Source: Bacteroidales bacterium | GTDB lineage: Bacteria > Bacteroidota > Bacteroidia > Bacteroidales > UBA12077 | Assembly (NCBI GenBank): GCA_018334675.1 | Contig: JAGXLL010000010.1 | Coordinates: 1 to 64,000, forward strand | DNA length: 64,000 bases | Reading direction: 5' to 3' | Part shown: positions 1 to 64,000 of the stretch, piece after piece | Layout of the letters: every line of letters starts with the position of its first letter | Numbering within the stretch: position 1 is the stretch's first letter | The notes under the pieces: model-generated | What the model saw: the letters and a program-made list of their open reading frames with translations, nothing else | What the model was told of the DNA's origin: nothing | The model's database searches: none | Position numbers and translations under genes: made by a program

Positions 1-591
1 ATCGCCCGGGGCCAGGCTTCGTGGCCTGGGACGCACGTGGCTGGCCAGGCTTAAAGCCTTCACTGCGGCAGGATCTCCCGTGATCTTTTCCTTCCATTGG
101 GTCCACGACCAGCCGCTGGCTTCCCCGTCGGCTGCCACCACATATACTGCCCTTATTTTAATGCTCTCCTTTTCAGGGCTTTTTGCAGCACCCCGGGAAC
201 CCTTACCGGATTCGGAACCGTCTCCCTGCCGGGAAATACGCAATGGCAGGTAATTTTCCCGTATGTCATGTCCAAAATATTCTTCCAGGGAAAAGTCGCT
301 ATATTTCAGGAATTGCCCGTTTTGAGATACTTCACCCCGCTGTCTCCCCAGCTTCTGCCATTCTTCCCCATATCCGGGGTTGGTTTTCAGGCTTATTTGA
401 AGGTTTTCTGTCTCAAGATGATCACCAAAAACCATCAAATGAAAATGATCCTGGCTCTGCTCAGGCTGTGCTGTTTCCCAACCGGGGGATGGGGGGCCGG
501 CCGGGATCATTCCTCTGACTTGCAGGGCCACCAACAGAAGTATAAAAACCAGGGGGATGCGATTTTTTCGCCAACAGCAATGCGTTTTCAT
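1..591 (-). CDS. Secreted hypothetical protein, N-terminal 197 residues (cut by window edge)
   Basis: An open frame on the minus strand runs from ATG at 591 to the window edge without a stop, giving 197 residues. It starts MKTHCCWRKNR followed by a hydrophobic stretch (PLVFILLLVALQ), a convincing export signal. The rest is polar, with a short Gly/Ser/Lys-rich stretch around residues 120-140 and then a more hydrophobic beta-like segment (IRAVYVVAADG). I do not recognise a family, and the 3' part lies outside the window. It reads in the same direction as the two genes to its right (710-3933) and could be the last member of that unit. The overlapping plus-strand frame is judged a shadow because only the minus frame has a signal peptide and normal composition. 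Confidence 0.6.
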   Translation of the reverse strand, partial: MKTHCCWRKNRIPLVFILLLVALQVRGMIPAGPPSPGWETAQPEQSQDHFHLMVFGDHLETENLQISLKTNPGYGEEWQKLGRQRGEVSQNGQFLKYSDFSLEEYFGHDIRENYLPLRISRQGDGSESGKGSRGAAKSPEKESIKIRAVYVVAADGEASGWSWTQWKEKITGDPAAVKALSLASHVRPRPRSLAPGD

Positions 592-709
592 GGGTTTTGC
601 CTTTTTATCGCTGTGAATGATAGTTTGATCCACGTTCAGTAATAAAAACTTTTCTTAACCTCAACATACGAGCAACAGCAGCCGCACGCTCGCACATCCG
701 ACCTCCCGT

Positions 710-2176
710 TCATTTTTCTCCGGCTACCCGAACCTCAATATCCAAATCCTCTCCTTCCGGCAGCACAATATACCCTTCCCGGGTCCTGAAGTCATTCCAC
801 GGAGAACCGTTGATTTTCACTTCCTGCAACACTGCTTCCGGAGCTTCCACGGGCAGGGGGTAAAGCTTTTCCCCCTTCTTGGCCCGAGAGATATGGAAAT
901 GAAGGGTTACCGGCTGATGACTTACCCAAAGGCCGGTATAAAGGGTGTTGAGCAAGGAATGCTCCAGGGTATGATACGAGGTCTTGCTGCGCACGGCCTT
1001 GGATCCCTTTTGAATCTCCCCGTCCGGTCCAACCGATAAATATGCACCTCCATATTGATCATCTATCAGCCGGTTGTTCCAGAACCCGGCACCCCGGCGG
1101 AAGGCCTTCAGAAAACGGTCCTGCCCGGTTTGATTGTGTAAATAGAGGGACAGCATGTTCCCATAGGCCTGGATCCACCAGGGCACATTTGTGCTGTGAT
1201 ATGAGGGGCTATGGCGGCCGATGCGGTGGTACCAGGCCCCGCTGCGCTCTTCCAGTCCATGCTGATAGAGAGGTTCCTGAAGTTTCATCGCCTTTTTCAG
1301 ATAGGCATCCTTACTGGTGATCCGGTAGAGGCGAAGCAGCATCCAAACCACCTCGGCATGGTGGCCGGTATTGACTTCGGTGCTGTCTTCCCGGGGGGAA
1401 TAGGTATAGTTCCACCTACGGTCGAAGCGCTCCAGTATCCAGGGCTCATCTTCAAAACTCATTTCCCGGACAACGTGCTGCAGGATCCGCTCCATCTGGC
1501 GCAGATAGTTTTTCTCCCGGGTAGCCAGGTACAGGTAAATCAGATAACCCGACACGGGAGCGAGCTGCGGGGAAAAATCTTTGTCGGTGTTTTGAACAGT
1601 CAAATCCCGGTTCAGACTCCGGTAATACCCACCATAAAGGGAATCCCAGGCATGTTCCTGCATGATGCGGTGGGATCGTTCGATGTAGTCGAGGATCTGC
1701 GGATCATGGGTTATGAAATAATACATGGTAAGGCCGGCGATGGCATAGGGCTGAAAAAAACCGTCCTTAGAAGAATCCACTACATGACCCCGGCGGTCGA
1801 GGGCATTGTACCAACCCCCATACTTCCGGTCCCAGCCGTGGCGAATAAGATAATCGGCCGTTTGAGAGGCCCGGCGCAGGTATTGCTTTTCACCGGTTAG
1901 CATATAACCCACCGAATAGCTGAACAGATGACGGGAGATCATGCCGGGATACTTTTCGGATCCGTTATAGGTGTTCCATTGCCGGTCCAGGAAAGTATGG
2001 AAGGTGCCATAAGCTGTATCCCGGGCCTGGCTGTCCCAGTGATCCAGGATCTCCACTCCCTGCTTCTTCCAAAAATTGGCCTCCGGTACGTTGGCCGTAT
2101 TGGGAGCTTGCTGACAACCCCCAAAAAACAAAAGGATTGAAAATAACCAGGTAAAGGAAATGCAGCGTTGGATCAT
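710..2176 (-). CDS. AGE-family (N-acylglucosamine 2-epimerase-like) lipoprotein
   Basis: The 488-residue product begins with a lipoprotein signal (hydrophobic segment then GGCQQ, lipidated Cys21), so it is probably anchored in the periplasm or outer membrane. The body has the repeated helix-pair pattern of the (alpha/alpha)6 barrel of N-acylglucosamine 2-epimerase/cellobiose 2-epimerase proteins: YGGWYNALDRRG, DGFFQPYAIAG, GGYYRSLNRD, NTGHHAEVVWML and a late EHSLLN histidine. Family members epimerise or isomerise free sugars and are normally cytosolic; a secreted lipoprotein form is less common and its substrate is unknown. Its start overlaps the stop of the upstream gene by 4 bp (ATGA), so the two are translationally coupled. 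A six-hairpin glycosidase-type role is an alternative. Confidence 0.65.
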   Translation of the reverse strand: MIQRCISFTWLFSILLFFGGCQQAPNTANVPEANFWKKQGVEILDHWDSQARDTAYGTFHTFLDRQWNTYNGSEKYPGMISRHLFSYSVGYMLTGEKQYLRRASQTADYLIRHGWDRKYGGWYNALDRRGHVVDSSKDGFFQPYAIAGLTMYYFITHDPQILDYIERSHRIMQEHAWDSLYGGYYRSLNRDLTVQNTDKDFSPQLAPVSGYLIYLYLATREKNYLRQMERILQHVVREMSFEDEPWILERFDRRWNYTYSPREDSTEVNTGHHAEVVWMLLRLYRITSKDAYLKKAMKLQEPLYQHGLEERSGAWYHRIGRHSPSYHSTNVPWWIQAYGNMLSLYLHNQTGQDRFLKAFRRGAGFWNNRLIDDQYGGAYLSVGPDGEIQKGSKAVRSKTSYHTLEHSLLNTLYTGLWVSHQPVTLHFHISRAKKGEKLYPLPVEAPEAVLQEVKINGSPWNDFRTREGYIVLPEGEDLDIEVRVAGEK

Positions 2177-3933
2177 CGGAGTATCATTTTAAAGGTTTGC
2201 GATTTTTTCAGAACAGCAGGCACAGGTCGTACCTGGTTGATCAGGGCATTGGTCTCCACCCATCTGGGTTGTTTTTCTATGTAAGAGGTGATTTGATCCT
2301 CGGTGGCATAGTTCTGTGTAGAGCGATAAGGCATGGCATAAATGGCGCTGATCTTGGAATGGTCGGTCTTTTGCGGAGTTTCAATCTTTACATGCAGTTC
2401 TTTTTGTCCCTGGTTATCCGTGATGTATCTGTCGCGGTCCAGACCGCGAAAAGCCAGGGCGTGCCAGCGTTCGTGGTAGCTGTATATGTATTTGCTGCGT
2501 GCCCCGGGTTCATAGGCCCCGGCGTCATGCTGGGGATTAAAATGGCCGATCAGCTCCCAGCGGTCTCCATGGGCTTTATTGGTACGAAGGTAAAGCTGGT
2601 GTTCGGCGTGGTCGAAATCATATCCATACAGCCAGAGGTCAAAATGGGTAGTGGGGTGCACGCGGCCGTCTTCCTCCAGCATCCGCAGGTAAGAGTAGAC
2701 AAAGCGGTCTTTGGAGGTGGCATAGACGGAGCCGGCAGGGCCTGTGCTGCCCCAGGCATTGGGCACAAAAGGATCGAAGGAAACGGGAGCATCAGTGGGT
2801 TTGCCTATTCCACTGCCCGATGTTCTGATATAATTGGTGGAAGCATAGTTGGGCCAGTACCAGCCCATGCCGTCCAGCCCTCCATCAACCATAGCCTCCA
2901 CATTCTGGTCAATCTCCACTTTGGAAGGGGTATAACCCAGTTTGATGGTATGCATCTGTCCCAACTGATAGGCCCTGGCATCATACTGGCGGCCGATTTC
3001 TTTGGTATACCTGGCAACCTCTCTGATATATTCATTGGTGGCTTCCCTGCCGTATCCCCGGGTAAAATAACCCCGGTACACATCGGAAAAGATAAAATCG
3101 GGATAACAATCCGCCTCAACAGAGGCATCACCTGTAGTTTCCACGGATATCCCCAGGGATTTGGATAATTCAGAGCGGTAGCGGCATGCCTCCATGAACA
3201 GGGCAATCGATGAATAATCCTCCGACAGGGCCGGCGGGGCATTGTGCGGATGGTGCAGGAAGATACCCACTTCCGCATCCGGCATCTCCTGCTTGATGGC
3301 TTTGGAGAGTAAGAAGAAGGCCTGGGGGCCGTACTTCATGAAGTTCCTGTACAAACCGGAATAGCCTTTCACAGCCGTATCTTCAGGCTGTTTGAACGCC
3401 CCCAGGGGCGCCTCGTCAAAAAGGGTGATGCGGGCAAAATCCGGATAATATTCCCGGTAAATGGAGGCCAGCTCTTTAAACCTTTTTGCTACGGCCTCCC
3501 GCGAAGAGATGTCTTCCACGAAACGCCGTATGGTGATGTCCTTACCCGGTCCGATCTCGATCCAGGTGCTGTCGATCCCATGCTCACGACAGGCCGAGAG
3601 AAAACCCCGCAGCTTATCCGGATCGTTCATCCCCGATGAATACGGGATAATATGAAACCGTTTGGCAAAGAGCAACATGTTTTCCAGGGTTGCCGGCTGC
3701 TCCTTTTGAAGCTTCTGTGCCCCTACCCACATAAAGATCTCTTTTGAACCATTTTCCGGTTGTGCCTGAAGGGCAACCGGAACTACCAGAAGAGGGAGAA
3801 ACAGGAAAGCGGTCCACATCAGAGCTTTCCGAATGAAATTTCCCGGCGGCAAGAAACCGGCAGGAATCGTATCAGGGGAGGCTGAGCGAATCCGCTCTGA
3901 AATGCTTTTTCCCTCATACATAATATGTTTCAT
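2173..3933 (-). CDS. Secreted protein of unknown family, possibly a carbohydrate-active TIM-barrel-like enzyme
   Basis: 586 residues from ATG 3933. A strong hydrophobic segment at residues 39-56 (MWTAFLFLPLL) ending in ALQAQ is the likely signal peptide, so the true start may be Met39 (position 3819), with the first 38 residues untranslated or an unusually long n-region. The mature part has TIM-barrel-like features: alternating hydrophobic strands, acidic residues at strand ends (LFDEAPLG, WIEIGPG), and aromatic-rich loops (DGMGWYWPNYAS). I cannot name the family. It is coupled to the downstream AGE-like lipoprotein by a 4-bp overlap, which suggests joint work on a sugar polymer or its products outside the cytoplasm; that is inference only. 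Confidence 0.6.
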   Translation of the reverse strand: MKHIMYEGKSISERIRSASPDTIPAGFLPPGNFIRKALMWTAFLFLPLLVVPVALQAQPENGSKEIFMWVGAQKLQKEQPATLENMLLFAKRFHIIPYSSGMNDPDKLRGFLSACREHGIDSTWIEIGPGKDITIRRFVEDISSREAVAKRFKELASIYREYYPDFARITLFDEAPLGAFKQPEDTAVKGYSGLYRNFMKYGPQAFFLLSKAIKQEMPDAEVGIFLHHPHNAPPALSEDYSSIALFMEACRYRSELSKSLGISVETTGDASVEADCYPDFIFSDVYRGYFTRGYGREATNEYIREVARYTKEIGRQYDARAYQLGQMHTIKLGYTPSKVEIDQNVEAMVDGGLDGMGWYWPNYASTNYIRTSGSGIGKPTDAPVSFDPFVPNAWGSTGPAGSVYATSKDRFVYSYLRMLEEDGRVHPTTHFDLWLYGYDFDHAEHQLYLRTNKAHGDRWELIGHFNPQHDAGAYEPGARSKYIYSYHERWHALAFRGLDRDRYITDNQGQKELHVKIETPQKTDHSKISAIYAMPYRSTQNYATEDQITSYIEKQPRWVETNALINQVRPVPAVLKKSQTFKMILR

Positions 3934-3972
3934 AATTCAAATGAAAATGTATTTTGTTCAAGCAACGGAGAA

Positions 3973-4002
3973 TAAATATAACAAATCAAAAATAAAATCC
4001 AA
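3973..4002 (-). promoter_or_regulatory. Possible Bacteroidota-type promoter for the 3933-710 unit
   Basis: On the minus strand TTGG (4002-3999) is followed after 18 nt by TATATTTA (3980-3973), one mismatch from TAnnTTTG. Predicted transcription start is near 3967, about 33 nt before ATG 3933. The spacer is one base shorter than usual. Confidence 0.35.
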
Positions 4003-4092
4003 TCCTTCGGGTCCTCCTGCCCGGACGGAAATAACTTTTTTGCAGATATTGAACCATCTTACCATTCAAGAAGCAGTATTGAAGAAAAGATT

Positions 4093-4123
4093 TTTGCTTT
4101 TCTGTCGCTTTTCCATAAATTTA
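4093..4123 (+). promoter_or_regulatory. Bacteroidota-type promoter for peptidase C69 gene
   Basis: TTTG at 4093-4096, a 19-nt spacer, then TAAATTTA at 4116-4123 (one mismatch to TAnnTTTG). Expected transcription start is near 4130, leaving a leader of about 48 nt before ATG 4178. Confidence 0.5.
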
Positions 4124-4177
4124 ATAGATAAACAACACGGGTGCTTTTGGTAAGATGCCCCTGCAAAGCAACATTTT

Positions 4178-5749
4178 ATGAGACTCAAGTGCTATTTCCT
4201 GTCCACCGTAAGTTCATATTTGCCAGGCGTATGGATCGCCAGCGGACTGATCATTTTCCTTTCATTAATGGCTAAGGATGCCCAAGCCTGCTATGCCATT
4301 GTTGCCGGGAAGGATGCCACCGCCGACGGATCGGTTCTGGTTGCCCACAGCGAGTTGAACAAACCCGACCGGTGTTTCCTGAATTTTCATGTTATTCCCG
4401 GGATGAGCCATCCGGCCGACTCCAGGATTCAATTGCAGCATGGAGGGAGCTATCCTGACGTTGAAAAAAGCTATTCTTTCCTCTGGTCGGAGAACATGGG
4501 TTTGGAAGGCAGTGACGGGGTAATGAACCAATGGGGTGTGGTATGTGTAAGCGACGGCACACCTTCTAAGGAGACAGATATGCAAAAGCTAAAGGATATG
4601 GGGCAGATTGAAGACGGGGGCATCGGTTTCCGCCTGCGCATAGAAGTGGCCAGAAGGGCCAGGACGGCCCGCCAGGGGGTTCGCATCGTGGCCGATCTGG
4701 TGGAACGCTTCGGTTCGCGACACGCCATCCATTTTGTGATTGCCGACGCACAGGAAGCATGGATCATGGCCCTCCCCAAGGGTAAGCAATGGGTTGCCCA
4801 AAGGGTCCGTGACGACCGGGTGGTGGCGCTACCCAACGTCAACATCATCCAGAAGGTTAACCCCAGCGACACCTCCCGCTTCATGGTCTCCGATCATCTG
4901 ATCGATTATGCCATCCGGCGCGGATGGTATGACCCGCAGAAAGAGGATACCTTCAACTACAAGAAGGCTTATGGTCAACCCAAATGGACCGGCTGGTTTG
5001 AAGACGAGTACGGCAAGGATCCCCGTCAGTTCAGGGGGCAGTGGTTGCTAACCGGCAAAAAGCCCGATCTCTCCAAAGAGGGGCATTGGCCCTTTTCGGT
5101 CAGCCCCCGGAAGAAGCTGACCCTGGAAGATCTGCGGCAGATCATGAGCGACCATATGGAAGGCACCCGTTTCGACCCAACCAACGGATACCGGGAAGGC
5201 TCTCCACATGATCTGATGGGTCCCAGAGACGGGGCGATATGTGATCAGCGAAACCAGGAAGTAGGCATCTTTCAGTTGCGAAGCTGGATGCCCCCGGCTG
5301 TGGGATGTGTTTACTGGCGCTCCACGGCAGCTGTCTGCTCGGGTGTGCTTACCCCCTGGTATGCAGGAATAACCGACACCCCGGAGAGTTACCACGTCAA
5401 TCCTCCCACCCGCAAAAACAACATCACCCCATGGCATTTTGACCCCCCCCAATCGGTTTTTCAATACAACGACAACAAAGCCTTCTGGATCTTCAACACC
5501 CTGGAGAACCTGGTAGATATAGGATACCGCAAGGACATCGACACCATCCGTTCGGTATGGAGCAGCTTTGAAAAAGAAGCCCGGGCCATGCAAGCGCCGG
5601 TGGAGGAAAAAGCCCTTGAGCTATACAGAAAGAACCCACAGCAGGCAGCTCAATTTCTGACCCATTACTGTAGCGGCCTGGCCCTGGAAGCACAGGAAAA
5701 GGCCAGGCAATGGATCAAACGGCTGCGAACCAAACATTTTGGATACTGA
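4178..5749 (+). CDS. Secreted peptidase family C69 (dipeptidase-type Ntn hydrolase)
   Basis: 523 residues. A signal-anchor-like hydrophobic stretch ends at residues 35-37 and is followed directly by CYAIVAGKDATADGS. In family C69 (Lactobacillus PepD-like dipeptidases and acid-ceramidase-like Ntn hydrolases) the cysteine exposed by processing is the N-terminal nucleophile, here Cys38. Other family-like stretches are EGSDGVMNQWGVVC, EVARRARTARQG and RDGAICDQRNQEVG. The expected role is hydrolysis of dipeptides or other small amides in the periplasm or outside the cell. It has its own promoter, and the small NTF2-like gene starts 13 bp after its stop. Known relatives have similar length (about 470-550). 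Confidence 0.85.
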   Translation: MRLKCYFLSTVSSYLPGVWIASGLIIFLSLMAKDAQACYAIVAGKDATADGSVLVAHSELNKPDRCFLNFHVIPGMSHPADSRIQLQHGGSYPDVEKSYSFLWSENMGLEGSDGVMNQWGVVCVSDGTPSKETDMQKLKDMGQIEDGGIGFRLRIEVARRARTARQGVRIVADLVERFGSRHAIHFVIADAQEAWIMALPKGKQWVAQRVRDDRVVALPNVNIIQKVNPSDTSRFMVSDHLIDYAIRRGWYDPQKEDTFNYKKAYGQPKWTGWFEDEYGKDPRQFRGQWLLTGKKPDLSKEGHWPFSVSPRKKLTLEDLRQIMSDHMEGTRFDPTNGYREGSPHDLMGPRDGAICDQRNQEVGIFQLRSWMPPAVGCVYWRSTAAVCSGVLTPWYAGITDTPESYHVNPPTRKNNITPWHFDPPQSVFQYNDNKAFWIFNTLENLVDIGYRKDIDTIRSVWSSFEKEARAMQAPVEEKALELYRKNPQQAAQFLTHYCSGLALEAQEKARQWIKRLRTKHFGY

Positions 5750-5762
5750 TAAAAACCCGCCT

Positions 5763-6164
5763 ATGAGCATCAAAACCATCATGAACTTTGTTAAGGCCAT
5801 CAATGCCCATCAGGTCAAGAAAATTGCTGCACTGATGACCGATGACCACACCTTCATCAATTCCCACGGCAAAAAAGTAGTGGGTAAAGAGCCTATGAAG
5901 AAAGGATGGAAAGGTTATCTCGATTTTTTCCCCGATTATACCATTGAAATCACTGAAATCATAGAGGATGATGATCTGATCGGGCTTTTTGGCTGGGCTA
6001 CCGGGACTTACAAAACCGGCCAGACACCCGAAACCGCCAACTCCTGGAAACTACCCTGCGCCTGGAAAGCTGTTGTAAGGGACGAAAAAGTGGCGCTCTG
6101 GCAAGTCTATTCCGACACCAAAATACCCTATGAAATCATTGAAAAGAACCTGGACAATGATTAA
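5763..6164 (+). CDS. NTF2/SnoaL-like small protein
   Basis: 133 residues from ATG 5763 (MSIKTIMNFVKAIN). An upstream in-frame ATG at 5739 would overlap the C69 gene and add eight residues without family support. The pattern helix - MTDDHTFINSHGK - EPMKKGWKGYLDFFPDY - beta strands - WKAVVRDEKVALWQVYSDT is the cone-shaped NTF2/SnoaL fold (polyketide cyclase-like, ketosteroid isomerase relatives). Such stand-alone proteins are often annotated as nuclear transport factor 2 family; substrate unknown. No signal peptide, so cytosolic, unlike its secreted neighbour. It may be cotranscribed with the C69 gene. Confidence 0.75.
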   Translation: MSIKTIMNFVKAINAHQVKKIAALMTDDHTFINSHGKKVVGKEPMKKGWKGYLDFFPDYTIEITEIIEDDDLIGLFGWATGTYKTGQTPETANSWKLPCAWKAVVRDEKVALWQVYSDTKIPYEIIEKNLDND

Positions 6165-6233
6165 TCCCCCTATTTTTTCCATGAAATATTTGTTTCGTTG
6201 AAAAATATTTGCTTTCTTGCCCCATAGAATAAA

Positions 6234-6326
6234 ATGATTATGCACCTGTCCAACAACATCAGCCTTCTTAATTTGAATCGTAACAATAATCCCGCTTACG
6301 AGCAGGAAGGCTATGATTGGCAATAA
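6234..6326 (+). CDS. asnA leader peptide 1 (Asn-rich, 30 codons)
   Basis: A 30-codon frame from ATG 6234 (or ATG 6240) ends at TAA 6324-6326. Seven codons are Asn, including AACAAC at 6252-6257 and AACAATAAT at 6282-6290. It lies directly upstream of an intrinsic terminator (6345-6381) and of asparagine synthetase A. The coding region contains both pairing segments of an attenuator (6261-6269 and 6304-6312). I read it as a sensor of charged tRNA-Asn: a ribosome stalled at 6282-6290 would leave 6304-6312 free to form the antiterminator. Confidence 0.7.
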   Translation: MIMHLSNNISLLNLNRNNNPAYEQEGYDWQ

Positions 6327-6344
6327 TACACAACCAAACAAATC

Positions 6345-6381
6345 AAAAAAAGCCTTCCTGCAAACCGGGAAGGCTTTTTTT
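6345..6381 (+). terminator. Attenuator terminator 1 upstream of asnA
   Basis: A-rich/T-rich hairpin: 6345-6358 pairs with 6368-6381 over 14 bp, loop of 9 nt, ending in a run of seven T. Its left arm (AGCCTTCCT, 6351-6359) can instead pair perfectly over 9 bp with AGGAAGGCT at 6304-6312, giving an antiterminator, and that segment can also pair with AGCCTTCTT at 6261-6269. This is the 1:2 / 2:3 / 3:4 arrangement of classical attenuators. Because of the A/T-rich outer stem it could also terminate in the other direction. Confidence 0.8.
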
Positions 6382-6398
6382 ATGATCATATAAGCAGC

Positions 6399-6461
6399 AT
6401 GAAGCACCTGATCCAAAATAATAACAATAACAATAATCGCCCGCCTCCCCGGGGAAGGTGA
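6399..6461 (+). CDS. asnA leader peptide 2 (seven consecutive Asn codons)
   Basis: A 20-codon frame from ATG 6399 to TGA 6459-6461. It begins MKHLIQ, then has seven Asn codons in a row (6417-6437), then a Pro/Arg/Gly tail. The start resembles leader 1 (M-H-L near the N-terminus in both). A run of seven identical codons for the product amino acid of the downstream gene is the hallmark of ribosome-mediated attenuation. A ribosome stalled on the Asn run leaves GGGAAGG (6452-6458) free; one that finishes translation sits on it. Confidence 0.8.
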   Translation: MKHLIQNNNNNNNRPPPRGR

Positions 6462-6483
6462 CTTGTTGTTATTGTTCACGACC

Positions 6484-6514
6484 AAGCCTTCCCTGCCGGG
6501 GAAGGCTTTTTTTT
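6484..6514 (+). terminator. Attenuator terminator 2 upstream of asnA
   Basis: Stem 6484-6493 (AAGCCTTCCC) with 6499-6508, 5-nt loop, followed by T through 6514. The left arm CCTTCCC (6487-6493) is complementary to GGGAAGG at 6452-6458 inside leader 2, giving a competing antiterminator. The Asn-codon run (6423-6436) is itself complementary to 6463-6476 over 14 pairs (one G-T), a possible protector hairpin. The terminator stem has the same core (GCCTTCC) as terminator 1, which suggests the unit arose by duplication. Confidence 0.8.
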
Positions 6515-6565
6515 GTTTCCACTCAGTTCATTTCATTATTTGTTTCATCTATAAAATCCATTATC

Positions 6566-7603
6566 ATGAAAAAGCTCATCATCCCCGAGGATTACCGGAA
6601 CATGTTAACCCGGGAATCCACCGAATCAGCGATCAAATTCATCAAGGATGAATTTCAGCAGGCCCTGGCCAAAAAGCTGGATCTCAAACGTGTAACAGCT
6701 CCTATGCTTGTACTGGGAGGAACGGGCATCAACGACGATCTCAATGGCGTAGAGCGTCCGGTAAGCTTTCCTGTGAGTTCGTTAAACAGCGGACGGGTAG
6801 AAGTGGTACAATCCCTGGCCAAATGGAAGCGCATGAAGCTGGCCCAGCTCAACCATGAAGAGATCACCGGCATCTACACCGATATGAACGCGCTGCGACC
6901 CGATGAGGAGTTGGGCAACCTGCACTCGGTATATGTCGATCAGTGGGACTGGGAAAAAGTGCTGGACGGAGAGCCCCGTAGCCTGGAAACCCTGAAGTCG
7001 GTAGTGGGGAAAATCTATGAGGCCATCCGGGACACCGAGGTGGCTCTATGCGAACGCATACCTGTCTTCCGCCCCATGCTGCCCGAACAGATCACTTTCA
7101 TCCATTCTGAAGAGTTACAGGAAAGATACCCGGACAAACAGCCGGGGGAAAGGGAAGACCTGATCACCCGGGAGTATGGAGCGGTATTTGTTATCGGCAT
7201 CGGACACAGCCTGAAAGATGGCATGCCTCACGACCTGAGGGCTCCGGATTACGATGACTGGTCAACCCCCACCGTGAACGGTTACAAAGGGCTCAACGGT
7301 GATATCCTGGTCTGGAACCCGATACTAAAAAGGGCCTTTGAAATATCGTCCATGGGCATCCGGGTGAGTCCGCAATCTTTGGAAAAACAGCTTAAGATCC
7401 GTGAGTTAGAAGAAAGGAAAGAGCTGATGTTCCACAGGAAGCTTCTGAGCGGTGAGCTGCCTCAGACCATGGGAGGAGGCATCGGCCAATCCAGGCTCTG
7501 TATGCTTTACCTGAGAAAAGCCCATATCGGTGAAGTGCAGGCAGGTATCTGGCCCGATGAAATGCGGGAGATCTGTGAGAAGAACAACATTGAGCTTTTG
7601 TAA
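6566..7603 (+). CDS. asnA: Aspartate-ammonia ligase (asparagine synthetase A)
   Basis: 345 residues from ATG 6566 (MKKLIIPEDYRN); frames opening earlier run through the attenuator. AsnA makes asparagine from aspartate, ammonia and ATP in the cytosol. The fold is class II aminoacyl-tRNA synthetase-like. Sequence landmarks match E. coli AsnA almost word for word: VVQSLAKWKR, ALRPDEE, HSVYVDQWDWEKV, RAPDYDDWSTP, LNGDILVWNP, ELSSMGIRV-type (here EISSMGIRV) and TMGGGIGQSR near the C-terminus. Length is close to the family norm (about 330-345). Expression is very probably controlled by the two preceding Asn-codon attenuators. It converges with ridA, only 6 bp away. Confidence 0.97.
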   Translation: MKKLIIPEDYRNMLTRESTESAIKFIKDEFQQALAKKLDLKRVTAPMLVLGGTGINDDLNGVERPVSFPVSSLNSGRVEVVQSLAKWKRMKLAQLNHEEITGIYTDMNALRPDEELGNLHSVYVDQWDWEKVLDGEPRSLETLKSVVGKIYEAIRDTEVALCERIPVFRPMLPEQITFIHSEELQERYPDKQPGEREDLITREYGAVFVIGIGHSLKDGMPHDLRAPDYDDWSTPTVNGYKGLNGDILVWNPILKRAFEISSMGIRVSPQSLEKQLKIRELEERKELMFHRKLLSGELPQTMGGGIGQSRLCMLYLRKAHIGEVQAGIWPDEMREICEKNNIELL

Positions 7604-7609
7604 GCATGC

Positions 7610-7999
7610 TCATTCTTCCCGGCTCCGGACGGCAGCAACAGCCTCCACCTCGATCTTTGCTCCCAGGTGGAGTTCACCCGTGGGTATCACAGCCCTGGCC
7701 GGCTGATGATCTGCCATGAACTCCCTGTAGATGTGGTTGACCCGGTCCCATAGCGCAATATCGGGGATGTAGATGTTCACCTTCACCAGGTGCCTCATAT
7801 CGCTGTTGGCAGCTATGAGAATGGCTTTAAGATGTTGCAATACCAGGCGTGTTTGCTGCTCAATGGATTCTCCGGTCAACTCACCGGTATTGGGATCCTT
7901 CGGCAACTGGCCTGAAACAAATACCAAACCCTCATGCTCTATAGCCTGCGAATAATGCCCTGCGGGCTCGGGGGCATCAGATGTCCTGATCTTTTGCAT
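7610..7999 (-). CDS. ridA: RidA/YjgF family enamine/imine deaminase
   Basis: 129 residues, typical for the family. RidA proteins are trimeric cytosolic enzymes that hydrolyse reactive 2-aminoacrylate-type enamines released by PLP enzymes. Motifs: GHYSQAIEHEGLVFVSGQLP near the N-terminus, RHLVKVNIYI in the middle, and PARAVIPTGELHLGAKIEVEAVA at the end, which carries the conserved Arg and the Glu of the active site. It is transcribed alone. A 22-bp repeat also found in front of the molybdenum cofactor operons lies about 110 bp upstream of its start in the same relative orientation. Confidence 0.93.
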   Translation of the reverse strand: MQKIRTSDAPEPAGHYSQAIEHEGLVFVSGQLPKDPNTGELTGESIEQQTRLVLQHLKAILIAANSDMRHLVKVNIYIPDIALWDRVNHIYREFMADHQPARAVIPTGELHLGAKIEVEAVAAVRSREE

Positions 8000-8111
8000 A
8001 AGCTCAAATTCTGTAAAATTAAAACATTTCCGCCTTAGCGGGGTAACACAACACTCGAACTATGAAATTCTATTTGATTGAAAAACCAACCTATAATAAA
8101 ACTTTCCACAC

Positions 8112-8159
8112 ATGAAACGTCCATGACAAAATATTAAATATAAGACAACCTTATAAATA
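8112..8159 (-). repeat. Partial copy of the Moco-operon palindromic element
   Basis: Positions 8112-8133 are identical to 24594-24615 and to the reverse complement of 19199-19220 (22 bp, core GAAACGTCCATGACAAAAT). The adjoining 8132-8159 resembles 24765-24792 (both TATTAAATA..AAG..AACCTTAT). Only one palindrome arm is present here. It lies upstream of ridA on the minus strand. Confidence 0.75.
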
Positions 8160-8183
8160 CCCGGTCGATAACTGCACGGGGCC

Positions 8184-10217
8184 CTATCTTTGATGGATCC
8201 ATTCCCAATATGCCCTGCCCCGCTTTTCAACATAGGGAATGTCTTCTTCGAGAAGAAACCCCTTGTTAACCAGTTTCTGAGCTTCCACACGCACCCGGTC
8301 CAGGTAATCCGTCCTGCCCTGATAAAGGGATTCAATGCTGGGACGGGGGTCATGGGAGGACTTCTTTTCTTCATCAGTTAAGGGAAGGGGAATAAAAGTC
8401 CCCCGGAAATCCACCAGTTCAAAAGGACTCCCGGGATACCCCTTTCTCGTACACCAGGGGGTGTGGGTTGCCAGGGGTACCCGAACCTCTATATTCTTAA
8501 TACCCGCTGTTTCATTACCCAGCTCATTCACCCGGCATACCATGGAGGGATATTCTGGCCCTATCCGCGGCGGTTGGAGGTCGATAATGCCCTCGCCCCA
8601 CCTGGCTCCATAGTCAACCCGGTAGGCTGTATGCACGGTGCTGGGCTCCAACACCCCGGGAATATCCGGAAAGTCATAGCGATCGAAAGGGATCAGCTCA
8701 CCCGAGTTGATGGTTGGATACTGGCTGGCCGGAGGAGGCTCTTCGTCATGAACCCACTGTTTCAGGGCAACCAACAGGGCCCTGTAATTGACTTTAAATT
8801 CCAGCGGGTTGCCCCGGTAAACCTTGCCCGGTCCTATCCGCATATCCTCTGGGGGTGGAAAACGATCCACAAAATGCTGACCGCTGGACAAATGATAAAT
8901 ACGCTCATGAGAACAGGGCTCAACATCACGGGTTCCTTTCACATTGGTATGGATCAAAGAAGCTGCTCTGCCCCAATATTCATAACCGGTATTGATATAA
9001 AATGTTTTAGGGGCATGATGCTCTTCCGGGAGATGTTCCAGCAGGCCATCGGATGACCACGATTGAGGATCAAACTGTTTCCTGCTGGTGAAAGGGAATA
9101 TATCGGTGGGGTAAAAGAAGGCGGAATAGCGATGGGCATCTCTTGAAGGCTGGGCAAACCGGTGGTTAAAGCTTCCCCTGCCTGCCCCTGCTGTGATGAT
9201 CATCATCCCATCGTAAGCAGGGCGATAATGCTCATCGGTATTAAATCCCTGATAAAGAAAATGCCGCAGGAACCTGCCGGTTTGCGATACGCCCGCGGCA
9301 ATACCCTTTTCCACCGGAAACAGGGAATTCTCATTATACTTAGCATAAGAGATGATGTCGCGTATCACGGCAAGACCCAGTCCCACCACCGGGGGGTTGG
9401 CCGAACGGTAAACCAGTTCATATATCCAGCCCGGTTCAAACCCTTTTTTCATATAAATATGGGCATCATCGTCGACAACCGTGCCTGCCTGTTCCCGCCC
9501 AAAACGCCACAGATGCCCGGGCACCTCAATGCGCTTGGCTTCTCTTCCATGACGACGGGTAAGCACATTTTGCGTGCTTTCGGGATCGCTCACCGGATAT
9601 CCTATCTGATCGCGATGGCCCATCTTCAGCGTCTTCACCCGTTCATCCACCACCCAGTCGCTTCGCACCAAACCCGTAATAGGTTCTCCATTGGGTTTTT
9701 CAGCAACAGGCACCTCTAGGGTCAGGTTGCCCTTTCCATGGGGAACATCAAACTGCCACCCTACCCAGATCACAGTAAGACCCTGACGCATGACCAGCCC
9801 ATTGCCGAACCAATCCGGATTGTCCGCAGACATGCTTCCGGAAGTGGCCCGGTTAAAATAGGAAGGGGTGAATTTACCACCGCGGTTGCTCACCTCTACC
9901 AGGCCAACACCGGAAGAGGCAGCATTGTCAACAGGTTTTAATACCACAAAATTGGAGGAGGCCTCTACCCGCCCCTGTTTGTTGATGGGAGCCCTTTGCA
10001 GATCTACTATCCGTTGGTTCATGGGGTTGGAAGGATCAAAGCTGAAATACACACGGCCCTGGATCAATTCATAGGGGCCATACGTGCCAAACACCTTACC
10101 CCCAAGCACCTCGGCCCGTGAAGTGATCTCTATGTTTGACACCCCGGCCTGAGCCTGATGGATAACAGACAAAAACATAACAAACAGCGCAATCCGGAAA
10201 AATCTTTTCTTGCTCAT
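8184..10217 (-). CDS. Secreted alpha/beta hydrolase-domain protein (PF20091-like)
   Basis: 677 residues with a clean signal peptide (MSKKRFFRIALFVMFLS..QAQA). The mature protein carries a beta-rich N-terminal region and an alpha/beta hydrolase region with a serine elbow GVSQTGRF at about residue 310 (G-x-S-x-x-G). AGVSQTGRFLR, GAGRGSFNHRFAQPSRD and the INTGYEYWGRAASL region are typical of the large secreted 'alpha/beta hydrolase domain' proteins found in Bacteroidota and Proteobacteria. These are presumed esterases or lactonases acting in the periplasm; substrates are mostly unknown. It stands alone, with its start 379 bp from the divergent Gfo/Idh/MocA gene. Confidence 0.8.
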   Translation of the reverse strand: MSKKRFFRIALFVMFLSVIHQAQAGVSNIEITSRAEVLGGKVFGTYGPYELIQGRVYFSFDPSNPMNQRIVDLQRAPINKQGRVEASSNFVVLKPVDNAASSGVGLVEVSNRGGKFTPSYFNRATSGSMSADNPDWFGNGLVMRQGLTVIWVGWQFDVPHGKGNLTLEVPVAEKPNGEPITGLVRSDWVVDERVKTLKMGHRDQIGYPVSDPESTQNVLTRRHGREAKRIEVPGHLWRFGREQAGTVVDDDAHIYMKKGFEPGWIYELVYRSANPPVVGLGLAVIRDIISYAKYNENSLFPVEKGIAAGVSQTGRFLRHFLYQGFNTDEHYRPAYDGMMIITAGAGRGSFNHRFAQPSRDAHRYSAFFYPTDIFPFTSRKQFDPQSWSSDGLLEHLPEEHHAPKTFYINTGYEYWGRAASLIHTNVKGTRDVEPCSHERIYHLSSGQHFVDRFPPPEDMRIGPGKVYRGNPLEFKVNYRALLVALKQWVHDEEPPPASQYPTINSGELIPFDRYDFPDIPGVLEPSTVHTAYRVDYGARWGEGIIDLQPPRIGPEYPSMVCRVNELGNETAGIKNIEVRVPLATHTPWCTRKGYPGSPFELVDFRGTFIPLPLTDEEKKSSHDPRPSIESLYQGRTDYLDRVRVEAQKLVNKGFLLEEDIPYVEKRGRAYWEWIHQR

Positions 10218-10378
10218 AACATTCTGGTTTAATGGCTTTCAAAGATGGGAGTCATGTAAAAACCATGCATTTATATCTTTAAAGGTAACACAAATCCGGA
10301 AAGCTTTCAAGCACCCCGCAACACAAAGGCCGGGAAAGCAGGCCATAAGGGCAAAATGAAAAGTGATCAGCCAGAGGC

Positions 10379-10410
10379 TTTGTTATTAACCTCAAGATTT
10401 TGTATATTGG
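10379..10410 (+). promoter_or_regulatory. Bacteroidota-type promoter for the 3-keto-sugar operon
   Basis: TTTG at 10379-10382, 20-nt spacer, TATATTGG at 10403-10410 (one mismatch to TAnnTTTG). The transcript would start near 10417 and carry a long leader of about 180 nt before ATG 10597. Apart from this the 10218-10596 gap holds a short hairpin (CACC-TGAT-GGTG, about 10471) and no convincing gene. Confidence 0.5.
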
Positions 10411-10596
10411 CTCTAAGCCGGAGGTTATGAGCCTATCTAACTGTACACTTCAGGAAACCACAACCAAACACCTGATGGTGTTATGCATACGTAAGCGTCC
10501 TTATTCTCTGGTACGGTTAAATCATCTGTCAATGACCCTACGAACTTTTCTTTAACATAGACCCAAAATCATTCTTCACTTTCAAAACCATTCAAT

Positions 10597-12078
10597 ATGG
10601 ACAAAAAAAACACGCACGCAAAGATCACCCGCCGCACCTTCCTGAAAAATTCCGGAGCTGCTATGGCGGGACTCACCATTCTGCCCAGCTATGTGGTAGG
10701 TGGGTTGGGTCACACCCCTCCCAGCGACAAGCTCAATATCGCAGGCATTGGAGTTGGGGGTCGCGGTGGTGGCGTTCTGGAAGGGCTCACCAACGAAAAC
10801 ATCGTGGCCATGTGTGATGTCGACTGGAAATATGCCCAATCGACCTTCAAAAAATTTCCCAACGCCAAAAAATATTACGACTGGCGTAAGATGTTCGATG
10901 AAATGGGGGATGACATCGATGCGGTAGTGGTAGGCACGCCCGATCACACCCATGCCATCGTCTCCATTCATGCCATGAAGCGGGGCAAGCATGTATATTG
11001 TGAAAAACCCCTGACCCATTCGGTTTGGGAATCAAGACAGATGACCGAAATAGCCCGCCAGCACAATGTGGTCACGCAGATGGGCAACCAGGGAAACAGT
11101 GGGGAAGGGATACGCCAGATCTGTGAATGGATCTGGGACGGGGCCATCGGCGAGATCCGCGAAGCCCATGCCTGGACCAACCGGCCTATATGGCCCCAGG
11201 GGCTGGAGCGGCCCGACAAAAAAATGGAGATACCCGACCACCTGAAGTGGGATCTGTTCATCGGACCGGCCGACTACCGGCCTTACAACAACGTCTACCA
11301 TCCCTGGAACTGGCGCGGATGGTGGGATTTCGGAACCGGAGCCCTGGGTGATATGGCCTGCCACATCATGGACCCCATCTTCAAGGCTCTGAACCTGCAA
11401 TATCCCACAAGTGTGGAAGCCTCTTCCTCTCCCATCAACACCGAAAGCCCGCCGCAATCAGAGATCGTCCACTATAATTTCCCCGCCCGCAGCAACATGC
11501 CAAAAGTCAACATGCCTGAGGTGAAGGTCACCTGGTATGACGGGGGCTTGTTACCCGAGCGACCACCGGAGCTGCCCGAGGGAGAGATTATGGGCCGCGA
11601 CCACAACGGCGGATGCCTGTTCGTGGGTTCCAAAGGCAAGCTCATGTGTGGCACATACGGCCGCAACCCCTTCCTGCTACCCCTTTCATACGATGAATCC
11701 TACCGCAGGCCAGCGAAAAAACTGCGCAGGGTAGAGGCAGGACACATCAAGGACTGGGCCAGGGCATGCAAAGAAAGTCCCGGGAACCGTGTAATGCCAA
11801 GTTCCAACTTCGACTATGCCGGTCCCCTCACGGAGATGGTGCTGATGGGCGTGGTGGCCGGCAGGCTTCAGGACCTGAAACGGGAACTGATATGGGACGG
11901 AAAGAATATGGAGTTCAAAAACATTGATCCCGATGATGAGATCCGGGTGGTCACCACCGATGAATTCAAGGTGATCGATGGACATCCCCATTTCGACACC
12001 CAATATCAAACCATCAATGCCTACCAGGCTGCCAAAGAATACATCAAACATAGCTACCGTGAGGGTTGGAAATTATGA
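10597..12078 (+). CDS. Gfo/Idh/MocA-family oxidoreductase with twin-arginine signal
   Basis: 493 residues. The N-terminus has a Tat-type signal (TRRTFLKNSGAAMAGLTIL). A Rossmann NAD(P)-binding motif follows (IAGIGVGGRGGGVL, residues about 49-62), then VVVGTPDHTHA and the EKPL motif (HVYCEKPLTH) that defines the Gfo/Idh/MocA family. The C-terminal domain (WNWRGWWDFGTGALGDMACHIMD) is typical of the large exported Bacteroidota/Planctomycetes forms. Family members oxidise or reduce sugar hydroxyls, often at C3. It is followed by a 3-keto-disaccharide hydrolase-domain lipoprotein and a sugar isomerase-like protein, so oxidation of a glycoside to its 3-keto form is the likely role. Substrate unknown. 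Confidence 0.9.
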   Translation: MDKKNTHAKITRRTFLKNSGAAMAGLTILPSYVVGGLGHTPPSDKLNIAGIGVGGRGGGVLEGLTNENIVAMCDVDWKYAQSTFKKFPNAKKYYDWRKMFDEMGDDIDAVVVGTPDHTHAIVSIHAMKRGKHVYCEKPLTHSVWESRQMTEIARQHNVVTQMGNQGNSGEGIRQICEWIWDGAIGEIREAHAWTNRPIWPQGLERPDKKMEIPDHLKWDLFIGPADYRPYNNVYHPWNWRGWWDFGTGALGDMACHIMDPIFKALNLQYPTSVEASSSPINTESPPQSEIVHYNFPARSNMPKVNMPEVKVTWYDGGLLPERPPELPEGEIMGRDHNGGCLFVGSKGKLMCGTYGRNPFLLPLSYDESYRRPAKKLRRVEAGHIKDWARACKESPGNRVMPSSNFDYAGPLTEMVLMGVVAGRLQDLKRELIWDGKNMEFKNIDPDDEIRVVTTDEFKVIDGHPHFDTQYQTINAYQAAKEYIKHSYREGWKL

Positions 12079-12147
12079 GTGTCCAATCTCATTTGATCGA
12101 TATAGAGCATTTATTAAACAGTACATGTAGAACATAAATCCACAACC

Positions 12148-12936
12148 ATGAATACGCATCAATCATTTCAAAAACTTGCAATAAGCCTCATGCTCCTGAT
12201 GTTCCTTTTTGGTTCATGCCAGCAGGGTGCAAAAAAACAAGACCAGGAATCACAAAAAGAAGAAGAAATGGGTCAAAAAATCAACCAGTTAAGTGAAAAA
12301 GAAAAACAGGAAGGTTGGATGCTCCTGTTCAACGGTGAAAATACCGAGGGATGGAGGGGATACAATGATCAGGCTTTCCCCGACAGTGGCTGGGTCATAG
12401 AAGACCAGTCCCTGCGGTGCATTGGCTCAGGAGAGGGAGAAGCCGGCGGTGCCGGTGGTGACATCATCTACGATCAGAAGTTCAAGGACTTTCATCTGAA
12501 GCTCGAATGGAAGATCAGCAAAGGCGGTAACAGCGGCGTCTTTTATATGGCCAGGGAAGTGAAAGACCAGCCCATCTGGCAGTCAGCCCCCGAGATGCAG
12601 GTGCTGGACAATGAGCGTCATATCGATGCCCAGTTAGGCGAAAGCCGGATGGCCGGGGCCCTTTATGATCTGATCGCACCCGATCCGCAAAACACGAAGC
12701 CGGCAGGGGAGTGGAACCAGGTAGAGATCATGGTATATCAGGGAACCGTCGTACACAGGATGAATGGTGAAAAGATCCTGGAATACCACCTGGGCACAGA
12801 TGAATGGAAGGAGATGGTAGAGAACAGCAAATTCGGTGAATACGAGGATTTCGGTAAATACAGGGAGGGCTACATCGGCCTTCAGGACCATGGCAATGAT
12901 GTATGGTTCAGAAACATCAAGCTGAAAAAAATGTAA
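12148..12936 (+). CDS. DUF1080 / 3-keto-disaccharide hydrolase-domain lipoprotein
   Basis: 262 residues. Lipoprotein signal ending LFGSCQQG (Cys at about residue 24), then a charged linker and a concanavalin-like jelly-roll domain beginning EGWMLLFNGENTEGWRG. GGDIIYDQKFKDFHLKLEWKI-type strands, GGNSGVFYM, PEMQVLDN and a final YIGLQDHGNDVWFRNIKL are the standard landmarks of PF06439. In this family some members cleave 3-keto-glycosides after oxidation by Gfo/Idh/MocA enzymes. Its position directly after such an oxidoreductase (69 bp) supports that role in the periplasm. Confidence 0.92.
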   Translation: MNTHQSFQKLAISLMLLMFLFGSCQQGAKKQDQESQKEEEMGQKINQLSEKEKQEGWMLLFNGENTEGWRGYNDQAFPDSGWVIEDQSLRCIGSGEGEAGGAGGDIIYDQKFKDFHLKLEWKISKGGNSGVFYMAREVKDQPIWQSAPEMQVLDNERHIDAQLGESRMAGALYDLIAPDPQNTKPAGEWNQVEIMVYQGTVVHRMNGEKILEYHLGTDEWKEMVENSKFGEYEDFGKYREGYIGLQDHGNDVWFRNIKLKKM

Positions 12937-12948
12937 AGGCCCCATCTT

Positions 12949-13860
12949 ATGAGCAACAGAAGACAATTCCTTAAAAATCTCCTGGTAGCGGGCGCAGGTG
13001 TGGGCCTGCTATCGGGGAGAATGGCCTCGGCAAAGGACAAGCGCCGCGACGAGCTTTTCTTCGATATATCCCTGGCCGAATGGTCGCTGCACCGAACCCT
13101 TCGGAGCGGCAAGATGACCAACCTGGATTTTCCCAGGGTCGCCCGGGAGCGCTATGATATCGCTGCCATTGAATATGTCAGCACCTTATTCAAAAACACC
13201 AAGCTGCAATATCTCTCCGAACTCAGGAACATCAGCGTGAATGAGGAGGTGAACAATGTGCTGATCATGGTGGATGATGAGGGCGATCTCGGTGACACGG
13301 ATGCTGCCGCCAGAAACCAAGCGGTGGAGAACCATTTCAAATGGATCGAGACGGCCAAATACCTGGGATGCCAAACCATACGGGTCAATGCCCGGGGCGA
13401 AGGCTCTTCGCAGGAGGTGGCGCAGGCTGCCATCGAAGGGCTTAGCAGCTTATCTGAAAGGGCTGCCCATGACGGGATCAATGTGGTGGTGGAGAACCAT
13501 GGGGGTTACTCTTCGAATGGCCAATGGCTGGCAGGTGTGATCCGTTCGGTAGATATGCCCAACTGCGGCACTCTTCCCGACTTTGGCAATTTCGATATCA
13601 GCAACCAGGAATCATACGATCGCTACAAGGGCATAAAAGAGCTGATGCCCTATGCCAAAGGTGTCAGTGCCAAGACCTATGATTTCGACGGGCAAGGAAA
13701 CGAAACCACCATGGATTTCAGGCGCATCCTTCAAATCGTTCAACAAGCAAGTTATCACGGATACCTCGGAATAGAATATGAAGGAAGCCGGCTCAGTGAA
13801 CACGAAGGCATTCTGGCCTCCAAAAAGCTGCTGGAACGCGTGGGCAAAGAATTGGGATGA
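12949..13860 (+). CDS. Exported sugar phosphate isomerase/epimerase-like TIM-barrel protein
   Basis: 303 residues. A Tat-like N-terminus (SNRRQFLKNLLVAGAGVGLL) precedes a xylose-isomerase-like TIM barrel. Recognisable pieces are FFDISLAEWSLHRTL at the first strand, GCQTIRVNARGEG, NVVVENHGGYSSN (a metal-ligand Glu/His region), NCGTLPDFGNF and YLGIEYEGSRLSEHEG near the end. Members are metal-dependent isomerases or epimerases of sugars or keto sugars. It starts 12 bp after the hydrolase gene and is the last gene of the operon. All three products have export signals, so the pathway would run outside the cytoplasm. Confidence 0.85.
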   Translation: MSNRRQFLKNLLVAGAGVGLLSGRMASAKDKRRDELFFDISLAEWSLHRTLRSGKMTNLDFPRVARERYDIAAIEYVSTLFKNTKLQYLSELRNISVNEEVNNVLIMVDDEGDLGDTDAAARNQAVENHFKWIETAKYLGCQTIRVNARGEGSSQEVAQAAIEGLSSLSERAAHDGINVVVENHGGYSSNGQWLAGVIRSVDMPNCGTLPDFGNFDISNQESYDRYKGIKELMPYAKGVSAKTYDFDGQGNETTMDFRRILQIVQQASYHGYLGIEYEGSRLSEHEGILASKKLLERVGKELG

Positions 13861-13927
13861 CAATTATCGGAATGGTTTGACCTGTAAGAGTTAAAGGTCA
13901 AAGCTGCAAGAAAACAGCTCTATATAG

Positions 13928-13964
13928 AAAAGATCGTCTTCCCTCCGGAAAGCCGATCTTTTTT
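13928..13964. terminator. Bidirectional terminator between convergent operons
   Basis: AAAAGATCG (13928-13936) pairs with CGATCTTTT (13954-13962), with an inner TTCC/GGAA pair and a T run to 13964. The A run on the left makes it usable for the convergent ROK gene as well. Confidence 0.8.
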
Positions 13965-13977
13965 ATTAGGAATCATT

Positions 13978-14943
13978 CTATTTGCGTTTCTTCCACACCA
14001 GGGCGCCGGCACCCAGTATGGCTCCCTGCTTACCGTTGAGCTCGGAAGAGCGGATGGAAACCTTGCCTTTGAAGATGTTCATCACATGGTCGTCGAAGGT
14101 CTTAATGGTGGGATTGAGGATCAGGTTACCCGATTTGGCCAGCCCACCGTACAGGAAAATGGCCTCGGGGCTGGTATGCACCACCGCGTCTGCCAGCTTG
14201 ATGCCCAGATACCGGCCAGTCAGGTCAAAAGCCTCTTTGGCGATGCGATCGCCATTTTGGGCAGCATGAAAAATATGTTCCGAAGTCATATCCTCGAAAC
14301 TCAGCTTGCGCAATTCGCTCACCTTTGTACTATCGGCCAGCAGTTCGAAAACCGTTCTTTTGATGCCCTGGGCCGAGGCGTAAGTCTCCAGGCATCCCCG
14401 GCGCCCACAGCCGCATTTGCGGCCCGTGTCCATATACACAAAAGTATGTCCCAGCTCTCCGGCAAAACCGTCGTGGCCGTATACCAAATCACCGTTAACC
14501 ACCAGTCCGCTCCCCAGGCCGGTACCCAGGGTGATAACGATGAAGTCATTCATGCCCCGGGCACCTCCAAACATCATCTCTCCGATGGCGGCAGCGTTGG
14601 CGTCGTTGGTCAGCACCACCCGTTCATTAAAAAACTTCTTGAACTGATCCACAAAAGGGATCACCCCTTTCCATCCCAGATTGGGGGCCTGCTCAATGGT
14701 ACCCCGGAAGTAATTGCCATTGGGAGCTCCAATGCCTATGCCTTTGAAGGTGTAACCCTCACATTGCTTCAGCTGATCCTTGATTTTCCGGCTGATAGCC
14801 CGGACAAAACCTTCTGCCTTGGGATAGGAGCTGGTAGGAAACCGGTCATGCATCAATACTTCCCCTTCATTGGTGATCACACCAAACCGGCTGTTTGTCC
14901 CTCCAATGTCAATACCTACGGCAATTTCTTTATTGTTGCTCAT
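13978..14943 (-). CDS. ROK-family glucokinase/sugar kinase
   Basis: 321 residues. The N-terminus has the actin-like ATPase phosphate-1 motif (VGIDIGGTNSRFGV), then NDANAAAIGE with the catalytic Asp, the phosphate-2 motif (VITLGTGLGSG) and a hinge EGLGH-type sequence (AGELGHTFV). The ROK signature with zinc-binding cysteines follows as CGCGRRGCLETYAS. Such enzymes phosphorylate glucose or related hexoses in the cytosol with ATP. No helix-turn-helix precedes the kinase, so it is a kinase and not a ROK repressor. It would serve sugar released by the neighbouring 3-keto-glycoside operon, though it is convergent and not in that operon. Confidence 0.93.
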   Translation of the reverse strand: MSNNKEIAVGIDIGGTNSRFGVITNEGEVLMHDRFPTSSYPKAEGFVRAISRKIKDQLKQCEGYTFKGIGIGAPNGNYFRGTIEQAPNLGWKGVIPFVDQFKKFFNERVVLTNDANAAAIGEMMFGGARGMNDFIVITLGTGLGSGLVVNGDLVYGHDGFAGELGHTFVYMDTGRKCGCGRRGCLETYASAQGIKRTVFELLADSTKVSELRKLSFEDMTSEHIFHAAQNGDRIAKEAFDLTGRYLGIKLADAVVHTSPEAIFLYGGLAKSGNLILNPTIKTFDDHVMNIFKGKVSIRSSELNGKQGAILGAGALVWKKRK

Positions 14944-15162
14944 GCTTTTGACTCATTTTAAAAAAATATGAAACGGCTTTCTTTAATAGTAAGACATCAG
15001 GGGAGATCCGCATACTTACCTGGCATCCATTCAGTTGATGAGCCAGACACCCCTTTTTGCCACAAAAAATAAAGCGCAGTAATTTATAAAATCCTGAGCA
15101 ACCGTGCAAGAAAACCCGGCAAAATCATGTTGTGTCGGGGAATCATCCTGGTGGGTTGATCA

Positions 15163-18100
15163 TTATGCAATCTTAAGCTTCCGGGTTCGATTCCGGTATG
15201 CGAATATGGTTAAAGCCACCACCAGGGCCACGGCAATATAGACGAATGCCGGTATGGGAACGGGTTCACCGCCGGCATAAGAGTGCAGGCCGGAGAGATA
15301 ATAATTCACCCCGAAGTAGGTCATCAACACCGAAGAGATGGCGAACAGGGAGAGGGCATTAAAAGCGAACAGGCTCTTGAATCCCGGTATATTACGGGAG
15401 TGGATGACAAAGCTGTAGACGATGATGGTAATGAGCGACCAGGTCTCCTTGGGGTCCCATCCCCAGTAGCGGCCCCACGACTCATTGGCCCATATGGCAC
15501 CTAAAAAAGTACCGATGGTCAGCAGATAAAGGCCTATGGTCAGCGACTTGTAGTTGATAACCGTCAGGTCTCTGATGTTATCTATGATGCGGTCATGCCT
15601 GGAGGGGGATACCACCAGGTAGAGGATCATGATGATCAGCCCGAGGATGGCGCCCAGTCCGAGGAAGCCATAGCTGCCGGTGATGACCGACACATGAAGA
15701 GTCAGCCAGTAGGATTGCAGAACGGGCACCAGGTTGGTGATCTCGGGATCCATAAAACTCAGGTGGGCCACCATCAGGGTCAGCGAAGCCAGTATGGCGG
15801 TGGCGGCCAGGGTAAGCTTCGAGCGGCGGATAAAAAGGAACCCGCCCAGGATGATCACCCAGGATACAAAGATCATGGATTCGTAGCCGTTGCTCATGGG
15901 GGCATGACCGGAGACGTACCATCTCAGTATCAGCCCGGCCGTGTGGAAAGCAAAGCCAAGGGCAATCAACCCACTCAATATGCGCACCAGCCAGGGGAGC
16001 GATTGTCGCCCCTGCACGATGCGCATCATCATCAGTATGAGCATCAGCAGGCCCACCGCGGCATACCAGGGAAAAAGCCGCTCAAAGATCCTCGATTGGT
16101 AATAAAACACCTCTGCCCGCACCTTCCGTTGTGAAGGCAGCTCATAACCAGCATATTTGCGTTGATAATCCTTTATGGAGGCAACATATTTCATGGCTTC
16201 CCGGCTATTGCCTTTCATGGCCGCCTGCCGGAACATCCCCAGGATGTTGGTCACGAAAAGGGAATCCTGCCTGCTCACAGTGTGCTGGGCGGCGTCCTTG
16301 GGTTTGCCCCATTTACCGGTGTTGTCGCGGTAGGGGAATATCTTGAGAAAATCGCCCGAGATCGCCATGAAGCAGATGTTCACCCTTTCATCAACCTTGA
16401 TCACCTCCTTGTCGAACTTGTTGCGCTGTCCGGAAGGCTTGGAGTAAGCTTCCTGCACTTGTTTGCGTAGCTTATAGGTGTTGGCCTGCATGTTCACCAA
16501 ATCGGATACAGCCGCATACTCACTGCTGACACCGACGATATCGCGGAGTCCGCTGTGCCCCACCTTAATCAGGGGCACATCCTTCCAGTTGCGAAAATCA
16601 TAATGAAGACCCAGGAAAACCTGCATGGCATTGAGGCCTTCAAAACGGTTGCTGCGATGCACCTTTCTCAGTACATCATGGCTCAGGGTATACAAAGGCT
16701 TGGTTCGTCCCTTGCGATCCTGTACCAGCACCTTCCCGAATTCGGTGGCCAGCCCGCGGTCCACCACCATCTTGCCATTGCCGGCCATGGCCGATCCGGT
16801 ATAAACCGTCACCAGCAAAAGCAACAGGGAGGCTTTCTTTACCGGTCCCTTCCAGTTAGATGCTTTGACCCTTCGGAACATAGAATATTTATTAAGCAGG
16901 GACAATAGCACAAAAAGAAACAGCAGCCCATAGCCGGCATAGGTGACGCGCATGCCAACCGGATCGCGGTTTACCGACAGCACACTGCCTTTCTCGTCCT
17001 GGTCATAGGAAGACTGGTAGAACCGATATCCCTTGTATTTCAGAATATGATTCATATAGATCCGGTGAGGCTCGCGCACATCTTCGTCGGGATCGATCAG
17101 CACCACCTCACTCTTAAAGGAAGAAGGACTGTTGGAGCCCGGATAGCGCTCCAGAATAAAATCTTCAAGATGGAGCTTAAAAGGCAGCTTCACCTGCTTG
17201 CGGGCATAGTCCAGATGAATGCGGTGTTTTCCTTTCTCTACTACAGCCGGTGTGGAACCGTTGTTTCCAAAGCGCACAAAAAGTTTCCGGTGGTTGTCCC
17301 CATGGGTGAGATTGAACTGCAGGGCATAGTTGTTGCCGCCTCCCTGATCGCGGGATTGTCCTCTCACCGGTCTAATGGTACCGGATGGTGAGAGCTTCTG
17401 AACCACAAACCGCCACCCTTTGATCTGGTAGATGAACATGGGACGAAGAGCAATGTTTTCATTGGCTGCAAATGCCTCTGCCTCGCGCGTTTGCATACTG
17501 AAACGGGTCATCCCGGCATCGGAGGCTATATAAAAGGAATCCCTCTGATAGGAGATGTTCACATCCATGGAGTCATGCTCCAAAAAACCTACCCGAAGGT
17601 CTTGCATGGTCACCTGCTCACCCGGGGCCAAAACAAAATTTTGCTTGCCCATCATCCCGCGGCTTGCTGTGAGCTGGACCAGGGGCTTGCCGTCGGGTGC
17701 GTCAACCACTGTCTCCCGCGCATTGGGTATATATCCCTCATACTCGAGGCTGTATGGCTGACCGGCCACCTCAAAATCCTGCTCATACTCATCGGAGGTC
17801 ACCTGGGTGATGATGAACTTGCTGGCATCTGAATAAACCGTTTTGCCCCGTGCATCTTCTACCGAGAGCTGAAGGTACTTCTTGTCGGTTTCAACATAAG
17901 CTTTGGTCTCTCCCTCCTTCAGGTGCAGCATGCCTTCAAAGCCATAATAACGGGTTATCCCGGCTCCCAGGATGATCACGATAAAAGCCAGGTGAAAAAC
18001 CAATATAGTCAGCTTGCGGGGTTTATAGAGCTTATAGTGAAAGATCTGTCCCAGAAAATTGACCGCCAGCAACACAAAGATCAGCTCAAACCATTTGGTA

Positions 18101-18237
18101 TTATAAACCAGCTGGCGGGCAGCCTGGGCTCCATAATCGTTCTCGATGAAGGTGGCGATGGCCATGGAAACGGCGAATATCACAAATAAAGCCCCCATGA
18201 ACCAAGAGGAAAAAAGAAAATTGTTGCTTCGAAACAT
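15163..18237 (-). CDS. ccsBA: Fused cytochrome c biogenesis protein CcsBA (ResB + CcsA)
   Basis: 1024 residues from ATG 18237 (MFRSNNFLFSSWFMG). A TTG 14 codons earlier is a poor start because it leads into no family sequence. N-terminal ResB/CcsB part: early membrane helices (WFMGALFVIFAVSMAIATF, LTILVFHLAFIVIIL), a beta-rich periplasmic region to about residue 430, another helix, then an unusually large soluble middle region. The C-terminal CcsA part has many membrane helices and the haem-binding WWD-type motif (WGRYWGWDPKETWSL). The protein exports haem and ligates it to CxxCH of c-type cytochromes (System II). The single-chain form is common in Bacteroidota. It implies a respiratory chain with c-type cytochromes. 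Confidence 0.93.
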   Translation of the reverse strand: MFRSNNFLFSSWFMGALFVIFAVSMAIATFIENDYGAQAARQLVYNTKWFELIFVLLAVNFLGQIFHYKLYKPRKLTILVFHLAFIVIILGAGITRYYGFEGMLHLKEGETKAYVETDKKYLQLSVEDARGKTVYSDASKFIITQVTSDEYEQDFEVAGQPYSLEYEGYIPNARETVVDAPDGKPLVQLTASRGMMGKQNFVLAPGEQVTMQDLRVGFLEHDSMDVNISYQRDSFYIASDAGMTRFSMQTREAEAFAANENIALRPMFIYQIKGWRFVVQKLSPSGTIRPVRGQSRDQGGGNNYALQFNLTHGDNHRKLFVRFGNNGSTPAVVEKGKHRIHLDYARKQVKLPFKLHLEDFILERYPGSNSPSSFKSEVVLIDPDEDVREPHRIYMNHILKYKGYRFYQSSYDQDEKGSVLSVNRDPVGMRVTYAGYGLLFLFVLLSLLNKYSMFRRVKASNWKGPVKKASLLLLLVTVYTGSAMAGNGKMVVDRGLATEFGKVLVQDRKGRTKPLYTLSHDVLRKVHRSNRFEGLNAMQVFLGLHYDFRNWKDVPLIKVGHSGLRDIVGVSSEYAAVSDLVNMQANTYKLRKQVQEAYSKPSGQRNKFDKEVIKVDERVNICFMAISGDFLKIFPYRDNTGKWGKPKDAAQHTVSRQDSLFVTNILGMFRQAAMKGNSREAMKYVASIKDYQRKYAGYELPSQRKVRAEVFYYQSRIFERLFPWYAAVGLLMLILMMMRIVQGRQSLPWLVRILSGLIALGFAFHTAGLILRWYVSGHAPMSNGYESMIFVSWVIILGGFLFIRRSKLTLAATAILASLTLMVAHLSFMDPEITNLVPVLQSYWLTLHVSVITGSYGFLGLGAILGLIIMILYLVVSPSRHDRIIDNIRDLTVINYKSLTIGLYLLTIGTFLGAIWANESWGRYWGWDPKETWSLITIIVYSFVIHSRNIPGFKSLFAFNALSLFAISSVLMTYFGVNYYLSGLHSYAGGEPVPIPAFVYIAVALVVALTIFAYRNRTRKLKIA

Positions 18238-18515
18238 ACAATAAGATTTATTTCTTGAAGGTATGTAAATATATAACAATTTAGCAATTGAGAAACCTTC
18301 ATGATAAATATCAACATTGAATCGCGGGGGAAGTGCATAATCACCGGGGGAAGTTCGCTTTCAAAAGATCATTTTGAGTCCACTACAAAAAGCCTGCTTG
18401 ATAAAAAAATGAAACAAAGGGTTCGGCGTTAAAAATTTGGGGATGCCCGCCAGCATTTTTGCAAAGAACTTGTAAATTCACTAACTTACCGGGGCAAATC
18501 AAAAACACCTTTACC

Positions 18516-19085
18516 ATGACCAGAACACACATATGGAGGCCTTTGTTGCTGCTGACCCTGATCATACTGGCGGGATGCGGCAGGATCCAGAAGATGCATC
18601 AAAAAGCTTACGATCTCTCTGAAGACGGAGATTACCGGGGAGCCATCGAATTATATGAAAAGATACTCCGGCAAAAACCGGATAAGCCCCTGTTTATCAA
18701 CGATTATGGCTGGACACTTTTCATGGCCGACAGCCTGCAGCGGGCCCAAAGCGTGCTTAAAGAAGCCCAGCGCAAATGCGACGACGGCCACCAGATCCTC
18801 CAGCGTCATATCAAAAAAAACCTGCACATCACCGAGTCCTTCATCCGCATCAACCAGGCTTTGAAAAAAGGACAACCCGAGCAGGCTCTTTCCATACTGG
18901 ATGAACTCAACCGCTCATGGAAGACCCACGAGATGCGGCTAAAATATTATGCCCTTACTTATGACAGCCTGGGAGAAAAGGATAAAGCACGGGAATACTG
19001 GCAGCAGATCATCGATCAGCATGCCCGGACCACCTATGAGAATCCTTACTACAAGATGGCCCTGGAAAAAATGGAGGCTTTCTGA
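18516..19085 (+). CDS. TPR-containing lipoprotein
   Basis: 189 residues from ATG 18516 (MTRTHIWRPLLLLTLIILAGCG), a typical lipoprotein signal with Cys at about residue 21. The mature part is helical with tetratricopeptide-like units (KAYDLSEDGDYRGAIELYEKILRQKPD; a second around PEQALSILDELNRSWKTHEM; a third DSLGEKDKAREYWQQI). Probably a periplasm-facing scaffold; no specific function can be given. TTTG at 18458 and TAACTTAC at 18482 form a weak candidate promoter. A hairpin at 19137-19162 follows the gene. Confidence 0.75.
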   Translation: MTRTHIWRPLLLLTLIILAGCGRIQKMHQKAYDLSEDGDYRGAIELYEKILRQKPDKPLFINDYGWTLFMADSLQRAQSVLKEAQRKCDDGHQILQRHIKKNLHITESFIRINQALKKGQPEQALSILDELNRSWKTHEMRLKYYALTYDSLGEKDKAREYWQQIIDQHARTTYENPYYKMALEKMEAF

Positions 19086-19136
19086 TCCCGCCCTCCTGCT
19101 GCCGGCCGGGGATCTGACGCAGGCATCACATCAAAT

Positions 19137-19162
19137 ACAGGCTCCGCCAAAGCGGGGCCTGT
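19137..19162 (+). terminator. Hairpin terminator after the TPR gene
   Basis: 11-bp stem (19137-19147 with 19152-19162, one G-T) and CAAA loop. The following sequence is only moderately T-rich, so termination may be imperfect. Confidence 0.55.
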
Positions 19163-19167
19163 TCTAT

Positions 19168-19220
19168 CCATATCATTTCCTTTTGTGATATGAATGATTA
19201 TTTTGTCATGGACGTTTCAT
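19168..19220 (+). repeat. Palindromic element in front of mobA-fdhD
   Basis: The right arm (19193-19211, AATGATTATTTTGTCATGG) is identical to 24637-24655, the 15-nt spacer (19178-19192) differs at one base, and the 9-nt flank (19212-19220) completes the 22-bp sequence found at 24594 and 8112. The left arm is the same as at 24603-24621 except for an exact 9-nt internal deletion. It ends 13 bp before ATG 19234 and has the same orientation relative to the gene as the copy in front of mobB. Confidence 0.85.
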
Positions 19221-19233
19221 ATTTTTATCTCTT

Positions 19234-19818
19234 ATGATGCATCTACCCAAATATACGGCTGTGATACTGGCTGGCGGTCGGGCCCGGCGCTTTGGAGGCC
19301 GGCATAAGCCCCTGGCTGTGCTGCGTGGCCAAACGCTGCTGGAGCATCAGCTGGAGGTACTGGAACCGCTCTTCGGGGAGATTCTGCTGATCACCAACGA
19401 TCCGCAAGCCTTCCACAGCTACAGCCATCTGAGGATCCAAACGGACGTCATGGCAGATAAAGGGCCGCTGGGCGGCATCCATTCAGCGCTGCACCATGCC
19501 TCACAGCAATCGTTGTTTGTGGTGGCCGGCGACATGCCATTTCTCAGGGATCGGATGATCAGGCAACAAATCAACATCTCGGTTGAACAACCTGGCCAGG
19601 CCATCGTTCCAAAGACAGGGGAAAAGACCGAACCCCTGCATGCCATTTATCCCAAAGCTACACTGCAAACCCTGGAGCCGTATTTAAAGCAGGCTGCAGA
19701 CCGGTCGGTGCGTTCCTTTCTGGAGCACATCCCCGTTTATTACTGGAATGTTTCAGATGCTGCATCCTTTGTCAGCATCAATACACCGGAAGAACTCAGG
19801 CACCATGAAGCAGGTTGA
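19234..19818 (+). CDS. mobA: Molybdenum cofactor guanylyltransferase
   Basis: 194 residues. MobA attaches GMP from GTP to Mo-molybdopterin, making the bis-MGD cofactor of formate dehydrogenases and DMSO-reductase-type enzymes. The N-terminus is the nucleotidyltransferase signature (AVILAGGRARRFGGRHKPL). DVMADKGPLGGIHSAL, VVAGDMPFL and the LHAIYPKATLQTLEPYL region are conserved MobA pieces. Start 19234 or the adjacent ATG 19237. The stop overlaps the fdhD start by 14 bp, so the two are cotranscribed. The shared palindrome lies immediately upstream. Confidence 0.93.
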   Translation: MMHLPKYTAVILAGGRARRFGGRHKPLAVLRGQTLLEHQLEVLEPLFGEILLITNDPQAFHSYSHLRIQTDVMADKGPLGGIHSALHHASQQSLFVVAGDMPFLRDRMIRQQINISVEQPGQAIVPKTGEKTEPLHAIYPKATLQTLEPYLKQAADRSVRSFLEHIPVYYWNVSDAASFVSINTPEELRHHEAG

Positions 19819-20506
19819 AATTATAAGGTTTGAAGATGGCCGAAAGCGGGAGATGAAAGATTACATCATCCGGGAGGTATCGCTCAGGCTGGTCATCAAC
19901 GGGCAAGAACCTATCCTTTTGCCCTGTTCCGGCTGGCATGTCAACGAGCTGATCACCGGCTACCTCTATACCAACGGATACATCCACGCTCCCGGCGACA
20001 TACAATCTTTGGATTACAACATGGGTGATCAAACGGCCCACATTGGCCTGGAAAAACATCCCCTTCTCCTCGATGACATCCAACAAGCAAAATCTCTTTA
20101 CCTGCCGGCAGCCAGCATCCTCCAGTGGATGGATGAGTTCTCGGGGCTTTCGGAGGTCTTCCGGAAAACGGGTGCGGTGCATACAGCAGCTGTCGCCTCT
20201 CAGGAAGGGATCCATAAACATTTCGAAGACATCAGCCGGCACAATGCCATTGAGATGCTCATCGGATGGAGCCTGATGCAGAACGAGGCTTTTCATGACA
20301 AGTGCCTGATGCTGAGCTGCCGCATCTCGCGAAGTATCATCAACAAAGCAGTGGTGGCCGGTTTTCCCATGATCGTCTCCACCAGCCCTCCCACCGATCA
20401 GGCCCTGGACATCGCCCGCGAAAACAACATCGCCCTGGCCGGATTCGCACGGGGAAAAAGGATGAATGTATACTGCGGAACGGAACGCTTTACTGACAAG
20501 GATTGA
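19805..20506 (+). CDS. fdhD: FdhD-like formate dehydrogenase accessory protein lacking the CxxC pair
   Basis: 233 residues from ATG 19805 (MKQVEIIRF), overlapping mobA. FdhD passes sulfur from IscS-type desulfurases to the bis-MGD cofactor of formate dehydrogenase. Family landmarks are present: NELITGYLYTNGYI, KTGAVHTAAVA, EDISRHNAIEMLIG, CRISRSIINKAVVAGFPM, STSPPTDQALDIA and LAGFARGKRMNVY. The cysteine pair (CGxCG) that in E. coli FdhD carries the transferred sulfur, expected between about residues 85 and 110, is absent. The protein is also shorter than E. coli FdhD (277). It may use a different mechanism or only bind the cofactor. Confidence 0.88.
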   Translation: MKQVEIIRFEDGRKREMKDYIIREVSLRLVINGQEPILLPCSGWHVNELITGYLYTNGYIHAPGDIQSLDYNMGDQTAHIGLEKHPLLLDDIQQAKSLYLPAASILQWMDEFSGLSEVFRKTGAVHTAAVASQEGIHKHFEDISRHNAIEMLIGWSLMQNEAFHDKCLMLSCRISRSIINKAVVAGFPMIVSTSPPTDQALDIARENNIALAGFARGKRMNVYCGTERFTDKD

Positions 20507-20523
20507 GTGATTGGGTGATTCTC

Positions 20524-21462
20524 TTAGTGTGTATCCAAATCATGCACCATAAAGATGCTATGCCGAAGCGTAGGAAGGATGACATCGAGGTATTCGTCTA
20601 CCGCTTTGGAGCTGCCGGGGAGGGTATAGACCAGGGTTTGGTTCATCACCCCGGCCACCGAGCGGCTTAGCAGGGCCCGGGGATTGTCGCCGCTATATTT
20701 CATACGGATCATCTCCATGATGCCGGGTATTTCCTTATCCAGTAGAATACTTACGGTTTCAGGGGCCACATCGCGTGACCCGATGCCGGTGCTGCCGGTG
20801 GTGATCACCCAATCATAACCATTTGCTTTGGCATGCTGAAGCCGGTTGATCAGCCGGCCCTGATCATCGGGTATGACTTCTCTTTTTACTTCATGTCGTG
20901 GAAAGTGATTTTTCAGGTAGGTATTCAGCTGTTCCTCGATTTTTTTGCCGCTTCTGTCGGGATACTGTCCGGATGCGGCGCGGTCGCTCAGGGTGACGAC
21001 CATGCCCCGGTAAATCTTTGGCTCATACTCCAGCTTATCCCCCGGTTGTATCGTTCCTCCTTTTCTGACCCGGGTAAAGATCCCCTCCTCGGGCATGGCA
21101 CACTTTCCAATCTCCCGGAAAATGGCGCATCCCTCCCCATGGCATTTCTTCCCCAGCTGGGTAACTTCCAGCACCAAATACTTGTTTACAAAGCGGTCGA
21201 GCAAGCCGATGGTGGTCAGATCCATCCCCTCAATGGTCAGGTTTTCCGCGAATTCGCCAGGCTCAATGGTACGACCGGCCTTATGATAAAAATGATCGAG
21301 GCTCATCCGGGATATCATGCTCACCTGCCGGTGCCAGGCACCTGCATGGGCATCCCCCTGTATGCCCCACCGGTCGAGCGTGGCCCTTTCCACCGGTTCC
21401 TTGATGGTGCCTTTCTCCCGGGAAATATTCACATGGGTGACAGTGATGCGTGTATTTTTCAT
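20524..21462 (-). CDS. MOSC-domain / MogA(MoaB)-domain fusion protein
   Basis: 312 residues with two molybdopterin-related domains. Residues 1-150 are a MOSC domain (DAHAGAWHRQVSMIS, GEFAENLTIEG, HGEGCAIFREIGKCAMPEEGIF, GDKLEY). Residues about 155-312 are a MogA/MoaB domain (VVTLSDRAASGQYPDRSG, WVITTGSTGIGSRDVAPE, NQTLVYTLPGSSKAVDEYL). MogA-type domains adenylate molybdopterin before Mo insertion by MoeA. Stand-alone MOSC proteins are linked to sulfur or cofactor handling. Last gene of the minus-strand Moco operon, overlapping moaC by 4 bp. It converges on fdhD with a 17-bp gap. Confidence 0.9.
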   Translation of the reverse strand: MKNTRITVTHVNISREKGTIKEPVERATLDRWGIQGDAHAGAWHRQVSMISRMSLDHFYHKAGRTIEPGEFAENLTIEGMDLTTIGLLDRFVNKYLVLEVTQLGKKCHGEGCAIFREIGKCAMPEEGIFTRVRKGGTIQPGDKLEYEPKIYRGMVVTLSDRAASGQYPDRSGKKIEEQLNTYLKNHFPRHEVKREVIPDDQGRLINRLQHAKANGYDWVITTGSTGIGSRDVAPETVSILLDKEIPGIMEMIRMKYSGDNPRALLSRSVAGVMNQTLVYTLPGSSKAVDEYLDVILPTLRHSIFMVHDLDTH

Positions 21463-21914
21463 TGGGCGGGATCTTTTCTCTTCTCAACCAGGCGGATCGA
21501 GTCGATCTGCATGTTCCGGTCCACCGCCTTACACATGTCGTATACTGTCAGCAGGGCTGTGCTGACCGCTGTCAGGGCTTCCATCTCCACACCGGTCTTA
21601 CCGGCACATTGCACTTCGGATGTAACATAAACCCCGTTCTCCTTAATGCTGGAACGGACCGACACATGGGTAAGCGGGATGGTGTGGCACAAAGGTATGA
21701 GCTCCCCGGTTCGCTTGGATGCCTGGATACCTGCAATTTCAGATACAGAGAGCACATCTCCTTTTTTCATCTCATTGTCCCGGATCAGGCGCAGGGTTTC
21801 TTCCTGCAGATGGATAAATCCTTCGGCCCGGGCCAGGCGCTGCTGGTCGGGCTTGCCGCCTACATTCACCATCCGGGCCTTGCCTTCCCCGTCAGTATGG
21901 CTAAATTGCTTCAT
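21459..21914 (-). CDS. moaC: Cyclic pyranopterin monophosphate synthase MoaC
   Basis: 151 residues, normal length. With MoaA it converts GTP to cyclic pyranopterin monophosphate, the first committed step of molybdopterin synthesis, in the cytosol. Conserved stretches: KARMVNVGGK, AGIQASKRTGELIPLCHTIPL, GVEMEALTAVSTALLTVYDMCKAVD (the KTGVEMEAL active-site region) and IRLVEK. Downstream gene overlaps by ATGA. The upstream neighbour moaA ends 131 bp away, a wider gap than elsewhere in the operon with no obvious structure. Confidence 0.97.
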   Translation of the reverse strand: MKQFSHTDGEGKARMVNVGGKPDQQRLARAEGFIHLQEETLRLIRDNEMKKGDVLSVSEIAGIQASKRTGELIPLCHTIPLTHVSVRSSIKENGVYVTSEVQCAGKTGVEMEALTAVSTALLTVYDMCKAVDRNMQIDSIRLVEKRKDPAQ

Positions 21915-22045
21915 GGGTTGTCTTTTTTCTCAAGTAACTCATACAATAAATAACTCCTCTTTTTGAAGATCTTCGAACCCGGAAGATATCCCTTCTCACC
22001 CGGCGAAGAAGGCTCTATGTCAATATCCCGTGATGATACGCCTGC

Positions 22046-22849
22046 CTATCCTCCCATCCTGTAGAAGGTACAGGAGGTATTGCTAGAGCCGCTCCTGGGC
22101 TTGGTTTCCAGGGCCAACCGATAGGCTTCTTCTATGCCCAGTTCCCGGACATCATAGGCCAGATCACTGAAAAGACAAGGCTTAAGCTTGCCATTGGGCG
22201 TCAGCCTCAGGCGGTTGCAACGGCGGCAATCACCACCGCTGCCTCCTTCCACTTTCGAGAAGGTACCTTTTTCAAGGTCCATCTCCCGGATAAAACGCAA
22301 AGGATAACCATAGCTTGCGGCAAAATTTTGCAACGCGCCGCGGTCTTCCTCGTCGAAATATTGATGCATCACAGCATTGAGCTTTATGGGGTTGAGCCCG
22401 GCCTTCCGGGCCGCTTCGATCCCTTCCAGCGCCCTGTTCAGGTTGCCGCCCCGGGTTATTTGGCTGTATTTTTCAGGATCCAGGGTATCGAGGCTGACGT
22501 TCACACGCTGAAGGCCTGCCTTCACAAGATCTTCGGCATAATCAGGAAGAAGCAGGGCATTGGTCGTCATCGACAAGTCCTTTACACCGGGTATTGAGGC
22601 AAGCATGGCCACCAAACGGGTGATCTCCCTTTTCACCAGGGGTTCGCCGCCGGTGAGGCGTACCTTATCGATGCCCTGCTCTACTCCATAGCGAACCACA
22701 CCGGCGATCTCCTCATAAGAAAGGATATCCTTGTAGTGCAACAACTTCACCCCCTCCTCCGGCATGCAGTAGTAACACCGCAGGTTACACTTATCGGTTA
22801 CCGACACCCTCAGGTAGTTGATCTTCCTGTTATACCTGTCGTACATCAA
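22046..22849 (-). CDS. moaA: GTP 3',8-cyclase MoaA, short form
   Basis: 267 residues. Radical SAM motif CNLRCYYC (Cys21, Cys25, Cys28), TGGEPL, a second-cluster motif with Cys208, Cys211 and Cys225 (CRRCNRLRLTPNG.LKPC), and the C-terminal Gly-Gly tail needed for activity in known MoaA. It makes the 3',8-cyclo-GTP intermediate that MoaC rearranges. It is about 50-60 residues shorter than usual (about 320-335), and the missing part lies between the RFIREM strand and the second cluster. All catalytic landmarks remain, so it is probably functional. It overlaps moeA by 20 bp. Confidence 0.93.
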   Translation of the reverse strand: MMYDRYNRKINYLRVSVTDKCNLRCYYCMPEEGVKLLHYKDILSYEEIAGVVRYGVEQGIDKVRLTGGEPLVKREITRLVAMLASIPGVKDLSMTTNALLLPDYAEDLVKAGLQRVNVSLDTLDPEKYSQITRGGNLNRALEGIEAARKAGLNPIKLNAVMHQYFDEEDRGALQNFAASYGYPLRFIREMDLEKGTFSKVEGGSGGDCRRCNRLRLTPNGKLKPCLFSDLAYDVRELGIEEAYRLALETKPRSGSSNTSCTFYRMGG

Positions 22850-24026
22850 CGGTGGCTCCTTTCTTTATGTTTTGGACGCCGGCAGGGATCCGTATGAATC
22901 CCTCCGCCAGGTGCAGGGCATGAATGTGCCCCGAGCCGTGATAAGGAATCGTAAAAACCTCACCCTGCTCTACTCTGACCGGTTTCCAGCTGTCGCGGTC
23001 CGATTTTTTCTGCTTCAATGCTTCGCCCAGGGATAAGCTGACGCTAGGTGGCCGGTAATGACCGCCCATCTGTTTATACAGCAGGGGTTTGATCAGCAAT
23101 TCAAATTGAAGGAAGGTGGAAACCGGATTGCCTGGCAAACCGATGATCACACGATCGCCCTTCCTGCCAACGATAGTCGGTTTGCCAGGCTTCATGGCAA
23201 TCTTATGGAAGAGGATCTCTATACCCGCCTTTTCCATCATCTGTGGCACATAATCGTGGTCGCCCATCGAAACACCGCCGGTCAGCACAGTGAGCCAGTG
23301 GCGGTCTACCGCTTCTTGAATGGCCTCGCCCACGCTTTGTTCCGTATCTCCCACTATACCAAAATAACGGGGATTCAATCCCAAATCGTTAAACTGCGCC
23401 ATCAACTGGGTGGCATTGGTGTTGCGTATCTGTCCGGAGGCAGGTTCGTGATGGGGTTCCACCAGCTCATTGCCGGTGGTGATCAGCCCAACGGAGGGAC
23501 GTTTGGCTACCACTGGCCGGGTACGGCCCACTGCAGCCAGGATGGCAAGGTGTTGGGGACGAAGCCATGTCCCTTTAGGGAGGACCGTGCCGCCCCTTTG
23601 GAAATCCTCCCCTTTTAATGCTATATTGGTCTTCTTCCCGGGATTTATCAGCCGGATATGACCGTCCTGCTTCATCTCCACCTCCTCCACCATCACCACA
23701 TGGGTGGTGCCCGGGGGAACCTCCGCACCGGTCATTACCTTCGAACAATGCCCTCTTTCCACCTTCCGGGTTGGCTGTTCTCCGGCGGCAACAGTTTCAA
23801 GCACCTCCAATTGCTGATCCCTTTGGGGATCGATACAGGCATATCCGTCCACAGCCGATTTATGGAAGGGAGGCATATCGCGATCGGCCGGCACATCTTC
23901 GGCCAGCACCCGATTCATAGATTGATCCAGATGTATTTGTTCGGTCCCGGTAAAGGTAGCCTGATTCAAAAGGATTTCATATGCAGTTTGAAAAGGTATC
24001 ATGGGTTTGTGTTTTTGATCATCCAT
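22830..24026 (-). CDS. moeA: Molybdopterin molybdenumtransferase MoeA
   Basis: 398 residues, standard length. MoeA inserts molybdate into adenylylated molybdopterin. Domain order fits the family: N-terminal part with PFQTAYEILLNQA and DMPPFHKSAVDGYA, a linking region with VMTGAEVPPGTTHVVMVEE, the MogA-like domain (VGLITTGNELVEP, SGQIRNTNATQLMAQ, TVLTGGVSMGDHDYVP, KPGKPTIVGRKG, VIGLPGNPVSTFLQFELL) and a C-terminal beta domain. It overlaps both neighbours (mobB by 28 bp, moaA by 20 bp), consistent with tight coupling. Confidence 0.97.
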   Translation of the reverse strand: MDDQKHKPMIPFQTAYEILLNQATFTGTEQIHLDQSMNRVLAEDVPADRDMPPFHKSAVDGYACIDPQRDQQLEVLETVAAGEQPTRKVERGHCSKVMTGAEVPPGTTHVVMVEEVEMKQDGHIRLINPGKKTNIALKGEDFQRGGTVLPKGTWLRPQHLAILAAVGRTRPVVAKRPSVGLITTGNELVEPHHEPASGQIRNTNATQLMAQFNDLGLNPRYFGIVGDTEQSVGEAIQEAVDRHWLTVLTGGVSMGDHDYVPQMMEKAGIEILFHKIAMKPGKPTIVGRKGDRVIIGLPGNPVSTFLQFELLIKPLLYKQMGGHYRPPSVSLSLGEALKQKKSDRDSWKPVRVEQGEVFTIPYHGSGHIHALHLAEGFIRIPAGVQNIKKGATVDVRQV

Positions 24027-24595
24027 CGGCCATCGCGAACCCCGATAAATTGATGCAGATCTTCAAAGGCCTTATCTCCTGTTTCCAGTGTGAAATCAAC
24101 CAGATGGGCCAGCTCTCCGGCGCTTTTCTTGGCGGGCCGATCCGGATTATTTATCATAACAAAGACTCCGGGCCGAATGTTCTTTCTCAGGATGTTTGAC
24201 TCCAGGATCATCAGATCCGTGCGTCCACCGATTTTTCGGATCTGTTCCAGCACCAGAGGCTCTTTATCGGATAAAGCCGCCATGAACCAGCTTTCTGCCG
24301 CTCCCGATGCCAGGTATTTGCCGGAATCTTTCTTCAAGGCGGCATCCTCCTCCCGGATCACCAGCGCACCCCGAGGCAGGGCATCCGGATGATGCCTGCC
24401 GAAGTCTTCTTCATCTTTGTAGAGCGCCACTTTCACAGCACCTATCCGGTAGTGTTGGCCAAAGGCCTCCAGCAACCGGCATATCAGGGTGGTCTTCCCT
24501 GATTTGCGGGCTGTACCACCTATCATCAGCATCCGGGGATAATCTTCCATCATATTGACATATCTAACATCCTCTAAAAGTATAAAAAACTTCAT
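23999..24595 (-). CDS. mobB: MobB-like P-loop GTPase of Moco biosynthesis
   Basis: 198 residues from ATG 24595; an alternative start ATG 24553 (MMEDYPRMLMIGG) places the P-loop near the N-terminus as in most MobB proteins and would leave the palindrome wholly upstream. P-loop GGTARKSGKTTL, then VALYKDEEDFGRHHPDA, VIREEDAALKKDSGKYLASGA, and MILESNIL, where many MobB have an E-G-x-x dyad. MobB binds GTP and helps MobA, though it is dispensable in E. coli. First gene of the minus-strand Moco operon. Confidence 0.8.
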   Translation of the reverse strand: MKFFILLEDVRYVNMMEDYPRMLMIGGTARKSGKTTLICRLLEAFGQHYRIGAVKVALYKDEEDFGRHHPDALPRGALVIREEDAALKKDSGKYLASGAAESWFMAALSDKEPLVLEQIRKIGGRTDLMILESNILRKNIRPGVFVMINNPDRPAKKSAGELAHLVDFTLETGDKAFEDLHQFIGVRDGRWMIKNTNP

Positions 24596-24655
24596 GAAAC
24601 GTCCATGACAAAATAATCATTTCCTTTTGTGATATTAATGATTATTTTGTCATGG
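24594..24655 (-). repeat. Perfect 19-bp-arm palindrome in front of the mobB-moeA-moaA-moaC operon
   Basis: CCATGACAAAATAATCATT (24603-24621) is the exact reverse complement of 24637-24655, with a 15-nt spacer (24622-24636). The flank 24594-24602 completes the 22-bp stretch shared with 19199-19220 and 8112-8133. The element sits directly at the mobB start (ATG 24595), or about 40 bp before it if ATG 24553 is used. Candidate operator for a Moco- or Mo-responsive regulator; a small non-autonomous mobile repeat is the alternative. Confidence 0.88.
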
Positions 24656-24797
24656 TAAGTTACACAAGGCCAATTAAAAAAATAAAAAATAATCTTGTGA
24701 AACCTGCATCCAAGAACTTACACAACAAGGACATGGTTAATCCATGCAGGTTACATAAGACCAAAGTATTAAATAAAAGATAACCTTATGAAATTGA
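24654..24797. repeat. Two diverged A/T-rich quasi-palindromes in inverted context
   Basis: Copy A (about 24658-24700) runs TTACACAAGGCC ... CTTGTGAAAC and copy B (about 24752-24793) runs TTACATAAGACC ... CTTATGAAAT, each with A-rich middles. Between them AACCTGCAT (24701-24709) is inverted as ATGCAGGTT (24745-24753). The core of copy B recurs at 8132-8159. The 24596-24859 gap holds these repeats and no gene. Confidence 0.5.
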
Positions 24798-24859
24798 AAG
24801 ATGATGTGGGGTTGTTATTGGTTCAGGCAGCAGCAAAGGGTTAGGGTACAAGGCAGGTA

Positions 24860-25921
24860 CTAAAGGGGTTTCACATCCAGGGAGTTGGCTTTAAAGCTGA
24901 TCCATATCTCAGCCGAAGGCTCGATCTGAAGCCTGGTTTGGCTTTCGCGGGTAATCATCACGGCCAGGGGGATACCGATATCCACAATGGCTTCGAATCC
25001 TTGCCGGGTGGGGATCAAGTCTTTGATGGTTCCGGGAAAATTATTGAGTGCGGACGAGTCGGGTTTTGAACGGGAAAGGATGATGTTGCGTGCCGGAAGG
25101 GTCACCACCACATCGCCTTCCTCTGTTCCTGCGGGCACAAAAAATGAAACGTCCGAACGCTCCAGCCGGATGGTCTTGTGATCTTTTCCGGTCAGTCTTT
25201 CAACCGTACCCCGGAAAAAATTGCGCATCCCCACAAATTCTGCGATAAATGAAGAGGAAGGATTCCGGAAGACCTCTTCCACGGTGCCCTGTTGCCGGAT
25301 CCTTCCCTGATCCATCACCGCTACCCGACTGGCCAGGGCCAGGGCTTCCTCATAATCGTGGGTGACATGAATGATGGTCTGTCCCTGATGGTTCAGCCTG
25401 CGCAAGAGGGACTGCAGTTCTCGTTTATATTGAACATCCAGGGAGGTAAGCGGCTCATCCAGCAGGAGCAGCCGGGGATTACGGGCCAGTGTTCTGGCCA
25501 GGACGGTACGTTGTATCTCTCCGCCGGAGAGGGTAGCGGGATACCGGTCCAGCAGATGGCTAAGTCCGGCCGTATGGGCAAGCTCCCGGACTCTTTGGCG
25601 CATCTGTTTGTTTCGCAGCCCCATTCGCCGCAGCGGATAGCCAATATTGGAAGCCACGGTAAGGTGGGGGAATATGGCATGATCCTGAAATACCAGTCCG
25701 ACATCCCGGTGCTGGATACGCTGGTGGGTGATATCGTGGTCTTCCAGCCGGATGGTACCTTTATCGGGTTTCCTGATACCGGCCAGGATTTCCAGCAACA
25801 GCGTCTTGCCTGCCCCGGAACGGCCGAGGATCACCAAATAATCGCCCTGGCTGACCCGCAGGTGCACATCGCGGATCTGAAAATCCTCCAGGTATTTACT
25901 TATATCTTGAAGTTCCAGCAT
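24860..25921 (-). CDS. Molybdate/tungstate-type ABC transporter ATPase (ModC/WtpC-like)
   Basis: 353 residues. Walker A GRSGAGKTLL (about residues 34-42), Q-loop VFQDHAIFPHLTV, signature LSGGEIQRTVLARTLARNP, Walker B LLLLDEPLTSLD and H-loop VTHDYEEA. After about residue 235 comes a TOBE-like beta domain (EFVGMRNFFRG.V, VVVTLPARNIILS) as in ModC and WtpC, which can sense oxyanion. It powers uptake through the permease encoded just upstream (26-bp overlap). Position beside the Moco genes points to molybdate or tungstate; sulfate/iron-type importers are close relatives. Confidence 0.85.
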   Translation of the reverse strand: MLELQDISKYLEDFQIRDVHLRVSQGDYLVILGRSGAGKTLLLEILAGIRKPDKGTIRLEDHDITHQRIQHRDVGLVFQDHAIFPHLTVASNIGYPLRRMGLRNKQMRQRVRELAHTAGLSHLLDRYPATLSGGEIQRTVLARTLARNPRLLLLDEPLTSLDVQYKRELQSLLRRLNHQGQTIIHVTHDYEEALALASRVAVMDQGRIRQQGTVEEVFRNPSSSFIAEFVGMRNFFRGTVERLTGKDHKTIRLERSDVSFFVPAGTEEGDVVVTLPARNIILSRSKPDSSALNNFPGTIKDLIPTRQGFEAIVDIGIPLAVMITRESQTRLQIEPSAEIWISFKANSLDVKPL

Positions 25922-26693
25922 GCTTTGTCCTTGACAGCATTCGCAACAGGATAAAAAAGGCCAGGCTCACCAGGATGAACAGCACAGCCACAGGCCGTGC
26001 ATATTGCAGTCCGTAAGCCCCAAAGCGTTCATAAATCAAAACGGGTGTAACCATCGGGTGGTAGGCCACGATCACCACTGCGCCAAACTCGCTCATGCCA
26101 CGGGCAAACATCAATATCATACCGCTGACGATGCTGCGCCAGGCCAGGGGAAGAGAAACGGAGAAGAAGACCCGGATGGGTGTGGCCCCCAGGTTCATGG
26201 CGGCCTGCTCCAGGCGCACCGGCACATTCTCAAACCCGTCGCGGGCGGCATTGATCAAAAAAGGTATGCTCACAAAAGCCATGGCCAGGGCAATACCAAT
26301 GGGATGGCCAACCAGGTTCAGGCCCAGCGAAGAGGCGGCCTGCCCTACCACCGTATCCCTGGAGATAAATCCCAATACAGCGATGCCGGCAGCCGTATGA
26401 GGAATAACCACCGGCAGGTCCACGACACCCAAAACCAGCTTCTTAAGGGGGAACTCGCGGCGGGCCAGCAGGTAGGCAAAAGGCACGGACAGCAAGGCAA
26501 AAAACACGGTGGCCAGGGCGGAAGTCCAAAGCGTGAGCCGGATGCTGGCGGTCACCTCTTTATCCCCGGCCGTCTCCATAAGTTCCGGCATACCAGTATC
26601 CAGAAACATGCCGGCCAGGGGTGCCAAAATGAACAACAGCACCAGGCCGCCCAAAAATGCAAAAACAAGTCGCGCCGTACTATATCGGATCAT
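25896..26693 (-). CDS. Oxyanion ABC transporter permease (ModB/WtpB-like)
   Basis: 265 residues with about six membrane helices, starting ARLVFAFLGGLVLLFILAPL. The EAA coupling loop reads EQAAMNLGATPIRVFFSVSLPLAW (residues about 178-200). LPVVIPHTAAGIAVLGF and ARGMSEFGAVVIVAYHPM match ModB/WtpB/CysT-type permeases. Cytoplasmic-membrane channel for molybdate or tungstate, working with the ATPase gene that overlaps its 3' end. No periplasmic binding protein is encoded next to it, although the family needs one. Confidence 0.87.
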   Translation of the reverse strand: MIRYSTARLVFAFLGGLVLLFILAPLAGMFLDTGMPELMETAGDKEVTASIRLTLWTSALATVFFALLSVPFAYLLARREFPLKKLVLGVVDLPVVIPHTAAGIAVLGFISRDTVVGQAASSLGLNLVGHPIGIALAMAFVSIPFLINAARDGFENVPVRLEQAAMNLGATPIRVFFSVSLPLAWRSIVSGMILMFARGMSEFGAVVIVAYHPMVTPVLIYERFGAYGLQYARPVAVLFILVSLAFFILLRMLSRTKHAGTSRYK

Positions 26694-27008
26694 AGATTCA
26701 GGAATAAATATTCAACCAAATATATATGCCCCCACAAACTCATCGTTAACATGCAAACAAGCTTTTTCTATTCCGGGTTCAGATATGTTGGGGAAACCCA
26801 TGTAATGGTCCGGGATTACAACGGAAAGGTGCTTTCGTCCGTCCATTTAAAACTAATGTTTTTTTACAAGAATCCCTATTATTTGTTGAGTTTGCGACCG
26901 GGAAATTTCTAAATTTGAAGAACAAACCCGGGAAAGGAAACCGGCAGCCTATCCGAACAAATAAAATGGAACAGCGTATAGTGGTAAAAAGCATAAAAAC
27001 AACAAACG
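26694..27008. other. Intergenic region without recognisable gene
   Basis: 315 bp between the divergent permease and small secreted-protein genes. A 53-codon frame at 26751-26912 has no recognisable family features, and I did not accept it. Promoters for both flanking genes should lie here, but no strong TTTG/TAnnTTTG pair is seen. Confidence 0.5.
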
Positions 27009-27305
27009 ATGAAAAAACCGATTTGGATCATCCTGCTCATTCTGCTGGCAGCACTTATCACCAGTCCCAATGCAGAGGAGCACAAAAGCAAGATAAACAT
27101 AGAGTTTAAAGGTCAAAACCCCGTAGCCGGCGTACTTGGTGGAGGGAAGCTTTTTTCGGAGATGGTGGATTACCACGAGGGTTATCTTTTCTCCTATACC
27201 ACCTTCCGGGATGAAACGGTATCATTCGGTATTTTTGGCACCACCTTCGTGTTCAAGGATTTGGACCTGATCAAGGATAAAAAGGACGACTCAAACGGCA
27301 TATAA
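27009..27305 (+). CDS. Small membrane-anchored or secreted protein, DUF4359-like
   Basis: 98 residues. An N-terminal hydrophobic helix (PIWIILLILLAALITSPNA) serves as signal or anchor. The remainder is a small beta-rich domain ending in DETVSFGIFGTTFVFKDLD and a charged tail. It resembles small DUF4359-type proteins of Bacteroidota, an uncertain recollection and not a search result. Function unknown. It stands alone, with the next gene converging 246 bp away; that gap (27306-27550) shows only a weak ATTGGG/CCCAAT hairpin. Confidence 0.6.
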   Translation: MKKPIWIILLILLAALITSPNAEEHKSKINIEFKGQNPVAGVLGGGKLFSEMVDYHEGYLFSYTTFRDETVSFGIFGTTFVFKDLDLIKDKKDDSNGI

Positions 27306-27550
27306 TCCGGCCAATCTGCCGGGCAACCTCATTGGGTTGGTCCCAATCCAAGCAGATACCCAGGTTATATTTGTTTCCCCAGCTCGTCGAGGGCCGGCAT
27401 TGAAGAGGCGACCCCGGGCACTCCAGGTTAAAACAGGATCAGGCCACCCTTGACAGATATCACCGGTGCGGCTTGACAGGTTTGTAACCAGCCATGTTCA
27501 GGGGCAAGGCTAATATTCCGGAAAAGGGAAGGTATAAAAGCCTGTACTGT

Positions 27551-27907
27551 TCAAGCCAAGAGGGCATATAACCTGGGGACAAAAATCACCAAAGCGACGG
27601 CCAGGGCCACCAAAGCAGCGATCAGAACGGCTGCCGCCGATATGTCCTTAATGGCCCTGATCCCGGGATGATGCTCCTTGTGAACCAGATCACTCAATTT
27701 TTCCAGGGAGGCATTGAAGGCTTCGGCTGATAATACCAGGCCAATGGAGAGGATGAGGGCCAGCCATTCCGATGTTTCAATATGAAAGATCCACCCGCCT
27801 GCCAGGGCCAGTAGAGCAAGGCTTAGATGGATGCGGTTGTTGGGTTCGCTGGTAATGAAGAGCCACAAACCCCGAAAAGCATTGGTAAATGTTGATTTTA
27901 AGGACAT
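27551..27907 (-). CDS. dgkA: Diacylglycerol kinase family protein (DgkA-type, possibly undecaprenol kinase)
   Basis: 118 residues, three predicted membrane helices. The DgkA signature is visible as SAEAFNASLEKLSDLV followed by KDISAAAVLIAAL (E-A-x-N-T-A-I-E and KD-AAGAV in better known members). An N-terminal amphipathic helix (FTNAFRGLWLFITSEPNNRIH) also matches the family. It phosphorylates lipid alcohols in the inner membrane; Gram-positive homologues use undecaprenol. It lies 18 bp after lpxH and is probably cotranscribed with it, an envelope-lipid pair. Confidence 0.92.
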   Translation of the reverse strand: MSLKSTFTNAFRGLWLFITSEPNNRIHLSLALLALAGGWIFHIETSEWLALILSIGLVLSAEAFNASLEKLSDLVHKEHHPGIRAIKDISAAAVLIAALVALAVALVIFVPRLYALLA

Positions 27908-27925
27908 AAAGCAACCGGTATAAGA

Positions 27926-28684
27926 TCAGCTGCCGGAGCTGGTATAGGTTTTCAGTTGAAACTCCTTCCCGTCGAATTCTCCGTATGTGTAATGATCGAT
28001 CCAATCGCCCAGGTTGATGTACCGGGATTGTTCATTCAGCGGATAATCCACTGCCATATGGCGGTGCCCGAATATCAGATAGTCGAAATGGGCTTTCCCC
28101 AGCATCTTCCTGGCGTGCTGTACCAGCATTTCATTTTCTTCCCCCCGAAATTTTTCGGGTTCCTGATGCACATCGCGGCTGCTCAACGACCACCTGTGGG
28201 CCAGTGAGATTCCCAGGTTGGGGTGCAGCCTTCCAAAAAGCCATTGTGCAAAGGGATTGGTAAAGACTTTCTTAAGCAGCTTAAACCGCCCGTCACCCTG
28301 AGCCAGCCCGTCGCCATGAGCCAGATAGAAATGCTTCTCTCCGAGGGTCACTTCCAGCGGTTCCCGGTGAATGATGAATCCCACTTCCCGGGGCAGATAG
28401 TCGAAGATCCACAGGTCATGGTTACCGGTGAAGAAATGCACCGGAATGCCCCGATCGTAGAATTCGGCCATCTTACCTAAAAAACGGACAAATCCTTTAG
28501 GAACAGCCTTTTTATATTCAAACCAGAAATCAAATACATCCCCGAGCAGGTAGAGGGCTTCGGCCCGGGGCTGGATCTCATTCAGCCATTCGACAAGGAT
28601 GCGTTCGCGATGCAGACTCTTTTCCCGTCCGGGGGCTCCCAGATGAAAATCCGAGGCAAAAAATATTTTCTTCCCTTCTTTCAA
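27926..28684 (-). CDS. lpxH: UDP-2,3-diacylglucosamine diphosphatase (LpxH-type)
   Basis: 252 residues. A calcineurin-like metallophosphoesterase with metal ligands in DFHLG (SDFHLGAPG), GDVFDFW, TGNHD, LAHGD and GHRHM. This order and the short cap region match LpxH, which removes UMP from UDP-2,3-diacylglucosamine in lipid A synthesis on the cytosolic face of the inner membrane. The general phosphoesterase family is broad, but the length and motif spacing favour LpxH. Neighbour dgkA follows at 18 bp. Confidence 0.92.
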   Translation of the reverse strand: MKEGKKIFFASDFHLGAPGREKSLHRERILVEWLNEIQPRAEALYLLGDVFDFWFEYKKAVPKGFVRFLGKMAEFYDRGIPVHFFTGNHDLWIFDYLPREVGFIIHREPLEVTLGEKHFYLAHGDGLAQGDGRFKLLKKVFTNPFAQWLFGRLHPNLGISLAHRWSLSSRDVHQEPEKFRGEENEMLVQHARKMLGKAHFDYLIFGHRHMAVDYPLNEQSRYINLGDWIDHYTYGEFDGKEFQLKTYTSSGS

Positions 28685-28701
28685 GATATGGCCGGTTAAA
28701 A

Positions 28702-29856
28702 TTAATCCAGGGCAATGGACAGTTGACGCCTTAGCTCCTGTTTGCTGGGATCTTTAGCAATTATCCCCCTTTCCTGATGAATCAGAAAATCGCTGGGCAG
28801 ATCCTGCACATTGTATACCCGAGCGGCATAGGATTCATAGCCATTCAGGCTGCTGACGTTGATCCAGGGGAGCTGATCAAACCTCACCGCTCTTTGCCAG
28901 TCCTCGCGGGACTGATCCAGGGAGACCTGGTATATTTCAAAACCCTGATCGTGGTAACGATTATAGAGGCTCTTCAGCTCCAGGCTGCGCTGTATGCTTG
29001 GTTTGTTCCAGGAGGCCCAGAAACTCAAGAGGATCATCTTATCATCCAATCCTTGCAGGGAAACGCTATCGCCCTGCAGGTTGGGAAGATTCACTTCAGG
29101 ATAACGGCTTACCTTACCCATCTGGCTGAGGGTGTTTTGCAGCTCCAGGTTCCGGTATTTCTTCATCAGATCCTCTTTGTTGGCTACCAGGGCTTTAACA
29201 TGTTCCGACCGGGGGTATTCATCCTTGAGCGAGTCGGCTACCAGCCGTATATATTGAAGATCGCTGTTTTTATAAAGTACATACCGGTCGTCGTTCACCT
29301 TCTGGTAAAGGGCCATAATGGAAGCCAACGATCTAAGATGATTGATGATGAATGCCACGGATGAATCTCTTTGCCTGTTGAGTATCTCCCGATATTGTTC
29401 ATTGATGCGCTCGATCTCCTCAGCAGAGGCCTGGCCCTCCTTTTGCCTGAAGAGCCGGGTGAGCGAATCGAGCTTGCTTTTGGTTTTTCTCAATCGTTGG
29501 TCCAGGGTTTTCACATGCTGTGAGCCGGGTGAGCCCTGGACCGTATAGTCGTGAAAGCTGCCGGCCCGGGTGTGAAAACGAACATCCTCCCCGGGTTTGA
29601 TCAACAGGGTGGCAAAACGATCCTCCATGGTAAGGTCGAAAAACCGGGGATATTCAATTTCCCCCTTAAACCCGAATTCACCTTTTTTGCCCAGCCGGGC
29701 AGAATCCAGCACGGTACTGCTGTTCACACCTTTGTTCTTAAGATACACCCACTGATCACTGGATGCTCCGTCAATGCTACCTTCTATTGTGTATTGATTC
29801 TCACTGGAACAACCAAACAGTAAAACAGCAAAAACAGCGATGACAATCTTTTTCAT
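28702..29856 (-). CDS. TlpA-type lipoprotein with DUF4369-like N-terminus and no active-site cysteines
   Basis: 384 residues. Lipoprotein signal (VFAVLLFGCSSE, Cys16), an N-terminal beta domain (about 20-110) of the kind found in Bacteroidota disulfide reductases, a helical middle, and a thioredoxin fold from about residue 255. Where the active site should be WAxWCxPC the sequence is WASWNKPS (residues 280-287), so both cysteines are replaced (Asn284, Ser287). The rest of the fold is intact (EIYQVSLDQSREDW, DLPSDFLIHQERG), so the protein may have a binding or structural role. It is a tandem paralogue of the intact gene at 29954-31117. Confidence 0.88.
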   Translation of the reverse strand: MKKIVIAVFAVLLFGCSSENQYTIEGSIDGASSDQWVYLKNKGVNSSTVLDSARLGKKGEFGFKGEIEYPRFFDLTMEDRFATLLIKPGEDVRFHTRAGSFHDYTVQGSPGSQHVKTLDQRLRKTKSKLDSLTRLFRQKEGQASAEEIERINEQYREILNRQRDSSVAFIINHLRSLASIMALYQKVNDDRYVLYKNSDLQYIRLVADSLKDEYPRSEHVKALVANKEDLMKKYRNLELQNTLSQMGKVSRYPEVNLPNLQGDSVSLQGLDDKMILLSFWASWNKPSIQRSLELKSLYNRYHDQGFEIYQVSLDQSREDWQRAVRFDQLPWINVSSLNGYESYAARVYNVQDLPSDFLIHQERGIIAKDPSKQELRRQLSIALD

Positions 29857-29953
29857 TCGAATAGATCTTTATATTATTTATTGGCTGTAAAAACTCAACC
29901 TGATCAAAGATAATAAAACAGCTGGATCCGGGGCTTATCGAATCACAAAATGA

Positions 29954-31117
29954 TCACTTTGCGAACAATTCGTTCAGCTTAGCCTGCAGGTCGTCGCCTC
30001 TGAGGTTCTTATCGATGATCTCGCCCTGCTTGTTGAGAAGGAAATTGGCCGGGATGCTTCTGATATTGTATTTCCTGGCTGCCTTTGAATCCCAGAACTG
30101 AAGGTCGCTCACATGATACCAGTCGAGGTTGTCCTTTTCGATGGCATCTAACCATTTTTGGCGTTGCTTGTCGAGAGAAACCTGGTAGATCTCAAAATCC
30201 TGGTCGCTATGGCGTTGGTAGGCTTTCACCAGGTTGGGATTTTCCACACGACAGGGCTTGCACCAGGCAGCCCAGAAGTCAAGCAAGACATAATTGCCCC
30301 GGAGGTCGGATAGCTCAACGGTATCCCCCTGGGGGTTGGGCAGGGCTATCTCAGGCGCCGTGCTGCCAATGGCCAGGCGGGCCTCACTGGCCTCATCTTC
30401 ATTCATTCTTTTCCGGATCTCTTCAACCTGTGAATGCAGTGATTTCACCGGCTCAGAATTGGGGTAGTTGGCCATCAGGGCGGAGTCCACCTTTTCAAAA
30501 TACTTAAAGTCTTCCCTGGGGCTGAGCACAAAGCTTCGGGGTCCTATCTGCTGATACAGGGCCATCAGGCTGGCAAGCGAATGGATATTGCGATCTATGA
30601 ACTCCTTGGTGTAGCTTTTCTGCTTGTTGATGATTTTCTGCGAAGACTCGTTCAACCTGGATCTCAGTGATTCCATATCGCCTTTGTCCTTATTCTCCTG
30701 ATAAATCTTACCCAGAGAGTCCAGGCTGGCAATGGTCTGCTCCATTCGCTGGCGCAGCTTCATGATCTCCCGGGACCCTTCGGATCCTTTCACCTGGTAT
30801 TGTTCACCCAAATTGTTCATATCGCCTGAGATATCGATCTCATCGCCAGGCTCAACCACAAGTGTTACGCTGTTTCGAGGTGCAGTCTGGACCAGAAAAA
30901 ATTTAGCCACATTGGTATAGCCGGTAAACCGAAACTGGCCGTCTTCGCCTACACCAACCGAATCTATCTTGTTGGTTCCATCGGTGGTCAATTCCACCAG
31001 ATAGATCTTTTCACCTGATGCATTGGATAAGTTCCCGTCAATGGTGAACTCGTTGGTGTTGCTGCCACATGCCTGTACAATCAACAACACGACTGCTGTA
31101 AGCCATAGATTTTTCAT
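29954..31117 (-). CDS. TlpA-type thiol-disulfide oxidoreductase lipoprotein
   Basis: 387 residues from ATG 31117 (MKNLWLTAVVLLIVQACG), which begins a perfect lipoprotein signal; a start 17 codons earlier does not. Domain order equals its downstream paralogue: DUF4369-like beta domain, helical linker, thioredoxin domain. The active site WAAWCKPC is intact, as are EIYQVSLDKQRQKW and the cis-Pro region (SIPANFLLNKQGEI). It reduces disulfides or apocytochrome cysteines outside the cytoplasm, possibly for the CcsBA haem-ligation system elsewhere in the window (inference). Confidence 0.93.
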   Translation of the reverse strand: MKNLWLTAVVLLIVQACGSNTNEFTIDGNLSNASGEKIYLVELTTDGTNKIDSVGVGEDGQFRFTGYTNVAKFFLVQTAPRNSVTLVVEPGDEIDISGDMNNLGEQYQVKGSEGSREIMKLRQRMEQTIASLDSLGKIYQENKDKGDMESLRSRLNESSQKIINKQKSYTKEFIDRNIHSLASLMALYQQIGPRSFVLSPREDFKYFEKVDSALMANYPNSEPVKSLHSQVEEIRKRMNEDEASEARLAIGSTAPEIALPNPQGDTVELSDLRGNYVLLDFWAAWCKPCRVENPNLVKAYQRHSDQDFEIYQVSLDKQRQKWLDAIEKDNLDWYHVSDLQFWDSKAARKYNIRSIPANFLLNKQGEIIDKNLRGDDLQAKLNELFAK

Positions 31118-31214
31118 ATTGGTTGGATTTAATGAGGTGTTAAAACCTCGAAGATAAAAACTTTTCATGTGTATTTTTATAACTTTGTTCGTTTAATCAT
31201 CAATTCGTCAGGAA

Positions 31215-32156
31215 GTGCAGGTACATACTGAACTCAATCGATTCAAGGCTCTCAATCCGGTAGTGACCATCGGGGTTTTCGATGGTGTTCACCGGGGTCA
31301 TCATCGCATCCTGTCCCGTTTGGTAGAAAAGGCCCGGGAGGTTAACGGCGAGTCGGTGGTGATCACCCTGTGGCCTCATCCCCGGCTGGTCCTGAAAAAG
31401 GATGCCGGCAAGCTCCTGCTGCTCAACACCCTGGATGAGAAGAAGATCCTGCTGGAGCAAAAACACATCGATCATTTGGTGATCTTGCCCTTCAACGAAG
31501 AAGTAAGCAGCATGTCGGCCTGTGATTTCATTGAACAGATCCTGGTAAATACGATCGGAGTGTCGAATCTGCTGATCGGTCACGACCATCATTTCGGCAA
31601 AGGCAGGCAAGGGGGGTTCGATGACCTGAAGGCCTGCTCGCTGCAATACAACTTCCGGGTGGAGCGTATGGAAGCGGAGAAGAAAAGCGGGGTTAAGATC
31701 AGCTCCACCATCATTCGCAATGCCCTGCTTGATGGCAGGCTGAAAGAAGCCAATGACTACCTGGGCTATGATTATTTTCTCAAGGGGCACGTTACCGACG
31801 GGCGCCGCATCGGCAAAAAGATCGGTTTCCCCACGGCCAACATCGAAGTGACCGATGCTTACAAACTCATACCCCGAGACGGTGTCTATGCCATACGGGC
31901 CACGGTGAACGGGAAATGGCACAACGGCATGCTCAATATCGGCTACCGGCCTACCGTCGACAGCCATGGACATCAAAAATCCATTGAAGCGCATCTGTTC
32001 GATTTCGGGGAGGACATATACGACAAACCCATCATGGTGTATTTTGTGGGGCGCATCCGCGACGAACAGAAATTTTCCGGCGTAGAGGAGCTGGTCGAAC
32101 AACTCAGCAAGGATAAAGAGCATTCCAGGGCCATACTTGCTGCCCTGGGCCATTGA
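31215..32156 (+). CDS. ribF: Bifunctional riboflavin kinase / FAD synthetase
   Basis: 313 residues. The N-terminal FAD synthetase part has VTIGVFDGVHRGHH (nucleotidyltransferase HxGH-type motif), LIGHDHHFGKGRQG and SSTIIRNALLDG. The C-terminal riboflavin kinase part has GKKIGFPTANIE, DGVYAIRATV, NIGYRPTV and EAHLFDFGEDIY. It makes FMN and FAD from riboflavin and ATP. The start is GTG at 31215: an in-frame stop lies at 31194, no ATG intervenes, and the residues after GTG align with the usual RibF N-terminus. No FMN riboswitch is seen upstream. Confidence 0.96.
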   Translation: MQVHTELNRFKALNPVVTIGVFDGVHRGHHRILSRLVEKAREVNGESVVITLWPHPRLVLKKDAGKLLLLNTLDEKKILLEQKHIDHLVILPFNEEVSSMSACDFIEQILVNTIGVSNLLIGHDHHFGKGRQGGFDDLKACSLQYNFRVERMEAEKKSGVKISSTIIRNALLDGRLKEANDYLGYDYFLKGHVTDGRRIGKKIGFPTANIEVTDAYKLIPRDGVYAIRATVNGKWHNGMLNIGYRPTVDSHGHQKSIEAHLFDFGEDIYDKPIMVYFVGRIRDEQKFSGVEELVEQLSKDKEHSRAILAALGH

Positions 32157-32198
32157 CTTGTGAAGGCAGGTTATTGATCCGTGAAAGCAGGTTCAGGC

Positions 32199-32636
32199 TC
32201 AGTTACTGCTAACCCGAAGCTGGTTGGGCGGGATATAGTAGGCCTCATACTGCTTGAGCGGAACAGTTGCCGGCCCGTTGAATACCATACCTTCCTGGGA
32301 TAGCTGAAAACTGGATCCGCAGCACGGACATTCCATCAGGCCAAACTTGTTATCCTCGCTAAGCAGGCATTTCTTCTTGGGTTTATAGGTGCATGCCCGG
32401 TCAAAAGCATAGAATGAGCTGCGCCCGGCACGATAAATGATCAAACCCCCGTATCCGTATTTCTCCTTGATCACATATTCACCTACCGGCAAATCGCCCA
32501 GCTGAGTGCTGATGTTGAACGTGACATCGACATAGACATAGGGAAAGGGCTCACGCTCATCATCACAACCTGCCGGTAACAACATCAACCATGGGAGAAC
32601 CAAAAAAAATATTATCTTTGTTATTTTACCAGGCAT
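32199..32636 (-). CDS. Rieske-like lipoprotein with altered cluster ligands
   Basis: 145 residues. Lipoprotein signal (LPWLMLLPAGCDD, Cys24). The central part resembles a Rieske domain of the cytochrome bc1 type: FDRACTYKPKKKC at 78-90 and CPCCGSSF at 103-110, followed by the usual GPATVPLKQYEA-like strand. Normal Rieske ligands are C-x-H and C-x-x-H. Here the two histidines are Tyr84 and Cys106, while Cys82 and Cys103 remain and Cys90/Cys105 sit where the bc1-type disulfide would be. It may bind a different metal centre or none. Divergent from the next gene with 17 bp between starts. Confidence 0.7.
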   Translation of the reverse strand: MPGKITKIIFFLVLPWLMLLPAGCDDEREPFPYVYVDVTFNISTQLGDLPVGEYVIKEKYGYGGLIIYRAGRSSFYAFDRACTYKPKKKCLLSEDNKFGLMECPCCGSSFQLSQEGMVFNGPATVPLKQYEAYYIPPNQLRVSSN

Positions 32637-32653
32637 CTTGAGAAACCAATGAT

Positions 32654-33019
32654 ATGGTGGTACAATATTTCAAGAAGGCCGCACTATGCTTCCTGATTGG
32701 CGCTGCCCTGATAACAGCCGGCGGCTGCAGCCTCTTCCAACCTGATAAGGCCAACGCCCGATCGGACAAAGTTAATAAAAGTATCAACAGGAAACACCAA
32801 AAAGAATACCAGCAGGCCAGGGAAAAATTCCTGGAAAAGCATTATGAAAGGCAAGCCAACAGGGTGCAAAAAAGAATGGATTACAATGCCCGCCAGGCTA
32901 AACAATGGAGGCAGCGATACCTGGTAGAAGAGCGACCCTCATTCTTTGAACGCATCGGCCAATGGTTCGGGGGCATCCTCGACTGGCTTGACCGCCCCGA
33001 CAAAGGGCTTTTCAAATAG
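32654..33019 (+). CDS. Small basic lipoprotein of unknown function
   Basis: 121 residues. Signal ending ITAGGCSLF (lipidated Cys at about residue 25). The mature part is very basic and helical (KSINRKHQKEYQQAREKFLEK-type sequence, Arg/Gln-rich), then a tail FFERIGQWFGGILDWLDRP with an amphipathic aromatic helix. Family not recognised. The helical charged body and terminal amphipathic helix suggest association with membrane or cell wall; this is inference. Confidence 0.6.
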   Translation: MVVQYFKKAALCFLIGAALITAGGCSLFQPDKANARSDKVNKSINRKHQKEYQQAREKFLEKHYERQANRVQKRMDYNARQAKQWRQRYLVEERPSFFERIGQWFGGILDWLDRPDKGLFK

Positions 33020-33064
33020 AATAAACCTGTATTACAAACGCTTGTATTAATCAATTAGAATACC

Positions 33065-33511
33065 ATGGAAGGTCTTATCCCATTATTGATCATCGTGGCT
33101 TCAGGGGTCATTTCGCTTGTTGCTTCCGCCAGGAAACAAAAACGCAATAATCAAACCGCCCCATCGTTAAACGAAGAAGACTCCCCAACAGGGGAACAGG
33201 AGATCGGTCAATCTTTTTTCCAGAGCGAGGAAGCCGGAGAACAGGAGCCAAACGGGCAGGAAGAGAAGGCCCCGGGTGAGGAGACCGTTGAAGAAAGAAA
33301 GCAGCGGATCCTGGAAGCATCAGAGGCTTCTGCTGATTCCGGACAACAACCCGGGGGCGAAAAGCCAAGGGTCGAAAAACTGAGTAAAACCCGACGTGGC
33401 AGGGCTAAAAAACGACCTGCAAAGAAAAGCAGCATTGAAGCCATCAAAGAAAAATTCGATGTGAAAGAAGCCATTATCTATTCAGAAATTATCAACCGAA
33501 AATACTTCTGA
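33065..33511 (+). CDS. Single-span membrane protein with acidic disordered region
   Basis: 148 residues. An N-terminal membrane helix (LIPLLIIVASGVISLVAS) followed by Lys/Arg, then a long low-complexity acidic stretch rich in Glu, Gly and Pro (about residues 35-105), a basic block (KTRRGRAKKRPAKKS) and a conserved-looking end (DVKEAIIYSEIINRKYF). Such proteins are common and unannotated in Bacteroidota. The short C-terminal motif may be the interacting part. It starts 45 bp after the preceding small lipoprotein gene and may share its transcript. Confidence 0.65.
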   Translation: MEGLIPLLIIVASGVISLVASARKQKRNNQTAPSLNEEDSPTGEQEIGQSFFQSEEAGEQEPNGQEEKAPGEETVEERKQRILEASEASADSGQQPGGEKPRVEKLSKTRRGRAKKRPAKKSSIEAIKEKFDVKEAIIYSEIINRKYF

Positions 33512-33548
33512 ATCATGATAATAAAATACATCCCCATCCGGTTTTGTA

Positions 33549-33580
33549 TTGGTACGGATTAAAATTTTTATGTATCTTTG
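33549..33580 (+). promoter_or_regulatory. Promoter of greA
   Basis: TTGG at 33549-33552, 20-nt spacer, and a perfect TAnnTTTG (TATCTTTG, 33573-33580). The transcript would start near 33587, at the foot of the leader hairpin. Confidence 0.55.
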
Positions 33581-33585
33581 TGATT

Positions 33586-33622
33586 GAAAAAGATTTCCGC
33601 TAGCCATGCGGATTTCTTTTTC
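33586..33622 (+). promoter_or_regulatory. Terminator-like hairpin in the greA leader
   Basis: GAAAAAGATTTCCGC (33586-33600) pairs with GCGGATTTCTTTTTC (33608-33622) except for two internal T-T mismatches, 7-nt loop. A U-rich stretch is built into and follows the right arm. It lies between promoter and gene, so it may terminate part of the transcripts or make a short leader RNA, as the greA leader does in E. coli. Confidence 0.5.
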
Positions 33623-33663
33623 GTTGTTTTTGTGTAGAACCTTATCCTAAAAAGGAGAGAAAA

Positions 33664-34137
33664 ATGGCAAAATTGTCGTATGTTACAGAAGAAGGCCTGA
33701 ACAAACTCAGAGAAGAGCTCAGGCAGCTTGAAACGGTTGAAAGACCTAAAATTAAGAAACAAATTGCAGAGGCCCGGGATAAAGGAGATCTTTCGGAGAA
33801 TGCTGAGTATGATGCTGCCAAAGAAGAACAAGGCATGCTGGAGATGCGCATTCAACAACTAAAAAGCACCATTGCCAATTCAAGGATCCTGGATGAGTCC
33901 AGGATTGATACCTCCACGGTTCAAATCATGAACACGGTTAAGATCAAGAATAAAAAAAACAATGCAGTGATGCAATACACCATTGTATCGGAAACGGAGG
34001 CCGACCTGAAGGAGAGGAAGATCTCGGTTAATTCGCCCATTGCCAGGGGGCTGCTGGGCAAAAAAGTAGGCGATGTGGCAGACATTGAAGTTCCCAATGG
34101 CATCATACCCTTTGAAATCATGGACATATCCATTTAA
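33664..34137 (+). CDS. greA: Transcription elongation factor GreA
   Basis: 157 residues, standard length. N-terminal coiled coil (YVTEEGLNKLREELRQLETVERP, then AEARDKGDLSENAEYDAAKEEQGMLEMRI) with the acidic tip DLSENAEY that enters the RNA polymerase channel and stimulates transcript cleavage. C-terminal FKBP-like domain (VKIKNKKNNAVMQYTIVSETEAD, SVNSPIARGLLGKKVGDVADIEVP). Cytosolic, bound to RNA polymerase. The HIT gene follows at 11 bp and is probably cotranscribed. Confidence 0.97.
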   Translation: MAKLSYVTEEGLNKLREELRQLETVERPKIKKQIAEARDKGDLSENAEYDAAKEEQGMLEMRIQQLKSTIANSRILDESRIDTSTVQIMNTVKIKNKKNNAVMQYTIVSETEADLKERKISVNSPIARGLLGKKVGDVADIEVPNGIIPFEIMDISI

Positions 34138-34148
34138 AACCTATTGTT

Positions 34149-34544
34149 ATGGCATCCCTGTTTACCAAAATCATCAATGGAGAGATCCCTTCTTACAAAA
34201 TTGCGGAAGATGAAAACTATTATGCCTTTCTGGATATCAATCCACTGAAAAAGGGGCACACCCTGGTGGTACCCAAGGTTGAGGTCGATTATTTCTTCGA
34301 TCTGGACGATGAAACGATTTCAGGCATGATGGTTTTTGCCAAGCAAGTAGCCAGGGCCATTGACCGGGCCATCGAATGCAAGCGGGTAGGAGTGGTGGTA
34401 CTGGGCATGGAAGTGCCTCATGCCCACGTGCATCTGATCCCCCTGAATAAAGAGATCGATGCCAGCTTCACCCAGCCTAAGCTCAAACTTAAAGAGAAAG
34501 AATTTGAGGATATTGCCCGGAAGATCCGGGAATCAATGGATTAG
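34149..34544 (+). CDS. HIT-family nucleotide hydrolase
   Basis: 131 residues. The histidine triad is present in the form H-V-H-L-x-P (PHAHVHLIPLN, residues about 91-101); upstream FTKIINGEIPSYKIAEDE and FLDINPLKKGHTLVVPK are the usual HIT N-terminal stretches. HIT proteins of this type hydrolyse AMP-lysine/AMP-amide or dinucleoside polyphosphates in the cytosol. It follows greA closely and the pair ends in a strong terminator (34571-34599). Confidence 0.95.
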   Translation: MASLFTKIINGEIPSYKIAEDENYYAFLDINPLKKGHTLVVPKVEVDYFFDLDDETISGMMVFAKQVARAIDRAIECKRVGVVVLGMEVPHAHVHLIPLNKEIDASFTQPKLKLKEKEFEDIARKIRESMD

Positions 34545-34570
34545 CTTTTTTATTGCTCTCATAACCAAAT

Positions 34571-34599
34571 AAAATCCCATCGCTGGTTGGGATTTTTTT
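34571..34599 (+). terminator. Terminator after greA-HIT
   Basis: AAAATCCCA (34571-34579) pairs with TGGGATTTT (34588-34596), 8-nt loop, T run to 34599. Confidence 0.88.
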
Positions 34600-34630
34600 A
34601 TGTTTGCAGGGCACACACCCCAGCTTATTT

Positions 34631-34663
34631 TTAGGCTCCCCGGCTTTAAACCCGATACGTTTG
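34631..34663 (+). promoter_or_regulatory. Candidate promoter of the DUF1684 gene
   Basis: A perfect TAnnTTTG (TACGTTTG, 34656-34663) preceded at 21 nt by TTAG (34631-34634), a weak -33 element. It lies just after the greA-HIT terminator and 33 bp before ATG 34697. Confidence 0.4.
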
Positions 34664-34696
34664 GGGAGGTCCATTCATAAACCCAAACACAAAAAA

Positions 34697-35623
34697 ATGA
34701 TGCAATCATTTCGACTTCTGATCATCCTGCTGTTATGTTCTCCGGTTTTCTTTTATCAATGCCATCAACCGGCCAATAAAGAAAGTAAAGAAGAATATAA
34801 GAAAAAGATTCGCCAATGGCGCAACAACAGGCTTAGCAACCTGAAGTCGCCGGAAGGATGGCTGAACCTGGCGGGCCTGTACTGGCTGGATCAGGGCAAA
34901 AACACGCTGGGAAGTGATTCCACCATGGATGTGGTCTTCCCGGGGAAGGCCCCTGAACACCTGGGCTCACTTCACTTAAACAATGGGCAGATTCGGTTCA
35001 GGCCCCACCCGGATGTCACGATACTGAATGATGGCGACACCCTGAAGGGGGAGGCGGAATTGACAAGCGATGCCGAAGGAAGTCCTGATCAACTCAGTCA
35101 TGGATCTCTTAAGTGGTTTGTGATCAAACGGGGGGATCAATACGGCATCAGGTTGCGTGACCTGGAAAGCCCTCTGCTGGAAAAGGTCGATCACATACCG
35201 GCTTTCCCGGTCAAACCCGGTTGGAAGATCCGGGCTACTTTCGTGGCTTATGAGGAGCCCAAATCGATCGATATTCCCAACGTACTGGGGGGCACATACC
35301 AGGATGAGACACCCGGTGAGCTCAGGTTTGAATACAACGGAAAACAATACACCCTTCAACCCACCGGCACCAGGGAAAGTCTTTTCGTTGTATTCGGCGA
35401 CGACACCAATGCCGGGGAGACCTATGGCGGTGGAAGGTTTCTGGTTGTTGAAGGCCCCAATGCGGATAGCATCACTTTCCTGGATTTCAACAAGGCTTAC
35501 AACCCACCCTGTGCCTTTACCCCCTATGCCACCTGCCCTTTGCCTCCCAGGGAAAACATCCTGCCTTTCAAGGTAAAGGCCGGGGAAAAAAAGCCAGGCA
35601 TCGATATGCCGCACGCTCATTAA
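34697..35623 (+). CDS. DUF1684 lipoprotein
   Basis: 308 residues from ATG 34697 (MMQSFRLLIILLLCSPVF); an ORF opening at 34604 would run back across the candidate promoter to the edge of the terminator. Signal ends FFYQCHQ, a probable lipobox. DUF1684 landmarks: WRNNRLSNLKSPEGWLNLAGLYWL, GSLHLNNGQIRF, KPGWKIRATFVAYEEPKSIDIPNVLG, GRFLVVEGPNAD and DFNKAYNPPCAFTPYATCPLPP with conserved cysteines. The biochemical role of this family is unknown; it is widespread in Bacteroidota and actinobacteria. Confidence 0.9.
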   Translation: MMQSFRLLIILLLCSPVFFYQCHQPANKESKEEYKKKIRQWRNNRLSNLKSPEGWLNLAGLYWLDQGKNTLGSDSTMDVVFPGKAPEHLGSLHLNNGQIRFRPHPDVTILNDGDTLKGEAELTSDAEGSPDQLSHGSLKWFVIKRGDQYGIRLRDLESPLLEKVDHIPAFPVKPGWKIRATFVAYEEPKSIDIPNVLGGTYQDETPGELRFEYNGKQYTLQPTGTRESLFVVFGDDTNAGETYGGGRFLVVEGPNADSITFLDFNKAYNPPCAFTPYATCPLPPRENILPFKVKAGEKKPGIDMPHAH

Positions 35624-35740
35624 TGGATGAGTGAGGAGGTGGTGGTTTCTTGGCTGGTGCGCTCCGGCAGATTTATTTCGTCTTTTTTTTGTAATTTGAA
35701 CAGCAAATTGTACGACACATGATGTGAAGATGTTCATTCT

Positions 35741-38700
35741 ATGAAGACGATGAAAACCCTAAACATAGCCCTGCTCCTTCTTATTGCGGTACCCCTGGCA
35801 GGCTATACCCAATCCTATTTCCAGCAGGAAGTAAACTATACCATTGAAGTATCTTTGGATGATCAAAACCATATGCTTCATGGTTTCGAAAAGATCCGCT
35901 ACACCAATCATGCCCCGGAAGCCCTGAACAAACTCCATTTCCACCTATGGCCCAATGCCTATAAAAACAATCAAACCACCCTGGCCAGCGAGCAGTTTGA
36001 ACAGGATGGCAGGCATTTTCTGTTCGACATTGAAAGCCAGCAGGGGTATATGGATTCACTTGATTTCCGGGTGAACGACAAACAGGTAAAGTGGCAATAC
36101 CACCCCGATCACATCGACATCTGCACCATTAAACTGAATCAGCCCCTTGAAAGTGGAGAGACCATAGAGATCACCACCCCTTTCCGTGTGAAGATCCCCA
36201 GGGGAGTGACCTCCCGGATGGGCCACATCGGTCAGTCCTACAAGATCACTCAATGGTATCCCAAACCGGCGGTGTATGACCAACGCGGATGGCATCCCAT
36301 GCCTTACAGGGACATGGGTGAGTTCTATTCCGAATATGGCTCTTTCGACGTCTCGATCACCCTTCCGGAGAATTATGTGGTTGCGGCCTCCGGGGAGCTA
36401 CAAACCCCATCCGAAAGAAAATGGCTGGAAGACATAGCCCTGGAGACCAAAGGAAAGTTTTCCTTCAATCCGGACGACATGGATTTTCCTGTCTCTGCAG
36501 AAAAGACCAAAACCATTCGTTTTACCCTGGAACACACCCACGATTTTGCCTGGTTTGCCGACAAGCGGTATCATGTAATGCAGGATTCTGTGAAGCTTCC
36601 CCAATCCGGGCGTACGGTCACCAGCCGGGCTTACTTCACCAACGACCAGGCGGAGTTGTGGAGAAGTGCCACTCAATATATCAACAATGCCCTGACCGAT
36701 TTCTCAAAATGGTACGGCGATTACCCCTGGGACAATTGCAGCGCCATACTGGGGGCAGCCGGCTCCCGCGGCAATGGAATGGAATACCCCACCATCACGG
36801 CCATTGGCCATACCCAACAACCCAGGATGCTGGAGCAGGTTATCATGCACGAGGTAGGTCACAACTGGTTCTATGGCATGCTGGGCTTTAACGAAAGAAG
36901 ACATCCCTTTCTCGACGAAGGACTCACCACCTTCAGTGAGATCCGGTATATGAATGCCAGGTATCCGGGGATGAAACTTTATGAGGTCTTCGGCATGAGC
37001 CAGGGGTTGGCCAAACTGGCGGGCATAGACCACATGAGATACACCCACCAGCATGAGATGATCTACCTGCTCACGGCCAGAAAAAACCTGGATCAATCCA
37101 CCAATACCGCTTCAGCTGACTTCACCAGGATCAACTACGGAGCTGTTCCTTACAGCAAAATGGGCCTGGCTGTCGCACACCTGAAAGGCTATCTGGGAGA
37201 TGAGACCTTCAACCGAACCATGCGCGATTTCTTTGAGAAATGGAAATTCCGGCATCCCTGGCCGGAGGACCTGCGTGCCTCCTTCAAGCACCATACCGAA
37301 AAAAAGCTGGATTGGTTTTTTGGCCCGCTAGTGAATACTTCCGGCAAGATCGATTATGCGATGAAACGACTAGAGGGCAACAGGGTGCTGGTGAGCAACA
37401 GAGGGGATATAGCCGCACCACTGGTGATAGGGGGGATCACAGACGGCCAAACCATATTTACCAGATGGTATGCAGGCTTCGATGGATCTAAGTGGCTGGA
37501 GCTGCCGGAAGAAGAAGCAGACCTATACAGAATCGACCCCAACCACAACATGCTGGAGCTCTACCGGCACAACAACACCATACGTGCCCGGGGTCTTCTG
37601 CCTAAAGTAGAACCCCTGAATCTTCATTTCCTGGGACTGATCAACAATCCGCGTTTAACCCAGGTTCATTTTGTGCCTTCGCTGGGCTGGAACTATTATG
37701 ACAAGACGATGGTGGGTCTCACCCTGTATGATGCCATCTTTCCACCCGACCTGCTCGATTATTATCTCACTCCGCTTTACAGCACCGCCAAGAAAAAACT
37801 CTCGGGTCAGGGCGAGGTGGCCTTCAACTTTTATCCAAACAAGACCTTCCGACGCATCCAACTGAAGTTTTCAGGCAAACAATTTGCCTATCAGGAAACC
37901 CATGGCCATTCTTTCAACCGCCTCAGGGCAGAAGCCAACTTCACCCTGAGCAAACCGGAACCCCGATCCAGGGTGAGAAATAAGATCCGGTATGCCTTCA
38001 CCTATGCCACCGACATCGAAGAGCTTTATCTGACACCGGATGATGCGGGCCACAACATGTACCATAAACTCAGCCTGATCCATGACAAAAGCGCAAGAAG
38101 CATCAACCCCTACCTTTTGCGCACGGATTTCGAATATGGAGGCAGTTTTCTGAAGGCTTCGCTGGAAGCCAGCTACAAACTTTCCTATTACCGCAATGAA
38201 GGACTAAACATTCGCCTTTTCGGCGGTACGTTCCTCTATAAAGAAGAGGATGTGCCCTGGTTCTATGCCTATCACCTAAGCGGCGGCAATGGGTTCAAGG
38301 ATTACACCTATGATCAGACTTTCCTGGGACGATTCGAGCATCCCATGGATGAGAACGCCAATCAGTTTCTGGCCCAGCAATTCTATCCCGACGAGGGGGC
38401 CTTTGCCCTCTATTCTCCGCTCGGTATAACCCGCGATTGGCTGGCATCGATGAACATCAGCTCTTCTCTTCCTCTCATCCAGGAGATACCCATCGAAGCT
38501 TACGCCCATTTCGGGGCTTTTGGTGAAACCCAACCCCTGGGCCTGGACATCAGCAACAACAGTTGGGCGCTGGAAACCGGGGTCAAATTTTCTTTCCTGC
38601 AAATGCTGGACATCTACTTTCCCATCGTGGCCAGCAACAACCTGGAAAAAGCCAGCAATTGGGTAAACACCCGTTATGGAGAAAAGATCCGGTTCCACTT

Positions 38701-38752
38701 GAAATTTAACCTGCTCCACCCATCCCGCATGCTGGAAGGGCTTGATTTTTAG
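35741..38752 (+). CDS. Secreted M1-family zinc metallopeptidase with beta-rich C-terminal region
   Basis: 1003 residues with signal peptide (LNIALLLLIAVPLAGYTQ). The M1 catalytic centre is HEVGH at 370-374 with the third zinc ligand Glu393 (LDEG), exactly 18 residues after the second His. The exopeptidase substrate loop is represented by GNGMEYPTI. After about residue 600 the sequence becomes alternating aromatic/polar strands with turns (LHFLGLINNPRLTQVHFVPS, RIQLKFSGKQFAYQE and RLRAEANFTLSK) up to the C-terminus, like an outer-membrane beta barrel. So the peptidase may be displayed at the outer membrane. Typical soluble M1 enzymes lack this part. Confidence 0.9.
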   Translation: MKTMKTLNIALLLLIAVPLAGYTQSYFQQEVNYTIEVSLDDQNHMLHGFEKIRYTNHAPEALNKLHFHLWPNAYKNNQTTLASEQFEQDGRHFLFDIESQQGYMDSLDFRVNDKQVKWQYHPDHIDICTIKLNQPLESGETIEITTPFRVKIPRGVTSRMGHIGQSYKITQWYPKPAVYDQRGWHPMPYRDMGEFYSEYGSFDVSITLPENYVVAASGELQTPSERKWLEDIALETKGKFSFNPDDMDFPVSAEKTKTIRFTLEHTHDFAWFADKRYHVMQDSVKLPQSGRTVTSRAYFTNDQAELWRSATQYINNALTDFSKWYGDYPWDNCSAILGAAGSRGNGMEYPTITAIGHTQQPRMLEQVIMHEVGHNWFYGMLGFNERRHPFLDEGLTTFSEIRYMNARYPGMKLYEVFGMSQGLAKLAGIDHMRYTHQHEMIYLLTARKNLDQSTNTASADFTRINYGAVPYSKMGLAVAHLKGYLGDETFNRTMRDFFEKWKFRHPWPEDLRASFKHHTEKKLDWFFGPLVNTSGKIDYAMKRLEGNRVLVSNRGDIAAPLVIGGITDGQTIFTRWYAGFDGSKWLELPEEEADLYRIDPNHNMLELYRHNNTIRARGLLPKVEPLNLHFLGLINNPRLTQVHFVPSLGWNYYDKTMVGLTLYDAIFPPDLLDYYLTPLYSTAKKKLSGQGEVAFNFYPNKTFRRIQLKFSGKQFAYQETHGHSFNRLRAEANFTLSKPEPRSRVRNKIRYAFTYATDIEELYLTPDDAGHNMYHKLSLIHDKSARSINPYLLRTDFEYGGSFLKASLEASYKLSYYRNEGLNIRLFGGTFLYKEEDVPWFYAYHLSGGNGFKDYTYDQTFLGRFEHPMDENANQFLAQQFYPDEGAFALYSPLGITRDWLASMNISSSLPLIQEIPIEAYAHFGAFGETQPLGLDISNNSWALETGVKFSFLQMLDIYFPIVASNNLEKASNWVNTRYGEKIRFHLKFNLLHPSRMLEGLDF

Positions 38753-38835
38753 GAAAAAGAACACAATGCTCCGGCGGTTGTTATGCCAAAAGCACCGCAC
38801 CGGATGCCTGTGATTGGGTGTGATACCCGGGTCTT

Positions 38836-40923
38836 CTATCTCCCGATCCCTTCCAGTTCCTGGCGGGCATCTTCCAGGGCAGGATCCAGCTCCAGCGCTT
38901 GCTGGTAAGAGCGTCTGCTCTTTTCCAGGTAGATGTCGCCATGGGTTTTTAACAGATGAGCATTCTCGGGATAGATCCCTGAAGCCACCTCCACCAGGTC
39001 CAATGCTTCCTCCAGCCTGTTGCGCCTAAAGAGCTGGCGGGCATGTTGATTGAGCATGGCGGCACTGGCCACGTGCCTGTCTACTTGTGCTTCCCGGGCC
39101 CTCCTGTAAGCTTTTTCAGCCGCTTTCCTGTTTCCTGTTATAATATGCACATGGCCCCGGGTCACATAGGGTACAGCCGATTCAGGGTAGAGGCTAACAA
39201 AATCGTTCACCAACGGAAGGATGGCGGAAGCGTCTTCTTTCAGAGCCTTATCAAATAAAGCATTGGACAGAACGCTGGTATAATCCGGATGGATCTCCCG
39301 CCCCTGAGCCTGTTGCTTCAGCTGATCCAGGATGGCACCCAGATCTTTCCATGGGCCGATAAAGAGCTGCCGGGTGTATTCGTTCCAGGTCTGTGACCAG
39401 GCCTGCTGGTAATCCCTGATCTTTTGCCTCATCGGCTCATTAACGGGCCAGCGGTTGCCCCCGGCAGAGCTCAAACGAAGATAATCCATGAAGAAGGCTG
39501 GTGCCCCATGGGTATGATAATAATCCAGCCGTTGGGATCCATACTCCTCAACCAGCTGATGGGCCATGTATGAGCCAATCCTCACATAAGCCGTATGAGC
39601 CTTAGGATGCCTTCCCAGTGCAATCTTCTGCCTGACGCTGTTGTAATCGTGTTGGATCTTTTCAGGATGCAGGGTATTGTTGAGGAATTCAAACATCTCA
39701 GCCATCTCCTCCGGATCGGTGTTCCGCGGTTTACCCCTGTGTTTGTAATAAGCCATGCCAAAATTGCAGATGTCCCACATCCCCCGCAGAAGGGCATCAT
39801 CATAGGAATTGCCGGTATAAGGTTTGACGTTCCATCCTTCATCCATCACCAGCTGATACAACCTCCGTGCAATGGTCCGCAGGCTGCCGCCCTCCAGGTT
39901 GTAGGCCAGGGCAATGGCCATATCCTCGGCAGGAAAACGCATCAGCATGGTGCGTGTCTCGGGTTGTCCCCCGGTATGATAAGCTTGAAAATGGCCATTG
40001 ACCGGTTCAATATGCCACCCCATACCATAATCGGTGCGCTTACCGTTGGAGGTATTCATGGTGGTTTCCATCATACGGGTGCTCCGCTGCGAGAGCAGCT
40101 TGCCCTCCTGCAAACCCCTAGCATACCGCAGCAGGTCCTTTACCGTGGAACGGGTACCGCCGGCGGCAAAGCGGCTGCTGATATTCACATATTCCGAATT
40201 CTTCAGCTCACCGAAATCCAAACGATACCCTTCGGCGCGATGAGGTAGGATGCGGTCCGGATCGTCCATCCAGGTGTGATCCATGCCCAAAGGCTGCCAG
40301 ATGTTCTCACGTAGATATTTCCCATAAGGTGTTTCGGCAGCCCCTTCGATCACCGCTCCCAGCAAATTGTATCCATAGCTGCTGTAATGGTATTCCGTGC
40401 CCGGCCTGGCCAAAAGCTCGAACTCATCAAAAATCTCAATGGCCTCGCGGGTATCCTTGTCGGTCTTGATATGCCCTTCCACTTCATAATTCTTATAGTG
40501 GCTGATGCCTCCTATGTGCCCCATCACCTGACGTATGGTGATGTCCCACCTTTTCCTGGGAAAATAAGGCACGTACTCCTTTACCGGATCATCGATGCTC
40601 AGTTTACCGGCTTCCTGCAGCTGCAGGATGGCTACGGCAGTCATGGATTTGGTGTTGGATGCCAGGCGGTAGGCCGAATGGGGTGTAGCTTTCACATCAT
40701 TCTCCAGGTCAATGTATCCGAATCCTTCACTCCACTGATAATCCCCCTTGTAAAACCCCACCGAAAGACCGGGTATCTGATCGGCCTCCATCTGTTGGCG
40801 GACGAATTCACGAAACACAGCAATGTCCTCCGCATAGGGATCCTTTTCCTGCGCATGAAGGGTTCCGGATAAAATCAACAACAAAGCAAATACAAAAATT
40901 GAGGTCATTCGAAATGTTTTCAT
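38836..40923 (-). CDS. Secreted class C beta-lactamase-like serine hydrolase with TPR tail
   Basis: 695 residues from ATG 40923 (MKTFRMTSIFVFALLLILSGTLHAQ), a clear signal peptide; the frame extends 23 codons further into tandem-repeat DNA, which is unlikely to be coding. SxxK motif Ser89-Lys92 (SNTK), second motif region YHYSSYGYNLLG (Tyr-Ser-Ser in place of Tyr-Ser-Asn), third motif HTGG. These place it in the PBP4*/AmpC-like peptidase S12 group. After about residue 400 come helical repeats, ending in TPR-like units (SIYPENAHLLKTHGDIYLEK, LELDPALEDARQEL). Periplasmic hydrolase of peptides or esters; substrate unknown. Confidence 0.88.
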   Translation of the reverse strand: MKTFRMTSIFVFALLLILSGTLHAQEKDPYAEDIAVFREFVRQQMEADQIPGLSVGFYKGDYQWSEGFGYIDLENDVKATPHSAYRLASNTKSMTAVAILQLQEAGKLSIDDPVKEYVPYFPRKRWDITIRQVMGHIGGISHYKNYEVEGHIKTDKDTREAIEIFDEFELLARPGTEYHYSSYGYNLLGAVIEGAAETPYGKYLRENIWQPLGMDHTWMDDPDRILPHRAEGYRLDFGELKNSEYVNISSRFAAGGTRSTVKDLLRYARGLQEGKLLSQRSTRMMETTMNTSNGKRTDYGMGWHIEPVNGHFQAYHTGGQPETRTMLMRFPAEDMAIALAYNLEGGSLRTIARRLYQLVMDEGWNVKPYTGNSYDDALLRGMWDICNFGMAYYKHRGKPRNTDPEEMAEMFEFLNNTLHPEKIQHDYNSVRQKIALGRHPKAHTAYVRIGSYMAHQLVEEYGSQRLDYYHTHGAPAFFMDYLRLSSAGGNRWPVNEPMRQKIRDYQQAWSQTWNEYTRQLFIGPWKDLGAILDQLKQQAQGREIHPDYTSVLSNALFDKALKEDASAILPLVNDFVSLYPESAVPYVTRGHVHIITGNRKAAEKAYRRAREAQVDRHVASAAMLNQHARQLFRRNRLEEALDLVEVASGIYPENAHLLKTHGDIYLEKSRRSYQQALELDPALEDARQELEGIGR

Positions 40924-40945
40924 TAATAATTGGCGATTTATCATG

Positions 40946-41024
40946 AACGTTGAAAAAAAGTTGAACGGTTGAACAGTTGAACGTTTGAACAAGTTGAATG
41001 TTGAACACTTGAACGTTGAACGTT
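40946..41024. repeat. Imperfect short tandem repeat based on TTGAACG
   Basis: About ten units of TTGAA(C) spaced 7-11 bp apart fill this stretch between the starts of the divergent serine hydrolase and DUF4382 genes. Spacing is irregular, so it is a decayed or slipping array. Confidence 0.8.
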
Positions 41025-41039
41025 GGTTTTCTTCTCTTT

Positions 41040-41088
41040 CTTAGCCTTAGCCTTAGCCTTATCCTCAGCCTTATCCTCAGCCTTATAT
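41040..41088. repeat. Hexanucleotide tandem repeat (CTTAGC / CTTATC / CTCAGC)
   Basis: Eight consecutive hexamers: three CTTAGC, then alternating CTTATC and CTCAGC, ending CTTATA. It directly follows the TTGAAC array. On the minus strand it would read as Lys/Ala/Glu/Asp repeats, but no start or export signal supports a protein. Confidence 0.85.
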
Positions 41089-41197
41089 TCACCATCCCGA
41101 TCCTTCATCAAATTTATTAAACTTTTTACCATCTTCTTCCAACCCTTCATCAAAAAATTTCGTCTTCAGGTGGAACAACCTAAAAAAGAGGATACAT

Positions 41198-42091
41198 ATG
41201 CAACTCACAAGCCTTATGAAAAAAGGAAAGACCAGGCTAAGCCTGGTAATGGCTGCATTGGTAATGGTATTTGCCATAGCAGCCTGTAATGAGGAAAACA
41301 CCCTCGATCTTTCGTCCGATAAGGGCAGACTGAATATTGAGCTGACCGATGCACCGATCAATATTGACATGGTGCAGGAAGCCAATGTAACCATCACCCG
41401 TATCGAAGCCAGAAGAGTTCTGGACAGTGCTGAAGTCGATTCGATTCATCCCTTCATTGAGCTTTACAATGAAACAGAGACTTACAACCTGCTCGAGTTG
41501 AGGAATGGGGTTACGGAAACCCTGGTGGATATGGAAGTGCCCGCCGACGAATATGATCTGATCCGTCTCTATGTGGACGAGGCCAGCTTAACGCTCAACA
41601 ACGGGGACAGTTACAGCGTGAAAGTACCCAGCGGTGAGCAAACCGGCATTAAGGTTTTCATCGAGCCTGCCCTTCAGGTACAGGGAGGATTGACCTCAGA
41701 ACTGTTGCTGGACTTCGACATCAGCCAATCCTTCATCATGCAGGGCAACATGAATACCCCGGCCGGAGTGAAAGGGTTCATCTTCAAACCTGTGATCCGT
41801 GCAGTAAACCAAACGACCGCCGGCCAAATCCAGGGGCTGGTCAGTGACACCTCTCAAACACCTGTTGATGAGGCAGCCGTATGGATCAGAAAGGACACGG
41901 TGATCTCTACCACATACAGCGATACCACTGGTGAGTATGCCATTCTTGGTATTCCCGAAGGCAGCTATGATCTCTACGCTGCCAAAGAGGGATACGACAC
42001 CCTGCAGGTCAACAATGTGGAAGTGATTCCCGGCAATATCACCACCCGCAACCTGGAATTGACACCTACGGATACCACTACCACGGAATGA
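41198..42091 (+). CDS. DUF4382 lipoprotein with carboxypeptidase-regulatory-like domain
   Basis: 297 residues (ATG 41198; ATG 41216 also possible). Lipoprotein signal MAALVMVFAIAACNEE. Residues about 40-190 are DUF4382 (RLNIELTDAPINIDMVQEA, EADRV-like ARRVLDSAEVD, YNLLELRNGV, LILD-type LLLDFDISQSF, FKPVIRAV). Residues about 205-290 are a CarboxypepD_reg-like beta sandwich (IQGLVSDTSQTPVDEAAVWI, YAILGIPEGSYDLYAAKEGYDT). Probably a surface or periplasmic lipoprotein of unknown role. The tail is Thr-rich. A strong terminator follows. Confidence 0.87.
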   Translation: MQLTSLMKKGKTRLSLVMAALVMVFAIAACNEENTLDLSSDKGRLNIELTDAPINIDMVQEANVTITRIEARRVLDSAEVDSIHPFIELYNETETYNLLELRNGVTETLVDMEVPADEYDLIRLYVDEASLTLNNGDSYSVKVPSGEQTGIKVFIEPALQVQGGLTSELLLDFDISQSFIMQGNMNTPAGVKGFIFKPVIRAVNQTTAGQIQGLVSDTSQTPVDEAAVWIRKDTVISTTYSDTTGEYAILGIPEGSYDLYAAKEGYDTLQVNNVEVIPGNITTRNLELTPTDTTTTE

Positions 42092-42114
42092 TTCCGTTTA
42101 GATCCAACCCAAAC

Positions 42115-42147
42115 ATCCCCGGACGATTTTTCTTCCGGGGATTTTTT
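42115..42147 (+). terminator. Terminator after the DUF4382 gene
   Basis: ATCCCCGGA (42115-42123) pairs with TCCGGGGAT (42134-42142), 10-nt loop, T run to 42147. Confidence 0.9.
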
Positions 42148-42239
42148 ATGTGATGAAAATCAGTATTCAGAAATGCATTTCTGACAAAATGTTTTATAGC
42201 TTTGCAGCCTTCAAACAGGATTAAACCAACAGGCGTGAT

Positions 42240-42530
42240 ATGAACTATTCTGTGCTACGGGTGGACAATCAGGCTGAATCGCTTCAGCAAAGCACCCGGG
42301 AGCAGTGCCCCTTTCTATGAGCGGCTGGTAAAATATGCTCAAAAAGGCTGTCATGCGGTAAAGCATTAGCTGCCCTTCTTCCCTGTTTCCGGATTTACAT
42401 GACCCCCATCACGGATCAGCTTGCAGAAGAGACCGGCCAGGAAATGAAACAAAGGATGAAGGATGCCTTGATTTATTCCCCCAGACTGAAATATATGTTC
42501 CGGGATAGCACCTGCAGGTTTAAAGCATGA
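42240..42530 (+). pseudogene. Decayed TenA-family (thiaminase II / aminopyrimidine aminohydrolase) gene
   Basis: Two adjoining frames hold pieces of a TenA protein in the right order. Frame A (to TAG 42367-42369) gives SSAPFYERLVKYAQKG. Frame B (from about 42345 to TGA 42528) gives ALAALLPCFRIY, the central TenA motif with its cysteine (ALLPCYW.Y in B. subtilis TenA), then LAEETGQEMKQRMKDAL and YSPRLKYMFRDS, which matches the family's C-terminal S-x-R-L-E-Y-M-F-W region. A frameshift near 42355 joins the frames. The catalytic N-terminal half and a segment after the cysteine motif are missing. A perfect TAnnTTTG (42197-42204) lies upstream. The rest of the 42148-42618 gap holds nothing recognisable. 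Confidence 0.75.
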
Positions 42531-42618
42531 AAGGATTATTTAGAATAAACAAATCCTTCCATCCGGTGTTAGGAAGCTAAACGACCCTGCTAAAGTATCA
42601 ATCCATCATTCCATTTCT

Positions 42619-43104
42619 ATGAAGAAACTTTTTATGACACTCACGCTGGGATTGCTGGCTCTTGGATTGAATGCACAGCAAATACCGGTATACGAAAGCT
42701 TCCAGGAATACAGCCATCTGCTGAATAAGAAAAACGACACCACCTATGTTATTAATTACTGGGCCACTTATTGTGCGCCCTGCGTGAAAGAGATGCCTGC
42801 CTTCCGGAAGATCGGAAAAGAATATGCCGGCCGGCCGGTCAAGATCATCCTCACCAGCATGGACTTCGGTGGCAACGTATTAAAACGCGTGCGCAGCTTC
42901 ATGGAACGGCATCAGATCCGCTCGCACGTGGTGGTACTGGACGACCCCGACACCAATTCCTGGATAGACAAGGTAAGTCCCCAATGGTCGGGGGCATTGC
43001 CGGCAACGGTGATCTACAACAAACATTCCCGAAAATTTCACGAGGGGATCATTACTTATGAAGAACTGAAAAATGTGATCGAATCTAAAATGAAACAACT
43101 ATGA
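42619..43104 (+). CDS. Secreted thioredoxin-like protein (TlpA-type)
   Basis: 161 residues with signal peptide (LFMTLTLGLLALGLNAQ). Thioredoxin active site YWATYCAPCVKEMPAF with Cys-Ala-Pro-Cys at about residues 56-59, then KIILTSMDFGG and a late cis-Pro region (GALPATVIYNK). An extracytoplasmic thiol-disulfide oxidoreductase. Its stop overlaps the next gene's ATG by 4 bp, so they are coupled and probably act together on redox partners outside the cytoplasm. Confidence 0.92.
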   Translation: MKKLFMTLTLGLLALGLNAQQIPVYESFQEYSHLLNKKNDTTYVINYWATYCAPCVKEMPAFRKIGKEYAGRPVKIILTSMDFGGNVLKRVRSFMERHQIRSHVVVLDDPDTNSWIDKVSPQWSGALPATVIYNKHSRKFHEGIITYEELKNVIESKMKQL

Positions 43105-43706
43105 AAAAAACAGTATTGTCCATCTTATTCGGGCTGATGATCGTACCCTTTGCCCTGGGGCAGGGTTATGACATCGGCGATGAAGCCATGAATTTCAGGC
43201 TTAAAAACGTAGACGGCTCTTATGTATCGCTTTCCGATTATCAGGATGAAAAGGGGGCGATTGTGATCTTTACCTGCAACCATTGTCCTTATGCACAAGC
43301 ATGGGAGCAACGCATCATTCAGATCGACAAACAGTTCGACCCCAAAGGCTATCCGGTAGTGGCCATCCAACCCAACGACCCGGAACTGGCCCCGGGTGAT
43401 TCTTTTGAGAACATGAAAAAACGGGCCCGGAAAAAGAACTATACCTTCCCTTACCTGATGGATGAGACACAGGAGGTATACAGAACTTTCGGTGCCACCG
43501 CCACACCCCATGTTTATGTACTGGAGAACGAGGGAAAAGATTTCATCGTCCGTTACATCGGTACCATCGATGACAATTACAAAGATGCGGACAAGGTAGA
43601 GAAAAAATACCTGGCCGGTGCTGTAAATGCCCTTCTGAAAGGGGAAAAACCCGAGCCACAAAAAACCAAGGCCATCGGCTGCTCCATCAAGGACAAAAAG
43701 AAATAA
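43101..43706 (+). CDS. Secreted peroxiredoxin-like thioredoxin-fold protein (AhpC/TSA type)
   Basis: 201 residues, signal peptide (VLSILFGLMIVPFALGQ). The fold is DIGDEAMNFRLKNVDGSYVSLSDY, IVIFTCNHCPYAQAWEQRII (Cys-x-x-Cys within the redoxin loop), VVAIQPNDPELAPGDSFENMKKRA, LMDETQEVYRTFGATATPHVYVL. This is the common 'thioredoxin family/redoxin' type with a CNHCP site, often secreted in Bacteroidota. It probably works with the coupled upstream thioredoxin-like protein. A further Cys lies near the C-terminus. Confidence 0.9.
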   Translation: MKKTVLSILFGLMIVPFALGQGYDIGDEAMNFRLKNVDGSYVSLSDYQDEKGAIVIFTCNHCPYAQAWEQRIIQIDKQFDPKGYPVVAIQPNDPELAPGDSFENMKKRARKKNYTFPYLMDETQEVYRTFGATATPHVYVLENEGKDFIVRYIGTIDDNYKDADKVEKKYLAGAVNALLKGEKPEPQKTKAIGCSIKDKKK

Positions 43707-43954
43707 TACCGGCATCCAAAACGAGCCTTCCTAATACAGCAATCGAAAAAAGGAAGGTGAAAGCCCCTAACCGGCAGTGGCATACAGCTCCCTTACCTTC
43801 ATTTGCTCGCTTTTCTTTGGTTACATGGCTAAAAGGTTCGGGTGATTGTTCCATTCAGATGAAAAAGATCAAGCTATATTAGGGATTTTAATAAAAATGC
43901 CTTAATTTGGACACGTGTAAATTTTGACGTAAAACCCTCTAAAAAACAGGATCG

Positions 43955-44803
43955 ATGAATACCATAAAACAATATGCTTTCATTGCTACCATGGCTGTTT
44001 TGGTGGTAGCCATTGGTTTCTCTTTCAATGGGTGCAAACAAGCCCAGAAGGATGAGGAATCCGGGAAAGAACAAGCCGAGAAAGAGAAGATCAAAAAATC
44101 GGATATAAAGGAAGATGTAAGTGAAATCGTTTACCCCCTTCCTTCGAACTTCGAAATTACCGAGACCCTTAACGATATAGGTGCCAGCTTCATCATCAGC
44201 CTCACCAATGATGTGGAAAATGTCAACAAGTATGTCACCGAGGAGAAGCAGGCCCTGAACCTGGGTATATACAGTGCCGACCTGAGCTACGCCACCACTT
44301 ACAACATGAAGCAATATACCATGGACTATATGGATGTAAGCAAGCAGCTGGTCAATGAGCTTGGTATCACCGGTGCCTATTCACCGGAATTCATTGAACA
44401 GATCAAGGCCAACTTCGATAATAAGGATCAGCTGGTGGACATGGTAACCAATTCCTTCTACAACACCTATAAGTTCATGCGTCAACAGGGCAAGGAAGAA
44501 TTGTCCAAGATGGTGGTAGCCGGAACCTGGATCGAAGCCATCTATATCACCACACACGTATCCGAGAACACTTACCACAATAAGAAGATCGTCGATCTGG
44601 TCCGCGATCAGGAAAAATCCCTGGAAAAGCTCATCGATCTTCTCAAGCCCAGTAGCGAGAATACATCCATCCAAAAAGTGCTGGAGGGCCTGAAGCCCCT
44701 TTACGAGATTTATCAAAACAGACCTGAAGAGGGCTTCACCGAACAGCAGGTTGAAAAGCTCAAGCAGCTCAGCGGTGAAATAAGAAATGAGATCATTTCC
44801 TGA
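43955..44803 (+). CDS. Helical lipoprotein of unknown function
   Basis: 282 residues. Lipoprotein signal (MAVLVVAIGFSFNGCKQ), a short Lys/Glu linker, then a mainly alpha-helical domain (YPLPSNFEITETLNDIGASFI, LNLGIYSADLSYATTYNM, VVAGTWIEAIYITTHV). I have seen this type as an unannotated Bacteroidota lipoprotein; no family name can be given. It has its own terminator and precedes the large ABC transporter by 137 bp in the same direction. No functional inference is safe. Confidence 0.75.
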   Translation: MNTIKQYAFIATMAVLVVAIGFSFNGCKQAQKDEESGKEQAEKEKIKKSDIKEDVSEIVYPLPSNFEITETLNDIGASFIISLTNDVENVNKYVTEEKQALNLGIYSADLSYATTYNMKQYTMDYMDVSKQLVNELGITGAYSPEFIEQIKANFDNKDQLVDMVTNSFYNTYKFMRQQGKEELSKMVVAGTWIEAIYITTHVSENTYHNKKIVDLVRDQEKSLEKLIDLLKPSSENTSIQKVLEGLKPLYEIYQNRPEEGFTEQQVEKLKQLSGEIRNEIIS

Positions 44804-44824
44804 TAAAGATATTGAATCGTGAAG

Positions 44825-44863
44825 AAAGCCTCGCCCGGCCCTTGCCGGTCGAGGCTTTTTTTT
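44825..44863 (+). terminator. Terminator after the helical lipoprotein gene
   Basis: AAAGCCTCG (44825-44833) pairs with CGAGGCTTT (44850-44858) with an inner CCGGC/GCCGG pair and a T run to 44863. Confidence 0.92.
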
Positions 44864-44940
44864 GCCCGTACAGGTGTTTTATTGAAAGAAAAATTTCACT
44901 AATTTGGAGAAGTTGTTTTTGACAAGAAACCGGCTCATTC

Positions 44941-47900
44941 ATGAGTGAATCCATACTGAATGCCCTGATCCACCTGTTTGCCATAGTAGCTAATATACGG
45001 GCAAAAGACATCACGCAGGAAGAAAAAGATATTGTCAAGGCTTACCTGGAACGATTCATCAACCAGGAGCTGTTGGAGGAGTATCTGCGGGTGTTCGACA
45101 ATTACTTTGAGTTTTACCAGCGGGAGCTGCGGGAAGATTCGGATACGCCCGTAGAAAGCTATTCCCTGATATCTTTCCAGATCACCAATGTATGCCGGCA
45201 AATAAAGGGGGAACTGCTGCGGGAAGAACGCATTGTGGTGTTCATACAGCTGTTGGAATTCATATGGTCCGACCGGGAGATCACCGACGGGGAGATCCGT
45301 TTCATCAAGACCGTAGCCGACACCTTCAACATCAGCGAATCGGAATACAACAACTGCAAGGCCTTCATCTTCGAAGGCAAACCCGATAACATCGACAAGG
45401 ACAGGGTATTGATCGTCGACAACCAGGTAAGGGAATGGTCACAGAGCATGTACTGGATGATGAAAAAAAAGACGCGCGAGATCCATTCTTATCCCTATAA
45501 ACACATCTACAAAGAGAACCTGTATGGACAAATGCTTTTTCTCCACCTGGAGAGCATCGACACCTTTGTTTTCCGGTATTTCGGACAACTCAACCTTTTC
45601 ATAGAGGGCCACAGGATCGTGCCCGGCCACTCCTATTTCTTCAAAAGCGGATCGATCATCAAGGGCCCCAACATCGAACCCATCTACTTCCACGACGTTG
45701 TATCCAGGTTTTTGGAGGAACGCACACCTAACCGGCTTGTATTCAACACCTACGACATAACCTTCACCTTCCCTAACAGCTACAATGGGGTGAGAACCTT
45801 CAATGTCTCCGAGGAATCCGGTCAATTGATCGGTGTGATGGGAGGCAGCGGAGTCGGCAAATCCACCCTGCTCAACGTGCTCAATGGCAAGATCCCCCAG
45901 GATGAAGGCAAAATCACCGTGAATGGTTACAACATCCACAGCGAAAGTGAGGAGCTGAAGGGTCTGATCGGTCATGTTCCTCAGGATGATCTGCTGATCG
46001 AAGAACTGTCGGTTTACCAGAACCTTTACTACAATGCTAAACTATGCTTCCGGGATTTTACCGAGAAACAGATCCACCGCAAGGTGATGGAGACCCTGGA
46101 TGTGCTAGATCTGCTGGATATCCGTGATCTCAAGGTGGGCAATCCCATGAATAAATTCATCAGCGGAGGCCAGAGGAAAAGGCTGAACATCGGGCTGGAA
46201 TTGATGCGGGAGCCCTATGTGATGTTCATCGATGAACCCACCACGGGCCTCTCCTCCATGGATTCAGAGAAAGTGATGTACCTGCTCAAGGAACAGGCGC
46301 TCAAGGGAAAGCTGCTTATCGTTAATATACATCAGCCTTCCAGCGAGATCTATAAGCTTTTCGACAAGATGTGGATCCTTGACCGCGGGGGTTATCCCAT
46401 CTACCAGGGCAATCCCATTGATGCCGTGGTCTATTTCAAAACGGTGGCTTCGCAGGTCAATGCCGCAGAAAGCGAATGCCCCCACTGCGGCAACGTGAAC
46501 CCGGAAAAGATCCTCAAGATCGTAGAAGCCAGGAAAGTGGACGACTTTGGCGAACCCATCAAGGAAAGAAAAACCCCACCCGAAACCTGGTTCAACCGGT
46601 ACAGAGAAAAAATCGAAAAAAAAGTGAAAAGGAGGGAAATACAGGGCGACCTGCCCCGGATCAATTTTCACATACCCAACCCATTCAAGCAGTTCCGTAT
46701 CTTCAGCATGCGCAACCTGCTGTCTAAACTCTCCAACCAACAGTACATCCTGCTCAACCTCTTTGAAGCCCCCATTCTGGCTGTAGTGCTTAGTTATTTC
46801 TCCAAATACATGACTGAGCAAGGCTACATATTTGCCCAGAACAAGAACCTGCCGGTTTTCCTGTTCATGTCGGTAGTGGTGGCACTGTTCATGGGTCTGA
46901 CCATCAGCGCGGAAGAGATCATCAAAGACCGCAGGATACTGGAAAGGGAAAGCTTTTTGAATCTCAGCTGGGTGAGCTACCTCAACTCCAAAATCGTATA
47001 TCTCTTCGGCCTTTCCGCCTTACAAACCTTTACCTATGTGCTGATCAGCATCCATGTGCTGGAGATACAGGACATGCTCCTGCCTTTCTGGCTGATATTG
47101 TTCTCCACATCCTGCTTCGGCAATATGATCGGATTGAACATCTCTTCCGGACTCAATTCGGTGATCACCATATACATCCTGATCCCCCTCATACTGGTTC
47201 CCCATCTGCTGCTGGGGGGAGCCCTGATCAATTTCGACGATCTGCACAAAAGCATCACCAACACAAAACATGTTCCTTTTATAGGTAACCTGATGGTAAC
47301 CCGCTGGTCCTACGAAGCCCTGGCAGTTAATCAGTTTAAAAACAACGAGTTTGAGAAACGCTTTTTCAGCTACGACAAGCAGATCAGTGAAGCCGACTAT
47401 AAAACATCCTTTTTGATCCCTGAGTTGGAAGCCAAACTAGAGGTAATACAAAGAAACATCGCCAACAACGAGAACCTGGATGAAACCCGTAAGGATCTGA
47501 GGATCCTCCGAAACGAGCTGATCAAACTGCAGGAGGATGCGAATAAACCGCCGTTCGAATACCTCTCCCTGCTCAATCTTCAAGAGTTCAATGAAGAGTT
47601 GGTCACTGCCCTGAAGGATTATCTGACCTATATCCGGCTGCATTTCCTTAATCTGGGCCGGGAAGCTTCCCGGCAACGCAGCCGGGAATATGATCAGATG
47701 ATACAGGAACATGGCATCGATTGGGTCAGAAACCTGAAAAGCAACCATCACAACCAACGCCTGGCAGAATTACTGCAAAACACCAACGAGGTCAAAAAAA
47801 TGTATGAAACCGATCAGGAGATCATACAAAAGAAAGATCCCATCTTTATGGATCCCCGCTCCGACATGGGACTGGCGCACTTCTATGCACCGGTCAAAAT

Positions 47901-48072
47901 TATAAAAGGGTTCGCCATCGACACCCACTTATTCAACCTGATCATCATCTGGGTGGGGGCAGCCATACTTTACTACCTCCTGGTCTTCAATATGCTGAGG
48001 AGGCTGCTGCAATGGGTGGATTCATTTTTTTCGGGCATCACATCATTCCGCCCCAACCAGAGAAAAATGTAA
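44941..48072 (+). CDS. Large ABCG-like ABC transporter with TerB-like N-terminal domain
   Basis: 1043 residues. Residues 1-160 look like a TerB-type helical domain (ITQEEKDIVKAYLERFI, ... SDREITDGEIRFIKTVADTFNISESE). A beta region to about 275 follows, then the ATPase: Walker A GGSGVGKSTLLN (301-312), Q-loop GHVPQDDLL, signature ISGGQRKRLNIGLELM (407-422) and Walker B VMFIDEPTTGLSSMD. C513-P-H-C516 sits in the linker. Membrane helices lie at about 620-800 (LLNLFEAPILAVVLSYF, LPVFLFMSVVVALFMGLTI, IYILIPLILVPHLLLGGAL) and one near 985-1010, separated by a long helical cytosolic insert. ATPase before membrane domain is the ABCG (white-like) order, probably an exporter; substrate unknown. Confidence 0.85.
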   Translation: MSESILNALIHLFAIVANIRAKDITQEEKDIVKAYLERFINQELLEEYLRVFDNYFEFYQRELREDSDTPVESYSLISFQITNVCRQIKGELLREERIVVFIQLLEFIWSDREITDGEIRFIKTVADTFNISESEYNNCKAFIFEGKPDNIDKDRVLIVDNQVREWSQSMYWMMKKKTREIHSYPYKHIYKENLYGQMLFLHLESIDTFVFRYFGQLNLFIEGHRIVPGHSYFFKSGSIIKGPNIEPIYFHDVVSRFLEERTPNRLVFNTYDITFTFPNSYNGVRTFNVSEESGQLIGVMGGSGVGKSTLLNVLNGKIPQDEGKITVNGYNIHSESEELKGLIGHVPQDDLLIEELSVYQNLYYNAKLCFRDFTEKQIHRKVMETLDVLDLLDIRDLKVGNPMNKFISGGQRKRLNIGLELMREPYVMFIDEPTTGLSSMDSEKVMYLLKEQALKGKLLIVNIHQPSSEIYKLFDKMWILDRGGYPIYQGNPIDAVVYFKTVASQVNAAESECPHCGNVNPEKILKIVEARKVDDFGEPIKERKTPPETWFNRYREKIEKKVKRREIQGDLPRINFHIPNPFKQFRIFSMRNLLSKLSNQQYILLNLFEAPILAVVLSYFSKYMTEQGYIFAQNKNLPVFLFMSVVVALFMGLTISAEEIIKDRRILERESFLNLSWVSYLNSKIVYLFGLSALQTFTYVLISIHVLEIQDMLLPFWLILFSTSCFGNMIGLNISSGLNSVITIYILIPLILVPHLLLGGALINFDDLHKSITNTKHVPFIGNLMVTRWSYEALAVNQFKNNEFEKRFFSYDKQISEADYKTSFLIPELEAKLEVIQRNIANNENLDETRKDLRILRNELIKLQEDANKPPFEYLSLLNLQEFNEELVTALKDYLTYIRLHFLNLGREASRQRSREYDQMIQEHGIDWVRNLKSNHHNQRLAELLQNTNEVKKMYETDQEIIQKKDPIFMDPRSDMGLAHFYAPVKIIKGFAIDTHLFNLIIIWVGAAILYYLLVFNMLRRLLQWVDSFFSGITSFRPNQRKM

Positions 48073-48261
48073 CCCCTACCTCCCTCCATCTGTTCTTTCC
48101 AGGACTTTTCCCTCCCGATTTCCATTGCCCCGGGGCAGCATCCTAAAAGGCAGTGGAAATATTTTTAAATGCCAGGGAAACAAGCCATGCCGAAAAATTT
48201 AGATCCCCAAAAAACAAAATTCCAACAACCGTTGTTAATCCTTTTAATGAATGTAGCATCG

Positions 48262-48516
48262 ATGAAGATCTCCCAATCACAATTTAAAAAGCTGTCCGAA
48301 GGCGAAAAGGCAGCCAAAACGCTGAACAACGGCAAACAAATCAGCCGCCGGGGTATAAAGAATTATTATATCAACCTCTACAGCCTGGGAGATTTTATGG
48401 TGGAGATATGGTACAACACCGCGCGCAACCAGATAGAACGCGTGGAGATCATCGATGACACAAGCATTATCGACAAGTATATTGATGCCGAGATGAACCG
48501 CAGAAAGACCCATTAA
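48262..48516 (+). CDS. Small conserved cytosolic protein of unknown function
   Basis: 84 residues from ATG 48262 (MKISQSQFKKLSEGEKAA); an earlier ATG at 48169 adds 31 residues of poor quality. Pattern helix - GKQISRRGIKNYYINLYSLGDFMVEIWYNT - IERVEIIDDTSIIDKYIDAEMN: a small alpha/beta protein typical of uncharacterised Bacteroidota genes next to ileS. No function known. The following 228-bp gap holds two GC-rich hairpins (around 48537-48555 and 48601-48622) and the ileS promoter. Confidence 0.7.
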   Translation: MKISQSQFKKLSEGEKAAKTLNNGKQISRRGIKNYYINLYSLGDFMVEIWYNTARNQIERVEIIDDTSIIDKYIDAEMNRRKTH

Positions 48517-48681
48517 AGCTTTCTCCATGGCATAACCCCCGCCCGGCAGCCGGGGTGCATATTGGTGATTCCGCGCCATCCCGTTGAATCATCTCGGATG
48601 ATCGGGGCGGTTGCCCCCCGATATAAAAAATCCTTCCAGATAATATTCATGGATTTATACAATAAGTTTATTTTTGTACCC

Positions 48682-48714
48682 TTTGAAGTTTTTGAATGAG
48701 AACTTCTATATTTG
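48682..48714 (+). promoter_or_regulatory. Promoter of ileS
   Basis: TTTG at 48682-48685, 21-nt spacer, and a perfect TAnnTTTG (TATATTTG, 48707-48714). Expected transcription start near 48721; the leader is only about 24 nt, so no T-box-like element fits. Confidence 0.75.
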
Positions 48715-48744
48715 TAGCATTTTAACCAGCAAAATTATACGTCG

Positions 48745-51700
48745 ATGAGTGAACAGTTCAAAGAATATGGCAACCTGAACTTATCGCAGGTCAACAAAGA
48801 GCAACTGGAGGAATGGGAAGAGCACGGCACCTTTGATAAGAGTTTGGAAAGCCGGGAAGGCAATGAGACCTTTGTTTTTTATGAAGGTCCTCCTTCGGCC
48901 AATGGCGTGCCGGGCATTCATCACGTGATGTCGAGGAGCATCAAGGACCTGTTTTGCCGGTACAAAACGATGCAGGGGTATCATGTGCAAAGGAAAGCCG
49001 GATGGGACACCCACGGCCTGCCTGTTGAGATCGGCGTAGAAAAAAAGCTGGGCATCACCAAGGATGATATTGGTGAGAAGATCTCGGTAAAGGAGTACAA
49101 TGAAACCTGCCGCACCGAGGTGATGAAGTATAAAGATGTCTGGGAGGATCTCACCCGGCGGATGGGTTACTGGATCAACCTGGATGATCCCTACATCACA
49201 TACGACAATAAGTATATTGAAACCATCTGGTATTTGCTGAAGGCGTTTTACGAGAGAGGATACCTTTACAAGGGCTATACCATCCAGCCCTATTCACCTG
49301 CTGCCGGAACAGGCCTGAGCACCCATGAGCTGAACATGCCGGGATGCTATAAGCCGGTAAAGGACACCTCATTGGTGGCTCAGTTCAAGGTGGTGCGAAA
49401 CGAATACTCAGCGTTTTTGTTCAGCCAGGCCGACACCGACGTATATTTACTGGCCTGGACTACCACCCCCTGGACACTGCCTTCCAACACAGCCCTGGGC
49501 GTGGGCAAGGACATCCGGTACGTATCGGTGCGGACCTTCAACCAATACACCGGCGACCCCATCACCGTGGTTTTGGCCAAAGAACTGCTCCATAAATATT
49601 TCCCTGAAAAACATGCCGACCTGAACCTGGAAGATTATCAGGCCGGGGATAAAAAGGTCCCTTACGTGGTGGTGGATGAGTTCGATGGAGCCAACCTGGA
49701 AGGGTTGCGTTACGAGCAGCTGATGCCTTATCATCAGCCCGATGACGGGGATGCCTTCCTGGTGGTGTCCGGTGATTTTGTCACCACCGAAGAAGGTACT
49801 GGCATTGTGCACCTGGCTCCCAGCTTTGGTGCCGACGACTTCAAGGTATCCAAAGAATTTGGCATCGGCTCCCTTACCCTGGTTAACAAGCAAGGCAAAT
49901 TCGTCGGTGGCATGGGGGAATTCAGCCACCGGTATGTAAAGAACGATTATGATCCCAACCTCACGGAAAAAGATCCTTCGGTGGATGTAGACATCGCCGT
50001 GAAGCTGAAAAAGGAGAACAAAGCCTTCAAGATCGAAAAATACGAGCACTCCTATCCCCATTGCTGGAGAACCGACAAACCGGTGCTTTATTATCCGCTG
50101 GATTCCTGGTTCATCAAAACCACAGCCGAGAAAGACAGGTTGCTCGAACACAACCGCACCATCAACTGGAAACCGGAGGCTACGGGCACCGGCCGGTTCG
50201 GCAGATGGCTGGAGAACCTGGTGGACTGGAACCTCTCGCGTTCCCGTTACTGGGGAACACCTCTGCCCATCTGGTCTACAGAAGACCGGGAAGAGCGTAT
50301 CTGCATCGGCTCTGTGGAAGAGCTGAAAAAAGAGATCGATAAGGCCATAGAAGCCAGTTTTATGAAGGAGAATCCCATGAAGGATTTCCAGCCCAACGAC
50401 TTCTCCGGGGAAAATTACAACCTCTTTGATCTGCACCGGCCCTTTGTTGATGAGATCATCCTGGTATCACCCTCAGGCAAAAAGATGTACCGCGAACCGG
50501 CACTCATCGATGTATGGTTCGACAGCGGAGCCATGCCCTACGCCCAGCAGCATTATCCCTTCGAGAACAAGGAACAATTCGGCGATCTTTTCCCCGCCGA
50601 CTTCATTGCTGAAGGAGTGGACCAGACCCGCGGTTGGTTCTTCACCCTGCACACCATTGCCGTGATGCTCTTCGACTCGGTAGCCTTCCGCAACATCGTC
50701 TCCAACGGACTGGTTCTCGACAAAGACGGCAATAAAATGTCCAAACGCCTGGGCAATGTCATCGATCCTTTTGAGGCCATAGAAACCCATGGTTCCGATC
50801 CGCTGAGATGGTATATGATCACCAATGCACAACCCTGGGACAACCTCAAGTTCGACATGGCCGGACTGGAAGAGGTGAAGCGCAAGTTCTTCGGCACCCT
50901 GTTCAATACCTATTCCTTCTTTGCCCTCTATGCCAATATTGACGGGTTCCATTACAAGGAGGATGACATACCCCTGGAAGAACGCCCCGAGATCGACCGC
51001 TGGATCCTCTCAGTACTGAACTCCCTGATCAAGGAAGTAGAAGCCGATTATGAAGATTATGAACCTACTAAAGCAGGACGGGCCATCCAGAATTTTGTCA
51101 GCGAAAACCTCAGCAACTGGTATGTTCGTCTTAACAGAAAGCGTTTCTGGGGCGGCGAATATAACCCCGACAAGATTTCGGCCTATCAAACCCTCTATCA
51201 CTGCCTGGAAAGCGTATCCCAGCTGATGGCACCCCTAGCTCCTTTCTTTGCCGACAAGCTGTTCAAGGACCTCAACCGGGTCACCGGGCGGCATGATCAG
51301 GAGTCGGTCCACCTCTCCTTCTTCCCCTCATATCAAGAAAAGAAGATCAACAAGGACCTGGAGGACCGTATGGACATCGCCCAGCGCATCACATCCATGA
51401 TCCTCTCGCTGAGAAGAAAAGTAAACATCAAAGTACGCCAGCCCCTGAACAGGATCCTGCTGCCCGTGCTGAACAAAAATTTCAAAGAACAGTTCGAGGC
51501 GGTTAAAGAGTTGGTGCTTAGGGAAGTAAATGTAAAAAACGTCGAGTACATCAGCGATACTTCCGACATCCTTGTTAAAAAAATCAAGCCCAACTTCAAG
51601 AAACTGGGTCCCAGCTATGGTAAGCTTATGAAGCAGATCACCACAGAGCTCAATAAGCTGGAGCAGAAGGATATCCTGGCTTTTGAAAAGCAGGGAACCT

Positions 51701-52101
51701 ATACGATACATGCAGGCAATCAACAAATCGAGCTATCCCTGGAGGACGTGGAGATCACCTCAGAAGACATTCCCGGCTGGCTGGTCACCAGCGACGGCGA
51801 ACTCACTGTGGCGCTGGATATCAGCATCACCGATGAACTCAGGCAGGAAGGCATCGCCCGTGAATTCATCAACCGCATTCAGAATCTGCGGAAGGATAAA
51901 AGTTTTGAGGTAACCGATAAGATCCAAATTCGTATAAAAAGCCATGACCAAATCAATCAGGCCATTGAAAAACACAAGCAATACATTGGAAGTCAAACAC
52001 TTGCCAGCTCTGTTGAACTGGTCGATTCCCTCAACAATAATGCAGATGAAATTGAAATAGATCCCGATATAAAAACGTTCATAAATATTAAAAAGATTTA
52101 A
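48745..52101 (+). CDS. ileS: Isoleucyl-tRNA synthetase
   Basis: 1118 residues, the long eukaryote-like form usual in Bacteroidota. The class I HIGH motif appears as GIHH (SANGVPGIHHVMSRSIKDL), and KMSKR follows as DKDGNKMSKRLGNV. The editing domain lies between (TTTPWTLPSNTALGV, GTGIVHLAPSFGADDF). WNLSRSRYWGTPLPIW and WFDSGAMPYAQ are typical. It charges tRNA-Ile and edits Val. The C-terminal region (EVNVKNVEYIS, IARE FINRIQNLRKDK-like) is the anticodon-binding and tail part. Confidence 0.98.
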   Translation: MSEQFKEYGNLNLSQVNKEQLEEWEEHGTFDKSLESREGNETFVFYEGPPSANGVPGIHHVMSRSIKDLFCRYKTMQGYHVQRKAGWDTHGLPVEIGVEKKLGITKDDIGEKISVKEYNETCRTEVMKYKDVWEDLTRRMGYWINLDDPYITYDNKYIETIWYLLKAFYERGYLYKGYTIQPYSPAAGTGLSTHELNMPGCYKPVKDTSLVAQFKVVRNEYSAFLFSQADTDVYLLAWTTTPWTLPSNTALGVGKDIRYVSVRTFNQYTGDPITVVLAKELLHKYFPEKHADLNLEDYQAGDKKVPYVVVDEFDGANLEGLRYEQLMPYHQPDDGDAFLVVSGDFVTTEEGTGIVHLAPSFGADDFKVSKEFGIGSLTLVNKQGKFVGGMGEFSHRYVKNDYDPNLTEKDPSVDVDIAVKLKKENKAFKIEKYEHSYPHCWRTDKPVLYYPLDSWFIKTTAEKDRLLEHNRTINWKPEATGTGRFGRWLENLVDWNLSRSRYWGTPLPIWSTEDREERICIGSVEELKKEIDKAIEASFMKENPMKDFQPNDFSGENYNLFDLHRPFVDEIILVSPSGKKMYREPALIDVWFDSGAMPYAQQHYPFENKEQFGDLFPADFIAEGVDQTRGWFFTLHTIAVMLFDSVAFRNIVSNGLVLDKDGNKMSKRLGNVIDPFEAIETHGSDPLRWYMITNAQPWDNLKFDMAGLEEVKRKFFGTLFNTYSFFALYANIDGFHYKEDDIPLEERPEIDRWILSVLNSLIKEVEADYEDYEPTKAGRAIQNFVSENLSNWYVRLNRKRFWGGEYNPDKISAYQTLYHCLESVSQLMAPLAPFFADKLFKDLNRVTGRHDQESVHLSFFPSYQEKKINKDLEDRMDIAQRITSMILSLRRKVNIKVRQPLNRILLPVLNKNFKEQFEAVKELVLREVNVKNVEYISDTSDILVKKIKPNFKKLGPSYGKLMKQITTELNKLEQKDILAFEKQGTYTIHAGNQQIELSLEDVEITSEDIPGWLVTSDGELTVALDISITDELRQEGIAREFINRIQNLRKDKSFEVTDKIQIRIKSHDQINQAIEKHKQYIGSQTLASSVELVDSLNNNADEIEIDPDIKTFINIKKI

Positions 52102-52154
52102 GCAGAATCTCAAAAAATTGCTATATTTAGCATTCATTAAAAAACCCATGTGAT

Positions 52155-52535
52155 ATGGCCGAAAAGACTAGGTACACGGATGCAGAATTGGCTGAATTCA
52201 AAGACATCATACTTAAGAAGCTTGAGAAAGCCCAAAAAGACTATGACCTTCTAAAAGCAGCCATAACCCACAGTGAAAGCAATGACACGGAGGACACTTC
52301 ACCCACATTCAAGGTCCTGGAAGAGGGTGCCACGACACTTTCCAGAGAAGAGGCCGGCAAACTTGCTCAAAGACAACTGAAATTCATACAGCATCTGAAG
52401 GCAGCTTTGATCAGGATAGAAAACAAAACCTATGGAGTTTGCAGGGTAACGGGAAAACTGATCGCCAAGGAAAGGCTTCGGGCAGTTCCCCATGCCACTT
52501 TAAGCATTGAAGCAAAGCAGCAACAACAAGGTTAA
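52155..52535 (+). CDS. TraR/DksA-family protein with degenerate zinc finger
   Basis: 126 residues. N-terminal helical hairpin (TDAELAEFKDIILKKLEKAQKDY ... SREEAGKLAQRQLKFIQHLKAALIRIE) and a C-terminal finger-like end (YGVCRVTGKLIAKERLRAVPHATLSIEAK). In DksA the finger has four cysteines; here only one remains. The overall design fits RNA polymerase secondary-channel binding, shown for DksA in enterobacteria. The cysteine-poor version is common in Bacteroidota. It sits 53 bp after ileS and before lspA, with a terminator in between. Confidence 0.9.
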   Translation: MAEKTRYTDAELAEFKDIILKKLEKAQKDYDLLKAAITHSESNDTEDTSPTFKVLEEGATTLSREEAGKLAQRQLKFIQHLKAALIRIENKTYGVCRVTGKLIAKERLRAVPHATLSIEAKQQQQG

Positions 52536-52560
52536 CATCCCGGCTGTAAATATTTTGGCA

Positions 52561-52592
52561 ATGATTGGCCATTTTTTGGCCAATCATATTTA
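52561..52592 (+). terminator. Terminator after the DksA-like gene
   Basis: ATGATTGGCCA (52561-52571) pairs with TGGCCAATCAT (52577-52587), 5-nt T loop, followed by T-rich sequence. A perfect 11-bp stem. Confidence 0.8.
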
Positions 52593-52627
52593 TTTTTGAC
52601 CCACATGTATTTGATCCAAGTATAGAT

Positions 52628-53380
52628 ATGTCAAAATCAACCCAAGCCCTGCTGATCATACTGATAATACTGGTTTTTGACCAGGTATTGAAGGTATGGG
52701 TAAAAACCACCATGATGCTGGGCGAAGAACACCTTATCCTGGGCGACTGGTTCATCCTGCACTTCACCGAGAACAACGGGATGGCTTTCGGCATGGAGTT
52801 TTGGGGAGAGAACGGGAAGGTATTCCTGACGCTCTTCCGTATCGCAGCTGTGATAGGTATAGGATGGTATCTGAACCGTCTGATCAGGGATAATAGCCCG
52901 GCAGGCCTGGTGGTTAGCGTGTCACTGATCATGGCAGGGGCCATTGGTAACATCATCGACAGTGTCTTCTATGGGGTGTTCTTCAACGGCAGTTTTCACC
53001 AGGTGGCCGAATTTCTTCCTGAAAAGGGCGGCTATTCATCCATCCTGCATGGAAAGGTAGTGGATATGCTTTATTTCCCTGTGCTCAAAGGTCATTATCC
53101 GGAATGGTTCCCTTTCCACAGTGGCCAGCAATTCATCTTCTTCAGGCCTGTCTTCAATATTGCCGACTCGGCCATCACGGCCGGTGTGATATCCATACTG
53201 GTTTTTCAGGGGCGTTTTTTCAAGGTCCACCATGAATCCCACAGTAAAAAGGAAAGCTACGAACAGCCAGGCCAAGAGCAAGAATCCTTCCATGGGGATA
53301 ATCCGGATAGCAAGGAAAATCCGTTTTCCGAAACAGGCACTTCCGCATCCGGCAACGACAAATCCAGGCATGAACAATAA
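52628..53380 (+). CDS. lspA: Lipoprotein signal peptidase (signal peptidase II) with long tail
   Basis: 250 residues from ATG 52628 (MSKSTQALLIILIILVFDQ). Catalytic aspartates lie in GAIGNIIDSVFYG and FRPVFNIADSAITAG; DQVLKVWVKTTM and FTENNGMAFGM are the other LspA landmarks. Four membrane helices. It cleaves the signal of prolipoproteins at the inner membrane, fitting the many lipoproteins in this window. Compared with the usual 160-170 residues it has an insert before the second catalytic Asp (about VFFNGSFHQVAEFLPEKGGYS to FHSGQQF) and a hydrophilic tail of about 55 residues (Ser/Glu/Asn-rich). Confidence 0.95.
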   Translation: MSKSTQALLIILIILVFDQVLKVWVKTTMMLGEEHLILGDWFILHFTENNGMAFGMEFWGENGKVFLTLFRIAAVIGIGWYLNRLIRDNSPAGLVVSVSLIMAGAIGNIIDSVFYGVFFNGSFHQVAEFLPEKGGYSSILHGKVVDMLYFPVLKGHYPEWFPFHSGQQFIFFRPVFNIADSAITAGVISILVFQGRFFKVHHESHSKKESYEQPGQEQESFHGDNPDSKENPFSETGTSASGNDKSRHEQ

Positions 53381-53397
53381 AGCCGGCAAATAAGGGC

Positions 53398-54258
53398 TTA
53401 TGCCGGCGCTGTGCCCTTCAGGTAAGCCTCCAGGGTAAAGGTCTGGTCGACCCGTATGCCCTTTTCTGTCTTCTTCAGATTGCAGCAGGGGTAGTATACA
53501 TCGTGTTCGAAAAACAGGATATCCCCATTTTTCCATGCCGATCCCAAAAAATCGCCCTTCTCTTTGATCGTATCCAGTTGAAAAAGATCGTAAGCCATGT
53601 TGAAGAGCAGCGGGATGTGGGCAGCCGTGGGAATCAAATCAGCGGCATAGATCATGCGTCCTTCTCCGGTGTCAATAACGGGGATCATCTGACCCGGGGT
53701 ATGGCCATTGACAAGATGCACCTCAAAGCCGGGAATGATTTCCTGCCGGCCGGTGACCAACCTAAGGCTTCCGCTTTCCTGGAGGGGCATGATGTTCTCC
53801 TGCAAAAAAGCGTCCTTTTCCCGGGGGTTAGGGTTGAGGGCCCAGTTCCATTGATCGCGGCTCACCCAGATGGTAGCATGGGGAAAAACGGGTTCATAGC
53901 TTTGATTTTCCACGCCCTTCCGGATGGCTCCTCCGCAATGGTCGGCGTGCAGGTGGGTCAGCACCACATCGGTCACATCCTCCGGCTTAAAACCCCATTG
54001 AGCCAGTCCGCCTTCCAGTCCGTCGCCCCCGTTGAGGTGCACGTGGCGGAAAAATTCTTCATCTTGCTTGTCGCCCCACCCCGTGTCGATCAGGATCAGC
54101 CTTTCACCCTCGCTCACCAAAAGCGAACGCAGGGAAAGATTCACCAGATTATGGTCGTCGGCGGGATAACGCTTCTGCCAGATGGCCTTGGGTACCACAC
54201 CAAACATGGCACCTCCGTCTACTTTAAAATTGGTAATATGAACGGGATATAATTCCAT
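53398..54258 (-). CDS. Metallo-beta-lactamase-fold hydrolase
   Basis: 286 residues without a signal peptide. Zinc site H-x-H-x-D-H in LTHLHADHCGGAI (about residues 104-116), further ligands in LVNGHTPGQMI and FEHDVYYPCC. The start MELYPVHITNFKVDGGAMFG and LILIDTGWGDK are standard for the AHL-lactonase/quorum-quenching-like and general MBL-fold group. Substrate unknown; lactone or thioester hydrolysis are possibilities. Convergent with lspA (17-bp gap), divergent from mpl. Confidence 0.9.
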   Translation of the reverse strand: MELYPVHITNFKVDGGAMFGVVPKAIWQKRYPADDHNLVNLSLRSLLVSEGERLILIDTGWGDKQDEEFFRHVHLNGGDGLEGGLAQWGFKPEDVTDVVLTHLHADHCGGAIRKGVENQSYEPVFPHATIWVSRDQWNWALNPNPREKDAFLQENIMPLQESGSLRLVTGRQEIIPGFEVHLVNGHTPGQMIPVIDTGEGRMIYAADLIPTAAHIPLLFNMAYDLFQLDTIKEKGDFLGSAWKNGDILFFEHDVYYPCCNLKKTEKGIRVDQTFTLEAYLKGTAPA

Positions 54259-54320
54259 AACAAACCTGAATTAAATGATTTTTTATTTCTTTTGCAAATA
54301 TAATCCAACAGCTTCACCAA

Positions 54321-55700
54321 ATGAAAGTTCATTTTATCGCCATAGGCGGAAGTGTGATGCACAACCTGGCCATCGCCCTCCATCTGAAAGGATATGAAGT
54401 ATCCGGTTCCGATGATCAGATATTTGACCCGGCCCGGAGCCGGCTTCAAAAACACAGGCTTCTGCCCGCTGAGATGGGATGGCACACCACACGGATACAC
54501 CACGGCCTGGATGCGGTGATCCTGGGCATGCACGCCCGGGAAGAAAACCCGGAATTACAAAAGGCAAGGGATCTGGGCTTGAAGATATGGTCCTTCCCCG
54601 AATACCTCTACCAACAAACCAAAGACAAGAAAAGAGTCGTCATCGGCGGCAGTCATGGAAAAACCACCATCACTTCGATGATCATGCACGTGCTCCGCGA
54701 AGCCGCCATACCCTTCGACTATATGGTGGGGGCGCAGATAGAGGGATTCGATACCATGGTAGGTCTCAGCCATGAGGCAGAAGTGGCTGTTTTTGAAGGC
54801 GACGAATATCTGTCTTCTCCCATCGACCCCACCCCCAAATTTCACCTTTACAAACCCCACATAGCCCTCATCAGTGGCATAGCATGGGACCACATCAATG
54901 TATTCCCCACCTTTGAACAATACCTGGACCAATTCCGTATTTTTGCCGAAGAGATCGAGCCTGGCGGCACCCTGATCCATTACAGCGAGGATAAGCATAC
55001 GGCTCAGATAGCGGGATATGCGAGGAGTGACATTAAAAAGACCGGATACCGGCAACACCCAAGGTCGCGGGACGGGAAATACCTGCTTACGGCTACCGGC
55101 GAAAAAATACCCTTTCGTCTTTTCGGAGTTCACAATGCGGCCAATGTGAGGGCAGCGCTCGAGGCTTGCAGGGAACTGGGAATAGAGGATCAGACCTTTT
55201 ACAGTGCCATCCGGACCTTTACAGGAGCATCCAAAAGACTTGAAAAACTGGGAGAAAACAGCCATACTGCCGTCTTTCTTGACTTTGCCCATGCCCCCTC
55301 CAAATTAAAAGCCACCGTTGCGGCGGTGAAAGAGCGCTTCCCTTCCAGGCAACTCGTGGCCTGCATGGAACTACATACCTTCAGCAGCCTGAATAAAAAC
55401 TTCATCGGCCAGTATGGCCATACCATGGATCAGGCCGATGTAGCCATGGTATACTTTAATCCCGAAACCATCCGCCACAAAAAGCTGGATATGCTTCAAC
55501 CCCGGGAGGTGCGGGAGGCTTTTTCGCTCGAAACACTAAAGGTATACAACCAGGCGCAGCAGCTTCAGGCCGACCTGCTTAGTTTTTCTTTCGCCCATAC
55601 CAATCTGCTGCTGATGACTTCCGGCAACTTCGATGGCATAGATCTTCATGCACTAACCGGTAAAATCCTTTCCGGACGGGCCCCGGGAAAAAGAAGCTGA
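54321..55700 (+). CDS. mpl: Mur ligase-family peptidoglycan-recycling enzyme (Mpl-like)
   Basis: 459 residues. N-terminal nucleotide-sugar domain (VHFIAIGGSVMHNLAIALHLKGYEVSGSD), ATP P-loop VIGGSHGKTTITSM (about residues 110-123), VFEGDEYLSSPIDPTPKF, HINVFPTFEQY, FGVHNAANVRAAL and FLDFAHAPSKLKATV. The residues match Mpl, which ligates the released tripeptide L-Ala-gamma-D-Glu-meso-DAP onto UDP-MurNAc in cell-wall recycling. MurC is the closest alternative. Bacteroidota often carry this Mpl-like form. Cytosolic; divergent from the MBL gene. Confidence 0.9.
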   Translation: MKVHFIAIGGSVMHNLAIALHLKGYEVSGSDDQIFDPARSRLQKHRLLPAEMGWHTTRIHHGLDAVILGMHAREENPELQKARDLGLKIWSFPEYLYQQTKDKKRVVIGGSHGKTTITSMIMHVLREAAIPFDYMVGAQIEGFDTMVGLSHEAEVAVFEGDEYLSSPIDPTPKFHLYKPHIALISGIAWDHINVFPTFEQYLDQFRIFAEEIEPGGTLIHYSEDKHTAQIAGYARSDIKKTGYRQHPRSRDGKYLLTATGEKIPFRLFGVHNAANVRAALEACRELGIEDQTFYSAIRTFTGASKRLEKLGENSHTAVFLDFAHAPSKLKATVAAVKERFPSRQLVACMELHTFSSLNKNFIGQYGHTMDQADVAMVYFNPETIRHKKLDMLQPREVREAFSLETLKVYNQAQQLQADLLSFSFAHTNLLLMTSGNFDGIDLHALTGKILSGRAPGKRS

Positions 55701-55813
55701 ATCATTGCCCAAATCTTTCAGGAATCATTAATTTTGCCTCTAGTGGAAAACTTGTTTTTTACCCTGATTTGTGTTAATTTTTCGTTTTCTCTTGCAAATT
55801 AAAACCCAACAAC

Positions 55814-56266
55814 ATGGATAAACTAGAGATCAAAGAAATCAGAAATCCTGAAGATTTTGGTGAATTGACCAAGAAGCAATTTGTGGATTTTCTGTTTGAA
55901 CACCTCGACAAGTTTGGGGATCCCAAGCCCGCCATCGAAAAATCGATCGATTACGCCTTCTCTACTTCAGAAGGCAAGGGCGGATTCCTCCTGGCAGCCT
56001 GGTATGATAACAATTTGGTAGGAGGCCTTGTCATGAACAATACAGGTATGAGCGGTTATATCCCTGAGAACATTCTGGTCTACGTAGCGGTAGATGCCAA
56101 ATACCGGGGTAAAGGCTTTGGAGAGCAGATCATTAAGAAATCTTTTGAAGTGGCAGAAGGCGACATCAAGCTGCATGTGGAATATGACAACCCGGCCAAA
56201 AGGCTCTATGAAAGGGTAGGCATGAAAACCAAATATGCAGAGATGCGCTACGAAAAGAAAAAATAA
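55814..56266 (+). CDS. GNAT-family N-acetyltransferase
   Basis: 150 residues. The acetyl-CoA binding motif of the GNAT fold is seen as VAVDAKYRGKGFGEQIIKKS (about 95-114; R/Q-x-x-G-x-G/A pattern), followed by HVEYDNPAKRLYERVGMK, the usual motif B end. Cytosolic. It lies 14 bp before a PLP-dependent racemase-like gene, so the pair may act on one amine or amino acid. Substrate unknown. Confidence 0.9.
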   Translation: MDKLEIKEIRNPEDFGELTKKQFVDFLFEHLDKFGDPKPAIEKSIDYAFSTSEGKGGFLLAAWYDNNLVGGLVMNNTGMSGYIPENILVYVAVDAKYRGKGFGEQIIKKSFEVAEGDIKLHVEYDNPAKRLYERVGMKTKYAEMRYEKKK

Positions 56267-56280
56267 GGCATTTTCAATAC

Positions 56281-57378
56281 ATGGCAGAACTTGTTGTAAA
56301 GACAAACAATATCATCAAGAACATCCAGAAGCTGGATGCTTTCCTTAAGAAACGCAACATTCAATGGAGTCTGGTCAGTAAGGTACTCTCCGGGGACGAG
56401 GATTTTCTGCGCAGGATCCTGGTGGACGATGTGGTGGAGCGGTTGCATTCCATTGGTGAATCCAGGCTCTCGAGCCTGAAGAATATCAAGAAGGTCAACC
56501 CCGACATCACCACCATCTACATCAAACCGCCGGCCAAGCAGTTGGCCCGACATATCGTAGAGTGTGCGGACATCTCCGTCAACACCAGCGCCGAGACCAT
56601 AGAGACCCTCAACAAGGAGGCCAGGAAGCAGAAAAAAATCCATAAGGTCATCATCTTCATTGAGCTGGGTGAACTCAGGGAAGGTGTTCTGCGGGAGAAC
56701 ATCGTGGAGTTCTATAAAAGGGTATTCAACCTCTCCAATATTGATATCATCGCCATCGGCTCAAACCTGGGTTGCATGTACGGCATCGAACCCACTTATG
56801 ACAAACTGGTTCAGCTAAGCCTCTTCAAGCAGCTTTTAGAGGAAACTTTTAACAAAAAGATCGACCTGATATCGGGCGGCAGCTCCATCACCCTACCCCT
56901 GATCAAGAAGAACCTGGTGCCCTCCTCGATCAACCATTTCCGCATCGGTGAGGCAGCCTTTTTCGGCACCAGCCCCCTGGACGACAAGCGTTTTTCCGAT
57001 TTGAGCACCGATACCTTCAGCCTGCATACCAACATCATCGAGATGGAAGAAAAATGGAACGTCCCCGATGGAGTGATCGGCGAGGGCAACATCGGCCATA
57101 CAGCAGATACCGAACCGGAAGACGAAATCACCAAGACCTACCGGGCCATACTCGACTTCGGGCTGTTGGACGTGGATGTCAATGACCTGAAGGTAAAGGA
57201 CAAGAACGTCAAATTCATCGGTACCACCTCTGACATGACCGTCTACGACCTGGGTCAGAACCTGAACTCCAAACTGAAGCAGAAGTACCAGGTTGGAAAC
57301 AAGATGTTCTTCAAGCCCAACTACATGGCCGTGGCGCGCTGTATGAACTCGAAGTTCGTGGATCTGAAAATCAAATAA
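56281..57378 (+). CDS. PLP-dependent alanine/ornithine racemase-like protein (fold type III)
   Basis: 365 residues. The N-terminal alanine-racemase-like barrel contains the probable PLP lysine Lys34 (WSLVSKVL). ADISVNTSAETIETLN, FIELGELREGV and LISGGSSITLPLI follow the pattern of ornithine racemases and YhfX-like proteins, and a C-terminal beta region follows (DVDVNDLKVKDKNVKFIGTTSDM). These enzymes interconvert L- and D-amino acids in the cytosol. The preceding GNAT gene (14 bp away) suggests that the product or substrate is acetylated. The GELREG stretch is as in ornithine racemase. No closer assignment possible. Confidence 0.85.
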   Translation: MAELVVKTNNIIKNIQKLDAFLKKRNIQWSLVSKVLSGDEDFLRRILVDDVVERLHSIGESRLSSLKNIKKVNPDITTIYIKPPAKQLARHIVECADISVNTSAETIETLNKEARKQKKIHKVIIFIELGELREGVLRENIVEFYKRVFNLSNIDIIAIGSNLGCMYGIEPTYDKLVQLSLFKQLLEETFNKKIDLISGGSSITLPLIKKNLVPSSINHFRIGEAAFFGTSPLDDKRFSDLSTDTFSLHTNIIEMEEKWNVPDGVIGEGNIGHTADTEPEDEITKTYRAILDFGLLDVDVNDLKVKDKNVKFIGTTSDMTVYDLGQNLNSKLKQKYQVGNKMFFKPNYMAVARCMNSKFVDLKIK

Positions 57379-57531
57379 GTATCCCGCCCGGGGTTAACCG
57401 ATCTCCACAGATTTAAAGCCTATGACCATCATGCAACGCCCCCTGGCAGGAACCTCTCCGGCAACGGTCAGGAATTTCCGGCCAGCGCGTCAGTCGGCCG
57501 GTTAAAAAATTACATTTTTTTATCCTTTTTA

Positions 57532-57562
57532 TTTGCAAAAAAGATAAAAAGCTTTAGTTTTG
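57532..57562 (+). promoter_or_regulatory. Consensus promoter of the tRNA-Glu - rpsT unit
   Basis: TTTG (57532-57535), exactly 19 nt, TAGTTTTG (57555-57562), a perfect match to the Bacteroidota consensus. Transcription would begin near 57569, about 26 nt before the tRNA. The A/T-rich DNA upstream (57505-57531) would suit a strong promoter. Confidence 0.8.
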
Positions 57563-57594
57563 CATCACCAATTTTGAGATGTTCATTCATAAAT

Positions 57595-57666
57595 GGTCCG
57601 TTCGTCTAGGGGTTAGGACGCCAGGTTTTCATCCTGGTAACAGGGGTTCGATTCCCCTACGGACTG
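57595..57666 (+). tRNA. tRNA-Glu (anticodon TTC)
   Basis: 72 nt without encoded CCA. Acceptor stem 57595-57601 with 57659-57665 (first pair G-T), D arm with TCTAGGGGTTAGGAC, anticodon stem CCAGG/CCTGG around loop TTTTCAT (anticodon TTC), and T arm with GGTTCGATTCC. Discriminator G57666. A short T run follows. Confidence 0.95.
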
Positions 57667-57696
57667 CTTTTTAAATAATCAAATCAGGGAACGCAA

Positions 57697-57957
57697 ATGC
57701 CAACTCACAAGTCATCAGAGAAGCGAGAAAGACAGAGCCAGAAAAGAAAAGTGCACAACAAGTATTATGCAAAAACCATGCGTAATGCTGTAAAAGGGCT
57801 CAGGAACACCACCGATAAGCAGGAAGCCGAGAAAAAGCTCCCTGAAGTAACGGCTATGATTGACAAGCTGGCCAAGAAAAACATCATTCACAAGAACAAA
57901 GCTGCCAACCTGAAGTCGAGCCTGGCCCATCAAATCAACAGGATGGGACAAGAGTAA
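57697..57957 (+). CDS. rpsT: 30S ribosomal protein S20
   Basis: 86 residues, very basic and helical, with the usual S20 pattern: [20 protein letters not shown] at the N-terminus, MRNAVKGLR, and [23 protein letters not shown] at the end. It binds 16S rRNA early in 30S assembly. It lies 30 bp after tRNA-Glu and shares its promoter; a strong terminator follows. [10 protein letters not shown] start supported by the normal family length. Confidence 0.97.
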
Positions 57958-57978
57958 ACCAACCATCATGCAAGATAC

Positions 57979-58015
57979 AAAAAGGGTTCTCCGCCGTTGG
58001 CGTGGAGCCCTTTTT
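57979..58015 (+). terminator. Terminator after rpsT
   Basis: 12-bp stem 57979-57990 with 58004-58015 (two G-T pairs), left A run and right T run, loop containing a small GCC/GGC pair. It may also stop rodA transcription from the other side. Confidence 0.88.
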
Positions 58016-58108
58016 ATTTGCCTGCAGGGCGGGCAAAAAGAGTCATGAGGTTGCAACAGGGAGGTATCCGAGGGGATCAATTCAGACCATAAGGGGCCCA
58101 TCGGTGAA

Positions 58109-59533
58109 TCATTGCAACACTTTCAGGCGGCTCACATCCAGGCGGATGAAAACAAACAGCAGAATGGTGAAGGCCCACAGGGAAGACCCCCCATAACTAA
58201 TGAAAGGAAGGGGTATACCGATCACTGGTACCAGGCCGATGGTCATGCCGATGTTGATGACAAAATGAAAAAACAACACCGATATCACCCCGTAGCCATA
58301 TATCCGGCTAAAGGCGGATCGTTGCCTTTCAGCAAGGAACAAGAGCCGAAGCAACAGCATGATGAACAGGGATATCAATACAAAAGACCCGATAAATCCC
58401 CATTCTTCGCCAATGGTACAAAAGATGAAATCGGTACTCTGCTCGGGAACAAAATCAAATTTGGTCTGCGTGCCATTGAGGAATCCCTTGCCTGTTAAAC
58501 GGCCCGAACCAATGGCAATCTTACTCTGATTGATGTTATAGCCTGCACCCAGCGGATCCGATTCCAGCCCCAGTAATTGGTTGATGCGTTTCTGCTGGTG
58601 AGACTCCAGAAAATTGTTGAACACATGGTCCACCGAATAAGCCACGCCGATGGAGCCAAAAAGCAACACCAAAAGAAGCATTACCCTGGACACCTTATGC
58701 CAGTATGCAAGGATGATGTAGAAGATACTGGAAAAAACCAGGGCTCCCAGGATCACATAGTACATGGATACATTCAGCTGGAACACATAATTGATTCCGT
58801 AGAACAGTCCTCCCGATATGAGCAGTATCCCTGCCGCAACCCACACGTATTTGAACCGCTTATTGAGGATCCACAGCACGATCAATGCCAGGCCTATGGT
58901 ACCAAATATCACGAACAGCTTACCCAGGATCAGGGTGAAGATGAAAAGGGCGATCACGTATACACCGAAAAGCAGCACCCCCAGGGAGAGCCCCTGCCGG
59001 TATAACACCAATATAAAGGCGGTGAAAACAAGCGCTGATCCGGTATCGTTCTGAAGAAGGATGATGGCCATCGGGACCAGGATGATCAGGGCAAGCCGCA
59101 AATAGGTCTTCATGCGGTTCAGGGTGATGTTGTGTGAGCTTAGGTACCGGGCCAGTGCCAGAGCGGTGGTAATCTTGGCAAATTCGGCCGGCTGGAAACG
59201 CACATTACCAAATTCCAGCCAGGCCCGGGACCCGTGAATCTCTGTTCCGAAAAGGGTCACCACCACCAGCAGTAACAAAACCACAAAATGCAGGAAGTAG
59301 GCAAAAAAGGAGTAAAAATTGCTGTCGATGATCATGATCAGGATCGCTATCACAAATGCCGCCGAGATCCATATCAGCTGCTTGCCATAACGCTGTGAAA
59401 AATCCAAGATGCTTTGATGCTCCTCGTTGTAAACAGCCGAATAGATGTTGATCCATCCCAGAAAAACCAATAAAACATATAAAATAACCGTCAGCCAGTC
59501 GATATTCGACCAAACATTAATCCTCCTCTTCAT
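58109..59533 (-). CDS. rodA: Rod-shape peptidoglycan glycosyltransferase RodA
   Basis: 474 residues from ATG 59533 ([14 protein letters not shown]); the 13 codons before it overlap mrdA and have no family match. SEDS protein with about ten membrane helices: [52 protein letters not shown] (the conserved extracytoplasmic W-x-x-x-G-x-x-x-QPSE-type motif), LEDDTG-like [12 protein letters not shown] with the catalytic Asp, [20 protein letters not shown] and [10 protein letters not shown]. It polymerises lipid II in the elongasome with PBP2. It overlaps mrdA by 17 bp, last gene of the operon. Confidence 0.97.
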
Positions 59534-61367
59534 CTTCCTCCTTTTTATTGAGCAGGTTGGCACTGGTAACATAATCTTCCCACCATTGTATGTCGGGGCC
59601 GCCCTTCAGGTATTTCTCGATCATCAGCTTGGCGGTGGGGGCGGCCCAGGTTGCTCCGAAGCCTCCGTTCTCAATGTAAACGGCCAGTGCTATTTGAGGA
59701 TCGTCCTTAGGGGCAAAGGCAATAAATATAGAGTGGTCTTTACCATGGGGGTTTTCAGCCGTACCCGTCTTACCGCACACCGTGATGCTGTCCACACGGG
59801 CCGTTCGGGCCGTGCTGCCAGTTCCGGGTTCTCCGTTCACTGCCAGGTCCATGCCTTCTATTACTTCTTCGAAATACACCGAGTCCACCATCGTTTCATG
59901 CTTCTGCTGAAAACGTTGTTGGATCGTTTCTTCCCCCTCAATACGCTTCACAATGTGGGGGGTATAAAAATGCCCGCGGTTGGCGATAGCCGATGTCGTA
60001 TTCGCCATCTGTACAGGTGTGATGCCCAGTTCCCCCTGACCGATTGCCAGACTGATCACGTTGAGATAACCCCAGCGGTTCTTGCCGTAGTATTTATTAT
60101 AATAATCCACGGTAGGAAGAAAGCCGGCCACTTCACTGGGCAGGTCAATATTTAGCTTATCGCCTAAGCCAAAGGATTGCAAATGACTCTTCCAGTTGGT
60201 GAATGCTTTGGAGATGCTTTCAAACTCCGCGTCCTGTAATATCCTTTTGAATACATGGGCATAATAATTGTTACAGGAAACCTTGATCGACTCGATCAGA
60301 TCCACTGGTGAGGGATGGTTGTGGCATCCCATATGGAAATTACCGGCGTAAAACCCGCCATGGCATTCGTAGGTGGTTCCCGGATACAACACACCTTCCT
60401 GCCGGCCGATCAGGGCGTTCATCACCTTGAAGGTGGATCCGGGCGGATATCTTGCCATCAGGCCCCGGTTAAACAGGGGTTCCAATGTATCTTGCTGCAG
60501 ATTCTGATAATTGCGTGTACGCTGGCGGCCCACCATCAAGCCCGGGTCGTAACCCGGAGTGGATACCAGCGAGAGGATCTCACCAGTGGCCGGCTCTATG
60601 GCTACGATGCTGCCGATCTTATTCTCCATCAGCTTCTCGCCGTAACGCTGCAAATCTATGTCCAGCGTGGAGACGATGTTGGTCCCCACCTCTGCTTTCT
60701 CATCATAGCGGCCGTTGTTGTAGGATCCTTTGATCCGGTTGTGCACATCCACCAGGTAAATCTTCACTCCTTTATCTCCCCTGAGAACACCCTCATACGA
60801 CTTCTCGAGGCCGCTGGCCCCTATGTAATCGCCGGATTTGTAATAGGAGCTGGTATCCACCAGCTTATCACTTACCTCCCCCACATAACCCAGAACGTGG
60901 GATGCATTATCGTATTTATATTTGCGAACGGTTCGCGGCTGAACGAAAAAACCGGGGAATTTGTACATCTTCTCCTGCAACCGGGCATAAGTTTCCGAGG
61001 AGACCAATTTCAGAAAAATGGAGGGCTTATAGCGGGAGTAATTTTTAGCCTCCTGCAGCTTCTTCTCCAGGTAGGAGCGTTCAATCTTAAGGATGCGGCA
61101 AAACTCGGTGGTATCAAAATGGCTCAGATGCTGAGGGTTGACCATAATATCATAGGCGGCCTGGTTATATACCAGCAATTCGCCGTTTCGGTCATAGATC
61201 AATCCGCGTGCCGGATATTGGGTGATCCGCCTGACCACGTTGTTGGTAGCAGCCGGAGTATAATCGGAACTGACTACCTGGATCAGGAATAACTTGACCA
61301 GAAATATTACTGCAATCAATAATATGACAAACGCTATGATATTTCTTCTGGCGGCAAAGGTATCCAA
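59517..61367 (-). CDS. mrdA: Penicillin-binding protein 2 (elongasome transpeptidase)
   Basis: 616 residues. One N-terminal membrane helix ([20 protein letters not shown]), a dimerisation/pedestal region ([15 protein letters not shown]), and a transpeptidase domain with Ser311-x-x-Lys (STFK in [10 protein letters not shown]), S-x-N in SCNNYYAH and KTG in [10 protein letters not shown]. It cross-links new peptidoglycan together with RodA during elongation, under MreBCD control, in the inner membrane facing the periplasm. It starts 12 bp after mreD, ends within rodA, and has an acidic Glu/Asp-rich C-terminus. Confidence 0.98.
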
Positions 61368-61379
61368 AGTCAGGCTTCT

Positions 61380-61883
61380 CTATTTTTTGATGAACAATTT
61401 GATCAGCAAGATCAAAATGAGTGAAAAAAGGGCACTCAACAAGGCTCTTGAAAGGGTCTGAAAGAAGAGGCTCAGTTTAAAGATCTCCACATAGAATAAA
61501 AACAGATGATGGGCCAGGATTAGTATTCCAGCATACTGAAAATACCAGGTTAATCCGTAATCCCTTATGGATGGGTAAGTTTCAAGCTGGTACCCGTCGC
61601 GGGGTTCCAATGAACGCAGCAAAGCCGGCCGCAGAAAAGCCATGAACACGGTGGCCGATGCGTGCATCCCCACGGTATGGGTAAAAAGGTCGATGGTCAT
61701 CCCCAAAACAATCGCCAGCAGCAGCAGGGCCCATTTGGGTGTTTCAAAGGGCAGGCTTAAAATAAACAACACGTATATATAAGGATTCAGATACCCGCTG
61801 AGCTGCACGTTGTTGAGCAACAACACCTGGGCGAGCACCAGGATCACGAATGTAAGGATATATCGTGGTAAGTAATTAATCAT
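61380..61883 (-). CDS. mreD: Rod-shape-determining protein MreD
   Basis: 167 residues from ATG 61883 (MINYLPRYILTFVILVL), overlapping mreC by 8 bp; an ATG 13 codons earlier lies deeper inside mreC. Five to six membrane helices and the pattern LNPYIYVLFILSLPFETPKWALLLLAIVLGMTID typical of MreD. It is an inner-membrane partner of MreC and RodA/PBP2. Position between mreC and mrdA fits the conserved mre operon. Confidence 0.95.
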   Translation of the reverse strand: MINYLPRYILTFVILVLAQVLLLNNVQLSGYLNPYIYVLFILSLPFETPKWALLLLAIVLGMTIDLFTHTVGMHASATVFMAFLRPALLRSLEPRDGYQLETYPSIRDYGLTWYFQYAGILILAHHLFLFYVEIFKLSLFFQTLSRALLSALFSLILILLIKLFIKK

Positions 61884-62706
61884 CGGCAGGCAGGTTGTTT
61901 TCGAGCTGGTTCTGTTCTTCACTCAGCACGTTCTTAACGATATATACGTTGCTGAGGCGCTTGAAATTGGTGGACAGTTCCACGTCCACTTCATAAAAAC
62001 GGCCGCCTTTCTCTTCATAACTCTCCACAAAGCCAATGGAGATCCCTTCGGGGAAGATAGCGGAATAGCCGCTGGTGATCACCGTATCTCCGCGGCTCAG
62101 CGTGGCATGAAGGGGGATATCTGCCAGGGTGGCATAGCGGTAATCGCGTCCGGTCCAGTTCAGGGGCCCATAGTAGCCGGTTCCCGATAGCTTGGCGCTC
62201 ACGCGCAGTTCGCTGTTCAAAAGGGAAATGGCGGTTGAAAAGTGGTCGGATACGCCCCGGATCACGCCAACCACCCCCTGGCCGGATATCACCCCCATCT
62301 CGGGGGCCACACCGTCTTCCTCACCCTTATCCAGGGTAATAAAGTTGTGTTGTTTATTGACCGAATTGTTGATCACCCGGGCCGACAGGTAACTGTATTG
62401 CTGACCGTAGGTGGTGTCGACCCTTCTGCGGAAAGTATCCCTTTCTGCCCGGAGGTTGGTGGCTATGTAGTTCCTCAGTCTCTCGTTCTCCTCGACGAGT
62501 TGCTGATTCTTCTCCCGCAGGCGCAGATATTGTTCCACCCTCATGGATTGCTCATAGAAGGTGCCCTGGACATTGCGGGCCAACTCAACAAACTGGGTAT
62601 TCTGGTAGTTGTTGTTCTGCAGCAAAAGCAGAATGGCCAGTGCCTCCAGCAAAACAAACAACAAGGTAAAATGATACTTGAGTAAAAACCGCAATAAATT
62701 TTGCAT
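61876..62706 (-). CDS. mreC: Rod-shape-determining protein MreC
   Basis: 276 residues. Membrane helix (HFTLLFVLLEALAILLLL), then a coiled-coil (VEQYLRLREKNQQLVEENERLRNYI) and the periplasmic beta domain (ITLDKGEEDGVAPEMGVISGQGVVGVI, DTVITSGYSAIFPEGISIGFV). It links MreB filaments to PBP2 and RodA. It starts 20 bp after mreB, and its end overlaps mreD. Standard length. Confidence 0.97.
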   Translation of the reverse strand: MQNLLRFLLKYHFTLLFVLLEALAILLLLQNNNYQNTQFVELARNVQGTFYEQSMRVEQYLRLREKNQQLVEENERLRNYIATNLRAERDTFRRRVDTTYGQQYSYLSARVINNSVNKQHNFITLDKGEEDGVAPEMGVISGQGVVGVIRGVSDHFSTAISLLNSELRVSAKLSGTGYYGPLNWTGRDYRYATLADIPLHATLSRGDTVITSGYSAIFPEGISIGFVESYEEKGGRFYEVDVELSTNFKRLSNVYIVKNVLSEEQNQLENNLPADD

Positions 62707-62726
62707 ACAGCAACTTCAGAAAAAAT

Positions 62727-63749
62727 CTATCTCATCAGGAAAGAAAAGTTATTCACGTTCTTCAGGGCAATACCTGTACCTCGTGCTACAGCATGAAGGG
62801 GATCATCGGCTACCTGGAACTTGATGCCGATCTTGTCGGTGAGGCGTTTATCGAGACCCCGCATCAGGGCACCGCCACCGGTCAAAAAGATGCCTCCATT
62901 GACGATGTCACCATAGAGCTCCGGAGGCGTTTGTTCCAGCACACTCAGAACGGCTGTTTCAACCTTATTGATGGATTTATCCAGACAGTGCGCGATCTCC
63001 TGGTAGGATATAGGTATCTCAACAGGCATGGCCGTCATCAGGTTGGGACCGCGTACCACATAATCTTCGGGAGGATTTTCCAGGTCGGTCAGGGCAGAGC
63101 CCACATGTATCTTGATCTCCTCGGCCGTTCTTTCTCCGATCTTAATGTTGTGCTGATGGCGCATATAAGATTGTATATCCGCAGTAAAGCTGTCGCCGGC
63201 AATTCGGATGGACTTGTTGCATACGATCCCGCCCAGGGCAATAACCGCTACTTCGGTGGTCCCGCCGCCGATATCCACAACCATGCTTCCGGAGGGCTCT
63301 TCCACGTCGATGCCCATACCAATGGCTGCAGCCATGGGCTCATAAATGAGATATACATCCCTTCCTCCTGCATGCTCCGAGCTGTCCCGCACGGCACGAA
63401 TCTCCACTTCGGTGCTTCCCGATGGGATACATACCACCATCTTCAGGGTAGGGGCAAAAAACTGGGTCCGGCGGTTCACCATCTTGATCATGCCCCGGAT
63501 CATCTGCTCCGCAGCATTGAAATCGGCAATAACACCATCCTTCAAGGGACGAACCGTCTTGATGTTCATGTGGGTCTTCCCGTGCATCTGGCGCGCCTTC
63601 TCTCCAATGGCTACCAGTTTGCCTGTACTCTGTTCTATGGCCACAATAGATGGTTCATCCACCACCACTTTGTCGTTGTGGATGATAATGGTATTGGCGG
63701 TACCCAGATCAATGGCATACTCCTGAGTGAATAATGAAAATAGTCCCAT
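62727..63749 (-). CDS. mreB: Rod-shape-determining actin homologue MreB
   Basis: 340 residues. Actin-type ATP sites: DLGTANTIIIHN (phosphate 1), MVVDIGGGTTEVAVIALGGIV (phosphate 2) and FLTGGGALMRGLDKRL (adenosine). RPLKDGVIADFNAAEQMIRGMI and VVCIPSGSTEVEIRAV are also typical. It forms membrane-bound filaments that guide cell-wall synthesis, indicating a rod-shaped cell. First mre gene, 38 bp after purH, with no promoter of its own visible in that gap. Confidence 0.98.
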   Translation of the reverse strand: MGLFSLFTQEYAIDLGTANTIIIHNDKVVVDEPSIVAIEQSTGKLVAIGEKARQMHGKTHMNIKTVRPLKDGVIADFNAAEQMIRGMIKMVNRRTQFFAPTLKMVVCIPSGSTEVEIRAVRDSSEHAGGRDVYLIYEPMAAAIGMGIDVEEPSGSMVVDIGGGTTEVAVIALGGIVCNKSIRIAGDSFTADIQSYMRHQHNIKIGERTAEEIKIHVGSALTDLENPPEDYVVRGPNLMTAMPVEIPISYQEIAHCLDKSINKVETAVLSVLEQTPPELYGDIVNGGIFLTGGGALMRGLDKRLTDKIGIKFQVADDPLHAVARGTGIALKNVNNFSFLMR

Positions 63750-63787
63750 GTTAAATTATCCTGATTTTTTTTTGCGTTGCTATTTGG

Positions 63788-64000
63788 TTAATGTCTGAAA
63801 TGGCGGACCCCGGTAAATACCATGGCCATGTCATGCTCATTACAGTAATCAATGGATTCCTGATCCCGTTTCGACCCGCCGGGCTGGATGACTGTCTTCA
63901 CCCCGTATTGGTGAGCAAGCTCCACGGAATCTTTGAAGGGGAAGAAAGCATCAGAGGCCATGACGGCTCCGCTGAGATCAAATCCAAAACCCCTGGCCTT
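63788..64000 (-). CDS. purH: Bifunctional AICAR transformylase / IMP cyclohydrolase, C-terminal 70 residues (cut by window edge)
   Basis: The minus frame is open from the right edge to TAA 63790-63788. It reads [20 protein letters not shown], then [20 protein letters not shown] and ends [11 protein letters not shown], which is the highly conserved C-terminus of PurH (AICAR transformylase part). PurH carries out the last two steps of IMP synthesis in the cytosol. Its location directly upstream of mreB is a known gene order in Bacteroidota. Confidence 0.97.

Follow-up and report, generated by a model that had tools for sequence, protein, structure and literature searches.

The 330-nt leader of asnA in the window (the whole analysed stretch of Bacteroidales DNA, 64,000 nucleotides) is best explained as a pair of ribosome-mediated transcription attenuators placed in series, each of which would read the supply of asparaginyl-tRNA. 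We assign this interpretation a probability of about 0.93. It was first proposed in a first-pass annotation made from the sequence alone, and our analysis shows that the element is real and conserved, and that it is very probably an asparagine attenuator, as proposed there.

In each of the two units, here called A and B, RNA polymerase would make a short ORF rich in Asn codons and then a terminator. When Asn-tRNA is plentiful, the ribosome would reach the stop codon, which lies in or beside the antiterminator strand, and this strand would be masked so that the terminator forms. When Asn-tRNA is scarce, the ribosome would stall on the Asn codons and leave the antiterminator strand open for pairing with the terminator 5′ arm, and the polymerase would continue. 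Transcription of asnA would require passing both units, so that their read-through probabilities should multiply, giving lower basal expression and a steeper response.

Features of the asnA leader region and of the His leaders (positions refer to the window unless a contig is named)
Feature	Position	Strand	Remarks
Leader ORF 1 (unit A)	6234..6326	+	30 codons, stop-ended frame MIMHLSNNISLLNLNRNNNPAYEQEGYDWQ, 7 Asn
Unit A Asn codons	6252, 6255, 6270, 6276, 6282, 6285, 6288	+	
Unit A region 1 (candidate protector)	6261..6269	+	Partner is region 2; marginal (p = 0.043), not generally conserved
Unit A region 2 (antiterminator strand)	6302..6312	+	11 bp with 6351-6361
Intrinsic terminator 1 with U tract (regions 3:4)	6345..6381	+	16-bp stem, 5-nt loop
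Leader ORF 2 (unit B)	6399..6461	+	MKHLIQ-N7-RPPPRGR then stop, i.e. MKHLIQNNNNNNNRPPPRGR; homologues in relatives
Seven consecutive Asn control codons	6417..6437	+	6423-6436 able to pair with 6463-6476
Unit B antiterminator strand	6450..6459	+	Partner 6486-6495; z = −4.0, p = 0.003
Unit B outer protector stem, complement of the Asn codons	6463..6476	+	p = 0.003 in the window; 4/20 units overall
Intrinsic terminator 2	6484..6516	+	Stem 6484-6508, then U tract
asnA, aspartate--ammonia ligase (regulated gene)	6566..7603	+	TIGR00669, 411.9 bits (cut-off 292.8)
Rid-family gene, convergent, downstream of asnA	7610-7999	-	
Tandem His leaders	G000 contig C139:79400-79850, locus L283	-	Before hisG

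Both leader frames, with their Asn content, and the start of asnA lie where the first-pass annotation had put them, and the gene identification agrees with it. Leader 1 has an alternative in-frame ATG (6240) besides that at 6234, and Asn-rich ORFs occupy the same place in relatives. The unit A antiterminator, annotated as nine perfect base pairs between 6304-6312 and 6351-6359, proved perfect and even longer, reaching 11 bp when extended (GCAGGAAGGCU : AGCCUUCCUGC; p = 0.003, z = −6.8 against 300 dinucleotide shuffles). The pairing of 6452-6458 with 6487-6493 noted for unit B is likewise perfect and covers about 10 bp once extended, with the shuffle scores given in the table (300 dinucleotide shuffles). 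Intrinsic terminators had been called after both leaders and were found there. When the RNA was folded, a check that the annotation had suggested, none of 200 shuffles was as stable as either whole unit (z = −5.5 for unit A, −5.4 for unit B).

The 3.09-Mb genome has just three sites with a run of five Asn codons. The asnA leader is the sole leader among these, and the remaining two runs lie within or beside ordinary frames. An antisense frame (6051-6485, minus strand) was discarded, as its Ile/Val/Asn-type residues are those expected from Asn codons and their complementary stretches read backwards.

The competing structures recur well beyond the window. Every unit examined has an intrinsic terminator, and the leader complement of the terminator 5′ arm was better than in dinucleotide shuffles in 35 of 42 units at p<0.05 (23 of 42 at p<0.01). 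Among further candidate hairpins the leader complementarity had p<0.05 in 22 of 33, a set in which some of the tested segments may hold hairpins other than the terminator of the unit. The helix is rewritten between families with both pairings kept: 17 distinct terminator cores were found for unit A and 15 for unit B, and the antiterminator and terminator pairings have a median of 9 nt in common. Examples of rewritten helices are GGAAGG:CCUUCC, GGCGG:CCGCC, GCAGGC:GCCUGC and UUGUAUCG:CGAUACAA.

The geometry of the units is also shared. In most of them the antiterminator strand begins at +11 to +19 nt relative to the last Asn codon, a distance that would place it just clear of a ribosome stalled on that codon. 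The stop codon is near the end of the same strand in most units, and therefore a ribosome at the stop codon would cover the strand. With the ribosome modelled at the stop codon, the antiterminator probability was near zero; with the ribosome on an Asn codon and the transcript ending before the terminator 3′ arm, it was about 0.6-0.9. At equilibrium, the terminator outcompeted the antiterminator in most modelled stalled states. Because the completed terminator usually wins at equilibrium, the switch must act kinetically during transcription, as in known attenuators.

These alternative helices would be compatible with any sensor, including one acting in trans (T-box type tRNA binding, a riboswitch or an RNA-binding protein) that picks terminator or antiterminator in place of the ribosome, and asn genes of Firmicutes are indeed under Asn T-boxes. 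However, the geometry matches the ribosome footprint, the conserved sequence consists of Asn codons with no aptamer, and neither a T-box nor a riboswitch of Rfam was matched even at E≤1, so that a trans-acting sensor is very improbable. No Rfam family reached its threshold in the leader region; the closest were Thr_leader (RF00506) and Phe_leader (RF01859), with 28.7 and 29.5 bits against a gathering threshold of 55.

The 1:2/2:3/3:4 logic of the first-pass annotation stands for the antiterminator and the terminator, but its 1:2 protector is not generally conserved. This pairing was significant in five of 20 A units and two of 20 B units, and the one described for the window (6261-6269 with 6304-6312) is present there, includes a G.U and is marginal. 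Pairing of the Asn codons with the strand downstream of leader 2 was also borne out in the window but seldom elsewhere, as the table indicates. The conserved core thus comprises leader, antiterminator, terminator and ribosome geometry, and the role of the 1:2 hairpin appears weaker than first noted.

In relatives, the region before asnA was found to hold Asn-rich leaders whose pairings show compensation, as the first-pass annotation would predict. The combination of Asn-rich leader, intrinsic terminator and competing antiterminator precedes asnA in the genus of the window, in its sister genus and in more than a dozen other families of the order, mostly as a tandem with unit A first and unit B second. 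Within the window genus, G001-G003 carry leaders 1 and 2, and the cut contig of G004 carries leader 2. Among sister-genus genomes, both are present in G010, G011, G013, G014 and G020, and the tandem was found wherever the contig spans both units; G009 and G023, where contigs end nearby, have unit B, and G021 is represented by a fragment only. Across the wider order, one or both units were found upstream of 12 of 75 sampled asnA genes (mostly one per genus), and the other 63 are without the element. Small ORFs with at least five Asn in nine residues lie upstream of these 75 genes at 12 loci on the coding strand versus one on the other strand. Further leaders in the order came from searching with a codon pattern and with a covariance model built on unit A, and the best matches of that model (R1) in the order with a readable downstream gene (E up to 8e-5) all precede an asparagine synthetase. 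Outside the order but within the same class, one or two Asn leaders precede asnA in G469, G595, G716 and G679.

The two units are of different types. Unit A has split Asn clusters and a GGAAGG-like antiterminator, unit B has an unbroken Asn run and then Pro codons, and unit A is always 5′ of unit B where they form a tandem. Several relatives carry unit A alone (e.g. G340, G129, G326 and G106) or unit B alone (G056, G338, G169 and G263). Such cases would fit a narrower form of the attenuation model, in which one unit alone is physiologically relevant and its partner is redundant or determines basal expression. We consider this sub-case doubtful, as the A-then-B tandem is kept in many element-bearing genomes of many families and the genome of the window also has tandem His leaders.

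Those His leaders (MKNNPIHMSHHHSHRKHGPVL and MIQNTIHTVHHHHHHHGNSLMMRKGCGMY, each ended by a stop codon and followed by a terminator) stand before hisG. Both are kept in G003 (L305); G002 (L304) has an intact second His leader but no evident first one. We lean slightly towards the wider view that in Bacteroidota two leaders for the same amino acid, in series and of differing geometry, would form a general two-stage sensor, with Asn on asnA and asnB and His on hisG. If true, this would provide multiplicative, low-leak control, and it would need ribosomes that follow RNA polymerase closely in this phylum.

In unit B of relatives, e.g. at L172, L201 and L207, two or three Pro codons come immediately after the uninterrupted Asn run, in some cases with a stop codon next. 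Polyproline (EF-P) stalling was considered as the cause of the PPP motif and set aside. Because these codons lie opposite the antiterminator strand, and the motif is reduced to PP and a stop in some units, RNA pairing is the simpler reason for them, although polyproline pausing may have a role. The recurrence of Asn runs and of the (R)PPP motif in unit B might also suggest that the leader peptides are functional poly-Asn microproteins and that the RNA structure is incidental. However, outside the Asn codons the length and sequence of the peptides vary freely, the codons for Pro and Gly-Arg are within the antiterminator strand or face it, a stop codon directly follows PP in several unit B frames, and the frames precede asparagine synthetase genes and terminators. 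We therefore give this microprotein function almost no credence. In a few pairwise comparisons of leader ORFs within the sister genus, nonsynonymous codon differences exceeded synonymous ones, as expected if nothing beyond the Asn codons and the RNA helix is important, and this excess would not be independent evidence of coding.

At a locus of an Aminicenantes MAG (L050:1840-1995), an Asn-rich frame (ending in KNNKNNNWVVTATQ and a stop codon) overlaps a hairpin before asnA that is without a U tract. This frame may be an Asn leader of a different, independent type.

The leader element is not confined to asnA. G301 has no asnA match, and its tandem Asn leaders are in front of asnB, whose product matched asparagine synthase B (PRK09431) with 651.6 bits, above the cut-off of 499. 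Three genomes of one other genus (G187, G279 and G082) also have asnB preceded by an Asn leader, making four genomes in all, and AsnB is not homologous to AsnA. The asnA-less members of the window's own family have no close AsnB homologue, so this route did not lead to the element there, and none of the asnB genes checked along with them in other families follows an Asn leader. Because the element also precedes the unrelated asnB, it is tied to asparagine synthesis and not to one gene lineage. The exchange of asnA for asnB, as seen in these sequences, is strong extra evidence that the element would sense asparagine or charged tRNA-Asn.

A SnoaL-like gene ends at 6164, upstream of the leaders, and asnA itself looks monocistronic. 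We searched the leader region of the window for a sigma-70-type promoter and found none, and leader 1 of the window has no clear Bacteroidota promoter consensus upstream. In six relatives, a perfect match to the Bacteroidota-type promoter TTTG-N19-TAnnTTTG lies just 5′ of leader 1, and no consistent consensus of this type was found between units A and B. As these six promoters are directly before leader 1, both leaders are likely to be on one transcript.

The two terminators are real and strong and stand downstream of another gene, and thus they could be ordinary terminators of the SnoaL-like gene or insulators, with Asn-rich frames arising by chance. Against this, the Asn leaders are conserved at a fixed distance, the antiterminator complementarity survives in rewritten helices, the same element is found before asnB, and the consensus promoter of the six relatives lies just ahead of leader 1. 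An origin of the arrangement as plain terminators or insulators is highly improbable on this evidence, and serial attenuation remains our reading.

The covariance model also picked up apparent leaders for other amino acids. A Thr/Ile-rich leader (MTINNTTIITIITTGKYFGGK with a stop codon in L264) and a terminator precede an aspartokinase gene in L264, L266, L268 and L272 (about 1500-1640, minus strand); that of L264 reached a Thr_leader score of 40.5, under the gathering threshold of 55. In L275 and L276 (about 1500-1630), an Ile/Val-rich leader (MITHTTITVIINVIGTKYRPGK with a stop codon in L275) and a terminator precede ilvD, and in L273 (about 1500-1640, minus strand) a Cys-rich leader (ending in YCCMCKNHRRKCCY and a stop codon) and a terminator precede a nitrite/sulfite reductase gene. 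L277 (minus strand) has a Met-rich leader ORF (MNMYMMCYYSYGLR and a stop codon) with a terminator at about 1501-1630, followed at 1369-1481 by a SAM riboswitch (RF00162 at 78.6 bits) with an O-acetylhomoserine sulfhydrylase gene downstream, which makes two different predicted sensors in series. A leader with Met, Lys, Thr and Asn codons (MKTNNNSNKCMKKHFLKGRV and a stop codon in L274) stands with a terminator before asd in L274 and L271 (about 1490-1630). Its enrichment in aspartate-family residues suggests that it is possibly a multivalent sensor.

If the attenuation model is correct, asparagine would be added to the amino acids sensed by leader-peptide attenuation, and one sensor design would have been kept on two unrelated asparagine synthetases. 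In Bacteroidota, the conservation of such attenuators would imply that the ribosome keeps close to the transcribing RNA polymerase. Serial placement of two leaders for one amino acid would be a natural test of how checkpoints in series sharpen a metabolic response, and the Thr/Ile, Ile/Val, Cys and Met leaders suggest a broad set of attenuators unmatched by Rfam at its thresholds.

According to the first-pass annotation, no Asn leader is known to have been described for asnA, in agreement with the Rfam result and with our literature search, which covered sources other than subscription journals and yielded no description of an Asn leader peptide or of an asnA attenuator. Asparagine supply is coupled to asn genes in other ways elsewhere: in Firmicutes, Asn T-boxes bind the tRNA directly, and in Escherichia coli the DNA-binding regulator AsnC controls asnA. 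Unlike the mechanism proposed here, both of these act without leader translation. The trp, his, thr, leu and phe leaders of Proteobacteria are closer, in which a short ORF with a stretch of codons for the product of the pathway precedes an antiterminator and a terminator that exclude each other, and the stop codon is near the antiterminator strand. The Bacteroidota element would differ from them in sensing Asn and controlling asparagine synthetase, and it differs in having two units in series and a protector helix that is weak or absent in most relatives.

Leader-peptide attenuation is not new in this phylum, since strong clues for it in amino-acid biosynthesis operons of Flavobacterium psychrophilum are given in passages of PMC9723704, and the Bacteroid-trp motif (RF01692), in passages of PMC2864571, is also from this phylum. 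The texts of PMC9723704 and PMC2864571 do not mention asparagine, and the tandem arrangement of the asnA leader is absent from those passages. A tandem as such has a precedent, since the mgtCBR leader of Salmonella carries tandem attenuators: as described in PMC3641672, it has, like the asnA leader, two short ORFs on one transcript, and their translation is anticipated to steer stem-loop formation. That leader governs a Mg2+ transporter and virulence operon (PMC3641672), whereas both asnA leaders carry codons for one amino acid, which is what the regulated enzyme produces. What is new here is the amino acid, Asn, the regulated enzymes, the two leaders in series for the same signal, and the breadth of their conservation.
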